This document shows, piece after piece, positions 1 to 64,000 of a stretch of DNA of 64,000 bases. This DNA comes from Candidatus Kapaibacterium sp. GTDB lineage: Bacteria > Bacteroidota > Ignavibacteria > Kapaibacteriales > JAEUSM01. The position numbers were made by a program, and so were the translations under genes. The stretch spans positions 81,200-145,199 of the forward strand of contig JAEUSM010000011.1 in NCBI GenBank assembly GCA_016788785.1, written 5' to 3'. The first letter of the stretch is position 1; each line of letters begins with the position of its first letter. Below the pieces are notes generated by a model. The model did no database searches. It saw only the letters and a program-made list of their open reading frames with translations, and was not told the DNA's origin.

Positions 1-1022
1 GTTTCGATTGATGCTAAGGCAGCATGTTCATTTCGAGAACGAATAAGTAATGCTTTAACAGCATCACATGCATCACGTGCATTACCTGGTAAAAGAAATT
101 CACGTTGTTTTACTGTTTTTCGAGACTTATGCCAATCTGAGGCTGCTGTTCCCCAAAGTTTTACTACTTTTGCCCCTTTAACAACTTGTGAAACAAAAGG
201 TATTGCTCCGCTAATAAACTCTTCTAGAAAATCCAACCCCAATTCCTCAATGATATCTCCTATATCAAATGAATCGAATAACTCAAATAGCAATTTAAAT
301 ACTTTATCGATACCCGGTATACTCAAAAGATTTGGGATTCTAAATGCACTTAAATCCAATTGAGATAGGTCTATTGACGGTAAATCGATTGATGGTAAAT
401 TGGGGAAATTTACATCTGGTATATTTACATTAGGTAATTCAATATTGAAATCAAATGTAAAAAACTCTGGAAATTTTGCCCTAATATCAGGGAAAAGTAC
501 ATCAAAATCGATGTTAAGAATTTTACTCAGATCTATAAGCAAAGATGGAACGGTAATTTCTGGAAATTTTTTCAAAAGTGCATAAACTAATGCTCTCAAA
601 GAAATATCAGGCAGTAGGTCCTTGTATTTTAATATTCCTTTTAAATTTAATCGAACTGTGGGTAAATCAAAATCCCATAGTAGACCTAACTTAATATCTG
701 GAATCCAAGATAAATTAATTCCAGGTAAAGAGAGTGTTGGAAGGCGAAAATCGACTAAAGCACGAAGATCAATATCTTTGAATAAATTAATATTTAAAGA
801 AGGTACTCCAAGTTTTGGTACAGTGACACCCGGAATTGTACCAACGGCTTTTTTCATGTTTTTTGCCTCTAACAATAGAGTTTTGGCATCTTCAACCCTA
901 CTTTTAGGTATCAATTGTGTTCCTTCAAACATCTTTTGTAATGCTAGCCTACGTTCACGTTTGATTTCCATGAATGCGGCTTGCAGGGCGAGTTCTTCTT
1001 TAAATGTTAGTGGCATAGCCAT
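1..1022 (-). CDS. Leu-Pro-x-Ile repeat protein of unknown function, 3' part outside window
   Basis: The minus strand is open without a stop from an ATG at 1022 to the window edge, at least 340 codons; a second ATG lies two codons in. I do not recognise a family. The first 60 or so residues are charged and helical (KEELALQAAFMEIKRERR), followed by about 180 residues with recurring short units of the type LPxIxLP, IPGV and VPxL, giving Pro every 6 to 12 residues with hydrophobic partners. A more hydrophobic stretch follows (FISGAIPFVSQVVKGAKVV), then a basic segment. The regular Pro/Ile/Leu spacing suggests an elongated or solenoid-like fold; that is inference. It begins 21 nt after the stop of the GHKL ATPase gene on the same strand, with GAAGAAAG before the start, so the two are probably co-transcribed. 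Short plus-strand ORFs here are shadows. Confidence 0.8.
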   Translation of the reverse strand, partial: MAMPLTFKEELALQAAFMEIKRERRLALQKMFEGTQLIPKSRVEDAKTLLLEAKNMKKAVGTIPGVTVPKLGVPSLNINLFKDIDLRALVDFRLPTLSLPGINLSWIPDIKLGLLWDFDLPTVRLNLKGILKYKDLLPDISLRALVYALLKKFPEITVPSLLIDLSKILNIDFDVLFPDIRAKFPEFFTFDFNIELPNVNIPDVNFPNLPSIDLPSIDLSQLDLSAFRIPNLLSIPGIDKVFKLLFELFDSFDIGDIIEELGLDFLEEFISGAIPFVSQVVKGAKVVKLWGTAASDWHKSRKTVKQREFLLPGNARDACDAVKALLIRSRNEHAALASIE

Positions 1023-1043
1023 CTTTCTTCATTAGATTTTGAA

Positions 1044-2924
1044 TTATAATTGTTTTGTTTTTTTCATTTTCAAATGGACTGTTCCAACCTTAGGTATAAA
1101 AGACTGTAAAGTTTGTTGGAGAGGTTCATTGTTTTCTAAAAAATACTCTTTGTATTCATTGAATATTGCATAACCTTTTGAAATTAGCTCATCCCATGTA
1201 ATAACGAGAATGTACGGAAATGCTTCAAATGGTTGTAAATAGTCGCCTACCTTCGTACCATTTCGTTCTACTTCGTAGGAAATTCCCCCAGCAATGACCA
1301 AAAGTGCATCTGTATCATCGATAGTTTCGTATTGCTCTAATTCTTTTGCAGTCAAAACAGCATCAGAATGATATAAATGAATTTTTCTCTGCGATGGAAC
1401 ACTATCATGCAGTGTTGTTACTTTCATAGAACCAATCTTTTTATGTGATTCTATTTCTTCTATTTCTATGCTTTCAACGAATGTATGTAGATGTTCAGAA
1501 AACAACCATAGCAATGACTGAGCATTTTCAACTATGGAAGTTTCTGTAGGTTTTTTCTCACCTCGCAGTAATATTGCCAAACTATGAAGTTGTCGTTGTT
1601 GAAGTAGTAGAGAAGCAATTTTTTGGACTCTGTGAAGAATGGATTTTTCTACTAACAATCGTAGAAAATCTTGTACAGAGGGATCATCAATATCTACATA
1701 CTCTGGAAGTATATCCATCAAAGTATTAGTATACATCGCTGATTGAAACATCGTAAAAATTGTACGAAGATGTTTTGCTGACAATTCCAAGATATCAGTA
1801 TGAGTATGAGCATAAAACATCAATCGGTCAAAAGTCAGTTTTTCTAACAATTGTTCATCAACAATTATTCGATATGGGTAAAAGTTCTGCCCTCGTAGTT
1901 TGGAAATAAAACCATCGAAATCATTTTCTTTTTCTGTCAAATATTCACGAACCTGCATATCCACAAACTGCGAAAAATGCTCGATATATGAATTTTTTTC
2001 CTTCGATTTGAGTATCGAAGAATCTAATATTTCTTCATCAATAAATGGAGATTCCACAGTCATTACTCTTGCACGACCGTCGTTAAACCCATAGTCGTAT
2101 GCATACGAATGAACTGTTTTTTCTTGATTGTTTTTTGTGTTTTTTAACTGAATGTAATTATTGATTTTGTCATTTTCGACAGTTTTGACCACAAACCGAA
2201 CGGGTTGTTCAATTCCTTTTGCATCTATATATAAATGAGAAAAGGATTCTTCAGATTCGTCAGTAAAACCATCTGCTGAAAGTGGAGTATCATTTATATG
2301 AAAGAGCACTTTTTTTTCTAAAATGGTTTCAGGGAAAAATTGCAGTAAGGAAACACCTAAAATATTTGGTAAAAAATCTTCTGTTATTTTCCGTTTATCC
2401 GCTTTTGTCAATTCTTCATATTTCCAAGGTTTCGCAATTGTGATTTGGAAATAACTTCTTGGCTCAATGCTCTTTTCAACAACCACTTCCGTAGAAAAGT
2501 TTTCTAATACATCAGCTTCGACTAATTGCTCATACGTCATGGTAAATCGAGAAGTTAAAAACTCCATCGACGCTTCATCATACGAGGATGTTTCCACTTG
2601 AATGACGGTTCCTATTTGAAAACAGGAAAATCTTCCAACGCCATTTTTCCCACGAATTTGCGTTGCAATTCTGAATAGTGATTGTTCCAAATTCGAAAAT
2701 TGCACCCCAACACCATCATCTAATATTGTAATAGAACGCAAACGAGCATTCATACTCAAATGCTCATCATCATCAATATCTATATCGATGTATACATTCA
2801 TCGCATCGGATTCGATGGAGTTTTTTATGAGTTCGCATAACGCTAAAAAACTCGAGCCAGAACGAGGTAAGGTTTTTGTTAAAAGTGTATGATTGGTTGC
2901 AAATTTGAGAAAAGAAGAGGGCAT
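1044..2924 (-). CDS. GHKL-fold (HSP90/histidine-kinase-like) ATP-binding protein
   Basis: 626 residues. The N-terminal 100 residues carry the Bergerat ATP-binding motifs: N box ELIKNSIESDA at 31-41, G1 box DDGVG at 69-73 and G2 box GKNGVGRFS at 92-100. This is the arrangement of the HATPase_c_3 group (HSP90, MutL, MORC-like) rather than of sensor kinases, and no histidine dimerisation domain or membrane segment is seen. The remaining 500 residues are not recognised; they include a Lys/Glu-rich middle and a C-terminal alpha/beta-looking segment (DALLVIAGG near residue 545). Such proteins act as ATP-driven clamps; the client here is unknown. A Bacteroidetes-like -7 element (TATCTTTG, 2953-2960) precedes it. 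It lies directly upstream of the Leu-Pro repeat protein, which may be its partner. Confidence 0.85.
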   Translation of the reverse strand: MPSSFLKFATNHTLLTKTLPRSGSSFLALCELIKNSIESDAMNVYIDIDIDDDEHLSMNARLRSITILDDGVGVQFSNLEQSLFRIATQIRGKNGVGRFSCFQIGTVIQVETSSYDEASMEFLTSRFTMTYEQLVEADVLENFSTEVVVEKSIEPRSYFQITIAKPWKYEELTKADKRKITEDFLPNILGVSLLQFFPETILEKKVLFHINDTPLSADGFTDESEESFSHLYIDAKGIEQPVRFVVKTVENDKINNYIQLKNTKNNQEKTVHSYAYDYGFNDGRARVMTVESPFIDEEILDSSILKSKEKNSYIEHFSQFVDMQVREYLTEKENDFDGFISKLRGQNFYPYRIIVDEQLLEKLTFDRLMFYAHTHTDILELSAKHLRTIFTMFQSAMYTNTLMDILPEYVDIDDPSVQDFLRLLVEKSILHRVQKIASLLLQQRQLHSLAILLRGEKKPTETSIVENAQSLLWLFSEHLHTFVESIEIEEIESHKKIGSMKVTTLHDSVPSQRKIHLYHSDAVLTAKELEQYETIDDTDALLVIAGGISYEVERNGTKVGDYLQPFEAFPYILVITWDELISKGYAIFNEYKEYFLENNEPLQQTLQSFIPKVGTVHLKMKKTKQL

Positions 2925-2952
2925 AACAAGTATAGAAATGATACATATACAA

Positions 2953-2960
2953 CAAAGATA
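2953..2960 (-). promoter_or_regulatory. candidate -7 element of the GHKL ATPase gene
   Basis: Minus-strand TATCTTTG fits the Bacteroidetes TAnnTTTG consensus 29 nt before the start codon. No convincing TTTG is seen at the -33 distance, so support is moderate. The rest of the 242-nt divergent region (2925-3166) holds another TACATTTG on the plus strand at 3058-3065, about 100 nt before the FmdB-like gene, and nothing else recognisable. Confidence 0.35.
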
Positions 2961-3166
2961 CTCAATTCTTATGTAACTACATTTGTTCCCATTAATATTA
3001 AGAATGAATATTCTTCATTGAGAACGTTTTTTTCGAATTTTTTCTTGTAGCATATACTACATTTGTAACAAATTTGGGGTAGAAAAGTAAAAATAATTCT
3101 ACTATAAATCCGTGTAACTTTTCGAGCCAAATATCAGTAAATAAAGAAATATATATAGAGTCGAAT

Positions 3167-3424
3167 ATGCCAACTTACGATTACGTTTGTACCACGTGCG
3201 GAAAAACATTTGAACATTTCCAGTCTATCAAATCTGACCCATTAACCCATTGTATTGAAAGTGTTTGTGAGCAAATTGAAAAGGGTAATGGAACTGTTCA
3301 ACGGAAGATTTCCAATGGGTCTGGTCTGGTGTTTAATGGAAGTGGCTTTTATCTGACAGATTATGTTCAGAAGAAAAGTTCATCAACATCGACATCAAAC
3401 GATACAAGCTCGAGTGCTTCATGA
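3167..3424 (+). CDS. FmdB/CxxC-family zinc-ribbon regulatory protein
   Basis: 85 residues beginning MPTYDYVCTTCG, the signature of the FmdB putative regulatory family, small zinc-ribbon proteins of unclear role. The first knuckle is C8-x2-C11. The second is unusual: C29 and C34 are separated by four residues instead of two, with a few extra residues before the conserved segment GSGFYLTDY near the C-terminus. The last 17 residues are a Ser/Thr-rich tail. The stop codon overlaps the start of the downstream helicase gene (ATGA, 3421-3424), so the two are translationally coupled and co-transcribed. Possible -7 element TACATTTG at 3058-3065. The family call is firm; the function is not known. Confidence 0.9.
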   Translation: MPTYDYVCTTCGKTFEHFQSIKSDPLTHCIESVCEQIEKGNGTVQRKISNGSGLVFNGSGFYLTDYVQKKSSSTSTSNDTSSSAS

Positions 3425-5679
3425 TGTTGTTTAACGAAGCTGATACAAACAAAGAACCTTCTTACTTAGAGTTGCTCAATCCAGCACAACGAACCGCTGT
3501 GGAAACAACGGAGGGTCCGGTGCTTATAATTGCAGGTGCTGGTAGTGGGAAAACCCGTGTTTTGGCATATAGGGTCGCTCATTTGATTTATCAAGGTGTT
3601 CCTCCACGTTCCATTTTAGCACTTACCTTCACTAACAAAGCTGCTACGGAAATGAAAGAGCGAATTTCAGCGATAGTTGGTGATGATAAATCATCCATGG
3701 TTTGGGCAGGAACTTTTCACTCAATTTTTGCTCGATTATTACGGCAAGTTGCTTCATCATTGGGCTACACATCGTCTTTTTCTATTTACGATACAGAAGA
3801 TTCTACTTCATTATTACGAAAAATATTAGTTGATTTTCAAATTGACCCCAAAACATCCTCTCCAAAATCATTTTTGCATGGAATTTCGAAAGCAAAAAAT
3901 GAATTGAAATCATGGCAAGATTTTGCTGACGATACTTCGCCTCAGATGAAGGTGTTTGTCAGTGTCTATAAAGAATACGAACAACGATTACGTGCTTACA
4001 ATGCAATGGATTTTGATGATATTCTCATCAATATGATTCGTTTTCTTCAACTCTCTCCGCAAACATTGGAATTTATGCAACAGCGATTCCAATACATACT
4101 CATTGATGAGTATCAAGATACTAACCGTAGTCAATATATCTCCACAAAGCTTATGGCAGAAGCTCACAAAAACATTTGTGTTGTTGGTGATGATGCTCAA
4201 TCTATTTATGCATGGCGAGGTGCAGATATTCGTAATATCTTAGAGTTTCAAAAAGACTACCCAGATGCTTTAGCAGTACGTTTGGAACAAAACTATCGTT
4301 CGACAAAAACCATTCTCAATGCGGCAAATGCTGTCATTGCACATAATACCCATCAGTTAAAAAAAGAGCTTTTTACGGAAAATCCAGAAGGTCCTGCTAT
4401 CACACTCATGGAAACACAAGTTGATAGGGTGGAAGCTGAACGAATTTGTCAACGGATATTAATTGATACCTCTACTCGTGGTGATCTTCAGTTAAAAGAT
4501 ATTGCCATTTTATACCGAACAAATGCACAGTCGCAAATAATTGAGGATACACTTCGCAAAAACAACCTAAAGTATACTATTATTGGTGGTATGTCCTTTT
4601 ACAAACGAAAAGAGATAAAGGATATATTGGCATATTTGAAATTGCTTATAAATCCATCTGACCAAGAAAGTTTGAGTAGGGTTTGCGATTTGACGACAGG
4701 AATTGGCAAAACATCACTTATGAAGGTCGAAGTCTATGCTAAAATGAATCGTATTGATTTGATTGAAGCATTTTCACAGGTTCACGAAATCGACGGTATC
4801 ACTAAAAAAGCTGCTGATGCGATGATGCAACTTGCTACCTTGGTAGAAGACAACAAATTCCGTTTAGACCACGAACCTCACGCTGATGTTGCAATTTCCT
4901 ATATTGAACAATCAAATTATCTGAAATTATATTCGAATACTGACGATGAAGATATGCAGGATCGATTACGAAATATCGAAACTTTCGTAGAAAATCTTCG
5001 TATTTATCTTGAAAATGAAGAGAATATCAACCAAGAAGATGCAACAAAACCTACCATTCAAGAGTATCTCCATCAAATGGCGTTAATTTCGGATATTGAT
5101 ACTTTAGATTTGAACGCTGATAGAATTTCCGTAATGACCTTACATTCGGCGAAAGGTTTGGAATTTGATACTGTGTTTTTAGCTGGATTGGAAGATGGAT
5201 TATTTCCATTGACTCGTGAAACCTCAACCAAAAAAGACAAAGAAGAAGAACGTCGTTTGTTTTACGTTGGTATCACTCGAGCAAAGAAAAAACTCTATAT
5301 CAGTTATGCAAAACAACGAATGCGATATGGATATTCAACGTTTTCAGCACCATCGCCATTTTTAGCGGAAATTCCTGAAGAATTATTTGAACAACGCCAT
5401 TCACTCACAAATTCACGTACCGTTAATTCGCAGGTAAAAAAACCGACGACAATGACATCAACCTCGTATTTCCAAAATGAAATGCCAGAGGAAAATTATT
5501 CGCAATTGGAGGAACATTCTATGTACACCGTTGGTATGATGGTACGCCATCGATCATTTGGAGAAGGTAAAATCATTCGAATTTCTGGTGGTGGCGAATC
5601 TGCTCAAGTGGAAGTAACCTTCCGTTCAGTTGGCCAAAAAAAACTGATGTTAAAATTTGCAAAATTAGAAATTATTTAA
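3421..5679 (+). CDS. pcrA: UvrD/PcrA-type ATP-dependent DNA helicase
   Basis: 752 residues, the usual length for superfamily 1A 3'-to-5' helicases. Seen: Q-motif region LNPAQRTAVE, Walker A GAGSGKT at 39-45, motif Ia TFTNKAATEMKER, motif II DEYQDTN, motif III GDDAQSIYAWRGA, motif IV QNYRST, motif V VMTLHSAKGLEFD and motif VI RRLFYVGITRAK. The C-terminal 50 residues form the Tudor-like RNA-polymerase-contacting domain typical of PcrA (VGMMVRHRSFGEGKI). It acts in nucleotide-excision and mismatch repair and in clearing recombination or transcription blocks. The ATG overlaps the FmdB stop by 4 nt. PcrA and UvrD cannot be separated from sequence alone here; Rep is less likely because of the C-terminal domain. 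Confidence 0.95.
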   Translation: MMLFNEADTNKEPSYLELLNPAQRTAVETTEGPVLIIAGAGSGKTRVLAYRVAHLIYQGVPPRSILALTFTNKAATEMKERISAIVGDDKSSMVWAGTFHSIFARLLRQVASSLGYTSSFSIYDTEDSTSLLRKILVDFQIDPKTSSPKSFLHGISKAKNELKSWQDFADDTSPQMKVFVSVYKEYEQRLRAYNAMDFDDILINMIRFLQLSPQTLEFMQQRFQYILIDEYQDTNRSQYISTKLMAEAHKNICVVGDDAQSIYAWRGADIRNILEFQKDYPDALAVRLEQNYRSTKTILNAANAVIAHNTHQLKKELFTENPEGPAITLMETQVDRVEAERICQRILIDTSTRGDLQLKDIAILYRTNAQSQIIEDTLRKNNLKYTIIGGMSFYKRKEIKDILAYLKLLINPSDQESLSRVCDLTTGIGKTSLMKVEVYAKMNRIDLIEAFSQVHEIDGITKKAADAMMQLATLVEDNKFRLDHEPHADVAISYIEQSNYLKLYSNTDDEDMQDRLRNIETFVENLRIYLENEENINQEDATKPTIQEYLHQMALISDIDTLDLNADRISVMTLHSAKGLEFDTVFLAGLEDGLFPLTRETSTKKDKEEERRLFYVGITRAKKKLYISYAKQRMRYGYSTFSAPSPFLAEIPEELFEQRHSLTNSRTVNSQVKKPTTMTSTSYFQNEMPEENYSQLEEHSMYTVGMMVRHRSFGEGKIIRISGGGESAQVEVTFRSVGQKKLMLKFAKLEII

Positions 5680-5698
5680 TCATTTTTATACATACAAT

Positions 5699-5992
5699 AT
5701 GTCAATCCCAACTATTACCACAACTGAACTGAAAGAACGCATTGCCTCCGGTGTAACACCCATTCTATTGGATGTTCGCCAACCTGAAGAACATGCTGAA
5801 CGCAATATCGAAGGCAATATCTTCATTCCGCTTGGTGAACTTCGCACTCGAGTCGACGAACTTACTCCCTACAAAGACCAAGAAATCATTGTTTATTGCC
5901 GTTCAGGCGGACGCTCCGCAACAGCAGTTCAATTCCTCCAAGAGCAAGGCTACACAGCCACCAATCTTACAGGTGGCATCACACAATGGTAA
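5699..5992 (+). CDS. Single-domain rhodanese-like sulfurtransferase
   Basis: 97 residues forming one rhodanese domain: start ITTTELKERI, LLDVRQPEEHAERNIEGN as the CH2A-like motif, and the active-site loop VYCRSGGRSA with catalytic Cys67, followed by LTGGITQW at the end. Cytoplasmic, no signal peptide. Members such as GlpE and PspE move sulfur from thiosulfate or persulfide donors to thiophilic acceptors; the physiological substrate cannot be read from the sequence. It starts 19 nt after the helicase stop and is followed by an intrinsic terminator at 6053-6077, so it is the last gene of the FmdB-helicase-rhodanese operon. Confidence 0.93.
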   Translation: MSIPTITTTELKERIASGVTPILLDVRQPEEHAERNIEGNIFIPLGELRTRVDELTPYKDQEIIVYCRSGGRSATAVQFLQEQGYTATNLTGGITQW

Positions 5993-6016
5993 GAAAATAG
6001 AATAGATTTTGTATAA

Positions 6017-6041
6017 AATTCCCCTCCAAAAGAGGGGAATT
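6017..6041. repeat. short palindrome of a dispersed intergenic repeat family
   Basis: AATTCCCCTC, 5 nt, GAGGGGAATT. Related C/G-rich units (cccctc...gagggg, with the neighbouring phrase gcgagNgagttatc) recur at about 6095-6222, 15785-15805, 48975-49015 and 49125-49265, always between genes. The reading frame at 6076-6276 falls inside this repeat-rich stretch and is not a gene. Confidence 0.6.
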
Positions 6042-6052
6042 GTGATTTGTAG

Positions 6053-6077
6053 GGGCGAAACAATTTTCGCCCTTTTT
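6053..6077 (+). terminator. intrinsic terminator after the rhodanese gene
   Basis: GGGCGAAA, loop CAAT, TTTCGCCC, then five T. It closes the plus-strand operon 3167-5992. Confidence 0.8.
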
Positions 6078-6243
6078 GATTCAGAATTATCCCTTCCCCT
6101 ACTCTATCCCTATATGGGCGAGCGAGTTATCCTATATTTGTTGGGACAAGTCGCGACCTGTCCTTTCGAAAGAATATGAAGCCTCCCCGTCTTTCAACCA
6201 CCCTCTCCAAGGGAGGGGAATTTTAATTAAACTCAAAAAAGTC

Positions 6244-6274
6244 AAAAAAAAAAAGCCCCAATTTGGGGCTTTTT
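6244..6274 (-). terminator. intrinsic terminator after nuoB
   Basis: Stem AAAAGCCCC / GGGGCTTTT (6251-6274) with an 11-nt T run on the minus strand, 16 nt past the nuoB stop. It ends the nuoAB transcript, confirming that no further nuo gene follows. Confidence 0.9.
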
Positions 6275-6289
6275 AGTATAATCGTTAAA

Positions 6290-6829
6290 TTAGTCGATGG
6301 TGATGTATTCACGTTCTGGGACACGAGCGTTTGCTTTTTTGTGTCCTTCGATGTCTAAAAGTGTTGGTTTATACGCTCCAACTTTCGCTTGAACGGTCAT
6401 CAACGCTTTCAACAATGCTTCAGGACGTGGAGGACATCCAGATACATACACGTCAACAGGTAAGAACTGGTCTATACCTTGCACTACAGAATATGAACGG
6501 AACATTCCACCAGTGGAAGCACAAACTCCCATAGAAATTACCCATTTGGGGTCTGGCATTTGGTCGTAAATTTTACGAACAACTGACGCCATTTTATAGG
6601 TAACAGTTCCTGCAACGATGAGTAAATCACACTGACGTGGTGAAAAACGCATTGCCTCAGAACCAAATCGTGCAACATCAAAACGAGAAGAAGCAAATGC
6701 CATCATCTCAATTCCACAACAAGAAATCCCCAGAGGCATAGGAAACAAGGAGTTTTTTTGTGCCCATTTGATAGCGAAATCAACCGTTGTGGTAATAAAA
6801 CCATCTTTTGTTATATCATTTAATCCCAT
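6290..6829 (-). CDS. nuoB: NADH-quinone oxidoreductase subunit B (NuoB)
   Basis: 179 residues. Subunit B (PSST) carries iron-sulfur cluster N2, the last electron carrier before quinone in respiratory complex I. The four ligands are visible: adjacent C37 and C38 in GISCCGIE, C103 in MGVCAST and C132 in VSGCPPRPE. The rest ([28 protein letters not shown]) is typical of the family. Its start overlaps the nuoA end by 10 nt, which indicates translational coupling. Unusually, nuoC and the other subunits do not follow: the gene is closed by a terminator and faces a rhodanese gene on the other strand. Confidence 0.97.
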
Positions 6830-7176
6830 TGTAATGCTCCTTTACGCACGACATAAATAAATCCAGCAAAGAGAATAATCATGAACAATGCCATTGCCAC
6901 CATACCAGGAATACCTAAAGTTTGATATCGAACAGCCCATGGGTACATAAATACTATCTCAATATCAAACAAAATAAAAAGCATAGCTACTAAATAGAAT
7001 TTGACAGAGAAACGTTCATGTGCAGAACGAATCGGACGCATACCACTTTCATAAGTAGATGCTTTTTCGCTATTGGAGTTTTTTGGACCCAACCATTCAG
7101 CTGCTTTAAGATTGACGATGCCAAATCCTAAACCAACTATAATCATCAAAAATATCGGTATATAATGTTCTAACAT
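6820..7176 (-). CDS. nuoA: NADH-quinone oxidoreductase subunit A (NuoA)
   Basis: 118 residues with three hydrophobic segments (about 7-27, 62-80 and 90-110) and the conserved loop between the first two ([20 protein letters not shown]). The segment [15 protein letters not shown] is diagnostic, with the acidic DIE motif. NuoA is a small membrane subunit at the quinone-reduction junction of complex I. It is the first gene of a two-gene unit with nuoB (10-nt overlap). The rest of complex I must be encoded elsewhere if the enzyme is functional. Confidence 0.96.
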
Positions 7177-7377
7177 TGCTTTTCTTACTCCTTAAACAAC
7201 GTATGATAATGAAAAGTTCATAAGTAATGAATACAAAAATACCAAAATTTTCTAAGAATGCGAAAGTTTTTTTCATTTTACTGCATATTCACCAACATAT
7301 CCCAAAAGAACAATTTTTTAACCCAAAAAGCGTTCTTACATGACACTTGTATTGTCTATAGAATAAAAACACCAAAT

Positions 7378-9915
7378 ATGGCTAAAATAGATGACCGTTC
7401 TATCCTCGAATTACTTCAAAGAGAACACCCCGAATTAAAAAAACCTGTTCCAAAAAAACTTGCAGTTCTTCCACTGCGAGATGTAGTGCTATATCCAAAT
7501 ATGATATATCCAATTCTCATTGGGCGAGCTTCTTCGGTGAAAGCGACAACAACAGCGTTGGCAAAACAAAAATTTATCTTTGTTACTGCTCAAAAAGATG
7601 CAACCGTTGACGAACCAACCTTTGACGATATATATACTAATGGTACTATTGCAAGAATTTTGCAAGTCATGAAGTTGCCAAATAATCTCATCAAAGTGTT
7701 AGTAGAAGGTGAATATCACGGCACTATCAAAACTCGCTCTAAAAATACGGAATTTTTAGAAGCAAAAGTTGATATAATTGAAGTAGAAATTCCAGATAAT
7801 GATAAAGAATTTTTGGCGTTAGTTCGCCATGCTGACGATTTATTCCAAGAATATGTTGGGCTTAACAAACATCTTTCTTCAGATGTATCGACTACCTACT
7901 TTAATATGGTAGACCCGCAACGAAAGCTTTATTACGCTGCTGCAAATATTCAACAGAAGGTTGTTGAAAAACAAAAAATCCTCGAATCAATTACCCTGAA
8001 AGAACAGTATTTACAGTTAATTCAACTCCTTCAGAATGAAATTGATGTTGAAAAAATTGAAGATGAAATTGATACGAAAATTCATGAGTCGTTACAAAAA
8101 ACTCAGAAAAAGTTTATCATTCAAGAACAAATTCGCGTATTACAAAAAGAATTAGGTGATGATGATGAATCAGTTCCGGAATTAGTAACGCTCAAACATG
8201 CTATTGAGGAAGCTGGTATTCCAGAAGAAACTTTGGCGAAAGTTTGGGAAGAATTTGACAAATTGAAACGAACCTCTCAGATGTCTCCTGAATATGGCGT
8301 TATGCGTTCATATTTGGATTTGGTGGTTGCTTTACCATGGTCAAAACGTACAGATGATGTGTTGAATATCCAGCACGTGAAAACAATTTTGGATGAGGAT
8401 CATTTTGGATTAGAGAAACCAAAAGAACGTATTCTCGAATATATTGCTGTACTAAATATAGTTCCACAATTGCGTCGTCAAATTATCTGTCTTTCAGGAC
8501 CTCCGGGTGTTGGAAAAACATCCTTGGGAGCATCCATTGCACGAGCATTGGGACGCGAGTTTGTTCGCATTTCTCTTGGTGGAGTACGTGACGAAGCAGA
8601 AATTCGTGGTCACAGAAAAACCTATATCGGTGCTATGCCAGGTCGAATTATTCAAGCAATGAAACGTGCAGGAACAAAAAATCCAGTGATTCTATTAGAT
8701 GAAGTAGATAAATTAGCATCTGATTTTCGTGGTGACCCTGCTGCAGCTCTTTTGGAAGTTTTGGATCCTGAGCAAAACAAAACATTTAACGACCATTACT
8801 TAGAAGTTGATTTTGACCTTTCAGATGTAATTTTCATTTGTACTGCCAATGTCAAATATGATATTCCAGCTCCACTGTTAGATCGTATGGAAGTTATCGA
8901 ACTTTCCAGTTATTTAGATGTGGAAAAAGAACAAATAGCAACGCAACATATCATTCCGAAAGTAAAAAAAGAATTAGGTTTAGATCAAAGTTCTATTACT
9001 TTTACAAAATCTGCTGTATTTTCTATTATTCGTCATTATACTCGCGAAGCAGGTGTACGTAATTTGGAACGAGAAATATCGACAGTACTCCGAAAAGTTG
9101 CAAAGGATATTGTTTTTGAAGCTTCTGCTAAATTCCAAACTACACCCAAAAAGCGTTCTAAAAAATCAGAATCTTCAGAAATTGACGCTTCAAAAGTTAC
9201 TTTACGTGATTCAATAGAATTTAAAGAATTTTTGAATAATAAAACGATTTCTCTTTCTGAAGATTCTATTGAACAGTATTTGAAATCTCCTCGATTTCAT
9301 TACAAATCGAATGAATTGGAACCGAAAATTGGTGTTGCAACTGGATTAGCTTGGACTTCTGTTGGAGGAGATATCCTTCCAATTGAAGTAACTATGATGC
9401 CAGGTGCTTCAAAACTAACATTAACTGGGAAACTTGGCGATGTGATGAAAGAATCTGCTACTGCAGCACTTTCGTACGTGCGAACAAATTCGAAACAATT
9501 ATCAGTACCAGAGAATTTTTCAACTGATACAGAAATACACATTCATGTTCCAGAGGGAGCGGTTCCAAAAGATGGACCATCTGCAGGTATCACTATGACA
9601 GTTGCTTTGATTTCGGCGGCGACTGGCAAAGCAATTCGTGGAGATATTGCTATGACCGGTGAAGTAACGTTGCGTGGTTCTGTCCTGGCAATTGGAGGTT
9701 TAAATGAAAAGTTATTGGCTGCTATACGTGTTGGAATAAAAACTGTGCTTATTCCTCAAGAAAATTCGAAGGATGTTCAAGAATTAAATCCATTTATTCG
9801 TGAAAATTTGACCATCATTCCTGTCAAAACAATCAGTGAAGCTTTGGATCATGTGTTTGTTTCTGAATCAGTAGTAACTTCGAAGAAAAAAGTCACAAAA
9901 AAAGCTACCATTTAG
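7378..9915 (+). CDS. lon: Lon ATP-dependent protease
   Basis: About 845 residues from the ATG at 7378 (MAKIDDRS); the frame is open 40 codons further upstream but that part (FYCIFTNISQKN) does not look like Lon. N-terminal substrate-binding domain with LAVLPLRDVVLYPNM, AAA+ module with Walker A GPPGVGKTS and Walker B VILLDEVDK, sensor region, then the protease domain with the Ser735 / Lys778 dyad (PKDGPSAG and GLNEKLLAA), spaced 43 residues as in E. coli. A Lys/Ser-rich insert (about 580-600) lies in the helical region before the protease domain. It degrades misfolded and regulatory proteins in the cytoplasm. The stop codon lies within the shared terminator hairpin. Confidence 0.96.
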   Translation: MAKIDDRSILELLQREHPELKKPVPKKLAVLPLRDVVLYPNMIYPILIGRASSVKATTTALAKQKFIFVTAQKDATVDEPTFDDIYTNGTIARILQVMKLPNNLIKVLVEGEYHGTIKTRSKNTEFLEAKVDIIEVEIPDNDKEFLALVRHADDLFQEYVGLNKHLSSDVSTTYFNMVDPQRKLYYAAANIQQKVVEKQKILESITLKEQYLQLIQLLQNEIDVEKIEDEIDTKIHESLQKTQKKFIIQEQIRVLQKELGDDDESVPELVTLKHAIEEAGIPEETLAKVWEEFDKLKRTSQMSPEYGVMRSYLDLVVALPWSKRTDDVLNIQHVKTILDEDHFGLEKPKERILEYIAVLNIVPQLRRQIICLSGPPGVGKTSLGASIARALGREFVRISLGGVRDEAEIRGHRKTYIGAMPGRIIQAMKRAGTKNPVILLDEVDKLASDFRGDPAAALLEVLDPEQNKTFNDHYLEVDFDLSDVIFICTANVKYDIPAPLLDRMEVIELSSYLDVEKEQIATQHIIPKVKKELGLDQSSITFTKSAVFSIIRHYTREAGVRNLEREISTVLRKVAKDIVFEASAKFQTTPKKRSKKSESSEIDASKVTLRDSIEFKEFLNNKTISLSEDSIEQYLKSPRFHYKSNELEPKIGVATGLAWTSVGGDILPIEVTMMPGASKLTLTGKLGDVMKESATAALSYVRTNSKQLSVPENFSTDTEIHIHVPEGAVPKDGPSAGITMTVALISAATGKAIRGDIAMTGEVTLRGSVLAIGGLNEKLLAAIRVGIKTVLIPQENSKDVQELNPFIRENLTIIPVKTISEALDHVFVSESVVTSKKKVTKKATI

Positions 9916-9932
9916 GTAGCTTTTTTTTTAAA
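9901..9932. terminator. bidirectional terminator between lon and kmo
   Basis: AAAGCTACC, 5-nt loop, GGTAGCTTT followed by T9 on the plus strand and preceded by an A run on the other side. The lon stop TAG (9913-9915) is inside the hairpin, and the kmo stop is only a few nt away, so both convergent genes use it. Confidence 0.85.
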
Positions 9933-11289
9933 TTGAATATTCAAACGGTTGTAACGTATCGAGAATCTGGTTCACTTCCTGCCAAAACTCAGCAGTATCA
10001 AGTTGTTGTCCCACATTTGGTATTTGTTGAATTGCATCAAGATAAGAATCTTGTAATTTGCCACGTTGTAGTGCTACAGAATATGGAATTTGAGAAGAGA
10101 AACTGACCATTGAATATTGAGGAACAAATTTATCAGGGAAACGTTTGTGCAACAATGATTCAATTTTTTTTCGTTCCAAAAATTTAGGGTCAGCCACTTT
10201 ATCACGCATTTCCACAAAATTTGTCAATGCCATATCTGCTATGGCATCTGCATTCGGTTTTCTTCGCTGTTGGTAGGTATCTAAAGCACTTTGAATATCC
10301 TCATTAGCTTCATCTAAACATTCCATTAGTATCACACAGTCTTCAAATCCAGCATTCATCCCTTGACCAAAAAAAGGCACTATAGCATGTGCTGCGTCTC
10401 CAATTAGTGCTGTTGTATGATTGTAAACCCATGGATAGCAACGAACTGTAACTAAGGAAGAAGTTGGATTATTCATATAATCCTTCACTAATGTTGGCAT
10501 CAACGGAATCGCAGAAGCAAATTCTCGTTGAAAAAATGATGTAATTTTTTCTTCTGTATTCAGCGATTTCAACGAAGGATCCCCTTCGTAATCCAAAAAC
10601 AATGTACAAGTAAAACTTCCATCAATATTTGGCAATGCTATCATCATAAATTCACGTCGAGGCCAAATATGCAAAACGTTCTTTTCTATTTGAAATTCAC
10701 CATTTGTTCCTGCTGGAATCGTTAATTCTTTGTACCCTTGTGAAATGTAACTTTGAGAGTATTCAAAACGATCGGTTTTCTGCATTACTTCACGGATTGC
10801 AGAAAATGCACCATCTGCTCCCAATATCATATCTGCTTTTAATGTAACTTGTGTTCCATTCACATCTTCACACAACATTGTATGAAGGTCAAAACTTATA
10901 GTTTTATGGGAGAAAAGAAATGTTACATTTGGTAATTTTTCTGCCTCGTTCATCAAAGCAATATTGATTTCTTTACGAGAAACAGAGTAGATAGCTTGTT
11001 CTTCCTTTCCATACGGTTGGTACGAAGAACTTCCATCATGATTGTGTATTCTTCTTCCGTACATTGGAATAGCTATTGCTTCGATAATTTTGTCAACTCC
11101 TGCTTTTCGAAGTGCATTCCACCCACGATCTGAAAGAGCCAAATTAATCGAACGTCCACCATACCCTGATGTCGTTCTCATGTCTGGTCGTCTTTCGACT
11201 ACTGTTACACTATGTCCTCTTTTTGCTAATAATACGGCTGCTAATGAGCCAACCAAACCGGCACCAGAAATAAGTATATTTTTTTTCAC
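9928..11289 (-). CDS. kmo: Kynurenine 3-monooxygenase
   Basis: 453 residues, a class A FAD monooxygenase. The dinucleotide motif GAGLVG is at 9-14, RSINLALSDRG near residue 46 is characteristic of the kynurenine 3-monooxygenase branch, and the second FAD motif is GDAAHAIVPFFGQGMNAG. It converts L-kynurenine to 3-hydroxykynurenine with NADPH and oxygen, a step of tryptophan breakdown and of the eukaryote-like de novo NAD route found in many Bacteroidetes. Start codon is GTG, 3 nt after the lipoprotein gene, so it is the second gene of that unit. No kynureninase or tryptophan dioxygenase gene is in the window. The C-terminal membrane helix of eukaryotic enzymes is not obvious. Confidence 0.93.
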   Translation of the reverse strand: MKKNILISGAGLVGSLAAVLLAKRGHSVTVVERRPDMRTTSGYGGRSINLALSDRGWNALRKAGVDKIIEAIAIPMYGRRIHNHDGSSSYQPYGKEEQAIYSVSRKEINIALMNEAEKLPNVTFLFSHKTISFDLHTMLCEDVNGTQVTLKADMILGADGAFSAIREVMQKTDRFEYSQSYISQGYKELTIPAGTNGEFQIEKNVLHIWPRREFMMIALPNIDGSFTCTLFLDYEGDPSLKSLNTEEKITSFFQREFASAIPLMPTLVKDYMNNPTSSLVTVRCYPWVYNHTTALIGDAAHAIVPFFGQGMNAGFEDCVILMECLDEANEDIQSALDTYQQRRKPNADAIADMALTNFVEMRDKVADPKFLERKKIESLLHKRFPDKFVPQYSMVSFSSQIPYSVALQRGKLQDSYLDAIQQIPNVGQQLDTAEFWQEVNQILDTLQPFEYSI

Positions 11290-11292
11290 AAA

Positions 11293-12009
11293 TTATCTTC
11301 CAAAAATTCCTTTAACGTCGTTTAATAATTCTTCATAATCAAATGATTCTCTCGAACGAATGATAGGATTAATATCATTATCTACTCTCCTATAGGAAAC
11401 ACCTTCATAGGTTGCTGAAGTTCCTTTTCGATGTTCAATTACAAATTGCTCAGTCAAAGGAAGTCTCGTTTTTTTCTCAAACAACAAATCACAATCTAAA
11501 TATGCATAGATATAAGCACCGTCATTTATTAATCGAAATCGATATTGTTTGCCAGATTCTAACTTCGCATCTGGATTGGCATAAAAGATGGTTCCGCCTT
11601 CAGTAACAACACAACCTTGTTCGGTGAATCTGCATTCTATTCCGTAACCTTTTTTGTAGTTTTCTGAAACCATTCGAGAATGAAATGACAATTCAGCTGG
11701 TTTATTATCCATGACAATTGGTCGAACAGAAATATCAAATTCATGTTGTGTGTCTTTGTAAAATCCTAAGGCAACATTTCCTTCATCTTTGACCTCAAAG
11801 GCATTATTTCCTGTTCGGAAAAATTGGCTGATTTTACCCATATTGTACAAACTAATTGCCGATAATGAATCTTGATCCTCATTCAAATAGAATTGATATG
11901 GATTCAATGTCAGTGCTTCATAGATTGATGTGTTACAGGATGTTAGTACAATACTACTACAAATACTAACAACTATGATTATTGTTCGGAAGAATTGTGG
12001 CGTTTTCAT
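11293..12009 (-). CDS. Putative lipoprotein, unknown function
   Basis: 238 residues from the ATG at 12009; two earlier codons (TTG GAG) could extend it but GGAG there looks like a ribosome-binding remnant. A signal peptide ends in the lipobox LTSC with lipidated Cys25. The mature part is beta-rich (AISLYNMGK, RFRLINDGAYIYAYLD), reminiscent of concanavalin-like sugar-binding folds, but I do not recognise a specific family. The last residues LLNDVKGIFGR recall the C-terminal IKEIFR of the secreted protein at 13246. It is 3 nt upstream of kmo; a functional link is not evident. Confidence 0.8.
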   Translation of the reverse strand: MKTPQFFRTIIIVVSICSSIVLTSCNTSIYEALTLNPYQFYLNEDQDSLSAISLYNMGKISQFFRTGNNAFEVKDEGNVALGFYKDTQHEFDISVRPIVMDNKPAELSFHSRMVSENYKKGYGIECRFTEQGCVVTEGGTIFYANPDAKLESGKQYRFRLINDGAYIYAYLDCDLLFEKKTRLPLTEQFVIEHRKGTSATYEGVSYRRVDNDINPIIRSRESFDYEELLNDVKGIFGR

Positions 12010-12125
12010 CTCCAAAAATACAGAATTTTCACGTAATTTGTACAGTAATTTCTTCTATGATAGTAAAAAAGTGACCTCCTTTGCAAAGTCTGTACGAATT
12101 ATGATAACAATTCGTCGATTAATCG

Positions 12126-13178
12126 ATGAAACCTTCGCTTACCAAGTTCTCACATTTTTTACTTATCCAAACTGCATTCATTGGCGATACAACCCTGTCA
12201 TTGTTTGTTGCTTCTGCAATAAAAAAACTCCATCCTGATTGTACTATTTCCTTTGTTTGCACTCCTTTATGTTCTGAAATGCTTTCCTCTTCGAAAGATA
12301 TAGATGCAGTGTTGCCATTTGATAAAAGAAACTCTCAAAAAGGAATAAATGGAATTCGTCAATTTGCAAAACAACTATCTACTGAAAATATTGATTGCAT
12401 CATCAATCTCCATTCGTCATTTCGTTCATCATTACTATCACTACTGACAAAAGCACAATATCGAATCACTTTCACTCAGTCCGCCCTTTCGTTTCTGTTT
12501 TCCGCTCGAATTCAAAGACCACAACATGGAAGTGAACGGCAAAGACAATTATTTTTGTTGTGCTTGTTTTCAGACATACAACCAATTCCATATTCCGCCA
12601 TTCAATTTCGACAAAATTTGCAACCAACATCGGTTGATAGGTTTTTAGAAAAACATCAAATACATAACAAACCATTTGTTGTCATTGCACCAAATTCAGT
12701 TTGGAGTGAAAAACGGTGGAAAATAGAATCATTTAAACAATTATGTTCTATACTTTTGAATGAAAATATACCTGTCGTTATAATTGGTGCTGACAGTGAC
12801 AGAACCTATTGCGAACCTCTGTTATCTAAACCAAATATCATTAATGCAGTTGGCATTCTTTCTATTCCTGAATCGGTAGCCTTGATTCATCATGCTCGAG
12901 TAATTGTATCGAACGACTCCGCACCAATTCACTTTGCGAGTGTAGTGAATACTCCAACCATTGCTATTTTTGGTCCCACAATTCCTGCTTTTGGATTTGC
13001 TCCTTTGGCAGAACAAAGTATAGTTCTTGAAAATAATAATCTGCCATGTCGTCCATGTTCACATAATGGTTCTAAACCATGCAAATTTGGCACTTCTGAG
13101 TGTATGACATCTATTTCTGTTGATTCAGTAGTTATGGAAGTTTTGTCATTTTTCCCGGAAAAGAAACAGAATCCTTGA
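12126..13178 (+). CDS. Heptosyltransferase-like glycosyltransferase (GT9)
   Basis: 350 residues. The N-terminal Rossmann start FLLIQTAFIGDTTLSL and the C-terminal donor-site segments VIAPNSVWSEKRW and VSNDSAPIHFASVVNTPTIAIFGPT are those of glycosyltransferase family 9 (WaaC/WaaF/WaaQ). These enzymes transfer heptose from ADP-heptose to the lipopolysaccharide core on the inner face of the cytoplasmic membrane. The Cys cluster LPCRPCSHNGSKPCKFG near residue 315 is also usual in this family. The exact acceptor is unknown. It stands alone between divergent and parallel neighbours with no other LPS gene in view. Confidence 0.9.
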   Translation: MKPSLTKFSHFLLIQTAFIGDTTLSLFVASAIKKLHPDCTISFVCTPLCSEMLSSSKDIDAVLPFDKRNSQKGINGIRQFAKQLSTENIDCIINLHSSFRSSLLSLLTKAQYRITFTQSALSFLFSARIQRPQHGSERQRQLFLLCLFSDIQPIPYSAIQFRQNLQPTSVDRFLEKHQIHNKPFVVIAPNSVWSEKRWKIESFKQLCSILLNENIPVVIIGADSDRTYCEPLLSKPNIINAVGILSIPESVALIHHARVIVSNDSAPIHFASVVNTPTIAIFGPTIPAFGFAPLAEQSIVLENNNLPCRPCSHNGSKPCKFGTSECMTSISVDSVVMEVLSFFPEKKQNP

Positions 13179-13208
13179 AATTATCAATAGATTACACACC
13201 CCCTCGTC

Positions 13209-13239
13209 TTGGAAATTGTAGAAAAATATTGTATATTTG
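13209..13239 (+). promoter_or_regulatory. Bacteroidetes-type promoter of the secreted FnIII-like gene
   Basis: TTG at 13209-13211, 20 nt, then TATATTTG at 13232-13239, a good match to TTTG-N19-21-TAnnTTTG. Transcription would begin at about the ATG (13246), so the mRNA may be leaderless; this also rules out the frame's earlier start at 13237, which lies inside the promoter box. Confidence 0.65.
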
Positions 13240-13245
13240 CTGATT

Positions 13246-13671
13246 ATGAAACACTTTTTTCTCATTTGTGCCTTTTTTGCGACGATAGCATTATTTGCCG
13301 CAGAAGTTAGCTTTGACTATTTCAAAGCTCGTTCTGATGGTAGTTCTGTTGTTATCGAATGGCGTTCAAACGCTGAAAAATCAGTCAAACAATATGATGT
13401 TGAACGTTCACTCAACGGTCAGCCATACCGCTATATCCTTACCCAACAGGCACAAGGACCTTCGGTTTCGTACAGAGTTGTGGACGAAGAAGCGGTAATG
13501 AAACAAGGAAACAATTCCGACCAATCAAAATTTTTGGCAAATAATTATTCCTATCGCTTAAAAATCATCGGTACCAACAACTCCATCACCTATTCCGAAC
13601 AAGTGAACGTCTACCACAACGTCTCCGGAGTTCGCAGCACTTGGGGCAAAATCAAAGAAATCTTCCGCTAA
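13246..13671 (+). CDS. Small secreted fibronectin-III-like protein
   Basis: 141 residues from the ATG at 13246. A signal peptide (MKHFFLICAFFATIALFA) precedes one beta-sandwich-like domain with the pattern of a fibronectin type III repeat: VVIEWRSNAEKSVKQYDVERS, then YRVVDEE and YSYRLKIIG. It ends in VSGVRSTWGKIKEIFR, a basic amphipathic C-terminus. The last 51 nt of the gene, stop included, recur downstream of both cyclase genes (15592-15642, 17898-17948) together with the terminator. Likely periplasmic or surface-exposed; function unknown. Confidence 0.82.
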   Translation: MKHFFLICAFFATIALFAAEVSFDYFKARSDGSSVVIEWRSNAEKSVKQYDVERSLNGQPYRYILTQQAQGPSVSYRVVDEEAVMKQGNNSDQSKFLANNYSYRLKIIGTNNSITYSEQVNVYHNVSGVRSTWGKIKEIFR

Positions 13672-13698
13672 GCATACATAAAATTATTAAACATTTAC

Positions 13699-13727
13699 AA
13701 GGCAATCAGGAATGATTGCCTTTTTTT
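13699..13727 (+). terminator. tetraloop terminator, copy 1 (GGAA loop)
   Basis: Stem AAGGCAATCA / TGATTGCCTT with GNRA loop GGAA and a T run. Same 10-bp stem as at 15664, 17976 and 26774. Confidence 0.9.
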
Positions 13728-13758
13728 GTTTGAATTGTCGTTCTTATCTTTGATTCTT

Positions 13759-13786
13759 ATTCACCTATATTTTTTGTATATTCGTA
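13759..13786 (+). promoter_or_regulatory. promoter of the first TPR cyclase, shared with the second
   Basis: The block attcacctatatttt..gtatattcgta contains a TATATTCG -7-like box at 13777-13784, 38 nt before the start. An almost identical block with TATATTCG at 15977-15984 precedes the paralogue, so the promoter was duplicated with the gene. Confidence 0.55.
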
Positions 13787-13821
13787 TTGTAAATAAACCA
13801 ATCCAATCTTACAAAACCTGA

Positions 13822-15555
13822 ATGACACCCGAAGAAATAAAACAAGCAATCGAAAAATTAGATAATTTATTGATTACTTCTCAGTATAATGAGGCAAAAG
13901 AGTTTGCTAATGAACTTTTAGGGCTACAAGAAATACAAGAAAATTCAGAAACTTTATCTATAATCTACAATTTACTTGGAATTGCATATTATAACCTTTC
14001 AGACTACCCCAAAGCACTTGAATATTACTCAAAAGCATTAGAAATCAATGAAGATTTAGGTAACAAAAGTGCAATTGGAGGAAGTTTAGTAAATATAGGT
14101 AGTATTTTTGCGAATTTACATGATTTTGAGAAAGCATTAGAATATTATAGAAAAGGATTAAGTATATTAGAAGAAATAGGTTATAAACTCTATCAAGCAC
14201 ATGCAATTACTGGTATTGGGATTATTTATAGGCATTTTTTAGAATTCAATAAAGCCAAAGAGTATTACTCAAAAGCTATAAAAATAAATGAAGAAATTGG
14301 AAACCAAGTTGGAATAGCTGTAAATTATTGTAATATAGGAATAGTTTTTACACAACTTTTAGATTATTCTAAAGCGTTAGAATTCTACAACAAAGCTATT
14401 CACATCTATGAAGAAATTGGAAACAAAAGTGGAATTGCAACTAACTATGGAAACATTGGAGATCTTTACCAAAGTCTTTCAGACTACCCAAAAGCATTAG
14501 AGTATCAATACAAAGCATTGCAAATCAATGAAGAAATAGGCAGCAAAATTAACATTGCAACAAACCTTTGCAATATTGGGGTAGTTTTTGCATCAAAAGA
14601 TTCAACATTGTATAATTCTATAAAAGCAGAGGAATACCTTCAAAATTCATTAACTCTTTCCAAAGAAATTGGTGCAAAAGACATAATAAAAGTTGTTTTA
14701 GACACATTACACACTCTTCGACTAAATGAACGACAATTTGAAGAGGCTTTAGAGTATTACAAAAAGGCAATAGAAATTGAAAAAGAAATTCAATCAGAAG
14801 AAGCAAAAAACAAAGTAGTTCTCTTTGATCAAAAAAGAATCATTGAAGAAGATGAAAAAGCACGTCAATTGAAACTTGCTCGTTTCAAAGAACAAGAAAA
14901 AATTCTTCTTAATATTTTACCCGAAAATATTGCCGATAGAATTCTCAAACAAGAAACTTTTATAGCAGATTTTTTTCCATCTACGTCAGTATTGTTTTTT
15001 GATATTGTGAACTTCACTATGTTGTCCTCAATAGCACCTCCAAAACAATTAGTTTATTTACTCGATGCAATCTTCCAAAAAGCAGACGAAGTGGTTGAAA
15101 CATTTGGCCTAGAAAAAATCAAAACCATTGGTGATGGGTATTTAGCTGTTGCGAATGTAACTTCCCCACTTGAGAATCACCAAAAAGCAACAGCACTTGC
15201 AGCACTTCAACTTCTCGAAACAATGCGAGACTTTGTCGTCAATATACCATCTGATTTAGGCAACACTGATTGGATAAAGAATATGAAAGACCTTGAAATT
15301 CGTATAGGTATTCATACTGGCGAAGTAGTCGCTGGAATCATTGGCAAAAACAAATATACCTACGACCTATGGGGTGATGCAGTAAACGTAGCCTCACGAA
15401 TGGAATCCAACTCAGAACCGGGTCGTATCCACATCAGCGAAGAATTTGCAAAATCAATTGAATCTCACTCAGAATTTACTCTTATTCCTCGTGGTGAAAT
15501 TTCCATAAAAGGAAAAGGTACAATGAAGACGTTTTGGTTGGAGAATGCAAAGTAG
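13822..15555 (+). CDS. TPR-repeat class III adenylate cyclase (copy 1)
   Basis: 577 residues. Residues 1 to about 330 are tandem tetratricopeptide repeats of the Rapsyn/LGN-like type (A-L-E-Y-Y-x-K-A-L-x-I-x-E-E-I-G-x-K), a protein-binding superhelix. A charged helical linker (EEDEKARQLKLARFKEQEK, about 343-362) leads to the cyclase domain. Catalytic features: metal Asp in FFDIVNFT near 393, KTIGDGYLA with the base-contacting Lys and second metal Asp near 430-437, and DLWGDAVNVASRMES with the Asp, Asn and Arg typical of ATP-using enzymes. No membrane segment, so cytoplasmic. It probably makes cAMP in response to a TPR-bound partner. DIVNFT has Asn where DIVGFT is usual. Tandem paralogue follows at 16020. 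Confidence 0.9.
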   Translation: MTPEEIKQAIEKLDNLLITSQYNEAKEFANELLGLQEIQENSETLSIIYNLLGIAYYNLSDYPKALEYYSKALEINEDLGNKSAIGGSLVNIGSIFANLHDFEKALEYYRKGLSILEEIGYKLYQAHAITGIGIIYRHFLEFNKAKEYYSKAIKINEEIGNQVGIAVNYCNIGIVFTQLLDYSKALEFYNKAIHIYEEIGNKSGIATNYGNIGDLYQSLSDYPKALEYQYKALQINEEIGSKINIATNLCNIGVVFASKDSTLYNSIKAEEYLQNSLTLSKEIGAKDIIKVVLDTLHTLRLNERQFEEALEYYKKAIEIEKEIQSEEAKNKVVLFDQKRIIEEDEKARQLKLARFKEQEKILLNILPENIADRILKQETFIADFFPSTSVLFFDIVNFTMLSSIAPPKQLVYLLDAIFQKADEVVETFGLEKIKTIGDGYLAVANVTSPLENHQKATALAALQLLETMRDFVVNIPSDLGNTDWIKNMKDLEIRIGIHTGEVVAGIIGKNKYTYDLWGDAVNVASRMESNSEPGRIHISEEFAKSIESHSEFTLIPRGEISIKGKGTMKTFWLENAK

Positions 15556-15591
15556 TTTCTTCAACTTTTGATTGTAACTCTATGAAGTTAT

Positions 15592-15642
15592 GTATCAGGA
15601 GTTCGCAGTACTTGGGGCAAAATCAAAGAAATCTTCCGCTAA
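15592..15642 (+). pseudogene. 51-nt scar: copy of the 3' end of the FnIII-like gene
   Basis: Matches 13621-13671 at 48 of 51 positions, including the TAA stop, with no gene upstream of it: it directly follows the 3' region of cyclase copy 1. The same terminator follows, 21 nt later. See the third copy at 17898-17948. Confidence 0.85.
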
Positions 15643-15663
15643 GATCTACATACTCTCTATAAA

Positions 15664-15692
15664 AAGGCAATCAGTAATGATTGCCTTTTTTT
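15664..15692 (+). terminator. tetraloop terminator, copy 2 (GTAA loop)
   Basis: Stem AAGGCAATCA / TGATTGCCTT with GNRA loop GTAA and seven T. It ends cyclase copy 1. Confidence 0.9.
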
Positions 15693-15957
15693 GTCACATT
15701 TTCTCCCCATTGAGGCAATTAGTAACAGCGAATGTAAGGGCAGACCAATCTGTCTGTCGAGAAGATTCCACCTCGCCGAAGACGGCACCCCTCAAGAGGG
15801 GAACACAGACCAATCTATAAAATACCGTAGAGAACCAAGATTTTGCGTCTCAACAAAAACACGATTACACCCTCTCCCCTCCGTTGAAGAGAGATGGAGT
15901 AAGGGGGTATTCCGCTACATTACTGAGATGTTGCATGCAATGTCTCTACAATAACCT
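15693..15957. repeat. intergenic block of dispersed repeats before cyclase copy 2
   Basis: No gene. Contains a cccctc-aa-gagggg palindrome (about 15787-15803) embedded in a phrase (gattccacc..cgcc..cggcacccctc) that is similar to 49212-49250, and an imperfect palindrome around ttgcatgcaa (15925-15946) flanked by gaga and tctctac, akin to the GTAGAGAC elements at 44647 and 49083. The block is absent from the spacer before cyclase copy 1. Overlapping frames of 76 and 87 codons here are repeat sequence. Confidence 0.6.
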
Positions 15958-15986
15958 GTATTCACCTATATTTTCGTATATTCGTA
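15958..15986 (+). promoter_or_regulatory. promoter of the second TPR cyclase
   Basis: Duplicate of the block at 13759-13786 with TATATTCG at 15977-15984, 36 nt before the start at 16020. Confidence 0.55.
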
Positions 15987-16019
15987 AGGCAAAATTTCTT
16001 TCCAACCCTTATGACTATA

Positions 16020-17861
16020 ATGACTCTCGAAGAAATCAAACAAGCATTGGAAAAATTAGATAATCTATGGAGAACTTCTCAATATGAAGAAGCAAAGACC
16101 TTAGCATTTGAGCTGCTTAGAGTAATTGATATTCACAATGATTCTGAGTCTTTAGCAAGTTTATATAATTATCTTGGACTAATTCACAGTGATTTATCAG
16201 ATCTAAAACAAGCAGAAGAGTATCTTGAAAAGGCATTATCCATAAATAAAAGATTGAATAATGAAGTTGGAATTTCAGCAAATCTTTCCAATTTGGGAAT
16301 TGTTTTCAATTCTTATTCTCATTTTTCAAAAGCTAAAGAGTATTATGAATCGGCAAAAGAAATCAACGAACGAATTGGAAGAAAAGACTTTTTAGCACAT
16401 AATCTCAATAATATTGGAATTATCTACAAATTGCTTTCGGACTATGCAAAAGCATTAGAATATCTTGAGAAGTCATTACAAATCAATGAAGAAATTGGAA
16501 ATAAATATGGTGTAGGTAATGTTTTGGGTTCTATAGGGAATGTATATAATGAATTGCATGACTATAATAAAGCTATTAGTTATTTTGAAAAAGCGATCAT
16601 ATTTTTTGAATCAATTGGTTATAAAGTAGGAATTGCAGCAGCATTAGGTAACATTGGCACAAACTATTATCGTCTAACTCATTACACTTTGGCAATTGAA
16701 TATTGTCACAAATCATTACAAATCAATGAAGAAATAGGAAAAAAAGAACAAATTGCTCATAATATTCAGAATATTGGAAATATATATAACAAGATTTCTG
16801 ATTATGCAAAAGCAATAGAGTTTTTTGAAAAAGCACTCTATATAAATTTAGAAATTGAGAACAAAGTTGATACAGTTATAAATTTAATTAGTATCGGAAA
16901 CCTCTTTTTAAACAATAATAATTATTTAAAAGCAAAAGAATATCAAACAAATGCTTATGCATTGTCATTAGAAATAGGCAGTAAAAATTTACAAATGGAA
17001 TGTTTACAGCTAAGTTCTCAAATAAATGAGAAAATGAACGACACGAAATCTGCATTTTTGGATTACAAAGAATTTATTGCTTTAAAAGATGAAATACAAA
17101 CAGAAGAAGCAAAGAATAAAGCACAGCTCTTTGATCAACGACGTAAATTAGAAGAAGATGAAAAAGCACGTCAGTTGAAATTGGCTCGATTTCAAGAACA
17201 AGAGAAAATACTTCATAACATTCTCCCTGTCAAGATTGCAGACAGAATTCTTCAACAAGAAACATTTATTGCCGACCACTTCGAAACTGTTTCCGTTCTC
17301 TTTATGGATTTGGTTGGGTTTACGTCTCTCGCGTCAATTGCCCCACCTAAACAACTTGTATATTTATTGGACGCAATTTTCCAAAAAGCAGATGATATAG
17401 TTGAAAAATTCGGTTTAGAAAAAATCAAAACAATTGGAGATGGTTATTTAGCTGTTGCGAATGTAACTTCACCACTTGACGAACACCAAAAAGCTACAGC
17501 ACTTGCTGCACTAAAACTTCTTGAAACTATGCGTGACTTTTCAGTCAATATTCCTTCAAATTTAGGTGATACTGATTGGATTAAGGAAATGAATAATCTT
17601 GAAATTCGTATTGGTATTCATACTGGAGAAGTTGTTGCAGGTATCATCGGCAAAAATAAATATACATACGACCTTTGGGGTGATGCAGTCAACGTTGCTT
17701 CTCGAATGGAATCCAACTCAGAAGCAGGTCGCATCCACATCAGTGAAGCATTTGCTAAAGCAGTCAAATCAAACCCAGAATTTTCCATTATCCCACGTGG
17801 GGAAATCTTCATCAAAGGGAAAGGGTCAATGAATACCTTTTGGTTGGAGAAGGCAAAGTAG
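16020..17861 (+). CDS. TPR-repeat class III adenylate cyclase (copy 2)
   Basis: 613 residues from the ATG at 16020, chosen because MTLEEIKQALEKLD then aligns with the start of copy 1; an ATG three codons earlier is also possible. The architecture matches copy 1: TPR array (about 1-370, longer by roughly one repeat), linker EEDEKARQLKLARFQEQEK, and cyclase domain with FMDLVGFT, KTIGDGYLA and DLWGDAVNVASRMES, all key catalytic residues present. The cyclase domains are nearly identical while the TPR arrays differ clearly, so the two copies likely sense different partners but produce the same signal, inferred to be cAMP. Followed by a gene-end scar and tetraloop terminator. Confidence 0.9.
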   Translation: MTLEEIKQALEKLDNLWRTSQYEEAKTLAFELLRVIDIHNDSESLASLYNYLGLIHSDLSDLKQAEEYLEKALSINKRLNNEVGISANLSNLGIVFNSYSHFSKAKEYYESAKEINERIGRKDFLAHNLNNIGIIYKLLSDYAKALEYLEKSLQINEEIGNKYGVGNVLGSIGNVYNELHDYNKAISYFEKAIIFFESIGYKVGIAAALGNIGTNYYRLTHYTLAIEYCHKSLQINEEIGKKEQIAHNIQNIGNIYNKISDYAKAIEFFEKALYINLEIENKVDTVINLISIGNLFLNNNNYLKAKEYQTNAYALSLEIGSKNLQMECLQLSSQINEKMNDTKSAFLDYKEFIALKDEIQTEEAKNKAQLFDQRRKLEEDEKARQLKLARFQEQEKILHNILPVKIADRILQQETFIADHFETVSVLFMDLVGFTSLASIAPPKQLVYLLDAIFQKADDIVEKFGLEKIKTIGDGYLAVANVTSPLDEHQKATALAALKLLETMRDFSVNIPSNLGDTDWIKEMNNLEIRIGIHTGEVVAGIIGKNKYTYDLWGDAVNVASRMESNSEAGRIHISEAFAKAVKSNPEFSIIPRGEIFIKGKGSMNTFWLEKAK

Positions 17862-17897
17862 TTTCTTCAACTTTTGATTGTAACTCTATGAAATTAT

Positions 17898-17948
17898 GTC
17901 TCTGGAGTACGCAACACTTGAGGCAAAATCAAAGAAATCTTCCGTTAA
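17898..17948 (+). pseudogene. 51-nt scar: second copy of the FnIII-like gene end
   Basis: Matches 13621-13671 at 46 of 51 positions and ends in TAA. The 36 nt before it (from the cyclase stop onward) are nearly identical to the segment after cyclase copy 1, so cyclase end, scar and terminator were copied as one unit. Confidence 0.82.
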
Positions 17949-17975
17949 GAATGCATAATAAGATATAAAAATTAC

Positions 17976-18004
17976 AAGGCAATCAGCAATGATTACCTTT
18001 TTTT
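17976..18004 (+). terminator. tetraloop terminator, copy 3 (GCAA loop)
   Basis: Stem AAGGCAATCA / TGATTACCTT with GNRA loop GCAA and a T run; one stem position is mismatched compared with the other copies. Confidence 0.85.
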
Positions 18005-18095
18005 ATGTAATTTGAACTCAATCATAACACTACTATTGAATGTTATGTTGCAATTTATATAATCAGTATTATTTCAATCATAGTTACAGATACCC

Positions 18096-20783
18096 ATGTC
18101 AACTTCTTTTTCAAACATTACAGAAGACAGAAACTTTATCATTGAGTGTTTCTTAGAAATGCTTTTCCGACATCAAGAAAATGAAGTTATTCAACTGATA
18201 AAAGATTCATCAACATTTGAAAATAATTCTTCGAAGATTACTGACCAAAAAATAATCCATTCTCTAAGTATCTTTTTTCAATTGATGACCTTGGTTGAAG
18301 AAAATTCCGTAGCACAATACCGTCGTTCTTTACATAACAAAGAAAATATAACCAACGTGCGTGGATCATGGGGAGAGACAATATCAAATTGGAAAGAAAG
18401 TGGTATTTCTATTGATGAAATGAAAAAAGCTATTGCTTCAACGAAAGTCATTCCTGTTTTGACGGCACATCCAACTCAAGCAAAAAGAATTACAATCATT
18501 GAAATCCAACGAGAAGTTTTTTCCCTTTTAGAACAAAGAGAAAACCTCTCTTTGAGTATGATAGAGCAAAATGTTCTTCGTGAATCTATTATTCAACTTT
18601 TGGAACGGTGGTGGGTAACCGGTGAAATTTATTTAGAAAAACCATTAGTCACTGATGAAAGAACAAATGCCCTATATTACCTAAGCAAGATTTTTCCAAA
18701 TGTTGTTCATCAATGTGATATAGAATTACAATCTTCGTGGATAGAATTAGGATTAGGTAAAGATTTTTTTCACTCAGCAGATGATTATCCACACTATTCC
18801 TTTGGAAGTTGGGTTGGTGGTGATAGAGACGGTCACCCGTTTGTCACTCCTGCCATTACTCACGAAACGTTGCATTTACATAGAAAACTTGCTTTGGAAC
18901 TTCTTCAAAATCAATTAGTTATTACCATTAAAAAAGTTTCCATTTCTACAATGAACATTGGTATTCCACCAGAACTTGATGAATCTATAAAAAGTCTTTC
19001 TGATTGTTTTGGAGAACAAGGTTCTGAAGTCGTGAAACGGAATTTGTTTGAACCGTACAGACAATTTTTGTCATTTGTGTTATTAAAAGTAAAAAATACA
19101 GCCTTAAATCGTACATTTGATACAAAAACGTTCTACAAATCTCACCAAAATCTAAAATATGACATTGCTTTTCTTCGATCAATGTTAGTAAAAAGTGGAT
19201 TAAATGGAATAGTCCAACAAGTTATTATCCCATTAGAAAGAATTATTAATTGTTTTGGTTTTCATTTGGCAACGTTGGATATTCGGCAAAATAGTAGTTT
19301 TCACGATAAGGCTATGTCTCAGATTCTGAAAACTAAGGGTGAAGCTGATTATGAGTACGAACATTGGGATGAGAATAAAAAGATACACTATCTAAATATT
19401 CTTCTTCAAAATCGTATTCCTATAACAGAAGTAACAATGTCTTATGGTGAATATGCAGATAATGTTTTAGAATGCTTTAGAGTTGTTGCTCAATACGTTC
19501 ATCAATTTGGTACTGAAGGAATTGGTTCTTTTATCGTTAGTATGACAAGAAATCTCAGTGATTTGTTGTTAGTATATGTGTTTATGCAAGAAACCCAATT
19601 ACTTCATACTTCAATTCAGGTTGTGCCTTTGTTGGAGACTATTGAGGATTTGAACAATGGTCCTACATTAATTGATAAGTTTTTTCAACATCCCGTCACT
19701 CAATGGAGATTTCAAAAGCTACAGTTCAAGCAAGAAGTGATGTTAGGATATAGCGATAGTAATAAAGATGGTGGTACAATAGCAAGCAAATGGAGTCTGT
19801 ATATTGCTGAACAAAGAATTTCTACCGTTGCTAAAAAGTACGGCATCCATCTGTACTTTTTTCATGGTACAGGTGGCACCATTAGTAGAGGTGGTGGAAA
19901 GTATCATCGGTTTTTAGAAAGTATGCCATTGAATACCGTTAATTCAATGATAAAAGTAACTGTTCAAGGCGAAACAGTTGCACAACAATTTGGCAATACC
20001 AGCACTGCAACATATAATCTGAATACATTAGCAGCAGGAACAGCTAAACAATGTATTGATAGTCAACACAATACTACTGAGATTGACTATCCAAATGAAA
20101 TTCTCCATTTTCTTTCTGATTCATCTCAAATTCATTACACAGATCTATTACAAACGACAGGCTTTTTAGAGTTCTTTGGCCAAGTTACATGTATTGATGT
20201 GATAGAACAAAGCAAAATCGGTTCAAGACCAGCAAGGCGAACTGGTCAACGAACCTTGCAGGATTTACGAGCAATTCCATGGGTATTTAGTTGGAACCTT
20301 TCCAGATTCACTCTCACAGGTTGGTACGGATTGGGCACTGCTTTACTCCAATTGAAGACCGAACGACTGGATCAGTTTAATAAGCTAAAAACCTATCTAC
20401 ACCAATGGTCGTTTCTAAAATTTTTACTCATTCAAACAGAAACAAATCTGCTTTTAGCTGATAAAGACATAATGCAACTGTACGCTTCATTGGGCGAAAA
20501 CAATGAAGGAACGTCAGAATGTCTTACAAAAATCATAGAAGACTATACGCTTGGTCGAACCTTGCTAACGGAATTATTTGGCAAAGATGTTACAGAAAGA
20601 AGACAAGGTCAATTGGAAAGTCTCCATTGGAGAAAAGACAAATTAACCATCCTCCATCTTCTCCATACGAAGTATTTACGATTATGGCGAGAACAAAAGG
20701 ATCTATCTACAAAGGAAACATTCTTATATACATTATTGAACATCACCAACGCACTTTCCAGCGGTATGAAAAATACAGGTTAA
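18096..20783 (+). CDS. ppc: Phosphoenolpyruvate carboxylase
   Basis: 895 residues, the normal length. Catalytic His segment VLTAHPTQAKR near residue 128, GSWVGGDRDGHPFVT, LGYSDSNKDGG, and the flexible Arg/Gly loop FFHGTGGTISRGGG, plus SRPARRTGQ and LRAIPWVFSW toward the C-terminus are all present. The usual far C-terminal allosteric end (..GMRNTG) is here as ALSSGMKNTG. It fixes bicarbonate on PEP to give oxaloacetate, refilling the TCA cycle in the cytoplasm. It appears monocistronic; the preceding terminator separates it from the cyclases. The 216 nt after it (20784-20999) show no further gene. Confidence 0.97.
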   Translation: MSTSFSNITEDRNFIIECFLEMLFRHQENEVIQLIKDSSTFENNSSKITDQKIIHSLSIFFQLMTLVEENSVAQYRRSLHNKENITNVRGSWGETISNWKESGISIDEMKKAIASTKVIPVLTAHPTQAKRITIIEIQREVFSLLEQRENLSLSMIEQNVLRESIIQLLERWWVTGEIYLEKPLVTDERTNALYYLSKIFPNVVHQCDIELQSSWIELGLGKDFFHSADDYPHYSFGSWVGGDRDGHPFVTPAITHETLHLHRKLALELLQNQLVITIKKVSISTMNIGIPPELDESIKSLSDCFGEQGSEVVKRNLFEPYRQFLSFVLLKVKNTALNRTFDTKTFYKSHQNLKYDIAFLRSMLVKSGLNGIVQQVIIPLERIINCFGFHLATLDIRQNSSFHDKAMSQILKTKGEADYEYEHWDENKKIHYLNILLQNRIPITEVTMSYGEYADNVLECFRVVAQYVHQFGTEGIGSFIVSMTRNLSDLLLVYVFMQETQLLHTSIQVVPLLETIEDLNNGPTLIDKFFQHPVTQWRFQKLQFKQEVMLGYSDSNKDGGTIASKWSLYIAEQRISTVAKKYGIHLYFFHGTGGTISRGGGKYHRFLESMPLNTVNSMIKVTVQGETVAQQFGNTSTATYNLNTLAAGTAKQCIDSQHNTTEIDYPNEILHFLSDSSQIHYTDLLQTTGFLEFFGQVTCIDVIEQSKIGSRPARRTGQRTLQDLRAIPWVFSWNLSRFTLTGWYGLGTALLQLKTERLDQFNKLKTYLHQWSFLKFLLIQTETNLLLADKDIMQLYASLGENNEGTSECLTKIIEDYTLGRTLLTELFGKDVTERRQGQLESLHWRKDKLTILHLLHTKYLRLWREQKDLSTKETFLYTLLNITNALSSGMKNTG

Positions 20784-20999
20784 TACTTACGCCAAACCTA
20801 ATTTCGGAGTAGATGTCAAAATAGTGCTGTGAAGTCATTGTATTGAACGACTTATCATTGTGTGTAATTTTAGTCCATTAATTCTGTATCAAATGTATTA
20901 TTGGTGTGTTATTATTATCCATACCATGTTTTGGCTTATTCAATTAAAATTATAATTTATGTTGAAACGATTGCTTATGAAACGATATCAAACAAAATA

Positions 21000-22625
21000 A
21001 TGCCATATTTAGACAAATATTTAGGAACTTGGTCTTTCAAAGAAGCAAAACATTTATTAACGAGAACAACGTTCGGTCCTTCTCAGCAGATGATTTCTTC
21101 AGCAATAGCTTTAGGGCTTGCTGGTACAATAGATAAACTTTTCACTGTTTTACCATTACCAGAGCCTCCTTTAAAATCAGTACCAGATGGTACTGGAAAC
21201 AACCAATTGAATGATCCCGGTGCAAAATATGGCGAAACATGGGTAAATGCCCCTCCTTTTCCGAATATCAATCCACCAATGCTACGAAATAGGATTCTTC
21301 GTTCAAGAAGTAAGTCACTCTATTCTTGGACTATTTTGCAAATGTTTTATTCAGAGATATCCATCACAGAAAAATTAGCATTATTTTGGCATAATCATTT
21401 TGTTGTTTCAAGTTCGACAATTGGACATAGAGAATATAAATATTATTCGCTCTTACGACGATATGCTTTAGGAAACTTCAGAGAACTTACAAAAGAAATT
21501 ACGATCGACACCAATATGCTTTTGTATTTAAGTGGAGCTCAAAATACCAACAATGCACCGAATGAAAATTATTCTCGTGAACTCTTAGAGTTGTTTACTA
21601 TTGGCAAAGGAAAACTTGTCGCATTAGGTGACTATACAAATTATACGGAAGAAGATGTAGTTACTATGGCTAAAGCCCTAACGGGATGGCAAGTTCCTCC
21701 TATCAGCAATGTAAATACGTTAACAGCTCAATATTCTTCCAACCTCCATTCTAAAGGTGACAAGCAATTGTCCCATAGATTCAATAATGCTGTCATATCA
21801 GAAAATGGGAACCAAGAGTATAAAGATTTAATTGATGAGATTTTCAAACAAGATGAATGTTCACGATATATAGTGAGAAAACTCTATCGATGGTTTGTCA
21901 ATTACGATATAGACCTTGACATTGAAGAGAATATCATTGAACCATTAGCAAAAATAGTTCGAGATAATGGTTATGAAATAGCACCTGCATTAAAAGTACT
22001 TTTGATGTCAGAGCATTTTTTTTCCACTACCGCATGTATGGTGAAAAGTCCCGTTGATTTAATAATGTCAGCTTCAAGAGGATTGGGAATACAACCCCCT
22101 CAAGGGAATGTAGAAAAGGAATATGATTTTGCCTATAATTTGTTTGTATTAGCATCAGACATAGAACAATCCTTATTCCATCATCCGGATGTTGCAGGGT
22201 GGAAAGCGTATTATCAAGCACCACAATATTACAAATTGTGGATTAACAATTTGCTTCTTCCAAAACGCCAAGACTACTGTCGACTTATGGTTGAAGGGGG
22301 TGATTTTAGTTATTTGGAAACTCGATATGTTGTTTCTTCGCTTATACCAATTTTAGATTTGGTGAAAAATATACCGAATGCACAAGATCCGAATGATTTA
22401 ATAGATTCAATTGCTTTGATGATGTTTAATTACCCAATTACCGAAACCCAGCTTTCCAGTTTGAAAGAGATTCTCATTCCTGGTTTACCAGATTTTGAAT
22501 GGACTGTTGAATATTCAACCTACCTTGAAGATCCAACAAATACATCAGTCAAGCTTTCAATCGAAAGTAAGTTAAGAAATCTAGTGTCAATTATGTTGAG
22601 AATGTCTGAGTTTCAAATAATGTAA
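21000..22625 (+). CDS. DUF1800 family protein
   Basis: About 541 residues from the ATG at 21000 (MPYLDKYLGTWSFKEAKHLL); the frame is open further upstream but that part (MVCYYYPYHVLAY) does not fit the family. DUF1800 markers: AKHLLTRTTFGP at the start, KLALFWHNHFVVSS, NYSRELLELFTIG, ALTGWQ, FHHPDVAGWKAY. The role of the family is not established; members are almost always encoded next to a DUF1501 protein, as here (2-nt gap). No clear signal peptide is seen from this start, although the family is usually regarded as exported. Confidence 0.92.
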   Translation: MPYLDKYLGTWSFKEAKHLLTRTTFGPSQQMISSAIALGLAGTIDKLFTVLPLPEPPLKSVPDGTGNNQLNDPGAKYGETWVNAPPFPNINPPMLRNRILRSRSKSLYSWTILQMFYSEISITEKLALFWHNHFVVSSSTIGHREYKYYSLLRRYALGNFRELTKEITIDTNMLLYLSGAQNTNNAPNENYSRELLELFTIGKGKLVALGDYTNYTEEDVVTMAKALTGWQVPPISNVNTLTAQYSSNLHSKGDKQLSHRFNNAVISENGNQEYKDLIDEIFKQDECSRYIVRKLYRWFVNYDIDLDIEENIIEPLAKIVRDNGYEIAPALKVLLMSEHFFSTTACMVKSPVDLIMSASRGLGIQPPQGNVEKEYDFAYNLFVLASDIEQSLFHHPDVAGWKAYYQAPQYYKLWINNLLLPKRQDYCRLMVEGGDFSYLETRYVVSSLIPILDLVKNIPNAQDPNDLIDSIALMMFNYPITETQLSSLKEILIPGLPDFEWTVEYSTYLEDPTNTSVKLSIESKLRNLVSIMLRMSEFQIM

Positions 22626-22627
22626 TT

Positions 22628-24205
22628 ATGAAAAAATCCAATTATACTCGTAGAGATTTTCTAAAAATTTCAAGTTTAGTACCACTTCCATTATTGATAT
22701 CTGGGTTTCCAATTTCTGCTTTGAGTTCTTCTGGCTATGGAGCTGTAGAAAATGAAAATGATAAAATCTTAGTTCTCATTCAGCTAAATGGTGGCAATGA
22801 TGGTTTGTCGACTATTTTTCATGCAGATCAATACGCAAATTTGCAAACTGTTCGAAACAACATTATTGTTCCTGAAAATACCATAATTAATTTTCATAAA
22901 GAATATGGTTTTCATCCATCATTGACTGGTATGAAAGAAGTATGGGATACTGAAAATTTGGGTATTATTCAAAACGTTGGATATCCAAATCAGAACAGAT
23001 CTCATTTTAGGTCAACTGATATTTGGAATACTGCAACAAGTGCTGAAGAATTTGACAACAAAGGTTGGATTGGCAGATATTATGATTTAAACTACTCAGA
23101 CTATCCGAATGGATATCCAAATTCAACAAATCCACACCCATTTGCTCTAACATTTGGGAAAATTGTTTCAGCTACTTGTCAAGGAGTCAATACAAACTAT
23201 AGCTTATCCTTATTAGATCCTTTTAACCCTGGAAATGCCTATGTGAGTGCAGGGGGTGAAACTCCTCAAAACTGCTACGGTAATGTACTTTCCTACGTCA
23301 ATGACACTGTTGCTCAAACAAATGCGTTTGCCACAGTTATTCAAGACGCTGCAAATTCAGGAAATAATCAATCAACTAAATGGGAAAGCCTCGAAACAGA
23401 ACTTGCAAAAAAGCTAAAAAATGTCGCAAGACTTATTTCGGGTGGACTAAAAACCAAAATTTACATTGTTCAAATTGGTGGATTTGATACCCATGATAAC
23501 CAAGTAGTTGAAAATGAAACAACAACTGGTATTCATACTGAACTTCTAAAAGAACTTTCGGATGCTGTTTGTGCTTTTCAAGATGATCTCAGCTTATTAC
23601 AAGTAAGTAACAGAGTGGTGGGAATGACCTATTCAGAATTTGGAAGAAGAATTCGCTCAAATTCTGCTTTAGGAACTGACCACGGAACAGCAGCTCCGAT
23701 GTTCCTATTTGGTTCTTGTATTGAAAATCAAATTTTAGGAGATCATCCTGAAATTGATACTCAAGTTGGCATTGAAGATGGTGTGCAAATGCAATTTGAT
23801 TTTAGAGATATTTATGCTACAATTCTAAAGGATTGGCTTGGAGTGAATCTAAGTAACATACAAAGTGTTTTGCATCCTGAAATTCAAATACTTCCACTTT
23901 TCAAATCTGGTTGTATTACTTCTACATCCATTCATCAACAAAATTCTGATAGCGATATTCAACTACAACTCTATCCCAACCCTGAGAGTAATTTGCTCAA
24001 TATAGAGTTTTCAGCAAATTCAGGGCAAACCTATATAACAGTTTTTGATAGTATAGGAGGGGTAGTAGCCCAACAAATTGCAGAAGTAAATTCTCCCACA
24101 TTACAACGTATTTCAATAGATATTGCTAATTACGCAACTGGCTCTTACTTTATTCATATAAAGAATAAAACTACCACTAAATCCAAAAAGTTTATCAAAA
24201 ACTAA
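22628..24205 (+). CDS. DUF1501 family protein with Tat-like signal and T9SS sorting domain
   Basis: 525 residues. The N-terminus carries a twin-arginine motif (YTRRDFLKISS) followed by a hydrophobic stretch. The body is the DUF1501 (sulfatase-like) domain with LVLIQLNGGNDGLS near 50, HFRSTDIW, IYIVQIGGFDTHDNQ and YSEFGRRIRSN. Residues from about 440 are a type IX secretion sorting domain beginning LQLYPNPESNLLNIEF and ending KKFIKN. It should cross the inner membrane folded via Tat and the outer membrane via T9SS. Starts 2 nt after the DUF1800 stop, so one operon. Function of the pair is unknown. Confidence 0.92.
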   Translation: MKKSNYTRRDFLKISSLVPLPLLISGFPISALSSSGYGAVENENDKILVLIQLNGGNDGLSTIFHADQYANLQTVRNNIIVPENTIINFHKEYGFHPSLTGMKEVWDTENLGIIQNVGYPNQNRSHFRSTDIWNTATSAEEFDNKGWIGRYYDLNYSDYPNGYPNSTNPHPFALTFGKIVSATCQGVNTNYSLSLLDPFNPGNAYVSAGGETPQNCYGNVLSYVNDTVAQTNAFATVIQDAANSGNNQSTKWESLETELAKKLKNVARLISGGLKTKIYIVQIGGFDTHDNQVVENETTTGIHTELLKELSDAVCAFQDDLSLLQVSNRVVGMTYSEFGRRIRSNSALGTDHGTAAPMFLFGSCIENQILGDHPEIDTQVGIEDGVQMQFDFRDIYATILKDWLGVNLSNIQSVLHPEIQILPLFKSGCITSTSIHQQNSDSDIQLQLYPNPESNLLNIEFSANSGQTYITVFDSIGGVVAQQIAEVNSPTLQRISIDIANYATGSYFIHIKNKTTTKSKKFIKN

Positions 24206-24235
24206 TCAGTTTATCTATTTCACACCCCTTCTACA

Positions 24236-24305
24236 CGTACACTTCCAATTCATCTTGGAGTGAGCCCGTTTGGTGAAGACGATGTTAAGTACGGCTTTGG
24301 AGAGA
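24236..24305 (-). pseudogene. scar: degenerate copy of the ABC-F gene 3' end
   Basis: 24241-24300 aligns with 26824-26884, the last codons of the ABC-F gene (minus strand), with about 8 mismatches and one indel that breaks the frame. It lies between the DUF1501 gene and the subtilisin gene, so the subtilisin gene and the tetraloop terminator are flanked by direct copies of the ABC-F gene end. The rest of 24206-24409 holds nothing else recognisable. Confidence 0.8.
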
Positions 24306-24409
24306 TTCTTATTTACAAGATTATGATAATTTGAAATATTTCTATACTATTACTGTCTAAGATAGGTCGTAGATATATTAATCCTTTTTAAACTTTAAAT
24401 TAACATTAA

Positions 24410-26656
24410 ATGAAACATTACTACTTTTTGGTTCTTCTTCTCTCTGTATGTTTACACGTAAACGTACAAGCACAGACTTCCCATTTAAACAAACTGGATG
24501 TGCAATTAAAACTTTTGTTACAACAACAAGAAGATCCTTTCAAAAAACAATATGAATATTTAAAAAAGGGTTCTAGTAGTAATCCTATGATACCTATTAT
24601 TTTTAAATCTACTCATTCAAATGTTCAATCTTTACTCAAAAGATATGGTGGAGAGTTACATACTTCATTAGGAGTAATTTATACAGGAAATATTCCGCTA
24701 AATTCAGTTGTTGCATTTTCTTCAAATTCTGAAGTTGAAAGAATTGAAGCTACTGCAAAGCTAAAGCTTACCAACGAACAAGCAAAAATAAATACGGGTG
24801 CTGATAGAGTTCATTCAGGCAATCTCCCTTCAGGAAATAAATATACTGGGAATGGTGTTATTGTTGGAGTATTTGATACTGGTTTAGATATAATTCATCC
24901 CGATTTTAGAAAAAAATCTGATACAACTCAAACAAGGATATTGTCTCTTTGGGATCAGACAGTCAACATTGGTACTCCACCACAAAATTACAATTACGGA
25001 AGTGAGTGGAATAACTCTCAAATAAATTCTTCCCTACTTAATCCAAATTCAGTTATGACCTATGATTCTAGTGGCCATGGAACTCACGTTACTGGTTCAG
25101 CTGCTGGATTAAGAGGTATGGCTCCCGATGCAGATATTATATTTGTGAAAGGATTAATTGATTGGAAGTCTGATTCTACGTTGTATCAAGACACGAAAAG
25201 TCTATTAGATGGGTTAAATTATATGAAAGATATAGCAAAGTCTTTAGGAAAACCCTGTGTTGTCAATTTAAGTCTTGGATACCTTTTAGGATCCCCACAC
25301 GATGGAACTTCATTAGTAGAACAAGGTATGGATTACTTAGTTACTTCTAATAACAGCTTTTTTATTGTCATAGCTGCAGGAAATGAAAATGGTACAGACC
25401 AACACTTTGGTGGTTTTGAATTAACCAGCGATTCAATCTGGACCTATATCAAATCTGGTAGTTTGTATGGTATATTCAATAGTGATTATACTGATAGTAC
25501 GTATATTTCAATCGGCATTGATAGTGTCGCTATAATGGAACCTTGGGAAAACTTAACAATTCAAAAAGCAATCTATCATTCTACTTGGATGAATCTTTCA
25601 AGTATAAAAAATTCAGAAAATGGTATTTTAATGCCCTTCTTATATAGTAATGGTGATACTGCAATGGTAATGAGAATTATCGCCTCGGATTTTGATGCCA
25701 CAAGAACTGAAGTTAGAATATTTACTTCTCCAGGAAGAATTATTTCCAATGATTCATTATACGATTTTGCTACAGCAAGGTTATTATTAAAAGGCAAAGG
25801 TATGTTTCATTCTTGGTGGGCAAATTACCAAGTTGATTACATTGATAACCCGCTTTACTTTACTAACCATTACAAAGATGAACGTTTACGATATTCTGAT
25901 AACATTTCAACTATGAATATTTTGGCATGTGGACACAAAACCTTTGCAGTTGGAGCTTATGTTAATATGTTTAGCTTCGTCAATAGAAATGGTGAATTGC
26001 AATTTGGTAATAATTATATGGAGGAGCCAATTGGAACGTTTGCATATTTTAGTAATTTAGGACCTACAACCGATGGAAGAATAAAACCAGATATTTCTGC
26101 TCCTGGTATAAATGTTGCTTCTTCATGGTCACGTCATGCACGTTACCCATCAGCCTGGGCGATGCCGGAGAAAACAGTCGTTTTAAGTGGAACAAGTATG
26201 GCTTCACCTATAGTTACAGGAGCAATTGCATTGTATTTGGAGCAAAACCCTACGGCAACGTATGAAAATGTAAAAAAAGCAATAACAGATAATGCAATAG
26301 TTGATACAATGGTAACTAAGTATGGAGATACCCCTAATAATCACTTTGGATACGGAAGATTAGATATATTTAAAGCTATGGGTTCACCATTCCATACTGG
26401 AATTTCTACGCAAAAAGCTAATTATTCTATCTTTATTTATCCTAATCCAGCTTCTGAAAACCTCTATGTACAATTTCCTGAACCTGAGTCTAATTTAGAA
26501 TTGTACGTATTTGATGTTTCTGGTAAACAAGTAGGTAGCTTTACAATAACACCACAAAGTAACAAAATAAACGTTAGTAGTTTCGAAAAAGGAATCTATT
26601 TTTATAAAAGTAGTAGTGAAAACAGTTCATATACTGGAAAGTTTATAGTAGAATAA
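24410..26656 (+). CDS. Subtilisin-like serine protease (S8) with T9SS sorting domain
   Basis: 748 residues. Signal peptide ending LHVNVQAQ, a prodomain-like segment, then the catalytic triad in order: Asp in GVFDTGLDIIHPDF near 157, His in GHGTHVTGSAAG near 225, Ser in SGTSMASPIVTGA near 603. The large spacing between His and Ser holds an inserted beta-rich domain (about 330-500). The C-terminal 80 residues are a type IX sorting domain (FIYPNPASENLYV ... GIYFYKSS). Extracellular or surface-bound protease. A paralogue with the same plan is at 59177. Its position between two copies of the ABC-F gene end suggests insertion into this site. Confidence 0.93.
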   Translation: MKHYYFLVLLLSVCLHVNVQAQTSHLNKLDVQLKLLLQQQEDPFKKQYEYLKKGSSSNPMIPIIFKSTHSNVQSLLKRYGGELHTSLGVIYTGNIPLNSVVAFSSNSEVERIEATAKLKLTNEQAKINTGADRVHSGNLPSGNKYTGNGVIVGVFDTGLDIIHPDFRKKSDTTQTRILSLWDQTVNIGTPPQNYNYGSEWNNSQINSSLLNPNSVMTYDSSGHGTHVTGSAAGLRGMAPDADIIFVKGLIDWKSDSTLYQDTKSLLDGLNYMKDIAKSLGKPCVVNLSLGYLLGSPHDGTSLVEQGMDYLVTSNNSFFIVIAAGNENGTDQHFGGFELTSDSIWTYIKSGSLYGIFNSDYTDSTYISIGIDSVAIMEPWENLTIQKAIYHSTWMNLSSIKNSENGILMPFLYSNGDTAMVMRIIASDFDATRTEVRIFTSPGRIISNDSLYDFATARLLLKGKGMFHSWWANYQVDYIDNPLYFTNHYKDERLRYSDNISTMNILACGHKTFAVGAYVNMFSFVNRNGELQFGNNYMEEPIGTFAYFSNLGPTTDGRIKPDISAPGINVASSWSRHARYPSAWAMPEKTVVLSGTSMASPIVTGAIALYLEQNPTATYENVKKAITDNAIVDTMVTKYGDTPNNHFGYGRLDIFKAMGSPFHTGISTQKANYSIFIYPNPASENLYVQFPEPESNLELYVFDVSGKQVGSFTITPQSNKINVSSFEKGIYFYKSSSENSSYTGKFIVE

Positions 26657-26773
26657 ACTGTATAATCTATTCATAAACAGAAACTATGCTGTCCTATGTA
26701 AGCAGCATTAAACATATTACTGCTAATAGCTTTGTTGAATGAAAATTTCTTAGATATACATGCTCATAGTAAA

Positions 26774-26804
26774 AAGGCAATCATCCGTGATTGCCTTTTT
26801 TTTA
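26774..26804. terminator. tetraloop terminator, copy 4 (TCCG loop)
   Basis: Stem AAGGCAATCA / TGATTGCCTT with a UNCG-type loop TCCG, A run on one side and eight T on the other. It can serve both the subtilisin gene and the convergent ABC-F gene. Confidence 0.9.
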
Positions 26805-26813
26805 TATTATATA

Positions 26814-28748
26814 CTACGCAAAAACTTCCAGCTCTTCTTGGAGTGATGCCCATTTGGTGAATACGATGTTCAATTCGGCTTTGGAATCAGCGATTTTTTT
26901 CTGCAATTCGGTTGCTTTTTTGTGGTCAGTGTAGTTGCGTGGGAGAAGTAAGTCCTCTTCGAAACCTTTGACGATTGCTTCTAAGCGCTGGACTTCTTTT
27001 TCCACTTCGGAGCATTCGCGTTCAAGTTTTTTGCGACGTTTTTCTGCTTCTTTTTGTTGTTCACGATCAAGTAAAGCAGGGTTGATGATTTCTTGTTGTT
27101 TTTGCTTTTTCTGTTTTGATGAGTATTCCAATTCTTGCAATGAATTCAACTCTTTTACTCGAAGATATTCCATAATATCCCCTGCGTATTCTTTGATATT
27201 TCCTTGGCGAATTTCCACAACGGTATCCACCAAATCAGTCAAAAACTCCCTATCGTGGGAAATGACAATCACAGCTCCTGTGTATTGTTGCAAGGCTTCT
27301 TTGAGAATGTCTTTGGAAAACATATCCAAATGGTTCGTTGGCTCATCAAGAATTAGCAAATTCACCGGTTCCAAGAGCAAACGTGCCATCGAAAGACGCG
27401 ATTTTTCCCCACCAGATAGAACTCCCACCTTTTTGTTGACATCATCACCAGAGAAGAGGAATGCTCCCAAAATCGCACGCAATTTGGTACGAATTTCCCC
27501 AACGGCGATGGTTTCCAAGGCATCGTACACAGACATTGATGGGTCTAACATATCGTTTTGATGCTGAGCATAATATCCGATTTTTACATTGTACCCAAGC
27601 TCAACAACACCAGAAGTAAGCGGTTCATCGCCACGAATAATACGAGCGAGAGTGGATTTACCCTCACCATTTCGTCCTACGAATGCTATTTTTTGACCAC
27701 GTTCAAATTCTAAATTGACGTTTTTGAAGAGTGTTTTTGAAGGAAATGCTTTTGTTGCATCGGATAATTTGACCGTTATTGCTCCTGAACGAGGGGCATC
27801 TGGAAAGCTGAAATTGATGGATTTGGTATCGGTATCTTCTACTTGTATACGCTCCATTTTTTCTAACATTTTCATTCGCGATTGTGCTCGTGATGCTAAG
27901 GAGGCTTTGTAGCGGAAGCGTTCGATGAAGCGTTCCATCGAGGCAATCTCGCGACCTTGTTGCTTTGCAGCAGCTCTAAGATGCTCTATACGTTCTTCGC
28001 GAAGTTCCACAAACCGTGAATAGGCAACGGGATAATCGTCCAATTTCGCCATTGACGTGATTTCAATTGTGCGATTTGTAACCGAATCCAAAAAGGTTTT
28101 ATCGTGAGATACCATCATTATGGCACCTTCGTATTGCTTCAAAAATTTCTCCAACCACTGCACGGACTCAATATCCAAGTGGTTCGTAGGCTCATCTAAA
28201 AGGATACAATCAGGTTTACGTAAAAGAATTTTTGCAAGTTCCGCTCTCATTTGCCAACCACCGCTAAATTCTTTCAACGGACGGTTCGAATCTTCTGGTT
28301 CGAATCCCAAACCGCTGAGTGTTTTTTCAATAGCTGCTTTGTAACCACTTCCGCCCAAAACATCATATCGTTCTTGCTTTTCGACCATTTCGTTCAGCAT
28401 ATCATCGTAATGCTCCAAATCCCCACTTTCAAACGCTTGATGGATTTCCTCCAACCGTGCCTCAATTTCCAACAGTTCGTCAAAAGCACCAGAAACATAT
28501 TCCAATACAGTTTGTTCCGTATCGAATACTAATTCTTGTGGCAAATAGCCGACAGTGGTAGCTTTGGCAATATTGACCGAACCGGATTCGGGTTGAAATG
28601 GCGTTACAATCAATCGCAGAAGCGTTGATTTTCCAGCACCATTTTTTCCAACCAGACCGATTTTATCGCCGTATTGAATTAAAAACGAAGCTTTGTCGAA
28701 CAAGGTACGCCCTTGTACATAGTAGGTTACATCAGAAAACGAAATCAT
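26814..28748 (-). CDS. ABC-F family ATPase
   Basis: 644 residues with two ABC nucleotide-binding domains and no membrane segments. First Walker A GKNGAGKST at 34-42, signature FSGGWQMR and LLDEPTNHLD; second Walker A GRNGEGKST, signature LSGGEKSR and LILDEPTNHLD. The linker of about 80 residues between domains (basic, helical, RIEHLRAAAKQQGREIASME) and a C-terminal coiled coil (about 560-640) are as in Uup/YdiF-type proteins. ABC-F proteins bind the ribosome near the E site and relieve stalled translation. Which subfamily is uncertain. The last 60 nt of the gene exist again at 24241-24300. Confidence 0.95.
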   Translation of the reverse strand: MISFSDVTYYVQGRTLFDKASFLIQYGDKIGLVGKNGAGKSTLLRLIVTPFQPESGSVNIAKATTVGYLPQELVFDTEQTVLEYVSGAFDELLEIEARLEEIHQAFESGDLEHYDDMLNEMVEKQERYDVLGGSGYKAAIEKTLSGLGFEPEDSNRPLKEFSGGWQMRAELAKILLRKPDCILLDEPTNHLDIESVQWLEKFLKQYEGAIMMVSHDKTFLDSVTNRTIEITSMAKLDDYPVAYSRFVELREERIEHLRAAAKQQGREIASMERFIERFRYKASLASRAQSRMKMLEKMERIQVEDTDTKSINFSFPDAPRSGAITVKLSDATKAFPSKTLFKNVNLEFERGQKIAFVGRNGEGKSTLARIIRGDEPLTSGVVELGYNVKIGYYAQHQNDMLDPSMSVYDALETIAVGEIRTKLRAILGAFLFSGDDVNKKVGVLSGGEKSRLSMARLLLEPVNLLILDEPTNHLDMFSKDILKEALQQYTGAVIVISHDREFLTDLVDTVVEIRQGNIKEYAGDIMEYLRVKELNSLQELEYSSKQKKQKQQEIINPALLDREQQKEAEKRRKKLERECSEVEKEVQRLEAIVKGFEEDLLLPRNYTDHKKATELQKKIADSKAELNIVFTKWASLQEELEVFA

Positions 28749-28819
28749 GAGATACTTTGGGAAGTGAACAACAATGAAACGATAACGTTACAACCGTGAA
28801 TGTATTGAAAAAAGGAATA

Positions 28820-28985
28820 TCTGAATCAAATTTCTGAATCAGGATTTAAGAATGTCTGAATCATGATTTACAGGATTTGAGGATTTTATTGAAATTTCTG
28901 AATCAGGATTTTCAAGATTTTAGGATTGACAGGATAGGAAAGAAATCATGTTAATCCTAAAATCTTGAAAATCCTGATTCAGACA
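28820..28985. repeat. dispersed inverted repeat (copy 1)
   Basis: Fills most of 28749-29101. Units of TCTGAATCAGGATT with AAGATTTTAGGATT on the left and the reverse complement (AATCCTAAAATCTTGAAAATCCTGATTCAGA) on the right give a long imperfect palindrome; the ends are TGTCTGAATC / GATTCAGACA. A non-coding element also present at 31940 and 33725. Confidence 0.85.
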
Positions 28986-29101
28986 AATGTAAATGCCTCT
29001 CCTACTCATACTTTTATACGAAATGTCAACACATTTATAGTTTCTTTATAGTAAATGCGGTAATTTTGTACTGTCATTATTTATTTTGAAAGATTTTGTA
29101 C

Positions 29102-30397
29102 GTGAAAACTGTACTGTTGTATTTAGTAGTTTTGTTGGTTTTTTCTTCGGATGTATATGCTCAAATCTATTCTTCATTCGATTTCACGTGGGCGAATGGG
29201 AATAATCGGCAACGGAATTTCCCATTGGTTGTCAAAGATGACTCGAATGAAGTAGTGCTGACTGGTGTGGCTATGATTGATAGTTATTATAATGTCAATT
29301 TCAATCAACCGCTTGATAATACGCACGTTTCCTCAGGAACGATTGGACGAACGAATGAATTTACGGTCAATTTGATGACTATAGGATTTGAATCCAATTA
29401 CAAAAATATCATTGGGAAACTTTCCTTTCAAATTGGAAATATTTTGAATTTTGTGCAAGATATCGATCCAACTGTTCAACGCGGTCGTAATACGGGTACC
29501 TCCAATGTCAAATATTTGCGTGAAGCATCTGCAGGATATCATTTTGATGTGTTACAAGGACTGAATGTTGAAATGGGTGTTTTCCTTAGTTACATAGGTT
29601 TGGAGAGTTATTTGACGCAAGAAAATTGGTCGTATCAACGTTCGATTGTTTGTGATTTTACGCCATTTTACTTTACTGGTGGGAAGGTGCAACTATTCCC
29701 TTCTGATAATGTAAAAACGGAACTTTGGTTGGTGAATGGCTGGCAATCGTATAATTCGTGGAATAAGGGACCTGGAATTGGAAGCTCAACCTATATACGC
29801 CCAAATGAGAATATTCAAGTTGCTGCTAATTTTTACGGTGGTAATGATTCCCGTCAAGAGGTTAATCGCTATCATCACGACCATAGTGTGGTTGCAAGGT
29901 TGTATCAAAATGCCAATTCGGAATCACTCTCTCAAGTTGCAATTTCATTGAACAATCACTTTGGCTTTGAATCTGGTGAAGGCAAAGCATATAATACAAA
30001 CTTTATGGCAGGTTCTTCATTGGCGACGCGTTTATGGTTTAATAAAAACACGATTGGGCTCACCTTGCGTGCTGATTATGTAACTAACCCTGGTTTGCAC
30101 CTTGCGTATGTACCATCCCCAGTAACACCCAATGATTTTACTGATGCTATAGCTAATGACCCACTCCAAAGAATTTCTATGGGTCAAGCCACCGTTACTT
30201 TAGACTATATGCCGAATGATTTTGCAACTTTTCGTTTGGAATATGGATACCGAGAGGCAAATCACCCATATTTTGCTGGACGTGGTGGAACAACCTCACC
30301 AGACGGTTGGTCAACGACTCCAATTCCTTCTAATTGGCGACCAGATCTGCAAAAAACCGAACACCGACTCACTGGAGCAATTAATATTCGGTTGTAG
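29102..30397 (+). CDS. Outer-membrane beta-barrel porin (OmpL-like, BBP2 type)
   Basis: About 431 residues. The best start is GTG at 29102 (MKTVLLYLVVLLVF); a TTG two codons earlier is less likely. Signal peptide ending VYAQ, then alternating aromatic/polar strands throughout (YHFDVLQGLNVEMGVFLSYIG, ATVTLDYMPNDFATFRLEYGYRE) and a final strand RLTGAINIRL, as expected of a 16- to 18-strand barrel. It matches the style of the putative beta-barrel porin-2 family, outer-membrane diffusion channels. The substrate is unknown. It follows a long intergenic region filled with repeat copy 1 and is followed 78 nt later by the photolyase-like gene. Confidence 0.85.
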   Translation: MKTVLLYLVVLLVFSSDVYAQIYSSFDFTWANGNNRQRNFPLVVKDDSNEVVLTGVAMIDSYYNVNFNQPLDNTHVSSGTIGRTNEFTVNLMTIGFESNYKNIIGKLSFQIGNILNFVQDIDPTVQRGRNTGTSNVKYLREASAGYHFDVLQGLNVEMGVFLSYIGLESYLTQENWSYQRSIVCDFTPFYFTGGKVQLFPSDNVKTELWLVNGWQSYNSWNKGPGIGSSTYIRPNENIQVAANFYGGNDSRQEVNRYHHDHSVVARLYQNANSESLSQVAISLNNHFGFESGEGKAYNTNFMAGSSLATRLWFNKNTIGLTLRADYVTNPGLHLAYVPSPVTPNDFTDAIANDPLQRISMGQATVTLDYMPNDFATFRLEYGYREANHPYFAGRGGTTSPDGWSTTPIPSNWRPDLQKTEHRLTGAINIRL

Positions 30398-30475
30398 AAT
30401 TTAATTCCCATGAACTTTTTTCGCAAGTTGATGTGTTCTAGGGTTTACTACATTCGTTAACGTATTTACCCTGTG

Positions 30476-31969
30476 ATGGCAACTTCCGTTTTTTTGCTTT
30501 TTCCGCATCAATTGTTCGAGGATATTACTCTGCCTTCATCGTTTGATGAAGTGGTGATGGTAGAAGAATGGCTCTTTTTTCATCAATACAAATTTCACAA
30601 ACAAAAGCTGGTTTTGCATCGAGCGAGTATGAAGTGTTATGAACAGTATTTGCTGGAAAATGGCATCAATGTTCGCTATATTTCGGCATTTGAGCCTGAA
30701 TGCGATATTCGAAAACTGATAGCAGAACTTTCCCAAAAAGGTGTTACGCAAATTCATTACTATGATGTGTGCGACAATTGGTTGGAAAAGCGAATCACAA
30801 CGAAATGCAGAAAACATTCCATTGCGACCAAAGAATATACAACACCACTGTTCATAAATTCTAAAGTGGATTTGCAGTCCTATTTTGGAAGTAAACAACG
30901 GTATTTTCATACAGATTTTTATATTCAACAACGGAAAAAGCTCCGTATCCTTGTGGACGAAAAGGGTTCTCCAGTAGGTGGGAAATGGAGTTTCGACGCT
31001 GACAATAGACGTGCATACCCCAAAGGGAAAATTGCTCCTAAGGTAACGTTTCCATCACTGACACCATATCACCAAGAAGCAATTGTCTATGTTGAACATC
31101 ATTTTTCGGATAATTATGGAATTGTATTAACTGAGGTCGTTTATCCAATATCTCACCAACAAAGTGCGGAGTGGCTTCAGCAGTTTTTGGAGCAACGGTT
31201 CGCTGATTTTGGTGAGTATGAAGACGCTATTGTGGCTGATGAGAACATATTGCATCATAGCGTTTTGACGCCTATGCTTAATATTGGGCTCTTACTACCG
31301 ATGCAAATTGTTTCTGCTGCCATTGATTATGCTACTTCTAACGACATTCCGCTCAATTCTTTGGAAGGGTTTATTCGCCAAATTATCGGTTGGCGAGAGT
31401 TTATCCGTGGGGTATATGTTTACAAAGGAACTCAAGAACGCACCAAAAACTTTTGGAATTTTCATAGAACACTACCAGCTTCTTTCTACGATGCTTCGAC
31501 GGGAATTGAACCAATAGATGCAACCATCACCAAGTTGCTTAAAACTGGTTACAACCATCATATCGAACGCTTGATGATAATGGGAAATGCGATGGTGCTT
31601 TTGGAAATTCATCCCGATGCAGTATACCAATGGTTTATGGAGATGTATATCGACGCCTACGATTGGGTGATGGTGCCAAATGTATACGGAATGAGCCAAT
31701 TTGCTGATGGTGGATTGATGGCGACAAAACCGTACATTAGTGGGAGTAGTTATGTGCTGAAAATGAGTAATTTCAAAAAGGGAGATTGGTGCGAACAATG
31801 GGATGCTCTCTTTTGGCACTTTATGAACAAACAGCGCAAATTCTTTCTGTCCAACCCACGCTTGGGAATGCTCATCAAAACCTACGACAAAATGAGCGAT
31901 GAAAAGAAAGCGAAGATGAAGGAAATGTCTGAATTGAAAATGTCTGAATCAGGATTTGCAAGATTTTAG
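30476..31969 (+). CDS. Cryptochrome/photolyase-related protein (DPRP/PhrB-like)
   Basis: 497 residues from ATG 30476. The N-terminal Rossmann domain starts FLLFPHQLFED, and the FAD-binding helical domain contains RQIIGWREFIRG and the strongly conserved DWVMVPNVYGMSQFADGG. This is the deoxyribodipyrimidine photolyase-related family (bacterial 6-4 photolyases and cryptochromes). The [4Fe-4S] ligands of PhrB are largely absent: the segment expected to hold them reads MSNFKKGDWCEQWDALFW, with a single Cys. It may therefore be a cluster-free variant. The last codons (MSESGFARF, stop) lie inside dispersed repeat copy 2, so the end of the protein was supplied by the repeat. Confidence 0.9.
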   Translation: MATSVFLLFPHQLFEDITLPSSFDEVVMVEEWLFFHQYKFHKQKLVLHRASMKCYEQYLLENGINVRYISAFEPECDIRKLIAELSQKGVTQIHYYDVCDNWLEKRITTKCRKHSIATKEYTTPLFINSKVDLQSYFGSKQRYFHTDFYIQQRKKLRILVDEKGSPVGGKWSFDADNRRAYPKGKIAPKVTFPSLTPYHQEAIVYVEHHFSDNYGIVLTEVVYPISHQQSAEWLQQFLEQRFADFGEYEDAIVADENILHHSVLTPMLNIGLLLPMQIVSAAIDYATSNDIPLNSLEGFIRQIIGWREFIRGVYVYKGTQERTKNFWNFHRTLPASFYDASTGIEPIDATITKLLKTGYNHHIERLMIMGNAMVLLEIHPDAVYQWFMEMYIDAYDWVMVPNVYGMSQFADGGLMATKPYISGSSYVLKMSNFKKGDWCEQWDALFWHFMNKQRKFFLSNPRLGMLIKTYDKMSDEKKAKMKEMSELKMSESGFARF

Positions 31970-32033
31970 GATTTACAAGATTTCTTTCTTATCCTGTTCA
32001 TCTTTTAATCCTGTAAATCCTGATTCAGACAGA
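31940..32033. repeat. dispersed inverted repeat (copy 2)
   Basis: Left end TGTCTGAATCAGGATTTGCA, right end AAATCCTGATTCAGACA, about 94 nt. It overlaps the last 10 codons of the photolyase-like gene and lies just before the stop of the convergent gene 32037-33596. Confidence 0.88.
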
Positions 32034-32036
32034 TAA

Positions 32037-33596
32037 TTACCTCTGTATCGATAGCGGTACGGTTTCGATTGTTTTGGTGCCGTTACCGACAACCACATAA
32101 TACATTCCATTCGCTAAATCCGATACACGGAAGGTAACGGAGGATTCGAAAGAACCACCAACATCTTTTGTATAGATGTTGCGAATCAAAGCAACTTTCG
32201 AGTCTACTAAGTTTACTTGAGACATTTCTTCGGAAGCTAAAAACCTGACAGTGGCATATTCACTTGTTGGATTTGGTTCTAAACGAACTGTCGTTTTGTT
32301 TACAGGTTTAGTTTCATCAACTGAAGTAGTTGAATTTGTAATTCTATGCACATAGAAAAATGGTGTTAATCCATTTTTCACAACTGAATCGCCATTTGCA
32401 GATGTTGTAACTGCATAATCGCCATTACTGTAAGCTCGAATACTACTTGTAAACAAAACACCTTTTGAATCAGCATAAATTACTTTCCGAACATTTTCTG
32501 TTTCCAAATCGTACTCAACTACACCTAATTTGCGGTTTTTTAGATTCGACTTATCATATTCAAACCCTAACATAGCAATCTTAGTACTATCTTTGGAAAG
32601 ACAAGCTTCATTCACAAAAAATGGTGATTCCAACTGCTTGAAGGCAACCACTTCACCTTGTTTAGTAATAGTAGCAATAAACTGTTTTCCATTGTCAAAA
32701 TACGGTGTAGTATCATTAACCATTTGCAGATTTCCAACAACAATATAGTTATCATTTTTCACAAAAATGTTTTTTGGAATCAAATAATGATTCGTCAAAC
32801 CAAAATCATATTGTGTAAATGTAAAAACAACTTTCAAGTACAAAGAATCTCGAAAATCTACTATGCCAAATTTCCTAATTTGAAAACTGTAAATTGTGTC
32901 TTTTAATAAACTGAAGTATGAAAAATTGTCTTTTCCTGATAATAAAACAATTGAATTTTCTTGGATATCTCTTGCAGGTTGTAATGCTGCTTGATCAAAA
33001 AGAATTGAATCTATTGGATATCTAAATCTCCAAATAGTCTTTCCAGAATGGTGCATGTTTTGTATTCTGCCTCTTGGAAAAAACAATAGTGTAAATGCTT
33101 TACCTGTTGCCAAACTCAATGTTGGATTTGAAATAAAATCTTCTTCAGAACCTTCTTGAAAATAACTTCCAATAACGCCTAACTTTGGAACCTCAAATAC
33201 GTACAATTCTTGTACTAAAGGATTATTTATTGGATCCGAAAATAAGGTAACAAACGCAAAAGTACCACTTTTTGAAAAGGAGATATTTGTTGCGTATTTG
33301 TAAGTTAATGCTAATTTAATATAATTATTAGAACCTTGAGTCTGATAAAAATAATTTTGAAAATTGCTTATCTCTCCATTTGAATTAACCCAAATAAATG
33401 CAGGCAACATTTTAGAATTTTCAACAAATAGTAACAAATCATCATCTTTATCTACGGCAAAGTTTGGCACTTGCATCCATTGAATACCTGATGTATCACT
33501 TTCAACCTTTTTTTCCCATTTAATTGAAAGACCTTGAGATGAAGATATTGAATATGAAAACAGTAAAATTCCTAAAAGTATTAGGTACTTTTTCAT
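32037..33596 (-). CDS. Secreted protein with T9SS sorting domain, function unknown
   Basis: 519 residues from the ATG at 33596 (MKKYLILLGILLFSYSISSSQG), a typical signal peptide; ten more codons are open upstream but do not look like part of it. The body is beta-rich with repeats of an aromatic/Gly pattern, suggestive of a beta-propeller (phrases such as DKDDDLLLFVENSK and ISFSKSGTFAFVTLF), but no named family is recognised. The last 80 residues are a type IX sorting domain (VRLEPNPTSEYATVRF ... ANGMYYVVVG). It should be secreted or attached at the cell surface. Confidence 0.85.
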   Translation of the reverse strand: MKKYLILLGILLFSYSISSSQGLSIKWEKKVESDTSGIQWMQVPNFAVDKDDDLLLFVENSKMLPAFIWVNSNGEISNFQNYFYQTQGSNNYIKLALTYKYATNISFSKSGTFAFVTLFSDPINNPLVQELYVFEVPKLGVIGSYFQEGSEEDFISNPTLSLATGKAFTLLFFPRGRIQNMHHSGKTIWRFRYPIDSILFDQAALQPARDIQENSIVLLSGKDNFSYFSLLKDTIYSFQIRKFGIVDFRDSLYLKVVFTFTQYDFGLTNHYLIPKNIFVKNDNYIVVGNLQMVNDTTPYFDNGKQFIATITKQGEVVAFKQLESPFFVNEACLSKDSTKIAMLGFEYDKSNLKNRKLGVVEYDLETENVRKVIYADSKGVLFTSSIRAYSNGDYAVTTSANGDSVVKNGLTPFFYVHRITNSTTSVDETKPVNKTTVRLEPNPTSEYATVRFLASEEMSQVNLVDSKVALIRNIYTKDVGGSFESSVTFRVSDLANGMYYVVVGNGTKTIETVPLSIQR

Positions 33597-33724
33597 AGCA
33601 AATAACCTTGGAAATAGGAATAACAAATATTCGATTAATGTTCAATTTTAATTTTTTTGAACTCTTTTCATGCAAATTACGAATTAAATTTCAAATAACC
33701 TTATTTGAAGGATAAGATAAGAAA

Positions 33725-33866
33725 ATTTCTGAATCAGGATTTGCAGGATTTTAGGATTAGCATAATAAGAAAATGTCTGAATCAGGATTTTCAAGATTTT
33801 AAGATTTACATGATTTCTTTCTTATCCTGCTAATCTTTTAATCCTGTAAATCCTGATTCAGACAAG
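33725..33866. repeat. dispersed inverted repeat (copy 3, nested)
   Basis: Within the 360-nt intergenic region 33597-33956. The left unit TCTGAATCAGGATTT occurs twice (33727 and 33775), followed by the right arm ending AAATCCTGATTCAGACA. One copy seems inserted in or partially duplicated beside another. Confidence 0.85.
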
Positions 33867-33956
33867 AAGTAAATCCTCAATCAGACATATAAGACAATAA
33901 AAAAGGGGGTGAAAGGTCAACATTTGCGAACAGATTCGTAGAAACAATTCGATAGA

Positions 33957-35702
33957 ATGAAATCACTTCTTGCCTTACTCCCATATCTCAAAAAATATAA
34001 AGTTCGACTACTTTGGGGTTTTGTCTTTGTTACTATGGCAAATGCTGCATCATCCTTTATTCCACGTGTTGTGGGTACGGCTATCGACGCTCTTGGAACG
34101 CCAGGTTTCACAATGTCGACGGTCTTTTATTATTCCCTTGGAGTCATTGGACTAACGATACTTTCTGGGGTGAGTATGTATATGACTCGCCAAACGATTA
34201 TAGTAACTTCACGTTTGGTGGAATATGATTTGAAAAATGATTTTGTTGAGGCGATTGAACGTCAAACAGCGACGTTTTTCTCGAATAACTCCACCGGTTC
34301 TTTGATGGCACTTTCCACCAATGATATAGCCTCCGTTCGTGAGTTTTTGGGACCTGCCATAATGTATTCTGCTAATACCATTGCATCATTTTTGTTTGTT
34401 CTGACCTTGATGTTGATGGTAAGCCCAATGCTGACCCTGTATGCCTTGCTACCTCTCCCAATCATTGCACTCACTACTTATTTTGTTGGTCAAAAAGTCC
34501 ATTTGATGTACAAAATAGTACAAGAACAATATTCTAATCTCACCACAACCGCTCAAGAATCCTTTTCTGGAGCAAAGGTTATTCGAGCGTATTCGCGTTC
34601 TGATTATGAATCGGATGTCTTTGCTCAAGAGTCAAAAAAATATGTTCGTCAACGACTTCGGTTAGCATCTTGGCAATCATCGACTATGCCTTTGATGATT
34701 ATCCTTATTGGATTTGCACAGATTATTACCTTATGGTACGGAGGTGGATTAGTCATCAAAGGAGAAGCAACCTTAGGAACATTGACCCAATTTTTCATCT
34801 ACATCGCACAACTTATTTGGCCCATTGCAGCAGTAGGTTGGGTAACGAATTTGATTCAACGTGGTGCTGCCTCAATGGAACGCCTTACAAATGTTATCCA
34901 TCAAAAAGTAGACATCCAGAGTCTTGAAAACGCAACAAAGACGATTCAACTTGGTAAAATAGAGTTTGAAAATGTTTCATTGCAATATTCACCTGCAATG
35001 CCAAAGGTACTTTCGAATGTAACACTTACTATTCCTGCTGGTTCATCGCTTGGAATCGTAGGAGCAGTTGGTTCTGGAAAGTCTTCGTTCATCTCACTTA
35101 TTCCTCGACTGTATGATGTAACAACTGGTGAAATCCGTATAGATGGTGTGCCATTGAAACAATACGATGTTGAGGCATTGCGTGAACAAATTGGCGTAGT
35201 GCAACAAGAACCATTTTTGTTTTCTTCTACCATTGCAGACAATATTGGAATGGGTGGAGTTGGGCAATATGATCTACCAACGGTACAATTGGCGAGTCAA
35301 CAAGCACAATTACATAACGATGTTTTGAGATTTCCTGAGCAATATGACACTATTTTGGGTGAACGTGGTATCACGCTTTCTGGAGGTCAACGTCAACGAA
35401 CTGCTATTGCTAGAGCATTGATTCGCAACCCAAAAATTCTTATTTTCGATGATTCATTATCTGCAGTCGACACTCAAACGGAAGAGCAGATTTTGAAGAT
35501 GTTGGAAGAAGTGAAAAAAGAACGTACGACAATTATCATATCACACAGAATTTCGGCTGTAAAACTGACTGACACTATTGTTGTTTTGGACAAAGGAGTG
35601 ATAGTAGAGCATGGAACCCATGAAGAGCTTTTGGAATTGAACGGTATGTATGCTACAATGTACACCCAACAATTACTCGAAGAAGAATTAGATACGTACT
35701 AA
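33957..35702 (+). CDS. ABC exporter half-transporter (membrane plus ATPase)
   Basis: 581 residues. Residues 1-300 are a type IV exporter membrane domain with six hydrophobic segments; the ATPase domain begins near 330 with IEFENVSLQY, Walker A GAVGSGKSS near 366, signature LSGGQRQR and Walker B ILIFDDSLSAVD, with an H-loop ISHRISAV. It works as a homo- or heterodimer, exporting lipids or drugs (MsbA/YheI/LmrA group). Only one half-transporter is here, so a homodimer or a distant partner is expected. DDSLSAVD lacks the usual catalytic Glu after Walker B (Asp-Ser instead of Asp-Glu), a trait of the degenerate half of heterodimeric exporters; this hints at a partner. Confidence 0.93.
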   Translation: MKSLLALLPYLKKYKVRLLWGFVFVTMANAASSFIPRVVGTAIDALGTPGFTMSTVFYYSLGVIGLTILSGVSMYMTRQTIIVTSRLVEYDLKNDFVEAIERQTATFFSNNSTGSLMALSTNDIASVREFLGPAIMYSANTIASFLFVLTLMLMVSPMLTLYALLPLPIIALTTYFVGQKVHLMYKIVQEQYSNLTTTAQESFSGAKVIRAYSRSDYESDVFAQESKKYVRQRLRLASWQSSTMPLMIILIGFAQIITLWYGGGLVIKGEATLGTLTQFFIYIAQLIWPIAAVGWVTNLIQRGAASMERLTNVIHQKVDIQSLENATKTIQLGKIEFENVSLQYSPAMPKVLSNVTLTIPAGSSLGIVGAVGSGKSSFISLIPRLYDVTTGEIRIDGVPLKQYDVEALREQIGVVQQEPFLFSSTIADNIGMGGVGQYDLPTVQLASQQAQLHNDVLRFPEQYDTILGERGITLSGGQRQRTAIARALIRNPKILIFDDSLSAVDTQTEEQILKMLEEVKKERTTIIISHRISAVKLTDTIVVLDKGVIVEHGTHEELLELNGMYATMYTQQLLEEELDTY

Positions 35703-35712
35703 CGATAGGTAG

Positions 35713-36321
35713 TTAATCATCATTAAAGTTAATCACTCGAATATATAGTCCCACTCGTGCATACATCCAATGGTCATATGTGTCATTGAGGACAGGATTT
35801 GTTTGGTCAGAATTTGTCAGTACAGCGCCGAATTGAAAATCCAAATCGGTTCTATGATTGAGCGAAGTAGAGCCTCCTACAAATAACGGCGTCGTAAGAA
35901 ATGCTCCAGCAGCTGGTTGGAGAGGATTTGCCAAATTTTTCGGCATCGAATTATTCACAAAATAGGAAATACCCAACCCAGCACCCACATAGGGTGAAAA
36001 GAGAAAATCACGGTTAAAAAAAATTCTTGCTCTGACATCTGTTGAAATAATCGAAGTACTATAATCATTATTTCCATCAAGTGTTTTCGTACCCAGATTA
36101 GAATAGAATATCGAAAACTCGGAAGATACTCGAGAAATATTTTTCATATTATAAACAACTGATCCACCAAACATCAATTGATTCTCCTGATTTCCGCGTT
36201 GAGCACTTTCATCAATTCCTTGAGAAAATCCTGAATATAAACCCATATACAATTGACTGAAAGAAGTATTTACTCCAAAAACAAAACAAATAATTGAAAT
36301 GAATAATTTGTGAATTTTCAT
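35713..36321 (-). CDS. Outer-membrane beta-barrel protein (paralogue A)
   Basis: About 202 residues from ATG 36321 (MKIHKLFISIICFVFG), with signal peptide ending SFSQ. Eight or so amphipathic strands; phrases such as YMGLYSGFSQGIDES, FSPYVGAGLGISYFVNN, DLDFQFGAVLTNSDQ and WMYARVGLYIRV run parallel to the genes at 36329 and 37712 in the same order. The three thus form a local family. It starts 7 nt after the stop of paralogue B, so they share an operon. Probably a small 8-strand barrel of the OmpW/OmpA-N type; function unknown. Confidence 0.82.
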   Translation of the reverse strand: MKIHKLFISIICFVFGVNTSFSQLYMGLYSGFSQGIDESAQRGNQENQLMFGGSVVYNMKNISRVSSEFSIFYSNLGTKTLDGNNDYSTSIISTDVRARIFFNRDFLFSPYVGAGLGISYFVNNSMPKNLANPLQPAAGAFLTTPLFVGGSTSLNHRTDLDFQFGAVLTNSDQTNPVLNDTYDHWMYARVGLYIRVINFNDD

Positions 36322-36328
36322 AGTTTTT

Positions 36329-36955
36329 CTATAAATTATCAAATAGTTTCGAAAATGTACAATACACACCTAATCGTATATATACCCACGCATCATTAGT
36401 TCCATCCTCGATTGGGTGAAGTTGATCATTCGTTGTCATTATTACTCCTGTTTGCACATCCAAATCAAATGCATTGGAAATAGGAATTGTAGTTCCTGCA
36501 AAAATAGGAAAACTTAAGGATATTCCCGAAAAAGAACGAAAATTTGTTGGTAAATTTTTGGGGATTGAATCGTTGTTATAAAATGTGAAACCAAGTCCAG
36601 TGCCTATAAATGGTTTGAACGACTGAAAGCGTTTCATAAGGTAATATCGACCTACAAATTGAATTGTTAACAAACTTGTTTCGTAATCATTGGGCTCAGT
36701 GAAGGTTTCGGTACCAATTCGTGAGGCAAATAATTGTAACTCAACAGAAAATGAAGAGAAAGGCAAGTGATCAAACAACACCCCAATTCCAGCCGATGGT
36801 TCGTAGGCTTGTGTACCGACCGAACCTTCGTTGAGACCTCGATTGAAACCAGAGATTACACCCAATTGATGTTGTGCTTGTACTGGTATTGCAAAGATAC
36901 AAAGCAAGAGTATTAGTGCAATTGCAATACTGCTCGACCAAATTGTTTTTGCCAT
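36329..36955 (-). CDS. Outer-membrane beta-barrel protein (paralogue B)
   Basis: About 208 residues from ATG 36955 (MAKTIWSSSIAIALILLLC) with a signal peptide ending PVQAQ. It resembles paralogue A and the N-terminal half of the OmpA-fusion protein at 37712: GVISGFNRGLNEGSVGTQAYEP, FKPFIGTGLGFTFYNNDSIPKNLP, DLDVQTGVIMTTNDQ and WVYIRLGVYC. The gene's first 43 nt, encoding most of its signal peptide, overlap the end of the YgjP-like peptidase gene in another frame. Confidence 0.82.
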   Translation of the reverse strand: MAKTIWSSSIAIALILLLCIFAIPVQAQHQLGVISGFNRGLNEGSVGTQAYEPSAGIGVLFDHLPFSSFSVELQLFASRIGTETFTEPNDYETSLLTIQFVGRYYLMKRFQSFKPFIGTGLGFTFYNNDSIPKNLPTNFRSFSGISLSFPIFAGTTIPISNAFDLDVQTGVIMTTNDQLHPIEDGTNDAWVYIRLGVYCTFSKLFDNL

Positions 36956-37575
36956 TGGTGTGATTGGGTAACGTAAGGACACACTTCCGAAAGTCGTTTC
37001 CAAAAGTGCTCAGAATGGTTCAAATGTTCTGTATGGACTAATTCGTGCAACAATACATAATCACACACAAACGGTGGTACCAAGAGCAACTTCCAATTGA
37101 GTGAGATATTTTTATCTGAAGAGCATGAACCCCAGCGAGTACTTTGAGATCGAATAGAAATTTTGTTGATGCGAAAACCAAATTCGTCCGCTAATTCACG
37201 AAGGCGTTTTGGCAAAAAAACTTTTGCTTCTTTTTTGAGTAAGGTTATGAACTTGTTTCCAACAAAATGCTCAGAACGACCATACAAACGTGCGTGCTCA
37301 TAATCAATAAATGGTGTATCGATGAACCGTTCATGGATGATAAATATTTTCCCACGAATGAACCGCTCATTTTCTTGTAATTGAACTGCATTCTCACGAG
37401 ATTTGACCTTTTCCAAGGCTCTCAATATCCAATCTCGTTTTGATTCTACCAAATTATCCACGTGAAGCTCGGAATATCGGTGAGGTACAATCAATTCTAC
37501 TGTCGTTGAATTTTTAACAACAATACGAGCATTTTTAACTTTTTTACGAATGAGGGTTATCGGTATTGATTGCAA
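36913..37575 (-). CDS. YgjP-like (DUF45) metallopeptidase, SprT/WLM-type
   Basis: About 220 residues. HELVHTEHLNHSEHFW holds the zinc motif HExxH with the third His ligand, and FGFRINKISIRSQSTRWGSCSS is the usual motif before it in the YgjP-like M48-type family, proteins of poorly known function. The start is uncertain: no ATG exists in the frame. The farthest possible start (GTG at 37659) is inside the terminator hairpin of the OmpA gene, so the TTG at 37575 (followed by QSIPITLIRKK) is preferred. The 3' end overlaps the start of paralogue B by 43 nt. Confidence 0.85.
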   Translation of the reverse strand: MQSIPITLIRKKVKNARIVVKNSTTVELIVPHRYSELHVDNLVESKRDWILRALEKVKSRENAVQLQENERFIRGKIFIIHERFIDTPFIDYEHARLYGRSEHFVGNKFITLLKKEAKVFLPKRLRELADEFGFRINKISIRSQSTRWGSCSSDKNISLNWKLLLVPPFVCDYVLLHELVHTEHLNHSEHFWKRLSEVCPYVTQSHQWQKQFGRAVLQLH

Positions 37576-37631
37576 AACATCAAAAATTGTATGAGAAAAT
37601 ACAAATGTACAAAAAGGAATTGATATAAATA

Positions 37632-37668
37632 AAAAGCGAGGTGCTTTCAGCAATAGCACCTCGCTTTT
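37632..37668 (-). terminator. intrinsic terminator of the OmpA-fusion gene
   Basis: 14-bp stem AAAAGCGAGGTGCT / AGCACCTCGCTTTT with a 9-nt loop and T run on the minus strand, 43 nt past the stop. Confidence 0.88.
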
Positions 37669-37711
37669 GAGAATTGAAAGACTGCAACAACATTCTTTCG
37701 TTTCTACAGTG

Positions 37712-38878
37712 TTATTTCGTTCTTTTGAACTCTATTCTTCTGTTTTGAGTACGTCCTTTTTCAGAGGCATTTGAAGTTAATGGTTGAGTTTCTCCACGAC
37801 CAACTGCTGTCAAACGAGATTCTGCAATTCCTTTTCCAATGAACCAAGTACGGACAGCATCTGCACGTTCTTGAGATAGTGTTAAGTTTGTTTCTGGTTT
37901 ACCTGTATTATCAGTATGCCCATCAATTTCTAATTCAATTGATTTATTATCATTTAATATACGTAAAACTCTATTAAGTATTTTTTCTGAGGACGGATCA
38001 ATTTCTGAAGAACCTGTTCTAAAAAGTATTCCTTGGAAATTCAATGACTGTCCGACAAGGAAATCATCTTCTCTATTTGTAGGATTTGTGTTACGACCAA
38101 CTTCTTCTCCATCATCGATTCCACCAAAATCAGTATCAGGATTTTTAGGGTCAGATTTGTATTTATTTACTTCAGCACCATCATTCAATCCATCACCATC
38201 AGTATCGGGATTATTCGGATCAGTTCCTAAATTCACTTCGTCTTCATCGCTCAAACCATCTCCGTCAGAGTCTTTTGCTTCTTTAAATTCGGCAACACGG
38301 TATAAAATACCAACTCGTGCTGAAGTAAAAGCATCATTCACATCGTCTGTGACTGGATTAATTGCATCCGAGAAAAACAAATGATTACCAACTTGTAAAT
38401 CTAACAACCAATTGCTTGCAAATTCTGTTTGTAAACCTATATGAATTGGAAGAGTACCTACTAACCCATCTAAAGAATTAGCCATATCACGATTAAATGG
38501 TACTGAATCAACATTGTACATTGCTAACCCAAGACCAACAGAAATGTATGGATCCCAGTGAGCACGTTTGAATGGAGAATATCTCAAGCGGAAATCACCG
38601 CCAATAACACTGCTAGAGTATTCAGAAAATCTTCCGAATTCAGTCGTTTTATTCGTAGTGAAAAAACCGCCTAATTCTGCAGAAAAACCAGTTGCAAACA
38701 AATTAGTATAGATACCATTTAAGCCTAAAATTGGAGTAAATGCTTGTGTTCCAACGCCATTACCTTCATTCACCGGACGAACAATACCGCCATTTATACC
38801 TAAATACAAACTTTGAGCCATCACTGATGAAGAGGCTATCACTAAAAACGAACATGCCAAAAGTACTATGCGTACCAT
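37712..38878 (-). CDS. Beta-barrel / TSP3 / OmpA-domain outer-membrane protein
   Basis: About 388 residues from ATG 38878 (MVRIVLLACSFLVIASS). Signal peptide ending VMAQ; N-terminal barrel of about 180 residues homologous to the two proteins at 35713 and 36329; then calcium-binding thrombospondin type 3 repeats (DSDGDGLSDEDEVNLGTDP, DTDGDGLNDGAEVNKY) at about 195-255; then a C-terminal OmpA domain (LEIDGHTDNTGKPETNLTLS, RGETQPLTSN, RTQNRRIEF) which binds peptidoglycan. It anchors the outer membrane to the wall. The layout is like OprF-type proteins. A strong terminator follows. Confidence 0.93.
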   Translation of the reverse strand: MVRIVLLACSFLVIASSSVMAQSLYLGINGGIVRPVNEGNGVGTQAFTPILGLNGIYTNLFATGFSAELGGFFTTNKTTEFGRFSEYSSSVIGGDFRLRYSPFKRAHWDPYISVGLGLAMYNVDSVPFNRDMANSLDGLVGTLPIHIGLQTEFASNWLLDLQVGNHLFFSDAINPVTDDVNDAFTSARVGILYRVAEFKEAKDSDGDGLSDEDEVNLGTDPNNPDTDGDGLNDGAEVNKYKSDPKNPDTDFGGIDDGEEVGRNTNPTNREDDFLVGQSLNFQGILFRTGSSEIDPSSEKILNRVLRILNDNKSIELEIDGHTDNTGKPETNLTLSQERADAVRTWFIGKGIAESRLTAVGRGETQPLTSNASEKGRTQNRRIEFKRTK

Positions 38879-38930
38879 ATTTACCTTAAACGAAAGTATT
38901 AAAATTATCTTAATATCTACAAAAATATAC

Positions 38931-38966
38931 AAAAAAAGTCGTAACCAACAAAGTTTACGACCTTTT
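38931..38966 (-). terminator. intrinsic terminator of recA
   Basis: On the minus strand GGTCGTAAA, loop, TTACGACTTTTTTT, 38 nt past the recA stop. Confidence 0.85.
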
Positions 38967-39003
38967 AAGTAGATTTTACGTACAACTACTGAGTGAGAAT
39001 GAA

Positions 39004-40083
39004 CTATTTCATTCCCAATTTTGCCTTTACTTCAGACTCCAATTGTTCGTATAATGCTGGTTGTTCGAGAAGGATTTTTCGCAATCCATCACGACCTTGT
39101 ACACGTTCAGTACCATAGGAGAACCAAGAACCAGATTTGGCAATAATTTCATAATCAATTGCAATATCCAATATATCGCCTAATTTTGAAATTCCTTCGT
39201 TATACAACACATCAAATTCAACTTCTTTGAACGGAGGTGCCACCTTGTTTTTCACAATTTTGACCCTTGTTCTATTACCTATTATATTCGTACCATCTTT
39301 AATCACATCTTTACGACGAACATCAACACGAACGGAAGCATAATATTTTAACGCATTACCACCTGTTGTTACTTCAGGATTACCATACATAACCCCAATT
39401 TTGCTACGTAATTGATTGGTGAAAATGATACACGTATTCGCTTTTCCAATAGCCGCATTCAATTTTCTCATTGCTTGTGACATTAATCGAGCGTGTGATC
39501 CCATCTGTGCATCACCCATATCGCCTTCGATTTCCACGCGAGGAGTCAACGCAGCAACAGAGTCAATCACGATGATATCTACTCCACCAGAGCGAACTAA
39601 TGTTTCAACGATGTCTAAGGCTTGTTCGCCAAATTCTGGTTGAGCTAAAAGCAATGTATTCAAATCCACACCAAGTCTTTGGGCATATTGAACATCAAGT
39701 GCGTGTTCAGAATCAATAAATGCAGCAATCCCACCTTGTTTTTGGCATTCTGCTATCGCATGCAAACAGAGCGTCGTTTTTCCTGAAGACTCAGGACCAT
39801 AGATCTCTGCAATACGTCCTTTTGGGAAACCACCAATACCAATGGCAGCATCAAAAGAAATACAACCGGTCGGTATTGCTTCAATCGCAACTACATTTGA
39901 GTCATTCAAACGCATTATGGAACCTTTTCCATATTGCTTATCAATTTGTTCCATCGCAGTGGAAACCGCTTTCATCTTTTGTTCGATGATTTTCGTTACT
40001 TCCAATGAGTCTTTGTCTTTTGAGGTCATACGTCCTGTTCTTTCGTTGAAAAGTACATCAAGTTCTTCTGTTGAAGTTTTCAT
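39004..40083 (-). CDS. recA: Recombinase RecA
   Basis: 359 residues. Walker A GPESSGKT at 96-103, Walker [12 protein letters not shown]1 and L2 DNA-binding loops ([13 protein letters not shown] and [22 protein letters not shown]). It forms filaments on single-stranded DNA, promotes strand exchange and triggers LexA/UmuD self-cleavage. Compared with E. coli RecA the N-terminus is about 30 residues longer; a start at the ATG encoding Met37 (39975) would give the classic length, but the extension ([17 protein letters not shown]) reads as coding. A minus-strand TATATTTG at 40173-40180 is the likely promoter core. The C-terminus is short and acidic-poor. Confidence 0.97.
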
Positions 40084-40172
40084 GGTAAAAATCCTTGTAT
40101 AAAGCGTTTAAAAGAAACCATATACAAGCTACTCTTTTGCATACGATTTTCTTCAATAATTATTTACTGTTA

Positions 40173-40180
40173 CAAATATA
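40173..40180 (-). promoter_or_regulatory. recA promoter -7 element
   Basis: TATATTTG on the minus strand, 90 nt before the start codon, immediately followed by TTGTAACAG, a 9-mer that also lies between promoter and start of umuD (44522-44530). The shared word may be part of a damage-response operator; two occurrences only. Confidence 0.5.
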
Positions 40181-40234
40181 CGAAAAGAATTTTACAATTT
40201 GTAATAAATCTTCAACATTTTGAGAAAAATATTG

Positions 40235-41344
40235 TTATTCTCCCTTTCGAACACCCAAATACTCATACAAATATTCTTCGTTTATCGAAAGTCCCGTTTC
40301 TTGTAATGCCACAATTGCACGTGCTTTTTCCTCTAACGGTCTGTCTTCATTCCAAACAATTGAAAATTTCCATGGGCATTCTTCTGCTTGGAAATCATAA
40401 TTATGTTGATAATCCTTAAGTAGTAATTGATTTATCAATCGTTCGCATCGCACCATATCAGCATAGTGAATATCACTCGAAATTCGTTGTTGAATTTCCA
40501 CTGCTGCTCGCGATCCACCATTTCTTGGTAATGCCATAGTATTTGCCTGACCTACCGTTGCTATAGCAATATCATTATCAAAAAGCTCAATCAATTGAGC
40601 AAATGCTTGAGCATTTCCACCAGCAATTTCATTTAATTTGTATTCAATATATTCACTTGTGGAGAGAAATCCCCGTTGTGGTGCCAGATGCAACGCTCGT
40701 TCAGCTTCCGATATTTCTTGTTCCGTTGCAGCATCTTTGCGGATAATTTGCACTAACCCCTTCAATAACTGAATATACCCGCCTATTTCGGTAATTGTCA
40801 TACGGCGAAGTAATTCTGTAAAGCAAATTGTCCGTAAAATTCCACCTCTTACTGGTAGCAATCGGTCTGTATCCACCAAATAATCTGGGCTATTGCTATC
40901 AATGATTCTGATTCGTTCGCACGGAATTGTATCCGCAAGAATATTCGCATCCATTGGAAGCATTTGCTCTGATTGAACTAACGGTACTTTTGTAAGAACA
41001 GGTTTTGGGATGTTGTTAGGATATTTCCAGTGTATATTCCAAATACTTACTCCAAAAAATGGCGTTTGTGCGTGAGATTCCAGCACAGTTTCGATTGCGT
41101 CGTTCAAACGATTCTGCGTCATTTCTGCAAACCGTGAATCTGTTGCATTGTTTGCGATAATTTGCCATGAACAACTTGTAACAGCCGTCGTACGAATATT
41201 ATACTGTCCCAAAAGCCGTGGATTTGACCACAAAATAGACATCGCAAATCGCAAATACGGACGTGGGTCACGGTGGTTTGGGTCATTCGCATCCAACAAA
41301 CGAAAATACGCTTGCAATTGCTCCGGTGAAATAGTGGCTATCAT
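40235..41344 (-). CDS. Mu gp29-like (DUF935) phage portal protein
   Basis: 369 residues from ATG 41344 (MIATISPEQLQAYFRLL). Characteristic order of DUF935: RFAMSILWSNPRLLGQYNIR then TTAVTSCSWQI near the N-terminus, a central FFGVSIWNIHWKY, DNDIAIATVGQANTM and a C-terminal RAIVALQETGLSINEEYLYEYLGV. The portal ring is the DNA entry point of the phage head. Mu gp29 is longer (about 512 residues), so this is a short version, though both ends look intact. It lies alone: genes on either side are host or cargo, and no terminase or capsid gene is adjacent. The related tail genes are 8 kb away on the same strand. Confidence 0.75.
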   Translation of the reverse strand: MIATISPEQLQAYFRLLDANDPNHRDPRPYLRFAMSILWSNPRLLGQYNIRTTAVTSCSWQIIANNATDSRFAEMTQNRLNDAIETVLESHAQTPFFGVSIWNIHWKYPNNIPKPVLTKVPLVQSEQMLPMDANILADTIPCERIRIIDSNSPDYLVDTDRLLPVRGGILRTICFTELLRRMTITEIGGYIQLLKGLVQIIRKDAATEQEISEAERALHLAPQRGFLSTSEYIEYKLNEIAGGNAQAFAQLIELFDNDIAIATVGQANTMALPRNGGSRAAVEIQQRISSDIHYADMVRCERLINQLLLKDYQHNYDFQAEECPWKFSIVWNEDRPLEEKARAIVALQETGLSINEEYLYEYLGVRKGE

Positions 41345-41579
41345 TTTATATCCAATAAGTAAAACCACAAAAATACACCAACCAGCAATATTCAATTGGC
41401 TATAAGGGGAGATGGGTATTCATTCTTTCTTCATCCTCTAAATCACGATGGGTTAAAACCCATCGCCGATCTGTTGGTATTTGGTCATTTTTTTCTTCAT
41501 TCTATTGCTCGTATCATTTTTTTTCGTAATTTAACACATTCTATCAATAACAAATCTCTTTTTTTGGCTGGAGTTTACA
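41345..41579. other. intergenic region with a hairpin, no gene
   Basis: Contains a short palindrome CGATGGGTTAAAACCCATCG (41447-41466) without a T run. No promoter match or RNA gene was recognised. Confidence 0.5.
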
Positions 41580-42728
41580 ATGAAAACCTTTTCATATTTT
41601 TCAATTGTTACGTTTTTGGTGCTCTTATTTTGTGTTTCTTGTAAAGAATCTACCGTTACAACTCCAACAGAAACAAAAGAAGAGATTCGTATAGAAGATT
41701 ATATCTATAATGCCGATTCAGTTCAAACTGCTTGTCAAATACAAAATAAAACATCATTAATATCTTGTATAAGTTTATATATCATTTCCATAAGTAAAAA
41801 CAAGGATAGAGTTTTAATATTTGGAGGGAGCCCGCCGGGATATAAGACAGGTAGTTGGGGCGGTAATGTAATATATATCCTCAACATCGAGTCAAATATT
41901 CATAAATTTGAACCATTTGATTTAACTGTTTTACAATCGTCAACTTCTTATCAATATTTTGATGTAATAAAAGCACATTTTTGTCCATATGATAATGATC
42001 TTCTTTTGGCGTATATAGCTACGAATACATCAGAAGGAACGAATCGGTCTGTCAGTTATGATTGGTATTATTATAATCTCTCTACTAAAAAATACACTCG
42101 CTTAGAATTAGACTCTCCGAATCATAGTTATTACAGAAACAATTCCAATCTCATTCGTTGGAGTTCTAATTCAACTCCTGATAATGACCAATTCATATGG
42201 GAAAATAATTCAATTCTATCTTACCCAAGTGGAAATATTCAACCAAATGCCACTGGTCGAACATTACAAGAAAATGAGAAAATATACTCTATCAGCCCTG
42301 ATATGAAAAAGGTTTTCACTGTTATAAATAATGAATTATTCCTCAACGGAAGTTCAGTACCAAACTCGAAATATATCTTTAGAAGAGGAACTCCTATTTC
42401 TTGGTCTGACGATTCAAAAAGATTTCTTGGCGTTGGAATACCTCAAAATCCAAAAGCATATTTGCATGTAGTTTATCAAATGAAAGAAGGTTCAACAACT
42501 GATTTTTCGATAAATAACATTATTGATCTTACTCGAAAACATTGTAATATTCAAAACCCAACATTCCTTCTTTTTGCTGAAGAATTAAACTCAATATTTA
42601 TCTCTGATTCAACGATTGCTGTCAACTTAGCCTTACCATCAGAAAAGATTCCTGAAATCACGAATGTTAATCTCAATGGAGACATTCTTCAAAGGTACAC
42701 CTTTAGTCCAATTAATCTAAAACAGTAA
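41580..42728 (+). CDS. Putative lipoprotein, possibly beta-propeller
   Basis: 382 residues. Signal peptide ending in a lipobox-like LFCVSC (Cys21) followed by a Thr-rich linker. The body has repeated strand patterns suggestive of WD40 or TolB-like propellers (VIYILNIESN, DNDLLLAYIATNTS, KIYSISPDMKKVFTVINNELF, ISWSDDSKRFLGVG); SPDMKKV and SDDSKRF are the usual turns of TolB-type blades. No enzyme motif is seen. It is followed at once by a terminator and faces umuC. Confidence 0.78.
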   Translation: MKTFSYFSIVTFLVLLFCVSCKESTVTTPTETKEEIRIEDYIYNADSVQTACQIQNKTSLISCISLYIISISKNKDRVLIFGGSPPGYKTGSWGGNVIYILNIESNIHKFEPFDLTVLQSSTSYQYFDVIKAHFCPYDNDLLLAYIATNTSEGTNRSVSYDWYYYNLSTKKYTRLELDSPNHSYYRNNSNLIRWSSNSTPDNDQFIWENNSILSYPSGNIQPNATGRTLQENEKIYSISPDMKKVFTVINNELFLNGSSVPNSKYIFRRGTPISWSDDSKRFLGVGIPQNPKAYLHVVYQMKEGSTTDFSINNIIDLTRKHCNIQNPTFLLFAEELNSIFISDSTIAVNLALPSEKIPEITNVNLNGDILQRYTFSPINLKQ

Positions 42729-42749
42729 AAAGCCCTAAAAGGGCTTTTT
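42728..42749. terminator. intrinsic terminator after the lipoprotein gene
   Basis: AAAAGCCCT, AAA, AGGGCTTTTT starting within the TAA stop. Symmetric enough to act for the convergent umuC as well. Confidence 0.85.
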
Positions 42750-42783
42750 CTTTAGTATTCGTCCTGCAATTCACGTTGTGGAT

Positions 42784-44046
42784 TCACGCCTTCACCACCA
42801 ACATATCCTCATAGCGAGTGGTGTAGAGTTTGCTACGTTTTTCCAATTTGGGATGCCATACTTTTCGTGTGCCAATGGCTCCAACGCGTAAGGTGCCTTT
42901 GCCGTATTTGGCGTTCACGGAGTCCATCGCCTTCATCGAACCACCTTCCTTGTCGTAATTGACCTTGTGAAAAATGGCTTGTTGATGGATGCTGTCTGGC
43001 AATATGCCTGATAGCACAATACCTGCTTTTTTGTACGAATATCCCTCACGGTAAATACGGTGAATTCCCGTCCGAGCTGCAGCCACAAGTGCCGGTGTGT
43101 ATGCCGTAGCAATCGGCAATGCTACCGTCGTACCTCCACTATACTGGGCTTGGAATTTGTTGAAAATATTTGTGCGAACGAAAACCGACAGATAGAGTGC
43201 CAACGACCCCTGCTTTCGCAATTTTTCGGCAGCACGTGTGGCAAATGACGCCACCGCTTCTTCGATATCATACTCCTTCGTGATTTGCGTTCCGAATGAC
43301 CGTGAGGCAATGATGGTTTTATTCGCAGGAGTAATTTCTTCCATCGATAAACACTGCGTTCCGCGTAATTCGGTGGCTGTTCTCAGTAGCACGACATTGA
43401 ATTTTTGGCGAAGCAATTTGTCATCAGCCTGTTGCAAATCCAATGCCGAGACAATCCCCACCGACTTTAGTTTTCGGCTCCATTGACGCCCCACACCCCA
43501 CACATCCTCAACGGCGATGGATTGCAACACATCACGTGCTTCTTCGGCAGAATTAATCACAAACACACCGCCATATTGCGGTTGTTTTTTTGCAACGCGA
43601 TTGGCAATTTTCGCCAATGTTTTCGTTGGTCCTATACCAATACCCGTTGGAATATCCGTCCACTCCAGCACCGTTTGTCGCATTGCTCTACCGACAGAAA
43701 GCAACGATTCTTTGGGGTAATGATCCACATTCAAAAACGATTCGTCTATCGAATACACTTCAATATGCGGACTATACACGCCCAATGCCGACATCACTCG
43801 CTTGGAAATATCGGCATATAGCGTAAAATTGGACGAGCAAACATACATCTCGTATTGGTTAACCAATTCGGTCAATTTGTGGATAGGAGCACCCATCGGC
43901 ACTCCCAAATCCTTCGCTTCTTGCGACCGTGCAATCACACATCCGTCGTTACTCGACAGCACCAGCACTGGACGCTTCCGCAACCACGGTTGGAAAATTC
44001 GTTCACACGAAGCATAAAAATTATTACAATCTACTAATGCAATCAT
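42784..44046 (-). CDS. umuC: DNA polymerase V subunit UmuC
   Basis: About 420 residues from ATG 44046 (MIALVDCNNFYASCERIF), close to the 422 of E. coli UmuC. Y-family catalytic acidic residues: Asp in ALVDCNNFYASCE and the pair in YSIDESFLNV; palm/finger segments VLSSNDGCVIARSQEAK and DIPTGIGIGPTKTLAKIANR. The C-terminal domain contains the UmuC-specific region ending with the KLYTTRYEDMLVV segment. It carries out error-prone translesion synthesis with activated UmuD'. It starts 13 nt after umuD. The gene is visibly richer in G and C than neighbours, suggesting acquisition. Confidence 0.96.
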   Translation of the reverse strand: MIALVDCNNFYASCERIFQPWLRKRPVLVLSSNDGCVIARSQEAKDLGVPMGAPIHKLTELVNQYEMYVCSSNFTLYADISKRVMSALGVYSPHIEVYSIDESFLNVDHYPKESLLSVGRAMRQTVLEWTDIPTGIGIGPTKTLAKIANRVAKKQPQYGGVFVINSAEEARDVLQSIAVEDVWGVGRQWSRKLKSVGIVSALDLQQADDKLLRQKFNVVLLRTATELRGTQCLSMEEITPANKTIIASRSFGTQITKEYDIEEAVASFATRAAEKLRKQGSLALYLSVFVRTNIFNKFQAQYSGGTTVALPIATAYTPALVAAARTGIHRIYREGYSYKKAGIVLSGILPDSIHQQAIFHKVNYDKEGGSMKAMDSVNAKYGKGTLRVGAIGTRKVWHPKLEKRSKLYTTRYEDMLVVKA

Positions 44047-44059
44047 TCTGTGCCTCCAC

Positions 44060-44512
44060 TTATCGAAATGAATTAATAGCAGCAACGACCACCGCCCAGA
44101 TGTAATCACCGCGGTCTTCATCCAATCGTGTAATTGGATAGGCAGGATTATCCGGCACCAACAGCACCCCATCGTGACCCAATCGCATCCGTTTCACAAA
44201 AAATTCGTTATCCAGTACCGCAATCACAATATCGCCATTTTGCGGTTTCATCGACTTATCCACCAATAGCACTGCTTGGTCTAAAATACCGGCACCCACC
44301 ATCGAAGTGCCACCCACTCGCACCAAAAATGATGCAGCCTTATTCCGAACAATCAACTCATCGAGCGTGAGCCGTTTGTCCATAAAATCTTCAATCAGTG
44401 AGGCAAACCCTGCACTCACACTGGAAAGGAACATCGGAAGTTCATTCGTCGATCGCTCCCATCCAACGAAGCCCTCAATCCGAGCTTCATCGCTATAGTG
44501 AATCTGTTCCAT
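44060..44512 (-). CDS. umuD: UmuD, LexA-like self-cleaving peptidase of Pol V
   Basis: 150 residues. The cleavage site Ala34-Gly35 (SVSAGFAS), nucleophile Ser70 in GGTSMVGAGI and Lys107 in FFVKRMR are all present; Ser-Lys spacing of 37 equals that of E. coli (60/97). On RecA filaments it cleaves itself to UmuD', which joins UmuC. Start at ATG 44512 preceded by AAGG. A -7-like TATGTTTG and the palindrome TGTAAT-N6-ATTACA lie between 44533 and 44556. Forms an operon with umuC. Confidence 0.95.
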   Translation of the reverse strand: MEQIHYSDEARIEGFVGWERSTNELPMFLSSVSAGFASLIEDFMDKRLTLDELIVRNKAASFLVRVGGTSMVGAGILDQAVLLVDKSMKPQNGDIVIAVLDNEFFVKRMRLGHDGVLLVPDNPAYPITRLDEDRGDYIWAVVVAAINSFR

Positions 44513-44532
44513 ACGACCTTGCTGTTACAATG

Positions 44533-44556
44533 TGTAATAAATATATTACAAACATA
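44533..44556 (-). promoter_or_regulatory. umuDC promoter with palindromic operator candidate
   Basis: Minus strand TATGTTTG (44549-44556) fits TAnnTTTG 37 nt before the start; the inverted repeat TGTAATAAATATATTACA (44533-44550) covers the expected transcription start, a suitable place for a LexA-type repressor. Inference from position and symmetry. Confidence 0.5.
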
Positions 44557-44646
44557 CATAATTCTTTTGATATAGCAAAGTATATTTTATCGGGTGAGGG
44601 GGTGGTGGTGGGGGTGGGCGTCTCAGAAATGAATAATACATTATAG

Positions 44647-44689
44647 GTGTATCGTAGAGACGCCCTATATGGGCGTCTCTACGATACAC
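44647..44689. repeat. GTAGAGAC-type palindrome, 19-bp stem
   Basis: GTGTATCGTAGAGACGCCC, 5-nt loop, and its exact complement. Related to the palindrome at 49083-49110 and the imperfect one at 15925-15946. The region 44557-44833 otherwise holds only low-complexity G/T and A/T sequence. Confidence 0.85.
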
Positions 44690-44833
44690 TCATCTTCTAT
44701 TTTTCGGTATTCTTAATAGCGGTTTAATAATAATATAAATCTGCTTCCCAATGATAGGGATTATTTTCTATGTATTACAGAAAAAAAAATGATAAAATTG
44801 TATACAGCATTTTAATTCAAAGGGAAAATTTAG

Positions 44834-44865
44834 TTTGAGAATCTCAGTTTACTTGTGTATATTTG
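44834..44865 (+). promoter_or_regulatory. Bacteroidetes-type promoter of the DUF2513 gene
   Basis: TTTG (44834-44837), 20 nt, TATATTTG (44858-44865): an exact consensus match. The leader to the start at 44951 would be about 80 nt. Confidence 0.7.
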
Positions 44866-44950
44866 TTCTATCTTATAAATACATAGTAATTATTCATTTC
44901 AATAAGTTACCATATATTTAAACAGAATACCCTAATTAAGTTAAACAAGG

Positions 44951-45331
44951 ATGAAATACTTTCAAAGAGATATGGATATTATAAGAGAGATTCTTATAGT
45001 AGTGGGTGGTTTAGGAAGTGAGAATGATGTTTCAAACTTTGAAAAAAAGTTAAAAGACCATGATGAAAATTTTGCATTTCATGTATGTATGCTCATTGAA
45101 GCAAAATATATAGATGGTGGCATTTTTAAAGGTATTAGTGCTAAAGTAGGAACGCCATATGTTAATCAGTTGACTTGGTCCGGATACGATTTATTAGAAT
45201 CGATCAAAGATGACGTCGTTTGGAGAAAAACAAAAGACGCTTGTAGTAATATTGGATCATTTTCGATACCTATTGTACAAAAGGTAGCAGCTGGGATTTT
45301 AGAAGTTGCTCTCAAATCTCTATTATCATAA
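44951..45331 (+). CDS. DUF2513 domain protein
   Basis: 126 residues. The pattern MKYFQRDMDIIREILI, then FHVCMLIEAKYIDGG, followed by LTWSGYDLLESIKDDVVW and a hydrophobic C-terminal helix IPIVQKVAAGILEVALKSLL is that of DUF2513, small winged-helix-like proteins common in prophages and mobile elements. No catalytic residue is apparent. It has its own strong promoter and converges with the HEPN-like gene (21 nt between stops). Function is unknown; a regulator is possible. Confidence 0.85.
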   Translation: MKYFQRDMDIIREILIVVGGLGSENDVSNFEKKLKDHDENFAFHVCMLIEAKYIDGGIFKGISAKVGTPYVNQLTWSGYDLLESIKDDVVWRKTKDACSNIGSFSIPIVQKVAAGILEVALKSLLS

Positions 45332-45352
45332 TTCTGCGAAAAGTTTTAACGA

Positions 45353-46039
45353 TTAGTATTTGAGCAACTTTTTCAAATGTTTATCAATTTGAGTTTTTGA
45401 ATTGTTGTATAATAATTTGCTCACATATTTTTTGAAGTATGTTACTGTTTTTTCAATCTGTCGAAATTCTTCCTCAATTTTCAAGTCTTTATTCTTGTCA
45501 AATTCATCCGGTTCAGGATTGTATTTATAATGAACATAGGAATTCCTATCTTCATTAAGTTTTAGTAGTGTTTTTTTATGATGAGATGTAATTGGTGGCA
45601 ATTCCAACAATGTCAGCAACCATGTTATTTTTGCTTCCATTTTCAGTGATTTAATGATATCATTTATTGCTTTTTTGTCAATTGATTTTCGGTTGCACAC
45701 CTCATCTATGAAACCATTGATAAGATGTTCAAAAAAAATTGCATAGAACAGTTTTGCATTATTTTTTCTACTTTCTTCTCGAAATTCTCGAGCTGAAAGT
45801 AACAAATCATCAGTGTGAGTTACAACAATGTTAATTTTACTATCATTGTTAATTTGTCCTATTTTCTTAAATAATTCATGAGGATTTTTAAAATCTTCTA
45901 TAGTAATTATTCCCGCTTTAAACCATGTATGTATTGCACTTTCCATTATACCCCGAATTAATTTTCTATAATCCTTCTCTGGAATTCCAAACTTGTTGTC
46001 ACCCAACCTTTTCTCTATATTTTTTTCATCGTTATCCAT
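45353..46039 (-). CDS. HEPN-like protein, candidate RNase
   Basis: 228 residues, all-helical in appearance, no signal peptide. The segment LNEDRNSYVHYKYNP holds R165-N-x3-H170, the R-x4-H motif of HEPN ribonucleases, and it follows a helix pair (NNAKLFYAIFFEHLINGFIDEV) in the way seen in HEPN domains. Family membership is inferred from that motif and the helices, not from an overall match. HEPN proteins act in toxin-antitoxin, abortive infection and CRISPR ribonucleases. Its neighbours, a DUF2513 gene and a restriction-modification pair, make a defence role plausible. Confidence 0.65.
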   Translation of the reverse strand: MDNDEKNIEKRLGDNKFGIPEKDYRKLIRGIMESAIHTWFKAGIITIEDFKNPHELFKKIGQINNDSKINIVVTHTDDLLLSAREFREESRKNNAKLFYAIFFEHLINGFIDEVCNRKSIDKKAINDIIKSLKMEAKITWLLTLLELPPITSHHKKTLLKLNEDRNSYVHYKYNPEPDEFDKNKDLKIEEEFRQIEKTVTYFKKYVSKLLYNNSKTQIDKHLKKLLKY

Positions 46040-46194
46040 AAAGATTTTAGAAAAAACTCTTTCTACCTATTTAAATTAATATAACTACTTTAACTGTATA
46101 TACGATTAGCTCTAATCAATAGTGAAACAGCTATTCGCAAAATTCTAAAGGAATTTAATGTTCGAAAGTTTATATATTTCACAAGATACTGTTC

Positions 46195-46227
46195 GTGTGC
46201 AATATGTGTGCAATATGTGTGCAATAT
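46195..46227 (+). repeat. three exact 11-nt tandem repeats
   Basis: GTGTGCAATAT x3, then decaying units (gtgttgtattt, gtgtgttatattt, gtatgttatat). Iteron-like, 250 nt upstream of the methyltransferase gene, and running into a promoter match. Confidence 0.9.
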
Positions 46228-46257
46228 TTGATGTGTTGTATTTGTGTGTTATATTTG
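46227..46257 (+). promoter_or_regulatory. promoter candidate upstream of the restriction-modification genes
   Basis: TTTG (46227-46230), 19 nt, TATATTTG (46250-46257), an exact consensus match located at the end of the tandem repeats. Leader of about 210 nt to the methyltransferase start, so it may serve this operon or a small RNA. Confidence 0.5.
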
Positions 46258-46476
46258 TATGTTATATCTAATATTACGAAGATATATCCGATACTAATAA
46301 AGCAGAAAATATCTTTTTCTAGATAGTTTACAGTTAATACAATCAGATTTAGCGTAAGTTTTATGAAGTATATATTTTGTTAATACACTAAGACATCAAA
46401 GACTCATAGTAACATTCTGTTAATAGTGATGTAATGGTATTAATTCATAAACACTTGAGAAAAAGAAACTAATCAT

Positions 46477-47364
46477 ATGGAAATATTAGGAAATAATCAG
46501 CACCAAATTTATTTTGGAGATGTTTTTGAAGCTTTATCAAAAGTACCAGATAATTCTGTAGATTTGATCTTTGCTGACCCACCCTATAATATTGGAAAAA
46601 ATTTTAGTGGGCTATTAGATAAATGGGATACTGAAGAAGACTATTTGAATTGGTGTTATGAGTGGTTGCAGGTATGTCTCCAAAAATTAAAACAAAACGG
46701 AAGCATGTATGTAATGACTGCAACACAATATATGCCGTATTTTGATATATTCCTGCGAGATAAAATTAACATTCTTTCTAGAATTGTTTGGTACTATGAT
46801 AGTTCAGGTGTACAGGCAAAAAAATACTATGGTTCCATGTACGAACCAATTTTGTATTGTGTAAAAGATAAATCAAATTATACATTTAATGCTTCAGATA
46901 TTTTAGTTGAGGCAAAAACTGGTGCAAAAAGAAAATTAATTGACTATCGAAAGGCAGTACCTAGTTTGTATAATTCGCAAAAAATACCCGGCAATGTATG
47001 GGAGTTTCCTAGAGTTCGTTACCGAATGGATGAATACGAACAACACCCATCACAAAAACCAATTGCATTACTAACAAGAATTATTACTGCAAGTTCAAAT
47101 GCAGGTGATGTGGTTTTAGATCCTTTTTCAGGCACGTTTACTACCTCTTTTGTTGCAAAAGAGTTAGATAGACATTCGATTGGGATTGAATTACAAGAAG
47201 AGTATGTTAAAATTGGGCTAAGAAGATTAAAACTATCTACTGAATTTAAGGGGGAGATACTCAAAAAAGATGTTCGTACATTTCAATCTGATACAATTGA
47301 TACAAAAAATTCGTTAAATTTATTTGAGGATTCAAATGGACCACTTGTTCACTACAAACATTAA
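46477..47364 (+). CDS. Type II adenine-specific DNA methyltransferase (YhdJ-like, beta class)
   Basis: 295 residues. Motif IV DPPY at 34-37 precedes motif I (DPFSGTFTTSF near 216), the beta-class order. The segments GNVWEFPRVRYRMDEYEQHPSQKP and IGIELQEEYVKIGLRRL are typical of the YhdJ group, whose known members methylate adenine in ATGCAT. The specificity here is therefore a guess from family. The following gene overlaps by 29 nt and is likely the cognate endonuclease, so together they form a type II restriction-modification system. Confidence 0.93.
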   Translation: MEILGNNQHQIYFGDVFEALSKVPDNSVDLIFADPPYNIGKNFSGLLDKWDTEEDYLNWCYEWLQVCLQKLKQNGSMYVMTATQYMPYFDIFLRDKINILSRIVWYYDSSGVQAKKYYGSMYEPILYCVKDKSNYTFNASDILVEAKTGAKRKLIDYRKAVPSLYNSQKIPGNVWEFPRVRYRMDEYEQHPSQKPIALLTRIITASSNAGDVVLDPFSGTFTTSFVAKELDRHSIGIELQEEYVKIGLRRLKLSTEFKGEILKKDVRTFQSDTIDTKNSLNLFEDSNGPLVHYKH

Positions 47365-48451
47365 ATCCATACTTTCCTCTGAATTTCAGGATAGATCAGA
47401 ACAAATTTTTGAAAAAAGTTTACTGATTCAATACATAAATTTCAAAACACGCTCTGCTAATAAGGATTCTAAAGCAAGGTCAAGTTTTGCTAATCTGTAT
47501 GCAATTTATGTTATAATTGAAGACTATGTTCATCAAGGTTTTGATACAAATCACCAATACTCCAATTATGAAGGAGCATTATTCAACAAACTTTTAGCTC
47601 GTCAAAGAGATCTACCCTTTGGAAATAAGTTGCAGAATCATGCACTTAATAATCGTGTTAATTCTGAATTTCAAAAGTTCTTTCCACATTCAGAATTTAT
47701 ACCTATCCTGAGAAATTTAGAAACAAATCGGTATTGGATTAATGAGAACCTACTACAAATCAACATCAATAAACATAATGTCAACATAGCAAAAACAATA
47801 CTACACATTATTGATGAGTACATTTTACAAAAGCAAAAATCATTTAATGATTTTATACAAACTTGTAAAGAAATTCAGGAAATTGGTAAGTTGACACCTA
47901 CAAGAATCAAAGATTTTATCGTCAATTTACTATCTCCACAAATTGACGCGAGACTGTTTGAAATCGTAAGTTACTCAATTCTAAAATATTTTTACTTCAA
48001 TCAACAAATTTTCTGGGGATTTGAAATCAATAAACTTACCAAAGAAAATTTGAAACTCTTTAAAACAGGTAGAACTAATGCAAACGATGGTGGGATTGAT
48101 TTTGTTATGATTCCACTTGGGAGATTCTTTCAAGTTACAGAAACACTTGATTTTAAAAAATATTTTTTAGACATTGATAAAGTGCAAAAATTTCCAATTT
48201 CATTTATCATCAAATCTTCAGAATCAATTGAAATCATTAGAGAAAGGATTAAAGAAAATGCCAATAAGACCTATTCAATTAGGTCAATTGTTGATAAGTA
48301 CATCAATTGCATTGAAGAAATCATTACTATACCTATTCTTTTAGAGCGATTTACAATAGCGGTAGACAATGGATATACTCAACACATTCTTGATGAAATT
48401 TTATTACAAAGCAAGGTTGAATTTAATTTGTTAGAAGAAGAAATCTTGTAA
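47336..48451 (+). CDS. Predicted type II restriction endonuclease
   Basis: 371 residues from ATG 47336, overlapping the methyltransferase end by 29 nt, which supports co-expression. No firm family match. A PD-(D/E)xK-like core is suggested by E209 in RLFEIVSYSILKY, D255 in the segment NANDGGIDFVMIPLG and the strand FFQVTET ten residues later, where Gln-x-Thr replaces the common Glu-x-Lys. Context is the main argument. If it pairs with a YhdJ-type methyltransferase the target would be ATGCAT (as for NsiI/AvaIII); such sites occur in the window, for example at 68-73. Confidence 0.75.
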   Translation: MDHLFTTNIKSILSSEFQDRSEQIFEKSLLIQYINFKTRSANKDSKARSSFANLYAIYVIIEDYVHQGFDTNHQYSNYEGALFNKLLARQRDLPFGNKLQNHALNNRVNSEFQKFFPHSEFIPILRNLETNRYWINENLLQININKHNVNIAKTILHIIDEYILQKQKSFNDFIQTCKEIQEIGKLTPTRIKDFIVNLLSPQIDARLFEIVSYSILKYFYFNQQIFWGFEINKLTKENLKLFKTGRTNANDGGIDFVMIPLGRFFQVTETLDFKKYFLDIDKVQKFPISFIIKSSESIEIIRERIKENANKTYSIRSIVDKYINCIEEIITIPILLERFTIAVDNGYTQHILDEILLQSKVEFNLLEEEIL

Positions 48452-48642
48452 CAGTTTACACAACAAAAAGTGGGCTGGAAGAATTGTATCGGGGACTTCA
48501 ACAAAACGTTGTAGTTAAATGGTAAAAATTACATTTTTTTCAAAATTACTTTGATATATACTGTAAATCATGAAATAGTTGAAACTTTGAACGAATTTTA
48601 TGATATAAAAAAGTAAATTTTATAAATAATATTGGAAAACCA

Positions 48643-48936
48643 ATGGACAACCAAAATCTCATCCAAAAAATTGATATCATTAAAGCAAAAATTGAAGAGA
48701 ATGAAACGTTAGTAGAGGATTTAAAACTTGAGCTTTTAAAAAAAACAGGAGAATTTAATCAAAAGGGGATGGAATATATTAAGAAACCAGACAACATTGA
48801 CAATGACTATGTTTTTGGTGAGGAATATCTTCGTCATTCAAAAATTATGAAGGACATTGAAAGTAAGTTGGAAATGACCACAAAGCTTATTTTAGATTAC
48901 AATAATGAGTTGGACCGTTTGAACAGTTTACTTTAA
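48643..48936 (+). CDS. Small coiled-coil protein, unknown
   Basis: 97 residues, almost wholly helical and charged, with two coiled-coil halves (IDIIKAKIEENETLVEDLKL and KDIESKLEMTTKLILDYNN) on either side of a loop. No family recognised. Codon use and lack of overlapping alternatives make it a plausible gene; it follows the restriction gene by 191 nt and ends just before a weak hairpin (48947-48970). Confidence 0.6.
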   Translation: MDNQNLIQKIDIIKAKIEENETLVEDLKLELLKKTGEFNQKGMEYIKKPDNIDNDYVFGEEYLRHSKIMKDIESKLEMTTKLILDYNNELDRLNSLL

Positions 48937-49288
48937 TTTTTTTAAAGGGCGAAAAATCTTTCGCACTTTTCTGTTTTCCCTCTCTCTCAAGGGGCGAGGG
49001 AGTTATCGTGTTTTTGAATTCTACATAGGGCTTACACCCTATGCAGTGATAGAACGCCCCTTCAGGGCTTGACCGATAAACGGTAGAGACAGGGCATGCC
49101 CTGTCTCTACGAAAACATAGACATCTCCCTCTCCCCCACGAGGGAGAGGGCTGGGGTGAGGGGGCATTCTGAATAAAATGGGCAACCGTAAAAGTTGCCT
49201 CTACCTTTTTGAAGATTCCACCCCGCCCTACGGGCACCTCTCAAGAGGGGAACCAAAACAGCCACCCCACAAGAACGGAATTTTTTCC
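48937..49288. repeat. 352-nt block of dispersed repeats and palindromes
   Basis: No gene. Contains a weak terminator-like GGGCGAAA / TTTCGCAC (48947-48968) resembling 6053-6077, the phrase gcgagggagttatc (compare 6121-6134), a perfect 28-nt palindrome at 49083-49110, a ccctctccc...gagggagagg palindrome (49128-49150), and a phrase at 49212-49250 similar to 15764-15804. Confidence 0.75.
49083..49110. repeat. perfect 28-nt palindrome (GTAGAGAC type)
   Basis: GTAGAGACAGGGCA followed by its exact complement TGCCCTGTCTCTAC, with no loop. Same outer sequence as the palindrome at 44647-44689. Confidence 0.9.
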
Positions 49289-50371
49289 CTACAACGGATG
49301 GGTTTCGATGGTGCCGATGGCGGATTGGGTGTTGCAGCGGATTAGGTGGACGGTGCCAGAGGCGAATTTGCTGACGCCGTTTGGTAATAGTACCGTGATG
49401 TTGATGGTACGGTCGGCTGGGGTTGTAGAAAGAAGTGGAACGATGCACGTTCCTTGCAATGAATTGACGATGAGTTTGGGTGAGCCTGTGCCTGATGGGT
49501 CGAAGGTGTCACCTCTGTCGATGGTGGTGCCGTTGACGCTCAATGTAGCAGGTGAGGCATTATTAACTGGAAAGTTGCCACTATCGACTTGCGAAATTTC
49601 TACCCAAACGGAAACGAGATACACACCAATTGGAAATGCTCGACGGTTGCCAATGAGCTGTTGTGGCACTACCCATGTGTACGAACTTCCGCTGAAGCCA
49701 ATGCCAGTGAGGGTCAGTTGATAATACGGATGGGTGTGTTGCGAACGGAGTTCTTCCGCCAAATACACTTCGGTGAGTGAATCCTCGCGAACGGTTGCTT
49801 GCAAGCCGTCGATGGTGGTATTCAGCTCCACCGTATCGGAATTGGTATGCACTACATCGGCACGAAGCAATGACGACTCTAAGGTCAATTCGACAGTGGT
49901 GGATTGCTCCACTTCCAATTCGTCTGGGATGTATTGTTCGTTCACCAGTACCCAATGGATTTCTGTTTCATTGGGATAATACGTTGCAAAAATTCGTTCT
50001 TGCACCCATAAAGATGTACGGTGGTCGTTTCCATCAGCCACCAGCACCATTTGACCGGGAAAGTGCGAATCATCTGTTCGAACCCATTCATCAGTGCGAA
50101 CAGAATAAAACCCATTCTCCGCTTCATCGGTGGTATTATACAAAACAATATCACTCACTTGTAGATCAACGCCGTCGATGGTTTCAAGACCCATCCTGTC
50201 CATAGACTCGGTAATGATGACACGCACGATAGAGGTGGTCGCCGAAATGGTTTCTTCGCTAATTGAAGCTAATGCAACAAAAGAGGTAACGCCATTTCCT
50301 ATTGGTGGCAATGGTGCCGACAAATGACGTGGGGAGATAGTACGATCTGGAATAAGTGCATTCAACGGCAT
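49289..50371 (-). CDS. Phage tail-fibre-like protein
   Basis: About 360 residues from ATG 50371 (MPLNALIPDRTISPRHL). Residues 60-130 carry the common tail-fibre module with DGVDLQVSDIVLYNTTDEAENGFY and WVRTDD, and a following VLVADGNDHRTSLWV. The C-terminal half is beta-rich and Thr/Ser-rich, as expected of a fibre shaft or receptor-binding tip. It starts 1 nt after the stop of the upstream tail gene, so it is the last gene of the tail operon. G/C content is higher than in surrounding genes. It ends abutting a repeat block that separates it from the cargo genes. Confidence 0.75.
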   Translation of the reverse strand: MPLNALIPDRTISPRHLSAPLPPIGNGVTSFVALASISEETISATTSIVRVIITESMDRMGLETIDGVDLQVSDIVLYNTTDEAENGFYSVRTDEWVRTDDSHFPGQMVLVADGNDHRTSLWVQERIFATYYPNETEIHWVLVNEQYIPDELEVEQSTTVELTLESSLLRADVVHTNSDTVELNTTIDGLQATVREDSLTEVYLAEELRSQHTHPYYQLTLTGIGFSGSSYTWVVPQQLIGNRRAFPIGVYLVSVWVEISQVDSGNFPVNNASPATLSVNGTTIDRGDTFDPSGTGSPKLIVNSLQGTCIVPLLSTTPADRTINITVLLPNGVSKFASGTVHLIRCNTQSAIGTIETHPL

Positions 50372-50372
50372 T

Positions 50373-52202
50373 TTAAACTCCTTGCAAATAGATGATGAGT
50401 GATGATATTCCTGTTTCGAGTGAATGTTCGCACGAAAGAAGTACCGCTTTTGTAGCAACAAAACGTTCGGAAAGCGATTCTGAAAAACCCAACGATGTCA
50501 ATGAAAACTCTTCGAAACGATTGCCAACGTCTATAGGCAAAATTTGTGAAGTTTTGATATGCAAATGCGATGAATTACTTCGCAAAAATGCCGTTGCGAA
50601 TACTTGGCAGACTGCTACACCCAACCCAGTTTGTTTCCGAGTTTGTTGGAAATACTGCTCGAATGAATCTATGTCCCCAATTACAGTGGGGGCAGGTGAG
50701 GTGATGAGCGTATCTCCTGCAATGGCAATAGCGACTTGTTCGTGCAACCGCAGTGCGAACGTATCACCATCGATAGCTGGATGAGAGGCAAGTGCATAGA
50801 GAGTTCCATATAAAAAACCCTCACCAGCTTCCATCGTTGATGTTACATCAGCGTAGGTATACCCATCATCAGTGGCGATATCAGGATTAGACATTTCTGA
50901 TTGGAAACGATTCATTTTCCAAGGTTGTGGGTACATCGTCGGTGGAATTGGCTCAACGACTGGATAGCCTTTCATACGACGTCCACCGTAGAAGGGTTGC
51001 GTATGAAAGAACATCTCGATATCATAGTCTTGTTCAGATTCCGCACCACCAAATGAATGGAGAACTACTTCGGCATTGGACTGTTGCTCTGGTGAGTAGG
51101 TAACTCGAATAGAGCGAAGACTACCAGCACCAAGTTCCAATTCAAGCCCTTCTTGAAGAACCGCAGTTGGCATTTCCAACGATGGTGCTTTGAAAATAGG
51201 TGACCATTCAAAATGAAGCGACCCAGTAGCCCACACAAATCGTGAGTGAAATGTACAACCCATTTGTTCAGTAAGTCGACGCAAAAAATCGTAGAACGTG
51301 CTAAACCGCTGAACTCCATTTTCGTCGTAGAGCATACCACCAACAATGGACGCGCCATCGTGCGGAGGTTTCGTTACTTTCCCAACGAAGAGTGGATTTG
51401 TGCATACATCACCGTGTGACCGAAGTGAGGAAAACTCTGAATAAAAAAGATTAACAATTTCCCCTTCCCAAGGATAGTCGCTTGGAACAACAGATGCTGA
51501 TTCTAAAAATAGCATTTTCTGAAGCATGATTTCCATCAAGGTGCATCGAGAATTGAGATAGTCATTGAATGAACATAAATGTGCTTTTATATCCCATGTT
51601 CTGTTGTCCGTATGCAAAGGTGCTTTGGGTCCTCCGAATTCGAAATAACCATTCGTTGCTAAAGAATTTGTATAGAACAGAGAGTACAGTCGATCGAACG
51701 AAGTATATGTCAATTCGTCTAGGTCTTCAGTCAATGAAACTGCTTCTGCCAAATAGCGTACGATGTCAACAAAAACAATATCCATCACTTCATCCCCTTG
51801 CTCATTGAAACGAATGGTGCTTGTTGGAACACGTTTCATCACCCCACAAAACAATGCATCGGAATGCCAGAAAGTATACGGTGGTGTAACAGAAACACTG
51901 CAACGAATTACTACAACAAAAGGCAATGTATTCACTGGACTTTCCAAACATCGATTGCGAAAAAGTGCTGGAGCATTCGTAAGATTTATGGTCATTGTTA
52001 ACGATGAAGTTTCAGAAAACCCATACGGAATAGTATCAAATCCTTTTGAAATAGTTCCACCGGAAAGCAATACATTCTCAGGTAATTCTTGTAAACCCGG
52101 AAATGGTTGTGGAAGATCGAATGCAGATGCACGAGGATAAAAACTACAATGATATGCTCGACCAGAATCAGTGACAAATTCTTTCCAAAATATAGGATTC
52201 AT
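50373..52202 (-). CDS. Large phage tail protein, unassigned
   Basis: About 609 residues from ATG 52202 (MNPIFWKEFV). No named domain recognised. The N-terminal 100 residues are beta-rich (SSLTMTINLTNAPALF), the middle contains Cys/aromatic-rich segments (LMEIMLQKMLFLESASV, LRRLTEQMGCTFHSRFVWATG) and the C-terminus returns to strands. Its position after tape measure and a 146-residue protein and before the fibre gene, with 4-nt and 1-nt junctions, suggests a tail-tip or baseplate protein. The start overlaps the preceding gene's stop (ATGA, 52199-52202). Confidence 0.75.
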   Translation of the reverse strand: MNPIFWKEFVTDSGRAYHCSFYPRASAFDLPQPFPGLQELPENVLLSGGTISKGFDTIPYGFSETSSLTMTINLTNAPALFRNRCLESPVNTLPFVVVIRCSVSVTPPYTFWHSDALFCGVMKRVPTSTIRFNEQGDEVMDIVFVDIVRYLAEAVSLTEDLDELTYTSFDRLYSLFYTNSLATNGYFEFGGPKAPLHTDNRTWDIKAHLCSFNDYLNSRCTLMEIMLQKMLFLESASVVPSDYPWEGEIVNLFYSEFSSLRSHGDVCTNPLFVGKVTKPPHDGASIVGGMLYDENGVQRFSTFYDFLRRLTEQMGCTFHSRFVWATGSLHFEWSPIFKAPSLEMPTAVLQEGLELELGAGSLRSIRVTYSPEQQSNAEVVLHSFGGAESEQDYDIEMFFHTQPFYGGRRMKGYPVVEPIPPTMYPQPWKMNRFQSEMSNPDIATDDGYTYADVTSTMEAGEGFLYGTLYALASHPAIDGDTFALRLHEQVAIAIAGDTLITSPAPTVIGDIDSFEQYFQQTRKQTGLGVAVCQVFATAFLRSNSSHLHIKTSQILPIDVGNRFEEFSLTSLGFSESLSERFVATKAVLLSCEHSLETGISSLIIYLQGV

Positions 52203-52639
52203 TCTTGCACCTCTTGTGATTGTAATTGCAGTATCAATTGTTCTTTCCCAATTTCCCACATAGTTTCTACAGCAAGTGAATCAATAATCACCCATACTCC
52301 AGTTGTCAATGCAGTGGAGGGGAAATTCTCCTCATCACTCCATCGAGGAAATGTGTCGTCATCGTGTTGAAGTTTCAGAAAAGGAGCTGACATCATAGAC
52401 ACAACTGCACCATATACTGACTCGGTGGAATATCCAGTCGTACTGTTTGTAAGGTAGGGGATAGTATGTACTTCGTACACTGTTCGAATTCGCCTTGACT
52501 GCTCTTGCACACCTCCTACGTATTGTTGTTTCGACCCAACAAATTGTAACGATGGTTTTATTCCGATAATTGGTATTACTATCATTGTATAGGGTGATGG
52601 TGAATTTTTTTCTGTGAATGCCGAGAGTTTTATTGTCAT
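52199..52639 (-). CDS. Phage tail-module protein, 146 residues
   Basis: Beta-rich protein with no recognised family (TMIVIPIIGIKPSLQFVG, VYEVHTIPYLT, STALTTGVWVIID). Overlaps both neighbours by 4 nt (52636-52639 and 52199-52202), which strongly argues for a real, translationally coupled gene. In siphovirus tails the slot between tape measure and tip proteins usually encodes a distal-tail-type or minor tail protein; that is inference from position. Confidence 0.75.
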   Translation of the reverse strand: MTIKLSAFTEKNSPSPYTMIVIPIIGIKPSLQFVGSKQQYVGGVQEQSRRIRTVYEVHTIPYLTNSTTGYSTESVYGAVVSMMSAPFLKLQHDDDTFPRWSDEENFPSTALTTGVWVIIDSLAVETMWEIGKEQLILQLQSQEVQE

Positions 52640-53556
52640 GATAATACCACCTTTCGCCGAAGTTGTTTGTCAATGATAGTTTGTAATTCATTTCCAGTTG
52701 CACGAAGCGTACCTGAGACCGTAATCGTATTGTGAACAGAGGTGGTTCTTGAATGTAATTTATCTATCAATTGCTCCATTTTTTCAAGGAGAACCGGTGG
52801 CGTTTGCGAGGGAGTATTCGTAAAAGACTGTGGGATTTTTCCCGCATTGAGCTGTTGCAATTCGGGCAAAAATGCTTTAGTTGATTGAGCATTCATTACA
52901 AATTCTTGCCCTAATTCGTTGATACGAATAAATTGTTCACCGCCTCTAACCAATCCACCTTCTTTGAATCCTGCAGCTGATTTGGCAAGTGCGACTAATC
53001 CTTTGAAGGTGGCAGTGAGTGCAATTGCTGATGCTAACCCTGCTGAGCCAAAGGAGAGTGCGTTTGCAGGATTGGGACTTGCTAATTGCACACCAGTTAT
53101 TTGTGCTACTATGACTGGCACTAATGCATCGAGTGCTTGAAGTGCTGTACCGACGAGAATTTTGGATGTACTTTCCACAAACGATTTTCCTTCTGCGAGT
53201 ACTCCTGCCATAGTAGACACTAAGGATGTTCCCAACGATGCAACTATTTTTTCGGAAGTAGAACTGAGAGAAAGTAACTGTTTTTCTTGTTGTTTTAGAG
53301 AAGTTTGTAATGCTGAACCCATCGACTGAACGAATGTTTGTACTTCTGTTTTTCTTCGGTTATTTCTATTTTGAGAAGCATTTTCTTCCGAAGCATAGAA
53401 CTGCTGTTGCATTTTTAGATAGGCATCATAATTCGTTGCTATCTGTTGCTGTTGTTGTTGCAATGAGTTTTTGAGTACTGTTGCCATCTTCTCATTCATT
53501 TGAGCAAACGCTTGAGAAACAGTTGATGTTTGTTGTAAAAATTCAGTTGGTTTCAT
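52636..53556 (-). CDS. Phage tail tape-measure-like protein
   Basis: 306 residues: an N-terminal Gln-rich coiled coil (NSLQQQQQQIATNYDAY), a hydrophobic middle (LVPVIVAQITGV, GLASAIALTATFKGLVALA), then a segment FKEGGLVRGGEQFIRINELGQEFVMNA, which is typical near the C-terminus of tape measure proteins. Tape measures set tail length; 306 residues would predict a very short tail (roughly 0.15 nm per residue, about 45 nm, from the general rule). Its ATG is overlapped by the end of the frameshift ORF (53543-53836). Confidence 0.8.
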   Translation of the reverse strand: MKPTEFLQQTSTVSQAFAQMNEKMATVLKNSLQQQQQQIATNYDAYLKMQQQFYASEENASQNRNNRRKTEVQTFVQSMGSALQTSLKQQEKQLLSLSSTSEKIVASLGTSLVSTMAGVLAEGKSFVESTSKILVGTALQALDALVPVIVAQITGVQLASPNPANALSFGSAGLASAIALTATFKGLVALAKSAAGFKEGGLVRGGEQFIRINELGQEFVMNAQSTKAFLPELQQLNAGKIPQSFTNTPSQTPPVLLEKMEQLIDKLHSRTTSVHNTITVSGTLRATGNELQTIIDKQLRRKVVLS

Positions 53557-53836
53557 TGTGATGATAATATAGTGAAAATGCTGATGAAAATGCTACCATT
53601 CGGTGAACTTCATCGTATGGTTGTTGTGTATATAATTGTTGTGCTAATTGATAATTCCCATTCGTTAGTAGATAGCAACTCCAAAACAGCCTTTCCTCTG
53701 GTGGAATGGTTGTAGTAAAAGAATTTTCTTGGGCAATACCTATTCTAAAACAATCCCATAGTTGGTAGCGGATACATCTTGCCTCACGATGGTAAAAATC
53801 GTCGACGAAAAAATTCCAAATATTGCTCCAATCTTT
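53543..53836 (-). CDS. Frameshift extension of the tail assembly chaperone (no start of its own)
   Basis: The minus strand is open in this frame from 53836 (after a TAG) to a TGA at 53545-53543, encoding about 97 residues with plausible composition (FFVDDFYHREARCIRYQLWD, PPEERLFWSCYLLTNGNY). Its only ATG lies 18 residues before the end, so it can hardly be translated alone. It overlaps the 3' end of the chaperone gene (53784-54269) and the first 14 nt of the tape measure gene. At a run of six T (53813-53808, codons TTT TTT of the chaperone), slipping back by two nucleotides keeps TTT pairing and moves into this frame, adding about 88 residues to give a fusion near 242 residues. Tail assembly chaperones of lambda use -1 and of Mu use -2 shifting at this genome position. 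Confidence 0.75.
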   Translation of the reverse strand, partial: KDWSNIWNFFVDDFYHREARCIRYQLWDCFRIGIAQENSFTTTIPPEERLFWSCYLLTNGNYQLAQQLYTQQPYDEVHRMVAFSSAFSLYYHHNETN

Positions 53837-54269
53837 CTAAGGGGAACGTCTGCCAAAATGTATGTTCATAACTTGAGTACACAGCTTCATATAGTTCTTG
53901 AGGAAATTGAGAAGTGTCAATAGTACTTCGTAGTAAGTCAATCGCTCTTCGAATTCGCTGTTCATTGTGAAGCATCGGCAATGGAGGATTTTTGAGCATT
54001 CGAAACAAGGTCGGATTTTCAGCCAAAAGTTCTGTGAGTGCTTGTTGTGAGATTTGACTATCTGAAGTGCCATGTATAGTTTTCATCAACGTAGCAAACG
54101 ATGGATGTTCTGTCATCAAGGCAAGCATATCTGCATCGGTACTTGTATTGCTGTAATCCTGCAACAATGGCAGTACTTCGTTTCGTAAAGAAAGTGTGAT
54201 GGTTTTCGGTTGGAGCGTATAGTGATTTTCCCCCCATTGGAGGGGAATTTGTATTTGAGTTGTATTCAT
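53784..54269 (-). CDS. Phage tail assembly chaperone (gpG-like)
   Basis: 161 residues, largely helical after a short beta start (IQIPLQWGENHYTLQPKTITLS). No sequence family recognised with certainty; the assignment rests on position just before the tape measure gene, its size, and the frameshift ORF that continues from its 3' end. Such chaperones coat the tape measure protein while the tail tube polymerises. The unshifted end is FFRRRFLPS. Preceded by a region of DnaA-box-like sequence. Confidence 0.7.
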   Translation of the reverse strand: MNTTQIQIPLQWGENHYTLQPKTITLSLRNEVLPLLQDYSNTSTDADMLALMTEHPSFATLMKTIHGTSDSQISQQALTELLAENPTLFRMLKNPPLPMLHNEQRIRRAIDLLRSTIDTSQFPQELYEAVYSSYEHTFWQTFPLERLEQYLEFFRRRFLPS

Positions 54270-54272
54270 AAT

Positions 54273-54342
54273 TGTTGATAAAATGTGGATAACTTAGCTA
54301 TTTTGTGGATAATATAGTGGATAACTGCCAATGTTATCCACA
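54273..54342. promoter_or_regulatory. cluster of DnaA-box sequences
   Basis: Between two tail genes lie TGTGGATAA (54284-54292), TGTGGATAA (54304-54312) and TTATCCACA (54334-54342), all perfect DnaA boxes, plus one-mismatch boxes TGTTGATAA (54273-54281) and AGTGGATAA (54316-54324). Five in 70 nt. The spacing of the first three starts is 11 and 20 nt. Confidence 0.75.
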
Positions 54343-54358
54343 ATATGACCGAAAAATC

Positions 54359-55009
54359 CTATTCTTCTGCATAGGTGATAAACTCAATTGCAGTATGTCT
54401 TTTTGCGACAATTGATAGTGAAGATGACGCTTCACACCCCTCAACCACCGGTAAAGCTGTAGCAGGAATAGCAAGGGTATTCGATAGTTTCAGAAGTGAA
54501 ATCGAAGGTGTCAATTTGACAAATTCACCTCCTTGAACGGTATAATTGAGCGTAGAAGATTTTAACAATCCGATACAAGCTCGAATATAGTAAGAACCAG
54601 CACCAGTAAATCCACCAGCATTTGCCTTCGAACCTCGATAGAGTAACAAAACCATCGAATCTGAGGCAATAGAGGGAGTATGTAGTTTCACACCATTTTC
54701 GAAGGAGATACTGTCTCTTTTATTCGGCAAATCTTCTTCGTCAATTGCTAAGGCTTGGAAAAATTGCAGATGGGTTTGTGAAACAGTCACACTTTCAATT
54801 GAGGCTTCATTTGCTTGAAGTTGTGGTTGGATTATTTGGTCAAATGAAACTCCGTCGGTATCATTTGACGCGGAAAGTGATGTTATGGCACTCCATGTAT
54901 CGGTATTGCTGATGGCATTTGCAACGGTACGATATTGCCATTGACTGCCGTTATAACGAACATTATAGAGTTTAGAGGAATTTCCTCCTCCGAATAGAAC
55001 TGATTGCAT
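54359..55009 (-). CDS. Candidate major tail (tube) protein
   Basis: About 216 residues from ATG 55009 (MQSVLFGGGNSSKLYNVRY). A clear Shine-Dalgarno AAGGAG lies 8 nt upstream, unusual in this window and consistent with phage origin. Beta-rich, with Ser/Thr/Gly-rich loops; no family recognised. As the first gene of the tail operon, ahead of the chaperone and tape measure genes, it has the slot of a major tail protein. Inference from synteny only. Confidence 0.6.
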   Translation of the reverse strand: MQSVLFGGGNSSKLYNVRYNGSQWQYRTVANAISNTDTWSAITSLSASNDTDGVSFDQIIQPQLQANEASIESVTVSQTHLQFFQALAIDEEDLPNKRDSISFENGVKLHTPSIASDSMVLLLYRGSKANAGGFTGAGSYYIRACIGLLKSSTLNYTVQGGEFVKLTPSISLLKLSNTLAIPATALPVVEGCEASSSLSIVAKRHTAIEFITYAEE

Positions 55010-55096
55010 GGTGACTCCTTTTGTAGAAAATAGTTTCCACAAAAATAGAAGTCAGTTGTTATCAGTTTTGGCTATTAGTGTTTGAGAACGAAAAGT

Positions 55097-57229
55097 CTAT
55101 TTTTTCTTCGGTTTTATTGTAGGTGGTGCCAAAGAATCCGGTGGTGCAGGGGATGGTGTCATTTGTTTTGGTTGAGACAATTCTTTTGGTAATTCCAAAC
55201 TTGGTTGTAGTGGTTTAGATGGGTCTAAAGAAGGTGCTAATACTGGACGTTGGATTTTGTTTGCCGATTTATCATCTATTGGATCCATTCGATTATCTAT
55301 TGGCAACGACGGTTGTGCTGTTTTAATTTCGACACCTTTCGGAGTCTGATTTTGCGTACTATCCGATATGGTTGATTTTGGTTTGACTGTATCTTTTTTG
55401 TCTTTATGAGCTAATGCATACATCAATGAAGGGCTAATTTCAGTAGTATATTCTGAAAAATTGTAGCGTTGCACTAACATATTGTAATAGAAAATTGCAG
55501 AATCTAAATTACGAATGTTATGTTCAAATGTCCAACCGAGTGTATACAATGCTCGAGCAGTATAGGTAGAACGTGGGAACAACTCCACTAATGATTCAAA
55601 TTTATTAATTGCTGTAGCATGTGAGCCAATTTTGCGAAAGTAAAGACCAGAAGTATACAATTCTTTTGCTGTATCGATAATGGCTTCGTCAGTTAGACCC
55701 AAAAGCACTTTGGCTTCACGTCCATGGTCTGTTGTTGGATAATTAAACGCAATAACCTCTAACAATGAGTCACAATAGTCTTCACGTTCCATTTCAACGG
55801 GAATTTTTCCAAATCCTTGCTTCATCAAACGTTGTTTTGCAAACAATAATCGAGCAGTTTCTAAATTCTTTTTTGGACAAAATTTCAAAGCATAATTGAC
55901 ATAACTCAAGGAAGAATCAAAATTCCCTAATTGTTCATGGATTCGACATAATTCGTACAAATTAAGTGCAAATGGTACATTGATTGAATCAATCATTGCA
56001 TCAAGATGACGAGGCTCATTAAAAAAAGCGTCGACAGATTTACGTTGTTCTGCCCAATTTGAAAGTAAATTATAATACTTTGTAGAAGACTCAAATACAC
56101 CAGACCGAACGGATTTGGAACGGCCAAAATACGGCAATGCTTTTCTGTAATCACCACTATCAATGTAGTCCATTCCACGTTCAAAATACTGACCTAACAA
56201 CGCTTTTGAACCCACAAAAGCAGAATCGGCAAATTGCACCTGTCGATCGTATTGTGCAGCTGAATCCAAAACTCGTGATATTGTCATTTTCTCTGCATGA
56301 ATGTGGGACGCCCATTCATCGTAATTTCTATTCGATTCTAAATCTTCAATAATAACTTGAGCTTCATTTACCCTGCCTAATCGTGCCTTACATGAGGCTT
56401 CGTACAGCAAAGATTCGAATGTTGCTTGAACATCAGGGTCATATTTGCGAACCAAGGCAAATTCTTTTTCTGCTTCTACAAACTTCCCTTCTCTGAAGAG
56501 TAAAGCCGCCATATCCGCTTGCCAACGAGCTTTAAGTGCATCATCATCAGATTGAGCAATTGCTTGACGATAGGGACGCATTGCCTCTTCGAGATTTCCG
56601 TGAAAAAGTTCTAATTCGGCTATAAGTCTAAATGCTTGTGAGAGAACATCCCATCGATTAAATTGCCATGCAATATCAACAGTTCGCGATAGCATTTGTC
56701 GACCTTGAGGGAATTTTCGCTGAACAATAAGACTTTTGGAAAGTAGTAGGTGAACATCTGGCATTTTATCACTATACTCATAGCGATCAATCAACTCTTG
56801 GCATTTAATCTGTGAAGGCACCCATTCGCTTCGGTAGAAAAAAGCAGTTGCCATCAGATATAAAGTTTTATCGATAAAATCAGATTTGGGATGTTGTGCT
56901 AATATTTTTGAACCTTTTATGATGATTGAATCAACTTTGACTTTTACGGGCATTAGCTTCGTATTGTCAATGATAAAATCTTTCATAAACGGTGGAATTG
57001 GTTCTGTTGAACGAAAGAGTGTGAAATTACCTCTTTGTGGAGTTAAAGCAATAGGAACAACGCGTTTCAATTCGTCTGCATAGGCAAACTCGTCCTCTGA
57101 AAAATTCAAGAGTCGGTTAGCATTATAGTAGGTATTGAAATACACCATTGAATTATCATACGCTTTTGTTCTACAGCCTGTAAATGTACAAACTACGATT
57201 CCGAAAGCGAGTAATAACCACATTTTCAC
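55097..57229 (-). CDS. TPR lipoprotein, SprE/PorW-like
   Basis: About 710 residues from GTG 57229 (MKMWLLLAFGIVVCTFTGC); ATG 57223 is also possible. Lipobox FTGC with lipidated Cys, then a start RTKAYDNSMVYFNTYYNANRLLN, which resembles SprE/PorW, lipoproteins needed for type IX secretion in gliding bacteria. About 15 TPR-like helical pairs follow (LRKGKFVEAEKEFALVRKY-style units). The last 60 residues are a Pro/Ser-rich tail ending PPTIKPKKK. Placing it in T9SS is an inference from the N-terminus, TPRs and the many T9SS cargoes in the window. Confidence 0.8.
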   Translation of the reverse strand: MKMWLLLAFGIVVCTFTGCRTKAYDNSMVYFNTYYNANRLLNFSEDEFAYADELKRVVPIALTPQRGNFTLFRSTEPIPPFMKDFIIDNTKLMPVKVKVDSIIIKGSKILAQHPKSDFIDKTLYLMATAFFYRSEWVPSQIKCQELIDRYEYSDKMPDVHLLLSKSLIVQRKFPQGRQMLSRTVDIAWQFNRWDVLSQAFRLIAELELFHGNLEEAMRPYRQAIAQSDDDALKARWQADMAALLFREGKFVEAEKEFALVRKYDPDVQATFESLLYEASCKARLGRVNEAQVIIEDLESNRNYDEWASHIHAEKMTISRVLDSAAQYDRQVQFADSAFVGSKALLGQYFERGMDYIDSGDYRKALPYFGRSKSVRSGVFESSTKYYNLLSNWAEQRKSVDAFFNEPRHLDAMIDSINVPFALNLYELCRIHEQLGNFDSSLSYVNYALKFCPKKNLETARLLFAKQRLMKQGFGKIPVEMEREDYCDSLLEVIAFNYPTTDHGREAKVLLGLTDEAIIDTAKELYTSGLYFRKIGSHATAINKFESLVELFPRSTYTARALYTLGWTFEHNIRNLDSAIFYYNMLVQRYNFSEYTTEISPSLMYALAHKDKKDTVKPKSTISDSTQNQTPKGVEIKTAQPSLPIDNRMDPIDDKSANKIQRPVLAPSLDPSKPLQPSLELPKELSQPKQMTPSPAPPDSLAPPTIKPKKK

Positions 57230-57269
57230 AATAGTTGTTGCCAATGTTGTTTGCCTTACAAAGATGAAA

Positions 57270-59084
57270 CTACAGCAACCAAAGCGACTGATATGCTTTT
57301 TGGTTTTCTGTTAGTTGTTCAGAAATAGTCAATGTGTATTCAAATGGTATTTCGAGTGTGAGTGAAGTTGTATACAATCTTCCATCGCACACTGCGGTGA
57401 TTTCGATTAATTCACCAACAGGCAACGATGTCAGAATTGCTTCAAAACTATTGACGTTTAAAGTGTGCTTACTATTGATTGCTATTATACAATCATCCAC
57501 AGCAATTCCTGCTTTTCTTGCAGGAGTACCGTCAGTAACAGTATCAACGACGACTGTACCGTTTTTGTCTGAAACTGTAATTCCTAAAAGCTTTTTGGGA
57601 GAAAAAAGTTCGTCATTTTCTCTAGTGATAGCAATTGGTTTTTTAGAATACACCAAACCAAATTGAGAGAATATCTCTTCGTACGGCAATTCTTCTTTGC
57701 CATAGACCCAGTCTTTTACGACCTTGCTCACATCAACCTTGGTTTCTTGTGAGATGATATTGATGATATCTTCTTCTGTTACACCAATTTCTGGATTTTG
57801 TTGATACTGCTTCCACAAGCCTCGAACTCCATCATCTAAGCGGTGTACTCCATTGGACTGAATGATAATATATAAATCCAACAACCAAAAAAAGACACCA
57901 CCTTTGAGATAATACGATGGGAAACGGTTACGCATGTCAGGAGACATAGCATACAGTTTCACCCACGCTAAAAAGCTACTATCATGCAAAGAAAGTGAAA
58001 AACGTCCTGGAACTTTGTCTAAAGCACCAAGGTTGTCTTTTGCCAATACATCAAGATACTTTTGTTGAGTGAAAAAACCACAACGATACATAAATAGCGT
58101 ATCATAATAGGAAGTAAGACCTTCTGCTAACCACAACAAACCAGTATAATTCTCTGTTCTGTAATTAAATGGACCAAGTTCACGAGGGCGGATTCGTTTG
58201 ATATTCCACGTATGGAAAAATTCGTGACAAAGTAGTTCTAAAACACGTGCAGTTTCCGTTTCAGATGAAAAAGCAGATGGGTCAACAGCATTCACAGAAG
58301 ATCGAGCATGTTCCAAACCACCATAAATGCCCGGTGAGCAGAGTAAAAAGAAAACATATCTATCATAAGGTAATTCATTTCCAAACATTGTTGCTTCGGT
58401 TGAAACAATTTTCTCTAATTTTTTTACAATCCAATCTGCATCAATTACAGCATTTGAGACTAATGCTAATTCGTGTTTTGCACCCAAAACTTCAAAGGTT
58501 TTTACGACATGATTACCAATTTCAATTATGGAATCTGCAAGAATATCGTAATTTAATGCACCGTAAAGAGTATTATCATTTGTAGGAAAAACAGGTGAAA
58601 GCGATGTGGAACATTCTTTCCATTCTTGTTGATTATACAGAAATTTCACATGATGAATTTCGTTCATTCTACCTTCTACATACAATAGCGAACAAACAGG
58701 CATCACAAATGCATGCCAACGATTGATATGTGAATTGCGAGGAGTTTTTGTATTTGCGTAGACCAAATACGTTACAGTAATTTCGTTCGTACCTTGAGTT
58801 TGAATGAAAAATTCATCTTTTGCCACCCATTGTGCTGAGAGTTCTTTTCCTTGAGCAAATGCACGAACATCACTCAAATCTGAAACCATATCTCTAATTT
58901 TATAGGAACCGGGTATCCAAGATGGAAGTATACAAGAAACTGTATCGGTTATAATATTTGATATATGTAAAGTAACTGCCATAATGTGTTCAGCAGCTCT
59001 GCCGAAATCTAAGGTGTAGGTAATTGAGGCTTGTGAATTGAGCAATTGTTCGTCTCTTTGTTCTATAGAATAACGGGAATTCAT
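57270..59084 (-). CDS. M61 family glycyl aminopeptidase with PDZ domain
   Basis: 604 residues. The N-terminal beta domain, then the zinc site in LLCHEFFHTWNIKRIRP (HExxH near residue 290) with the third ligand Glu in LWLAEGLTSYY, the M61 signature. A PDZ domain follows (about 500-570: LLGITVSDKNGTVVVDTV, DGTPARKAGIAVDDCIIAIN). M61 enzymes release N-terminal Gly or Ala and are usually periplasmic or cytoplasmic; no signal peptide is visible here. Faces the downstream subtilisin gene from the opposite strand. Confidence 0.93.
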   Translation of the reverse strand: MNSRYSIEQRDEQLLNSQASITYTLDFGRAAEHIMAVTLHISNIITDTVSCILPSWIPGSYKIRDMVSDLSDVRAFAQGKELSAQWVAKDEFFIQTQGTNEITVTYLVYANTKTPRNSHINRWHAFVMPVCSLLYVEGRMNEIHHVKFLYNQQEWKECSTSLSPVFPTNDNTLYGALNYDILADSIIEIGNHVVKTFEVLGAKHELALVSNAVIDADWIVKKLEKIVSTEATMFGNELPYDRYVFFLLCSPGIYGGLEHARSSVNAVDPSAFSSETETARVLELLCHEFFHTWNIKRIRPRELGPFNYRTENYTGLLWLAEGLTSYYDTLFMYRCGFFTQQKYLDVLAKDNLGALDKVPGRFSLSLHDSSFLAWVKLYAMSPDMRNRFPSYYLKGGVFFWLLDLYIIIQSNGVHRLDDGVRGLWKQYQQNPEIGVTEEDIINIISQETKVDVSKVVKDWVYGKEELPYEEIFSQFGLVYSKKPIAITRENDELFSPKKLLGITVSDKNGTVVVDTVTDGTPARKAGIAVDDCIIAINSKHTLNVNSFEAILTSLPVGELIEITAVCDGRLYTTSLTLEIPFEYTLTISEQLTENQKAYQSLWLL

Positions 59085-59176
59085 ATTTCTTTCGTATATT
59101 GTTCTGATTTTTGAAACATTAAAGTATCAAATTGTGTTTTATTGTTATACCAATTTGTACATAATAATTTACTCCA

Positions 59177-61282
59177 ATGAAATTTATCATCTCAATTTTA
59201 CTGCTTTCTGTCGCAAGTAATTTCTCACTTTGGTCGCAGAATCGATTTCATACATCGAAAAATTCTTTTCAACTACAACCATCAACTATGGTTGGAATCT
59301 TAGTCAAAGGAAATAGTGAACGGTTGGAAGAAGAAATCCGCAAACATAATGGAACTATAACAGCAATTTCCGGTGATATCATTTCAGCACAAATTCCCGC
59401 TGGAAGTGTCATCGCATTTTCTAAATCGCCGTATGTTTTGCAATTTGAATGCGGAGTTCGTTATTATCCTGCAAACGAACAAACAAAGGTCCACTCTCGA
59501 ACGGATAAAGTGCATCAAGGTTCATCTCCATTGACTTCTGGGAGAACTGGCAAAGGAGTGATTGTTGGTATAATTGATACAGGAATAGATATTTTCCATC
59601 CTGAGTTTATGAAACGAAATCAACCGAATCAAACAAGAATATTAGCAATTTGGGACCAAAATGACACTCTTGGCGATTTCAAACCTCAAGGTTTTAACTA
59701 TGGTACTGAGTGGAGTAAAGAACAAATTCAAGCAACTATAAATGGTGATTCCATAGTACGTCATAGAGATTTCAACTTTTCATCCCATGGCACACATGTA
59801 GCTGGAACTGCTGCAGGTCTTTCAGGTAATGCTCCTGATGCAGATATTGTCGTTGTTGGGTTGGATTGGGACGGTACAACTTCGCTAACAGATGCGTCAT
59901 TATATATGGTAAAAAAGTCTATAGAGTTTGGCAAACCTATTGTTATCAATGCTTCTTTAGGTTCACATGAAGTTCCTCATGATGGAAGTGATTTGTCTAC
60001 ACAATTTATTGATTCATTAATTGCTCAACACCCTCAAGTTGCGTATGTTGTTGCAGCTGGAAACGAAGGAAGTAGTCCCATCCATTGGGAAGTAGACCTG
60101 ACTGATTCCGTTCAAATGACCTATACTCAATTCGGTTCGATGTCCTCTTATTTTGAAATGCATCCGAATGAAAATTTGCGAATTCAATTCCGTTTAGATT
60201 CTATCCATACTGGAAATGGAACAACGACTATTCACACACTCAATAATTCACAAGAATTTGAATATAGTAACTTATTAGCTGATTCATTGACATCGTTTGT
60301 ATTTACAAATGTGACGAATGATACGATATTGACTGTTGATATGGTTGCAACACTTCTTGGGAATAAAAAAGAACTACTTGTATCTTCAAGGTATAGAAGT
60401 GCAAGACATAATTTTGGTATATTGGTCAAAGGTAAAGAAAAACTTCATGCTTGGCATTGGGGCAATTGGTTGTGGCAAGATGGACGTGATTTGGGTATAA
60501 AGGGATATGTACCAACGAATAGTTACTACAGTTTACGTGCTCCTGGAACAGGCAAAAATGTACTCACTGTTGGTGCTTATGTCAATATTGGTGAATATAT
60601 CAATATAAAGGGCGATACATTAGGACGTGGTCTAAAACCAGGTTCGAGAGCAAATTTTTCGAGTATTGGACCTACAAGCGATGAACGAATGAAACCAGAA
60701 ATTTCTGCTCCGGGTCAAAATGTGATGTCCGCTTATCCTGTCAATAGTCCCGTAAGAAATGCTAATAGAATGGTGGGAGATAGCATAACCGTCGTCAATT
60801 CAGGAACGAGTATGGCTACACCAGTAGTCACAGGAATTGTGGCTACGTATTTTGAGGGTTTTCCAAATGCTACTTTTTCTGATATCAAAAAACGTGTCAT
60901 TGCTTCTGCAAATCAAGATTCGTTTGCATTAATGAATGGTGATTTGCCAAATAACTTTTGGGGATTTGGTAAAATTGATGCGTTTGGATTTCATACGTTG
61001 AATATAACCTCAGTTCAACAGTTCCCAATTACGGTTTCGCGTTCAACTGTTTCTTCTTTAGGAAATAAATCGTTGTTAGTTACTATTGCTTTACCTACGG
61101 CAGGTAATTTTGAATGCGAATTCTTCGATGTGTATGGTAGATTATTACAATCAATCCCTTTGCAAAATTCATATGTTGGCGAATACACATTTTCTCTACC
61201 ACTTGATTATATTGGGTTAGTTGTAATGAGAGTGAAAGTTGGAAAAGAAATCATTACATCATCAGTTGGAATTAATTATTAA
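59177..61282 (+). CDS. Subtilisin-like serine protease (S8), second copy, T9SS-type end
   Basis: 701 residues. Signal peptide MKFIISILLLSVASNFS ending LWSQ; catalytic Asp in GIIDTGIDIFHPEF, His in SSHGTHVAGTAAG and Ser in SGTSMATPVVTGI, in the same order and with the same inserted domain as the protease at 24410. The C-terminal 80 residues (VTIALPTAGNFECEFFDVYGRLLQ ... VVMRVKVG) have the T9SS sorting-domain pattern although the YPNP start is missing. Extracellular or surface-bound. A paralogue of the 24410 gene by architecture and motif context (WDQT/WDQN, FNYG). Confidence 0.92.
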   Translation: MKFIISILLLSVASNFSLWSQNRFHTSKNSFQLQPSTMVGILVKGNSERLEEEIRKHNGTITAISGDIISAQIPAGSVIAFSKSPYVLQFECGVRYYPANEQTKVHSRTDKVHQGSSPLTSGRTGKGVIVGIIDTGIDIFHPEFMKRNQPNQTRILAIWDQNDTLGDFKPQGFNYGTEWSKEQIQATINGDSIVRHRDFNFSSHGTHVAGTAAGLSGNAPDADIVVVGLDWDGTTSLTDASLYMVKKSIEFGKPIVINASLGSHEVPHDGSDLSTQFIDSLIAQHPQVAYVVAAGNEGSSPIHWEVDLTDSVQMTYTQFGSMSSYFEMHPNENLRIQFRLDSIHTGNGTTTIHTLNNSQEFEYSNLLADSLTSFVFTNVTNDTILTVDMVATLLGNKKELLVSSRYRSARHNFGILVKGKEKLHAWHWGNWLWQDGRDLGIKGYVPTNSYYSLRAPGTGKNVLTVGAYVNIGEYINIKGDTLGRGLKPGSRANFSSIGPTSDERMKPEISAPGQNVMSAYPVNSPVRNANRMVGDSITVVNSGTSMATPVVTGIVATYFEGFPNATFSDIKKRVIASANQDSFALMNGDLPNNFWGFGKIDAFGFHTLNITSVQQFPITVSRSTVSSLGNKSLLVTIALPTAGNFECEFFDVYGRLLQSIPLQNSYVGEYTFSLPLDYIGLVVMRVKVGKEIITSSVGINY

Positions 61283-61304
61283 TCGAAGAAGATTCTATAA
61301 AGAA

Positions 61305-61333
61305 AAAGAGCAGTCATTTGACTGCTCTTTTTT
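61305..61333. terminator. bidirectional terminator between subtilisin and enoyl-CoA hydratase genes
   Basis: 12-bp stem AAAGAGCAGTCA / TGACTGCTCTTT with loop TT, A and T runs on both sides. Confidence 0.9.
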
Positions 61334-61340
61334 GTTTTGC

Positions 61341-62126
61341 TTACTTTCCGGTAAATTTTGGTGACCGTTTTTCAATAAACGATTGAACACCTTCTTGATA
61401 ATCAGCCGATTCACCAGCTTGTTGTTGATAATCAACTTCCATCGCCAACATTTCTTCCAAAGACAGCACTTCCCCTTTTCGAAGAAGATGTTTCACAAAA
61501 CCATACGCTTTTGTTGGACCTTGAGCATACGTTTTGGCTAATTTGGAAACAGCAGTTGGGAAAGTATCTGACTCAACGATAGAATTTACTAATCCCAAAC
61601 GAAGTGCCTCATCTGCTTCAATTGGTGCATTGAGTGTTGCAAATTCAAATGCACGTGGGTAACCCAATAGTCGTGGATACCAATATGTAGCACCAGAATC
61701 AGGTATGAGAGCTATTCCAATAAATGCCTCTACTAATTTTGCTTTTCTGCTCATAATACGCACATCAGCGGCTAAAGCTAAAGATAACCCTGCACCAGCA
61801 GCAACTCCATTAATACCTGCTATGATTGGTTTTGGCATGGCCGTCATTAGCTCGATAATTGGATTATACCTGCGTTGTAACGAATCTGCCAACGAGCGTT
61901 TTCCACCACCAGTTGGAGCATCTTTCAAATCTTGACCTGAGCAAAATGCTCGACCAGCACCAGTCAACACCACACAACGAACATCTTCTGAATCTGTAGC
62001 AAAACGAAGTGCATCTTGCAATTCTGATGTCAACGCTTCATTACACGCATTGAAACTTTCTGGTCTATTGAGAGTAATGGTATAAACATTCTCTTCTAAA
62101 CTTGTGAGTAAGGTTGTATATTCCAT
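61341..62126 (-). CDS. Crotonase-fold enoyl-CoA hydratase/isomerase (PaaG-like)
   Basis: 261 residues. GAGRAFCSGQDLKD forms the first oxyanion-hole segment, GVAAGAGLSLALAADVRI the second, and the region GIALIPDSGATYWYPRLLG has Asp where hydratases have Glu, as in PaaG (epoxyphenylacetyl-CoA isomerase) and delta3,delta2-isomerases. The specific reaction is not certain. It starts 1 nt after the stop of the upstream crotonase gene, so the two form one operon ended by the terminator at 61305. Confidence 0.88.
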   Translation of the reverse strand: MEYTTLLTSLEENVYTITLNRPESFNACNEALTSELQDALRFATDSEDVRCVVLTGAGRAFCSGQDLKDAPTGGGKRSLADSLQRRYNPIIELMTAMPKPIIAGINGVAAGAGLSLALAADVRIMSRKAKLVEAFIGIALIPDSGATYWYPRLLGYPRAFEFATLNAPIEADEALRLGLVNSIVESDTFPTAVSKLAKTYAQGPTKAYGFVKHLLRKGEVLSLEEMLAMEVDYQQQAGESADYQEGVQSFIEKRSPKFTGK

Positions 62127-62127
62127 A

Positions 62128-62904
62128 TTATCTTCCTTTCCAATTTGGTTTACGTTTTTCTACAAATGCTTCCATTCCTTCTTTTTGATCTTCAGTGGAA
62201 AAAAGCATATAGAAGTTTTTCCGTTCGAATTCTAATCCACCTTCTAAGGTTGAGGAGAATGATTTCAAAACAGCTTCTTTGACCAACATTGTCGCAATTG
62301 GAGCTTTTGAGGCTACTTCTTTTGCTAATGCTAAGGCTTCTTCAAAAAATACATTGGTAGGAACTACACGATTGACTAACCCAGCAGAAAGTGCCTCTTG
62401 TGCTGATATCATTCTACCAGTTAATGCAATTTCCATTGCTAACGCTTTTCCAACGGCACGAGTGAGACGTTGGGTTCCACCAGCACCTGGCATAACGCCA
62501 ATATTAATCTCTGGTTGACCAAATTTCGCAGTATCAGAGGCAACAATCATATCGCATAACATAGCTAATTCGCAACCACCACCGAGTGCAAAACCACTGA
62601 CAGCTGCAATGATTGGTTTTTTGGTTGTACGGATTTTTTCCCATTTGGCGAATTGGTCTCGTTTCATCATTTCAACGGTATCAGCACCAGTCATTTCTTT
62701 AATATCAGCACCAGCTGCAAATGCTTTTTCATTCCCATAAAGAACGATACAACGAACTGTTGTATCAGCATCAAATTCACCAAGTGCTGCAACAATTTCG
62801 GTCATTGTTTGCAGATTAAGTGCATTCAAGACAGCAGGTCTATTGATTTGTATCACACCAACTCCATCAATTGGTTTGGTGACAAGTATACACGTATATT
62901 CCAT
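62128..62904 (-). CDS. Enoyl-CoA hydratase (crotonase)
   Basis: 258 residues. Oxyanion-hole segments NEKAFAAGADIKEM and FALGGGCELAMLCD, and catalytic Glu residues in KFGQPEINIGVMPGAGGTQRL, where the typical crotonase pair is present. It hydrates trans-2-enoyl-CoA in beta-oxidation or in related acid degradation. First gene of a two-gene unit with the PaaG-like gene; together they could act in fatty acid or phenylacetyl-type degradation. Cytoplasmic. Confidence 0.92.
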   Translation of the reverse strand: MEYTCILVTKPIDGVGVIQINRPAVLNALNLQTMTEIVAALGEFDADTTVRCIVLYGNEKAFAAGADIKEMTGADTVEMMKRDQFAKWEKIRTTKKPIIAAVSGFALGGGCELAMLCDMIVASDTAKFGQPEINIGVMPGAGGTQRLTRAVGKALAMEIALTGRMISAQEALSAGLVNRVVPTNVFFEEALALAKEVASKAPIATMLVKEAVLKSFSSTLEGGLEFERKNFYMLFSTEDQKEGMEAFVEKRKPNWKGR

Positions 62905-62925
62905 TTTTTTTGATTAAGTATGTAC

Positions 62926-62957
62926 AAAAAAAATGGCGAGTTTGTTGAACTCGCCAT
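62926..62957 (-). terminator. intrinsic terminator of the isocitrate dehydrogenase gene
   Basis: Stem ATGGCGAGTT / AACTCGCCAT with a short loop and eight T on the minus strand, 18 nt past the stop. Confidence 0.88.
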
Positions 62958-62974
62958 AATGAATTTAGATTGGA

Positions 62975-64000
62975 TTATTGTCCTTGACCCATAGAGAAAC
63001 CATATTCTCCATCGAAAGTACAAAGATTCTCAGTTTTAATAAAATCAATTCCAGCTTTAGAACAAGCATCCAAAATAGAAACAATGTCATTGTGAGAAAT
63101 TGCATTAGAATCGCTTCCCATATAACGACATCTCCAATGATCTGTGCAGAACGTTTCAGGGTTTCCATTTGGCCATACTTTGAGACCACGGTTAGAAATC
63201 ATGGATAGTTTCAAGTTTCCAGATGGAACCGCTTGTAACTTAGCGGCTAATTCGTCGGTTGTTCCTGCATAATGAACGAAAACATCAACACCTAATGTTT
63301 CTTTTTTTGCAACCTTACGAGGAGATGCACCCATTGCTTTTACTGCTTTTGCATCTTTGTTATAAACAACAGTTTTTAACGTTGAAGGATTTTGTCCCAA
63401 ACGAGCAATCACTGCATCTGCAAATTCTGATGTACCCACTTTTTGAGTAGAAACACCTTCTTTGTAAATATCGTAGGTATGAATTCCATCTTCCATTGTT
63501 TTTAACCATGCATTGTGGATACGTTCTGCCACTTCTGGTTGACCAATGTGAACCATCATCAAAACACCACCCAACAGTAGTCCACTTGGATTCGCCATAT
63601 TTTGACCAGCTCTACGAGGTGCAGAACCATGGATAGCCTCGAACATTGCGAAGTTTTCACCGATATTTGCTGAACCTGCTAATCCAACAGAACCTGCGAT
63701 TTGTGCAGCAACGTCAGAAAGGATATCACCATAAAGATTTGGCATTACGATGACATCAAATGCTTCAGGAGTATCTGCTAATTTTGCAGCACCAATATCA
63801 ACAATCCAATGCTCATTTTCGATTTGTGGATATTCAGCTGCAATTTCATCGAAAATTTTATGAAACAACCCATCGGTTAATTTCATAATATTATCTTTAG
63901 TAAAGCACGTTACTTTTTTTCTGTTATTACGAACAGCATACTCAAACGCATAACGAATGATTTTTTCACTTCCCGGACGAGAAATGAGTTTCAAACATTG
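62975..64000 (-). CDS. icd: Isocitrate dehydrogenase (NADP type), N-terminus outside window
   Basis: At least 341 residues remain; the frame continues past 64000, and the apparent start (TTG at 63992-63994) is an internal Leu codon of QCLKLISRPGSEKIIRYAFE. Seen: RPGSEKIIRYAFEYA, DVIVMPNLYGDILSDVAAQIAGSVGLAGSANIG (metal Asp and cofactor contact), EAIHGSAPRRAGQ (NADP-binding loop). The C-terminal 120 residues (LKVWPNGNPETFCTDHWRCR, FIKTENLCTFDGE) are the extra domain of the Thermus-type IDH. Converts isocitrate to 2-oxoglutarate in the TCA cycle. Confidence 0.95.
   Translation of the reverse strand, partial: QCLKLISRPGSEKIIRYAFEYAVRNNRKKVTCFTKDNIMKLTDGLFHKIFDEIAAEYPQIENEHWIVDIGAAKLADTPEAFDVIVMPNLYGDILSDVAAQIAGSVGLAGSANIGENFAMFEAIHGSAPRRAGQNMANPSGLLLGGVLMMVHIGQPEVAERIHNAWLKTMEDGIHTYDIYKEGVSTQKVGTSEFADAVIARLGQNPSTLKTVVYNKDAKAVKAMGASPRKVAKKETLGVDVFVHYAGTTDELAAKLQAVPSGNLKLSMISNRGLKVWPNGNPETFCTDHWRCRYMGSDSNAISHNDIVSILDACSKAGIDFIKTENLCTFDGEYGFSMGQGQ

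Follow-up and report, generated by a model that had tools for sequence, protein, structure and literature searches.

A probable +1 frameshift at UUU_CGU in a putative tail assembly chaperone gene of a Kapaibacterium genome

Background

The frameshift in tail assembly chaperone genes is a conserved feature, as illustrated by lambda G/GT (Xu et al. 2004, as cited in PMC5009743), and shifts by -1, -2 or +1 are known in these genes, Mu using -2 (PMC5009743). The window analyzed here, a stretch of 64,000 nucleotides from a Candidatus Kapaibacterium sp. assembly, carries on its minus strand a small gene, G, whose end overlaps an open frame, T, that lacks a usable start and runs into a tape-measure gene. 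The preliminary description proposed that T is reached by a -2 shift of the Mu kind on a run of six T in the overlap. The question raised by this locus is whether T is translated, and if so by which shift.

Results

G (53784-54269, minus strand as all the tail-module features below) encodes a predicted zero-frame product of 161 amino acids and 18.9 kDa and was identified by its open reading frame, its position and its homology to 18 G proteins. T (53543-53836) is an open frame of 97 codons supported by T-domain homology, and the first ATG, GTG or TTG in it is an ATG some 19 codons from the end. It shares 53 nt with the 3' end of G and 14 nt with the beginning of the tape-measure gene, and its frame relative to G is +1 or, equivalently, -2. 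The zero-frame codons of the overlap are GAA TTT TTT CGT CGA CGA TTT TTA CCA TCG TGA, and the same stretch read in the T frame is AAT TTT TTC GTC GAC GAT TTT TAC. The T6 run (53808-53813) lies within this overlap and belongs to the candidate shift site UUU_UUU_CGU (53805-53813), formed by UUU at 53811-53813, UUU at 53808-53810 and CGU at 53805-53807; the UGA stop of G (53784-53786) is seven codons downstream of the UUU_CGU pair. After a shift, the translated T part would extend from 53806 to 53546, with the T stop at 53543-53545, and the predicted GT fusion would have 241 amino acids and 28.6 kDa. The predicted junction peptides are LEQYLEFFVDDFYHR (2019.937 Da) for a +1 shift and LEQYLEFFFVDDFYHR (2167.005 Da) for a -2 shift. 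All elements of the arrangement put forward in the preliminary description (chaperone-like G, overlapping T, tape-measure gene and T6) were found again, and the stop that it placed 23 or so codons after a -1 shift is met after about 21.

The gene preceding G (54359-55042, 227 amino acids) probably encodes the major tail (tube) protein, an assignment made by position only, since it matches neither Pfam nor PHROG. On the other side lies a short tape-measure-like protein of 306 amino acids (52636-53556), recognized by homology to the tape measures of the relatives described below. It is followed by an ORF of 146 amino acids (52199-52639), placed in the module by position, with no assigned function and no family match, and by one of 628 amino acids (50373-52259) whose position suggests that it is perhaps a hub or tail-tip protein. 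The latter has no relative in viral contigs or phages, and 395 genomes of the phylum gave one doubtful match with internal stops. The last ORF (49289-50461, 390 amino acids) has a virion-protein-like stretch near residues 79-154 (phrog_17264, 1.9e-9) and weaker matches also to head-decoration and tail-fibre families. Just past the end of the module, on the plus strand (49024-49069), there is an Acido-Lenti-1 RNA (RF01687, 37.6 bits for a gathering score of 37).

Comparison of the window proteins with the order, the phylum, IMG/VR and phage records gave no usable direct homologues and at most weak tape-measure matches, and no relatives appeared among the deposited phages searched. The relatives were reached through the Portal_Mu family, by way of Mu-like elements within the order. 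Their flanks show the same gene order of tube, G, T and tape measure, and the set of loci was widened with GT-fusion profiles and terminase alignments. Overlapping frame pairs were picked by G/T protein homology and geometry, blind to the slip-site codons; a gene-overlap scan that produced many false pairs was superseded by these homology-filtered scans. The resulting set comprised 19 distinct loci with T in the +1 frame, namely the window and 18 other phage or prophage loci. Where a terminase locus came from a genome record with a named host, this was in most cases one of the Ignavibacteria or a Kapabacteria-type bacterium; single MAGs carried the labels Hydrogenedentota and Parcubacteria, and the remaining loci were unbinned viral contigs. 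Mu-type portal proteins were present in 61 of the 123 genomes of the order, many of them as a single open frame of about 340-395 amino acids in family f6.

Past the stop of G, T stayed open in 37 of 5000 dinucleotide shuffles. Since openness alone thus reaches only p about 0.007, the decision comes from homology: an HMM of 17 other T domains, with the window left out, matched the window T with 19.2 bits (E 1.4e-7 in a two-sequence search), and homologous T frames occupy the same place in the 18 other loci. On these grounds the T frame is coding. In the alignment of the 18 G homologues, M1, W139 and F154 were invariant, and across 18 aligned GT fusions the only invariant columns were the Phe of the slip site and a Trp 15 residues before it. 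Folded as separate AlphaFold models, G (pLDDT 82.9) showed a beta hairpin followed by helices and T (pLDDT 83.8) was helical. Neither had a family match in Pfam or PHROG. The best Foldseek fold matches were uncharacterised phage proteins (2.2e-5 and 6.8e-5), chaperone-named ones appearing only at E above 1, and for T there was no Foldseek match. Because no named chaperone was matched significantly, the chaperone name is based on position, on how the frames are arranged and on the tape measure. In the window and in its relatives, the gene stands between the tube gene (so named by position only) and the tape measure, T ends near the tape-measure start, and T is open, conserved, without a start of its own and placed so that a shift near the end of G would reach it. 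We consider it likely that G and T are parts of a single gene for a tail assembly chaperone, of the lambda G/GT kind, and that this gene shifts by +1 at UUU_CGU, both parts of the statement being taken together.

The sequences themselves show the two frames and how these are conserved, as well as the motif and where it lies. At the homologous protein position, all 19 +1-frame loci carry a zero-frame UUU_CGN, which is expected in about 1% of such overlaps. The sites are UCC_UUU_CGA in L035, L135, L140 and L226, UCC_UUU_CGU in L101 and L147, UCC_UUU_CGC in L105, UUU_UUU_CGU in the window, L138 and L163, UUU_UUU_CGA in L044, UUU_UUU_CGC in L103, L156 and L171, CGA_UUU_CGA in L037, UAC_UUU_CGC in L075, CUU_UUU_CGU in L104, CGG_UUU_CGC in L120 and AUU_UUU_CGU in L164. 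One of them, L226, was found by a profile of the other 18 after the pattern had been set, and fits it. Among 2452 codon pairs of G lying outside the overlaps in the first 18 loci, UUU_CGN was found a single time, and this is probably the additional UUU_CGA of the window G. Given a conserved Phe-Arg, the codon choice in those 18 loci has a p of about 6e-8, a naive value that ignores shared ancestry. These data leave little doubt that T would be expressed by a frameshift at this site.

Two explanations place the event in the T6 run itself. One is a sequencing or assembly error, the true gene being continuous with five T; removal of one T would indeed join the frames, but the two-frame arrangement recurs in 19 separate sequences, 12 of them without the T6 homopolymer, and the chance of such an error is negligible. 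The other is transcriptional slippage on T6 giving mixed mRNAs, some of which join G to T. Although T6 is a homopolymer run, the same 12 of 19 homologues lack it and a run of six T is short for the polymerase to slip on efficiently, so we regard this as very improbable. Conservation in homologous tail modules, proposed as a check in the preliminary description, thus holds for the overlap arrangement, found in 18 other loci, and fails for the T run; in none of the +1 homologues is the T frame broken.

The choice between +1 and -2 depends on which re-pairing the sites allow. Re-pairing of tRNA-Phe by +1, from UUU to UUC, is possible in all 19 loci, the C after UUU being kept in every one, and it gives a better match to the tRNA-Phe anticodon (argument of Firth et al. 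2012, PMC3498833). A -2 slippage as in Mu would instead move the P-site tRNA-Phe two bases back in the T run, so that T is read with one extra Phe. It is documented for Mu at CGG_GGG_CGA (PMC5009743), and in the window T6 offers full re-pairing. For a -2 shift, the preceding codon has to end in UU, as it does in nine of the 19 loci (seven UUU_UUU, one CUU_UUU and one AUU_UUU), whereas the other ten have UCC, CGA, UAC or CGG before UUU at the same protein position, and there tRNA-Phe two bases back would face CCU, GAU, ACU or GGU. A slippery run permitting -2, as in Mu, is therefore present in the window and absent from ten of the 19 homologues, which makes -2 slippage unlikely. Since the window's own T6 also permits -2, its direction rests on the relatives. 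Given a frameshift at this site, a +1 direction is very likely; the frameshift and its place as proposed in the preliminary description are upheld by the 19 loci, and the -2 direction is not.

No conserved RNA structure was detected across 18 loci (mean folding z -0.34 downstream and -0.07 upstream), the folding of the window (z = 0.83) was no stronger than that of shuffles, and inspection of the aligned contexts by eye revealed no conserved Shine-Dalgarno-like stimulator. As in the UUU_CGN +1 class, the overlapping +1 frame has the conserved zero-frame motif at its 5' end, and conserved RNA structure is absent. Because no RNA stimulator is apparent, the whole signal seems to be the four-base slip plus the A-site Arg codon, often with UCC or UUU before. 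These two codons each precede UUU in 7 of the 19 sites, and UCC makes up 0.45% of codons in G bodies (p about 2e-12 for the E-site enrichment, a naive value that ignores shared ancestry). The UCC_UUU_CGN sites are scattered, with no clustering, on a poorly resolved G+T tree, and sister pairs differ before UUU (CUU in L104 vs UCC in L105, UCC in L135 vs UUU in L138, UAC in L075 vs UCC in L101), which suggests that UCC has been gained repeatedly. The absence of CGG from the A site in all 19 loci is not significant, CGG being rare, and a slow A-site codon is not evident, since among the Arg codons CGU is the most frequent one here (15.0 per 1000). Host genes show only weak avoidance of UUU_CGN (49 observed vs 63.5 expected). 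A second in-frame UUU_CGA lies inside the window G (54005-54000, minus strand), where a +1 shift reaches a stop before T; UUU_CGN alone may thus be leaky or need context.

Other relatives have T in the -1 frame, and in these a U_UUU_UUN heptamer occupies the corresponding position in the protein: GAU_UUU_UUU_A (L093 and L118), GGU_UUU_UUC (L102), GAU_UUU_UUC (L214) and CUU_UUU_UUC (L230). A further one, L108, has an extra stop in T and was treated as decayed. The signal follows the direction needed, as the -1 relatives carry the heptamer and the +1 loci UUU_CGN, and the predicted shift direction has switched within the chaperone family. The poor resolution of the G+T tree does not allow the switches to be counted. 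Separately, near-alike copies of the -1 type chaperone occur on several contigs of one genus (L093, L108, L118, L231 and L242), which looks like a spreading and decaying prophage family.

Residues from about 90 to 242 of the window tape measure match the C-terminal part of relatives of about 1500-1600 amino acids (E 2.3e-15 with L137 and 4.3e-12 with L044), the match being confined to about 160 residues near their C-terminus; both PHROG (5.3e-33) and Pfam PhageMin_Tail identify the L044 protein as a tape measure. A tape measure of 306 amino acids would predict a very short tail. The Mu-type portal protein of the window (40235-41395, minus strand, 386 amino acids, Pfam Portal_Mu 1.3e-27) adjoins recA, and its closest relatives fall in the same phage group. 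Between the portal and the tail module (46477-48451) there is a DNA methyltransferase gene followed by a likely restriction partner gene. No terminase occurs in the window, and the only one in the genome is on another contig (L246, C13:20193-22613; Terminase_3 1.3e-49), beside three small ORFs, at least one of which resembles a connector-region ORF of the relatives. The only capsid gene (L248, C1:24089-26150; 1e-76 to L035) is accompanied by a scaffold-like ORF, a small ORF and an amidase-like (lysis-like) ORF. Particle genes of one phage type are thus found at four separate places, the portal beside recA, the tail module (49289-55042), the capsid and the terminase, and they are intact, complementary, single-copy by these searches and embedded among host genes. 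On account of the short tape measure and of this split but complementary set, the particle genes may be gene-transfer-agent-like, a reading to which we give an even chance, the competing one being scattered phage remnants rather than a domesticated gene transfer agent.

The same data bear on whether T is expressed at all. It could be made as a separate protein or not made, the module being a decaying remnant, and the tape measure of 306 amino acids vs about 1500 in the relatives, together with the location of head and packaging genes elsewhere, points that way. However, the first start codon of T comes only close to its end, T retains detectable homology and a confident predicted fold, and G, T, the slip site and all the neighbouring ORFs are intact, which makes this explanation improbable as well. 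The module might no longer be functional, given the strong shortening of its tape measure.

Discussion

Under +1 frameshifting at UUU_CGU, most ribosomes would end at the UGA and yield G (161 amino acids). In a minority, the P-site tRNA-Phe, paired with the UUU at 53808-53810 while CGU stands in the A site, would slip one base forward onto UUC; GUC, from 53806, would be the next codon, and translation would go on in T to give GT (241 amino acids). The predicted role of G is to coat the tape measure, and that of the T part is to bring in the tube protein. We infer the slippage, its direction and its rate, as well as these roles of G and GT, from the features described above.

If true, this adds a prokaryotic branch to the UUU_CGN +1 class, described in the papers found for eukaryotic systems, and the about 20 divergent natural sites provide a series for weighing the E-, P- and A-site codons. 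One gene family would move between -1 (U_UUU_UUN) and +1 (UUU_CGN) at the same protein position, and for this reason it is the product, not the mechanism, that appears to be kept. Gene finders that seek only -1 heptamers will overlook such T domains.

Among known systems, the locus resembles lambda G/GT in having a small gene just before the tape measure, an overlapping T without a start and a low-level shift predicted to yield G and GT; however, lambda and most phages shift by -1, while here the shift would be +1 on UUU_CGN, and there is no sequence family match. With Mu gp41 (locus L091) it shares the relative frame of T, an Arg codon after the slippery codon (CGA in CGG_GGG_CGA) and Mu-type portals, but the G run of Mu supports -2 re-pairing, whereas the site here, UUU_CGN, favours +1, and the T run is not maintained among the homologues. 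In phage structural genes, +1 shifting is also found in Listeria phage PSA (PMC5009743), although there it concerns capsid and tail-shaft genes, a Pro codon (CCC) and a pseudoknot or stop codon as stimulator, unlike here. The tail gene of the archaeal virus HSTV-2 (PMC5009743, PMC8211752) probably shifts by +1, which makes it a G-T case with the same direction in an archaeal host. Tail-chaperone frameshifting is therefore known, with +1 probably included. In the open-access papers searched, we met no description of UUU_CGN as a signal in tail genes of phages, which is no proof of novelty.

The closest parallels to the signal are eukaryotic, UUU_Ynn being also shift-prone in bacteria. UCC_UUU_CGU of influenza A PA-X shifts by +1 according to mass spectrometry, and there UCC raises frameshifting (PMC3498833); UUU_CGN is the +1 signal of plant amalgaviruses (PMC5052127) and UCC_UUU_CGG that of vertebrate PLEKHM2 (PMC12551717). 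These share with our loci the slip codon, the A-site codon box, often UCC, and the lack of an evident need for an RNA stimulator, but they involve eukaryotic ribosomes and unrelated genes, whereas here a structural chaperone would be translated by bacterial ribosomes; the likeness is thus best viewed as convergent. The cassette of the PA-X type, UCC_UUU_CGN, occurs at 7 of the 19 sites, scattered over the tree. We tentatively propose, as an idea with somewhat less than an even chance of being right, that UCC_UUU_CGN is a minimal stimulator-free +1 cassette that works on both kinds of ribosome and was reached independently by bacterial phages and by eukaryotic viruses and genes, here serving a domesticated, gene-transfer-agent-like, short-tailed particle with its genes at four chromosomal places.
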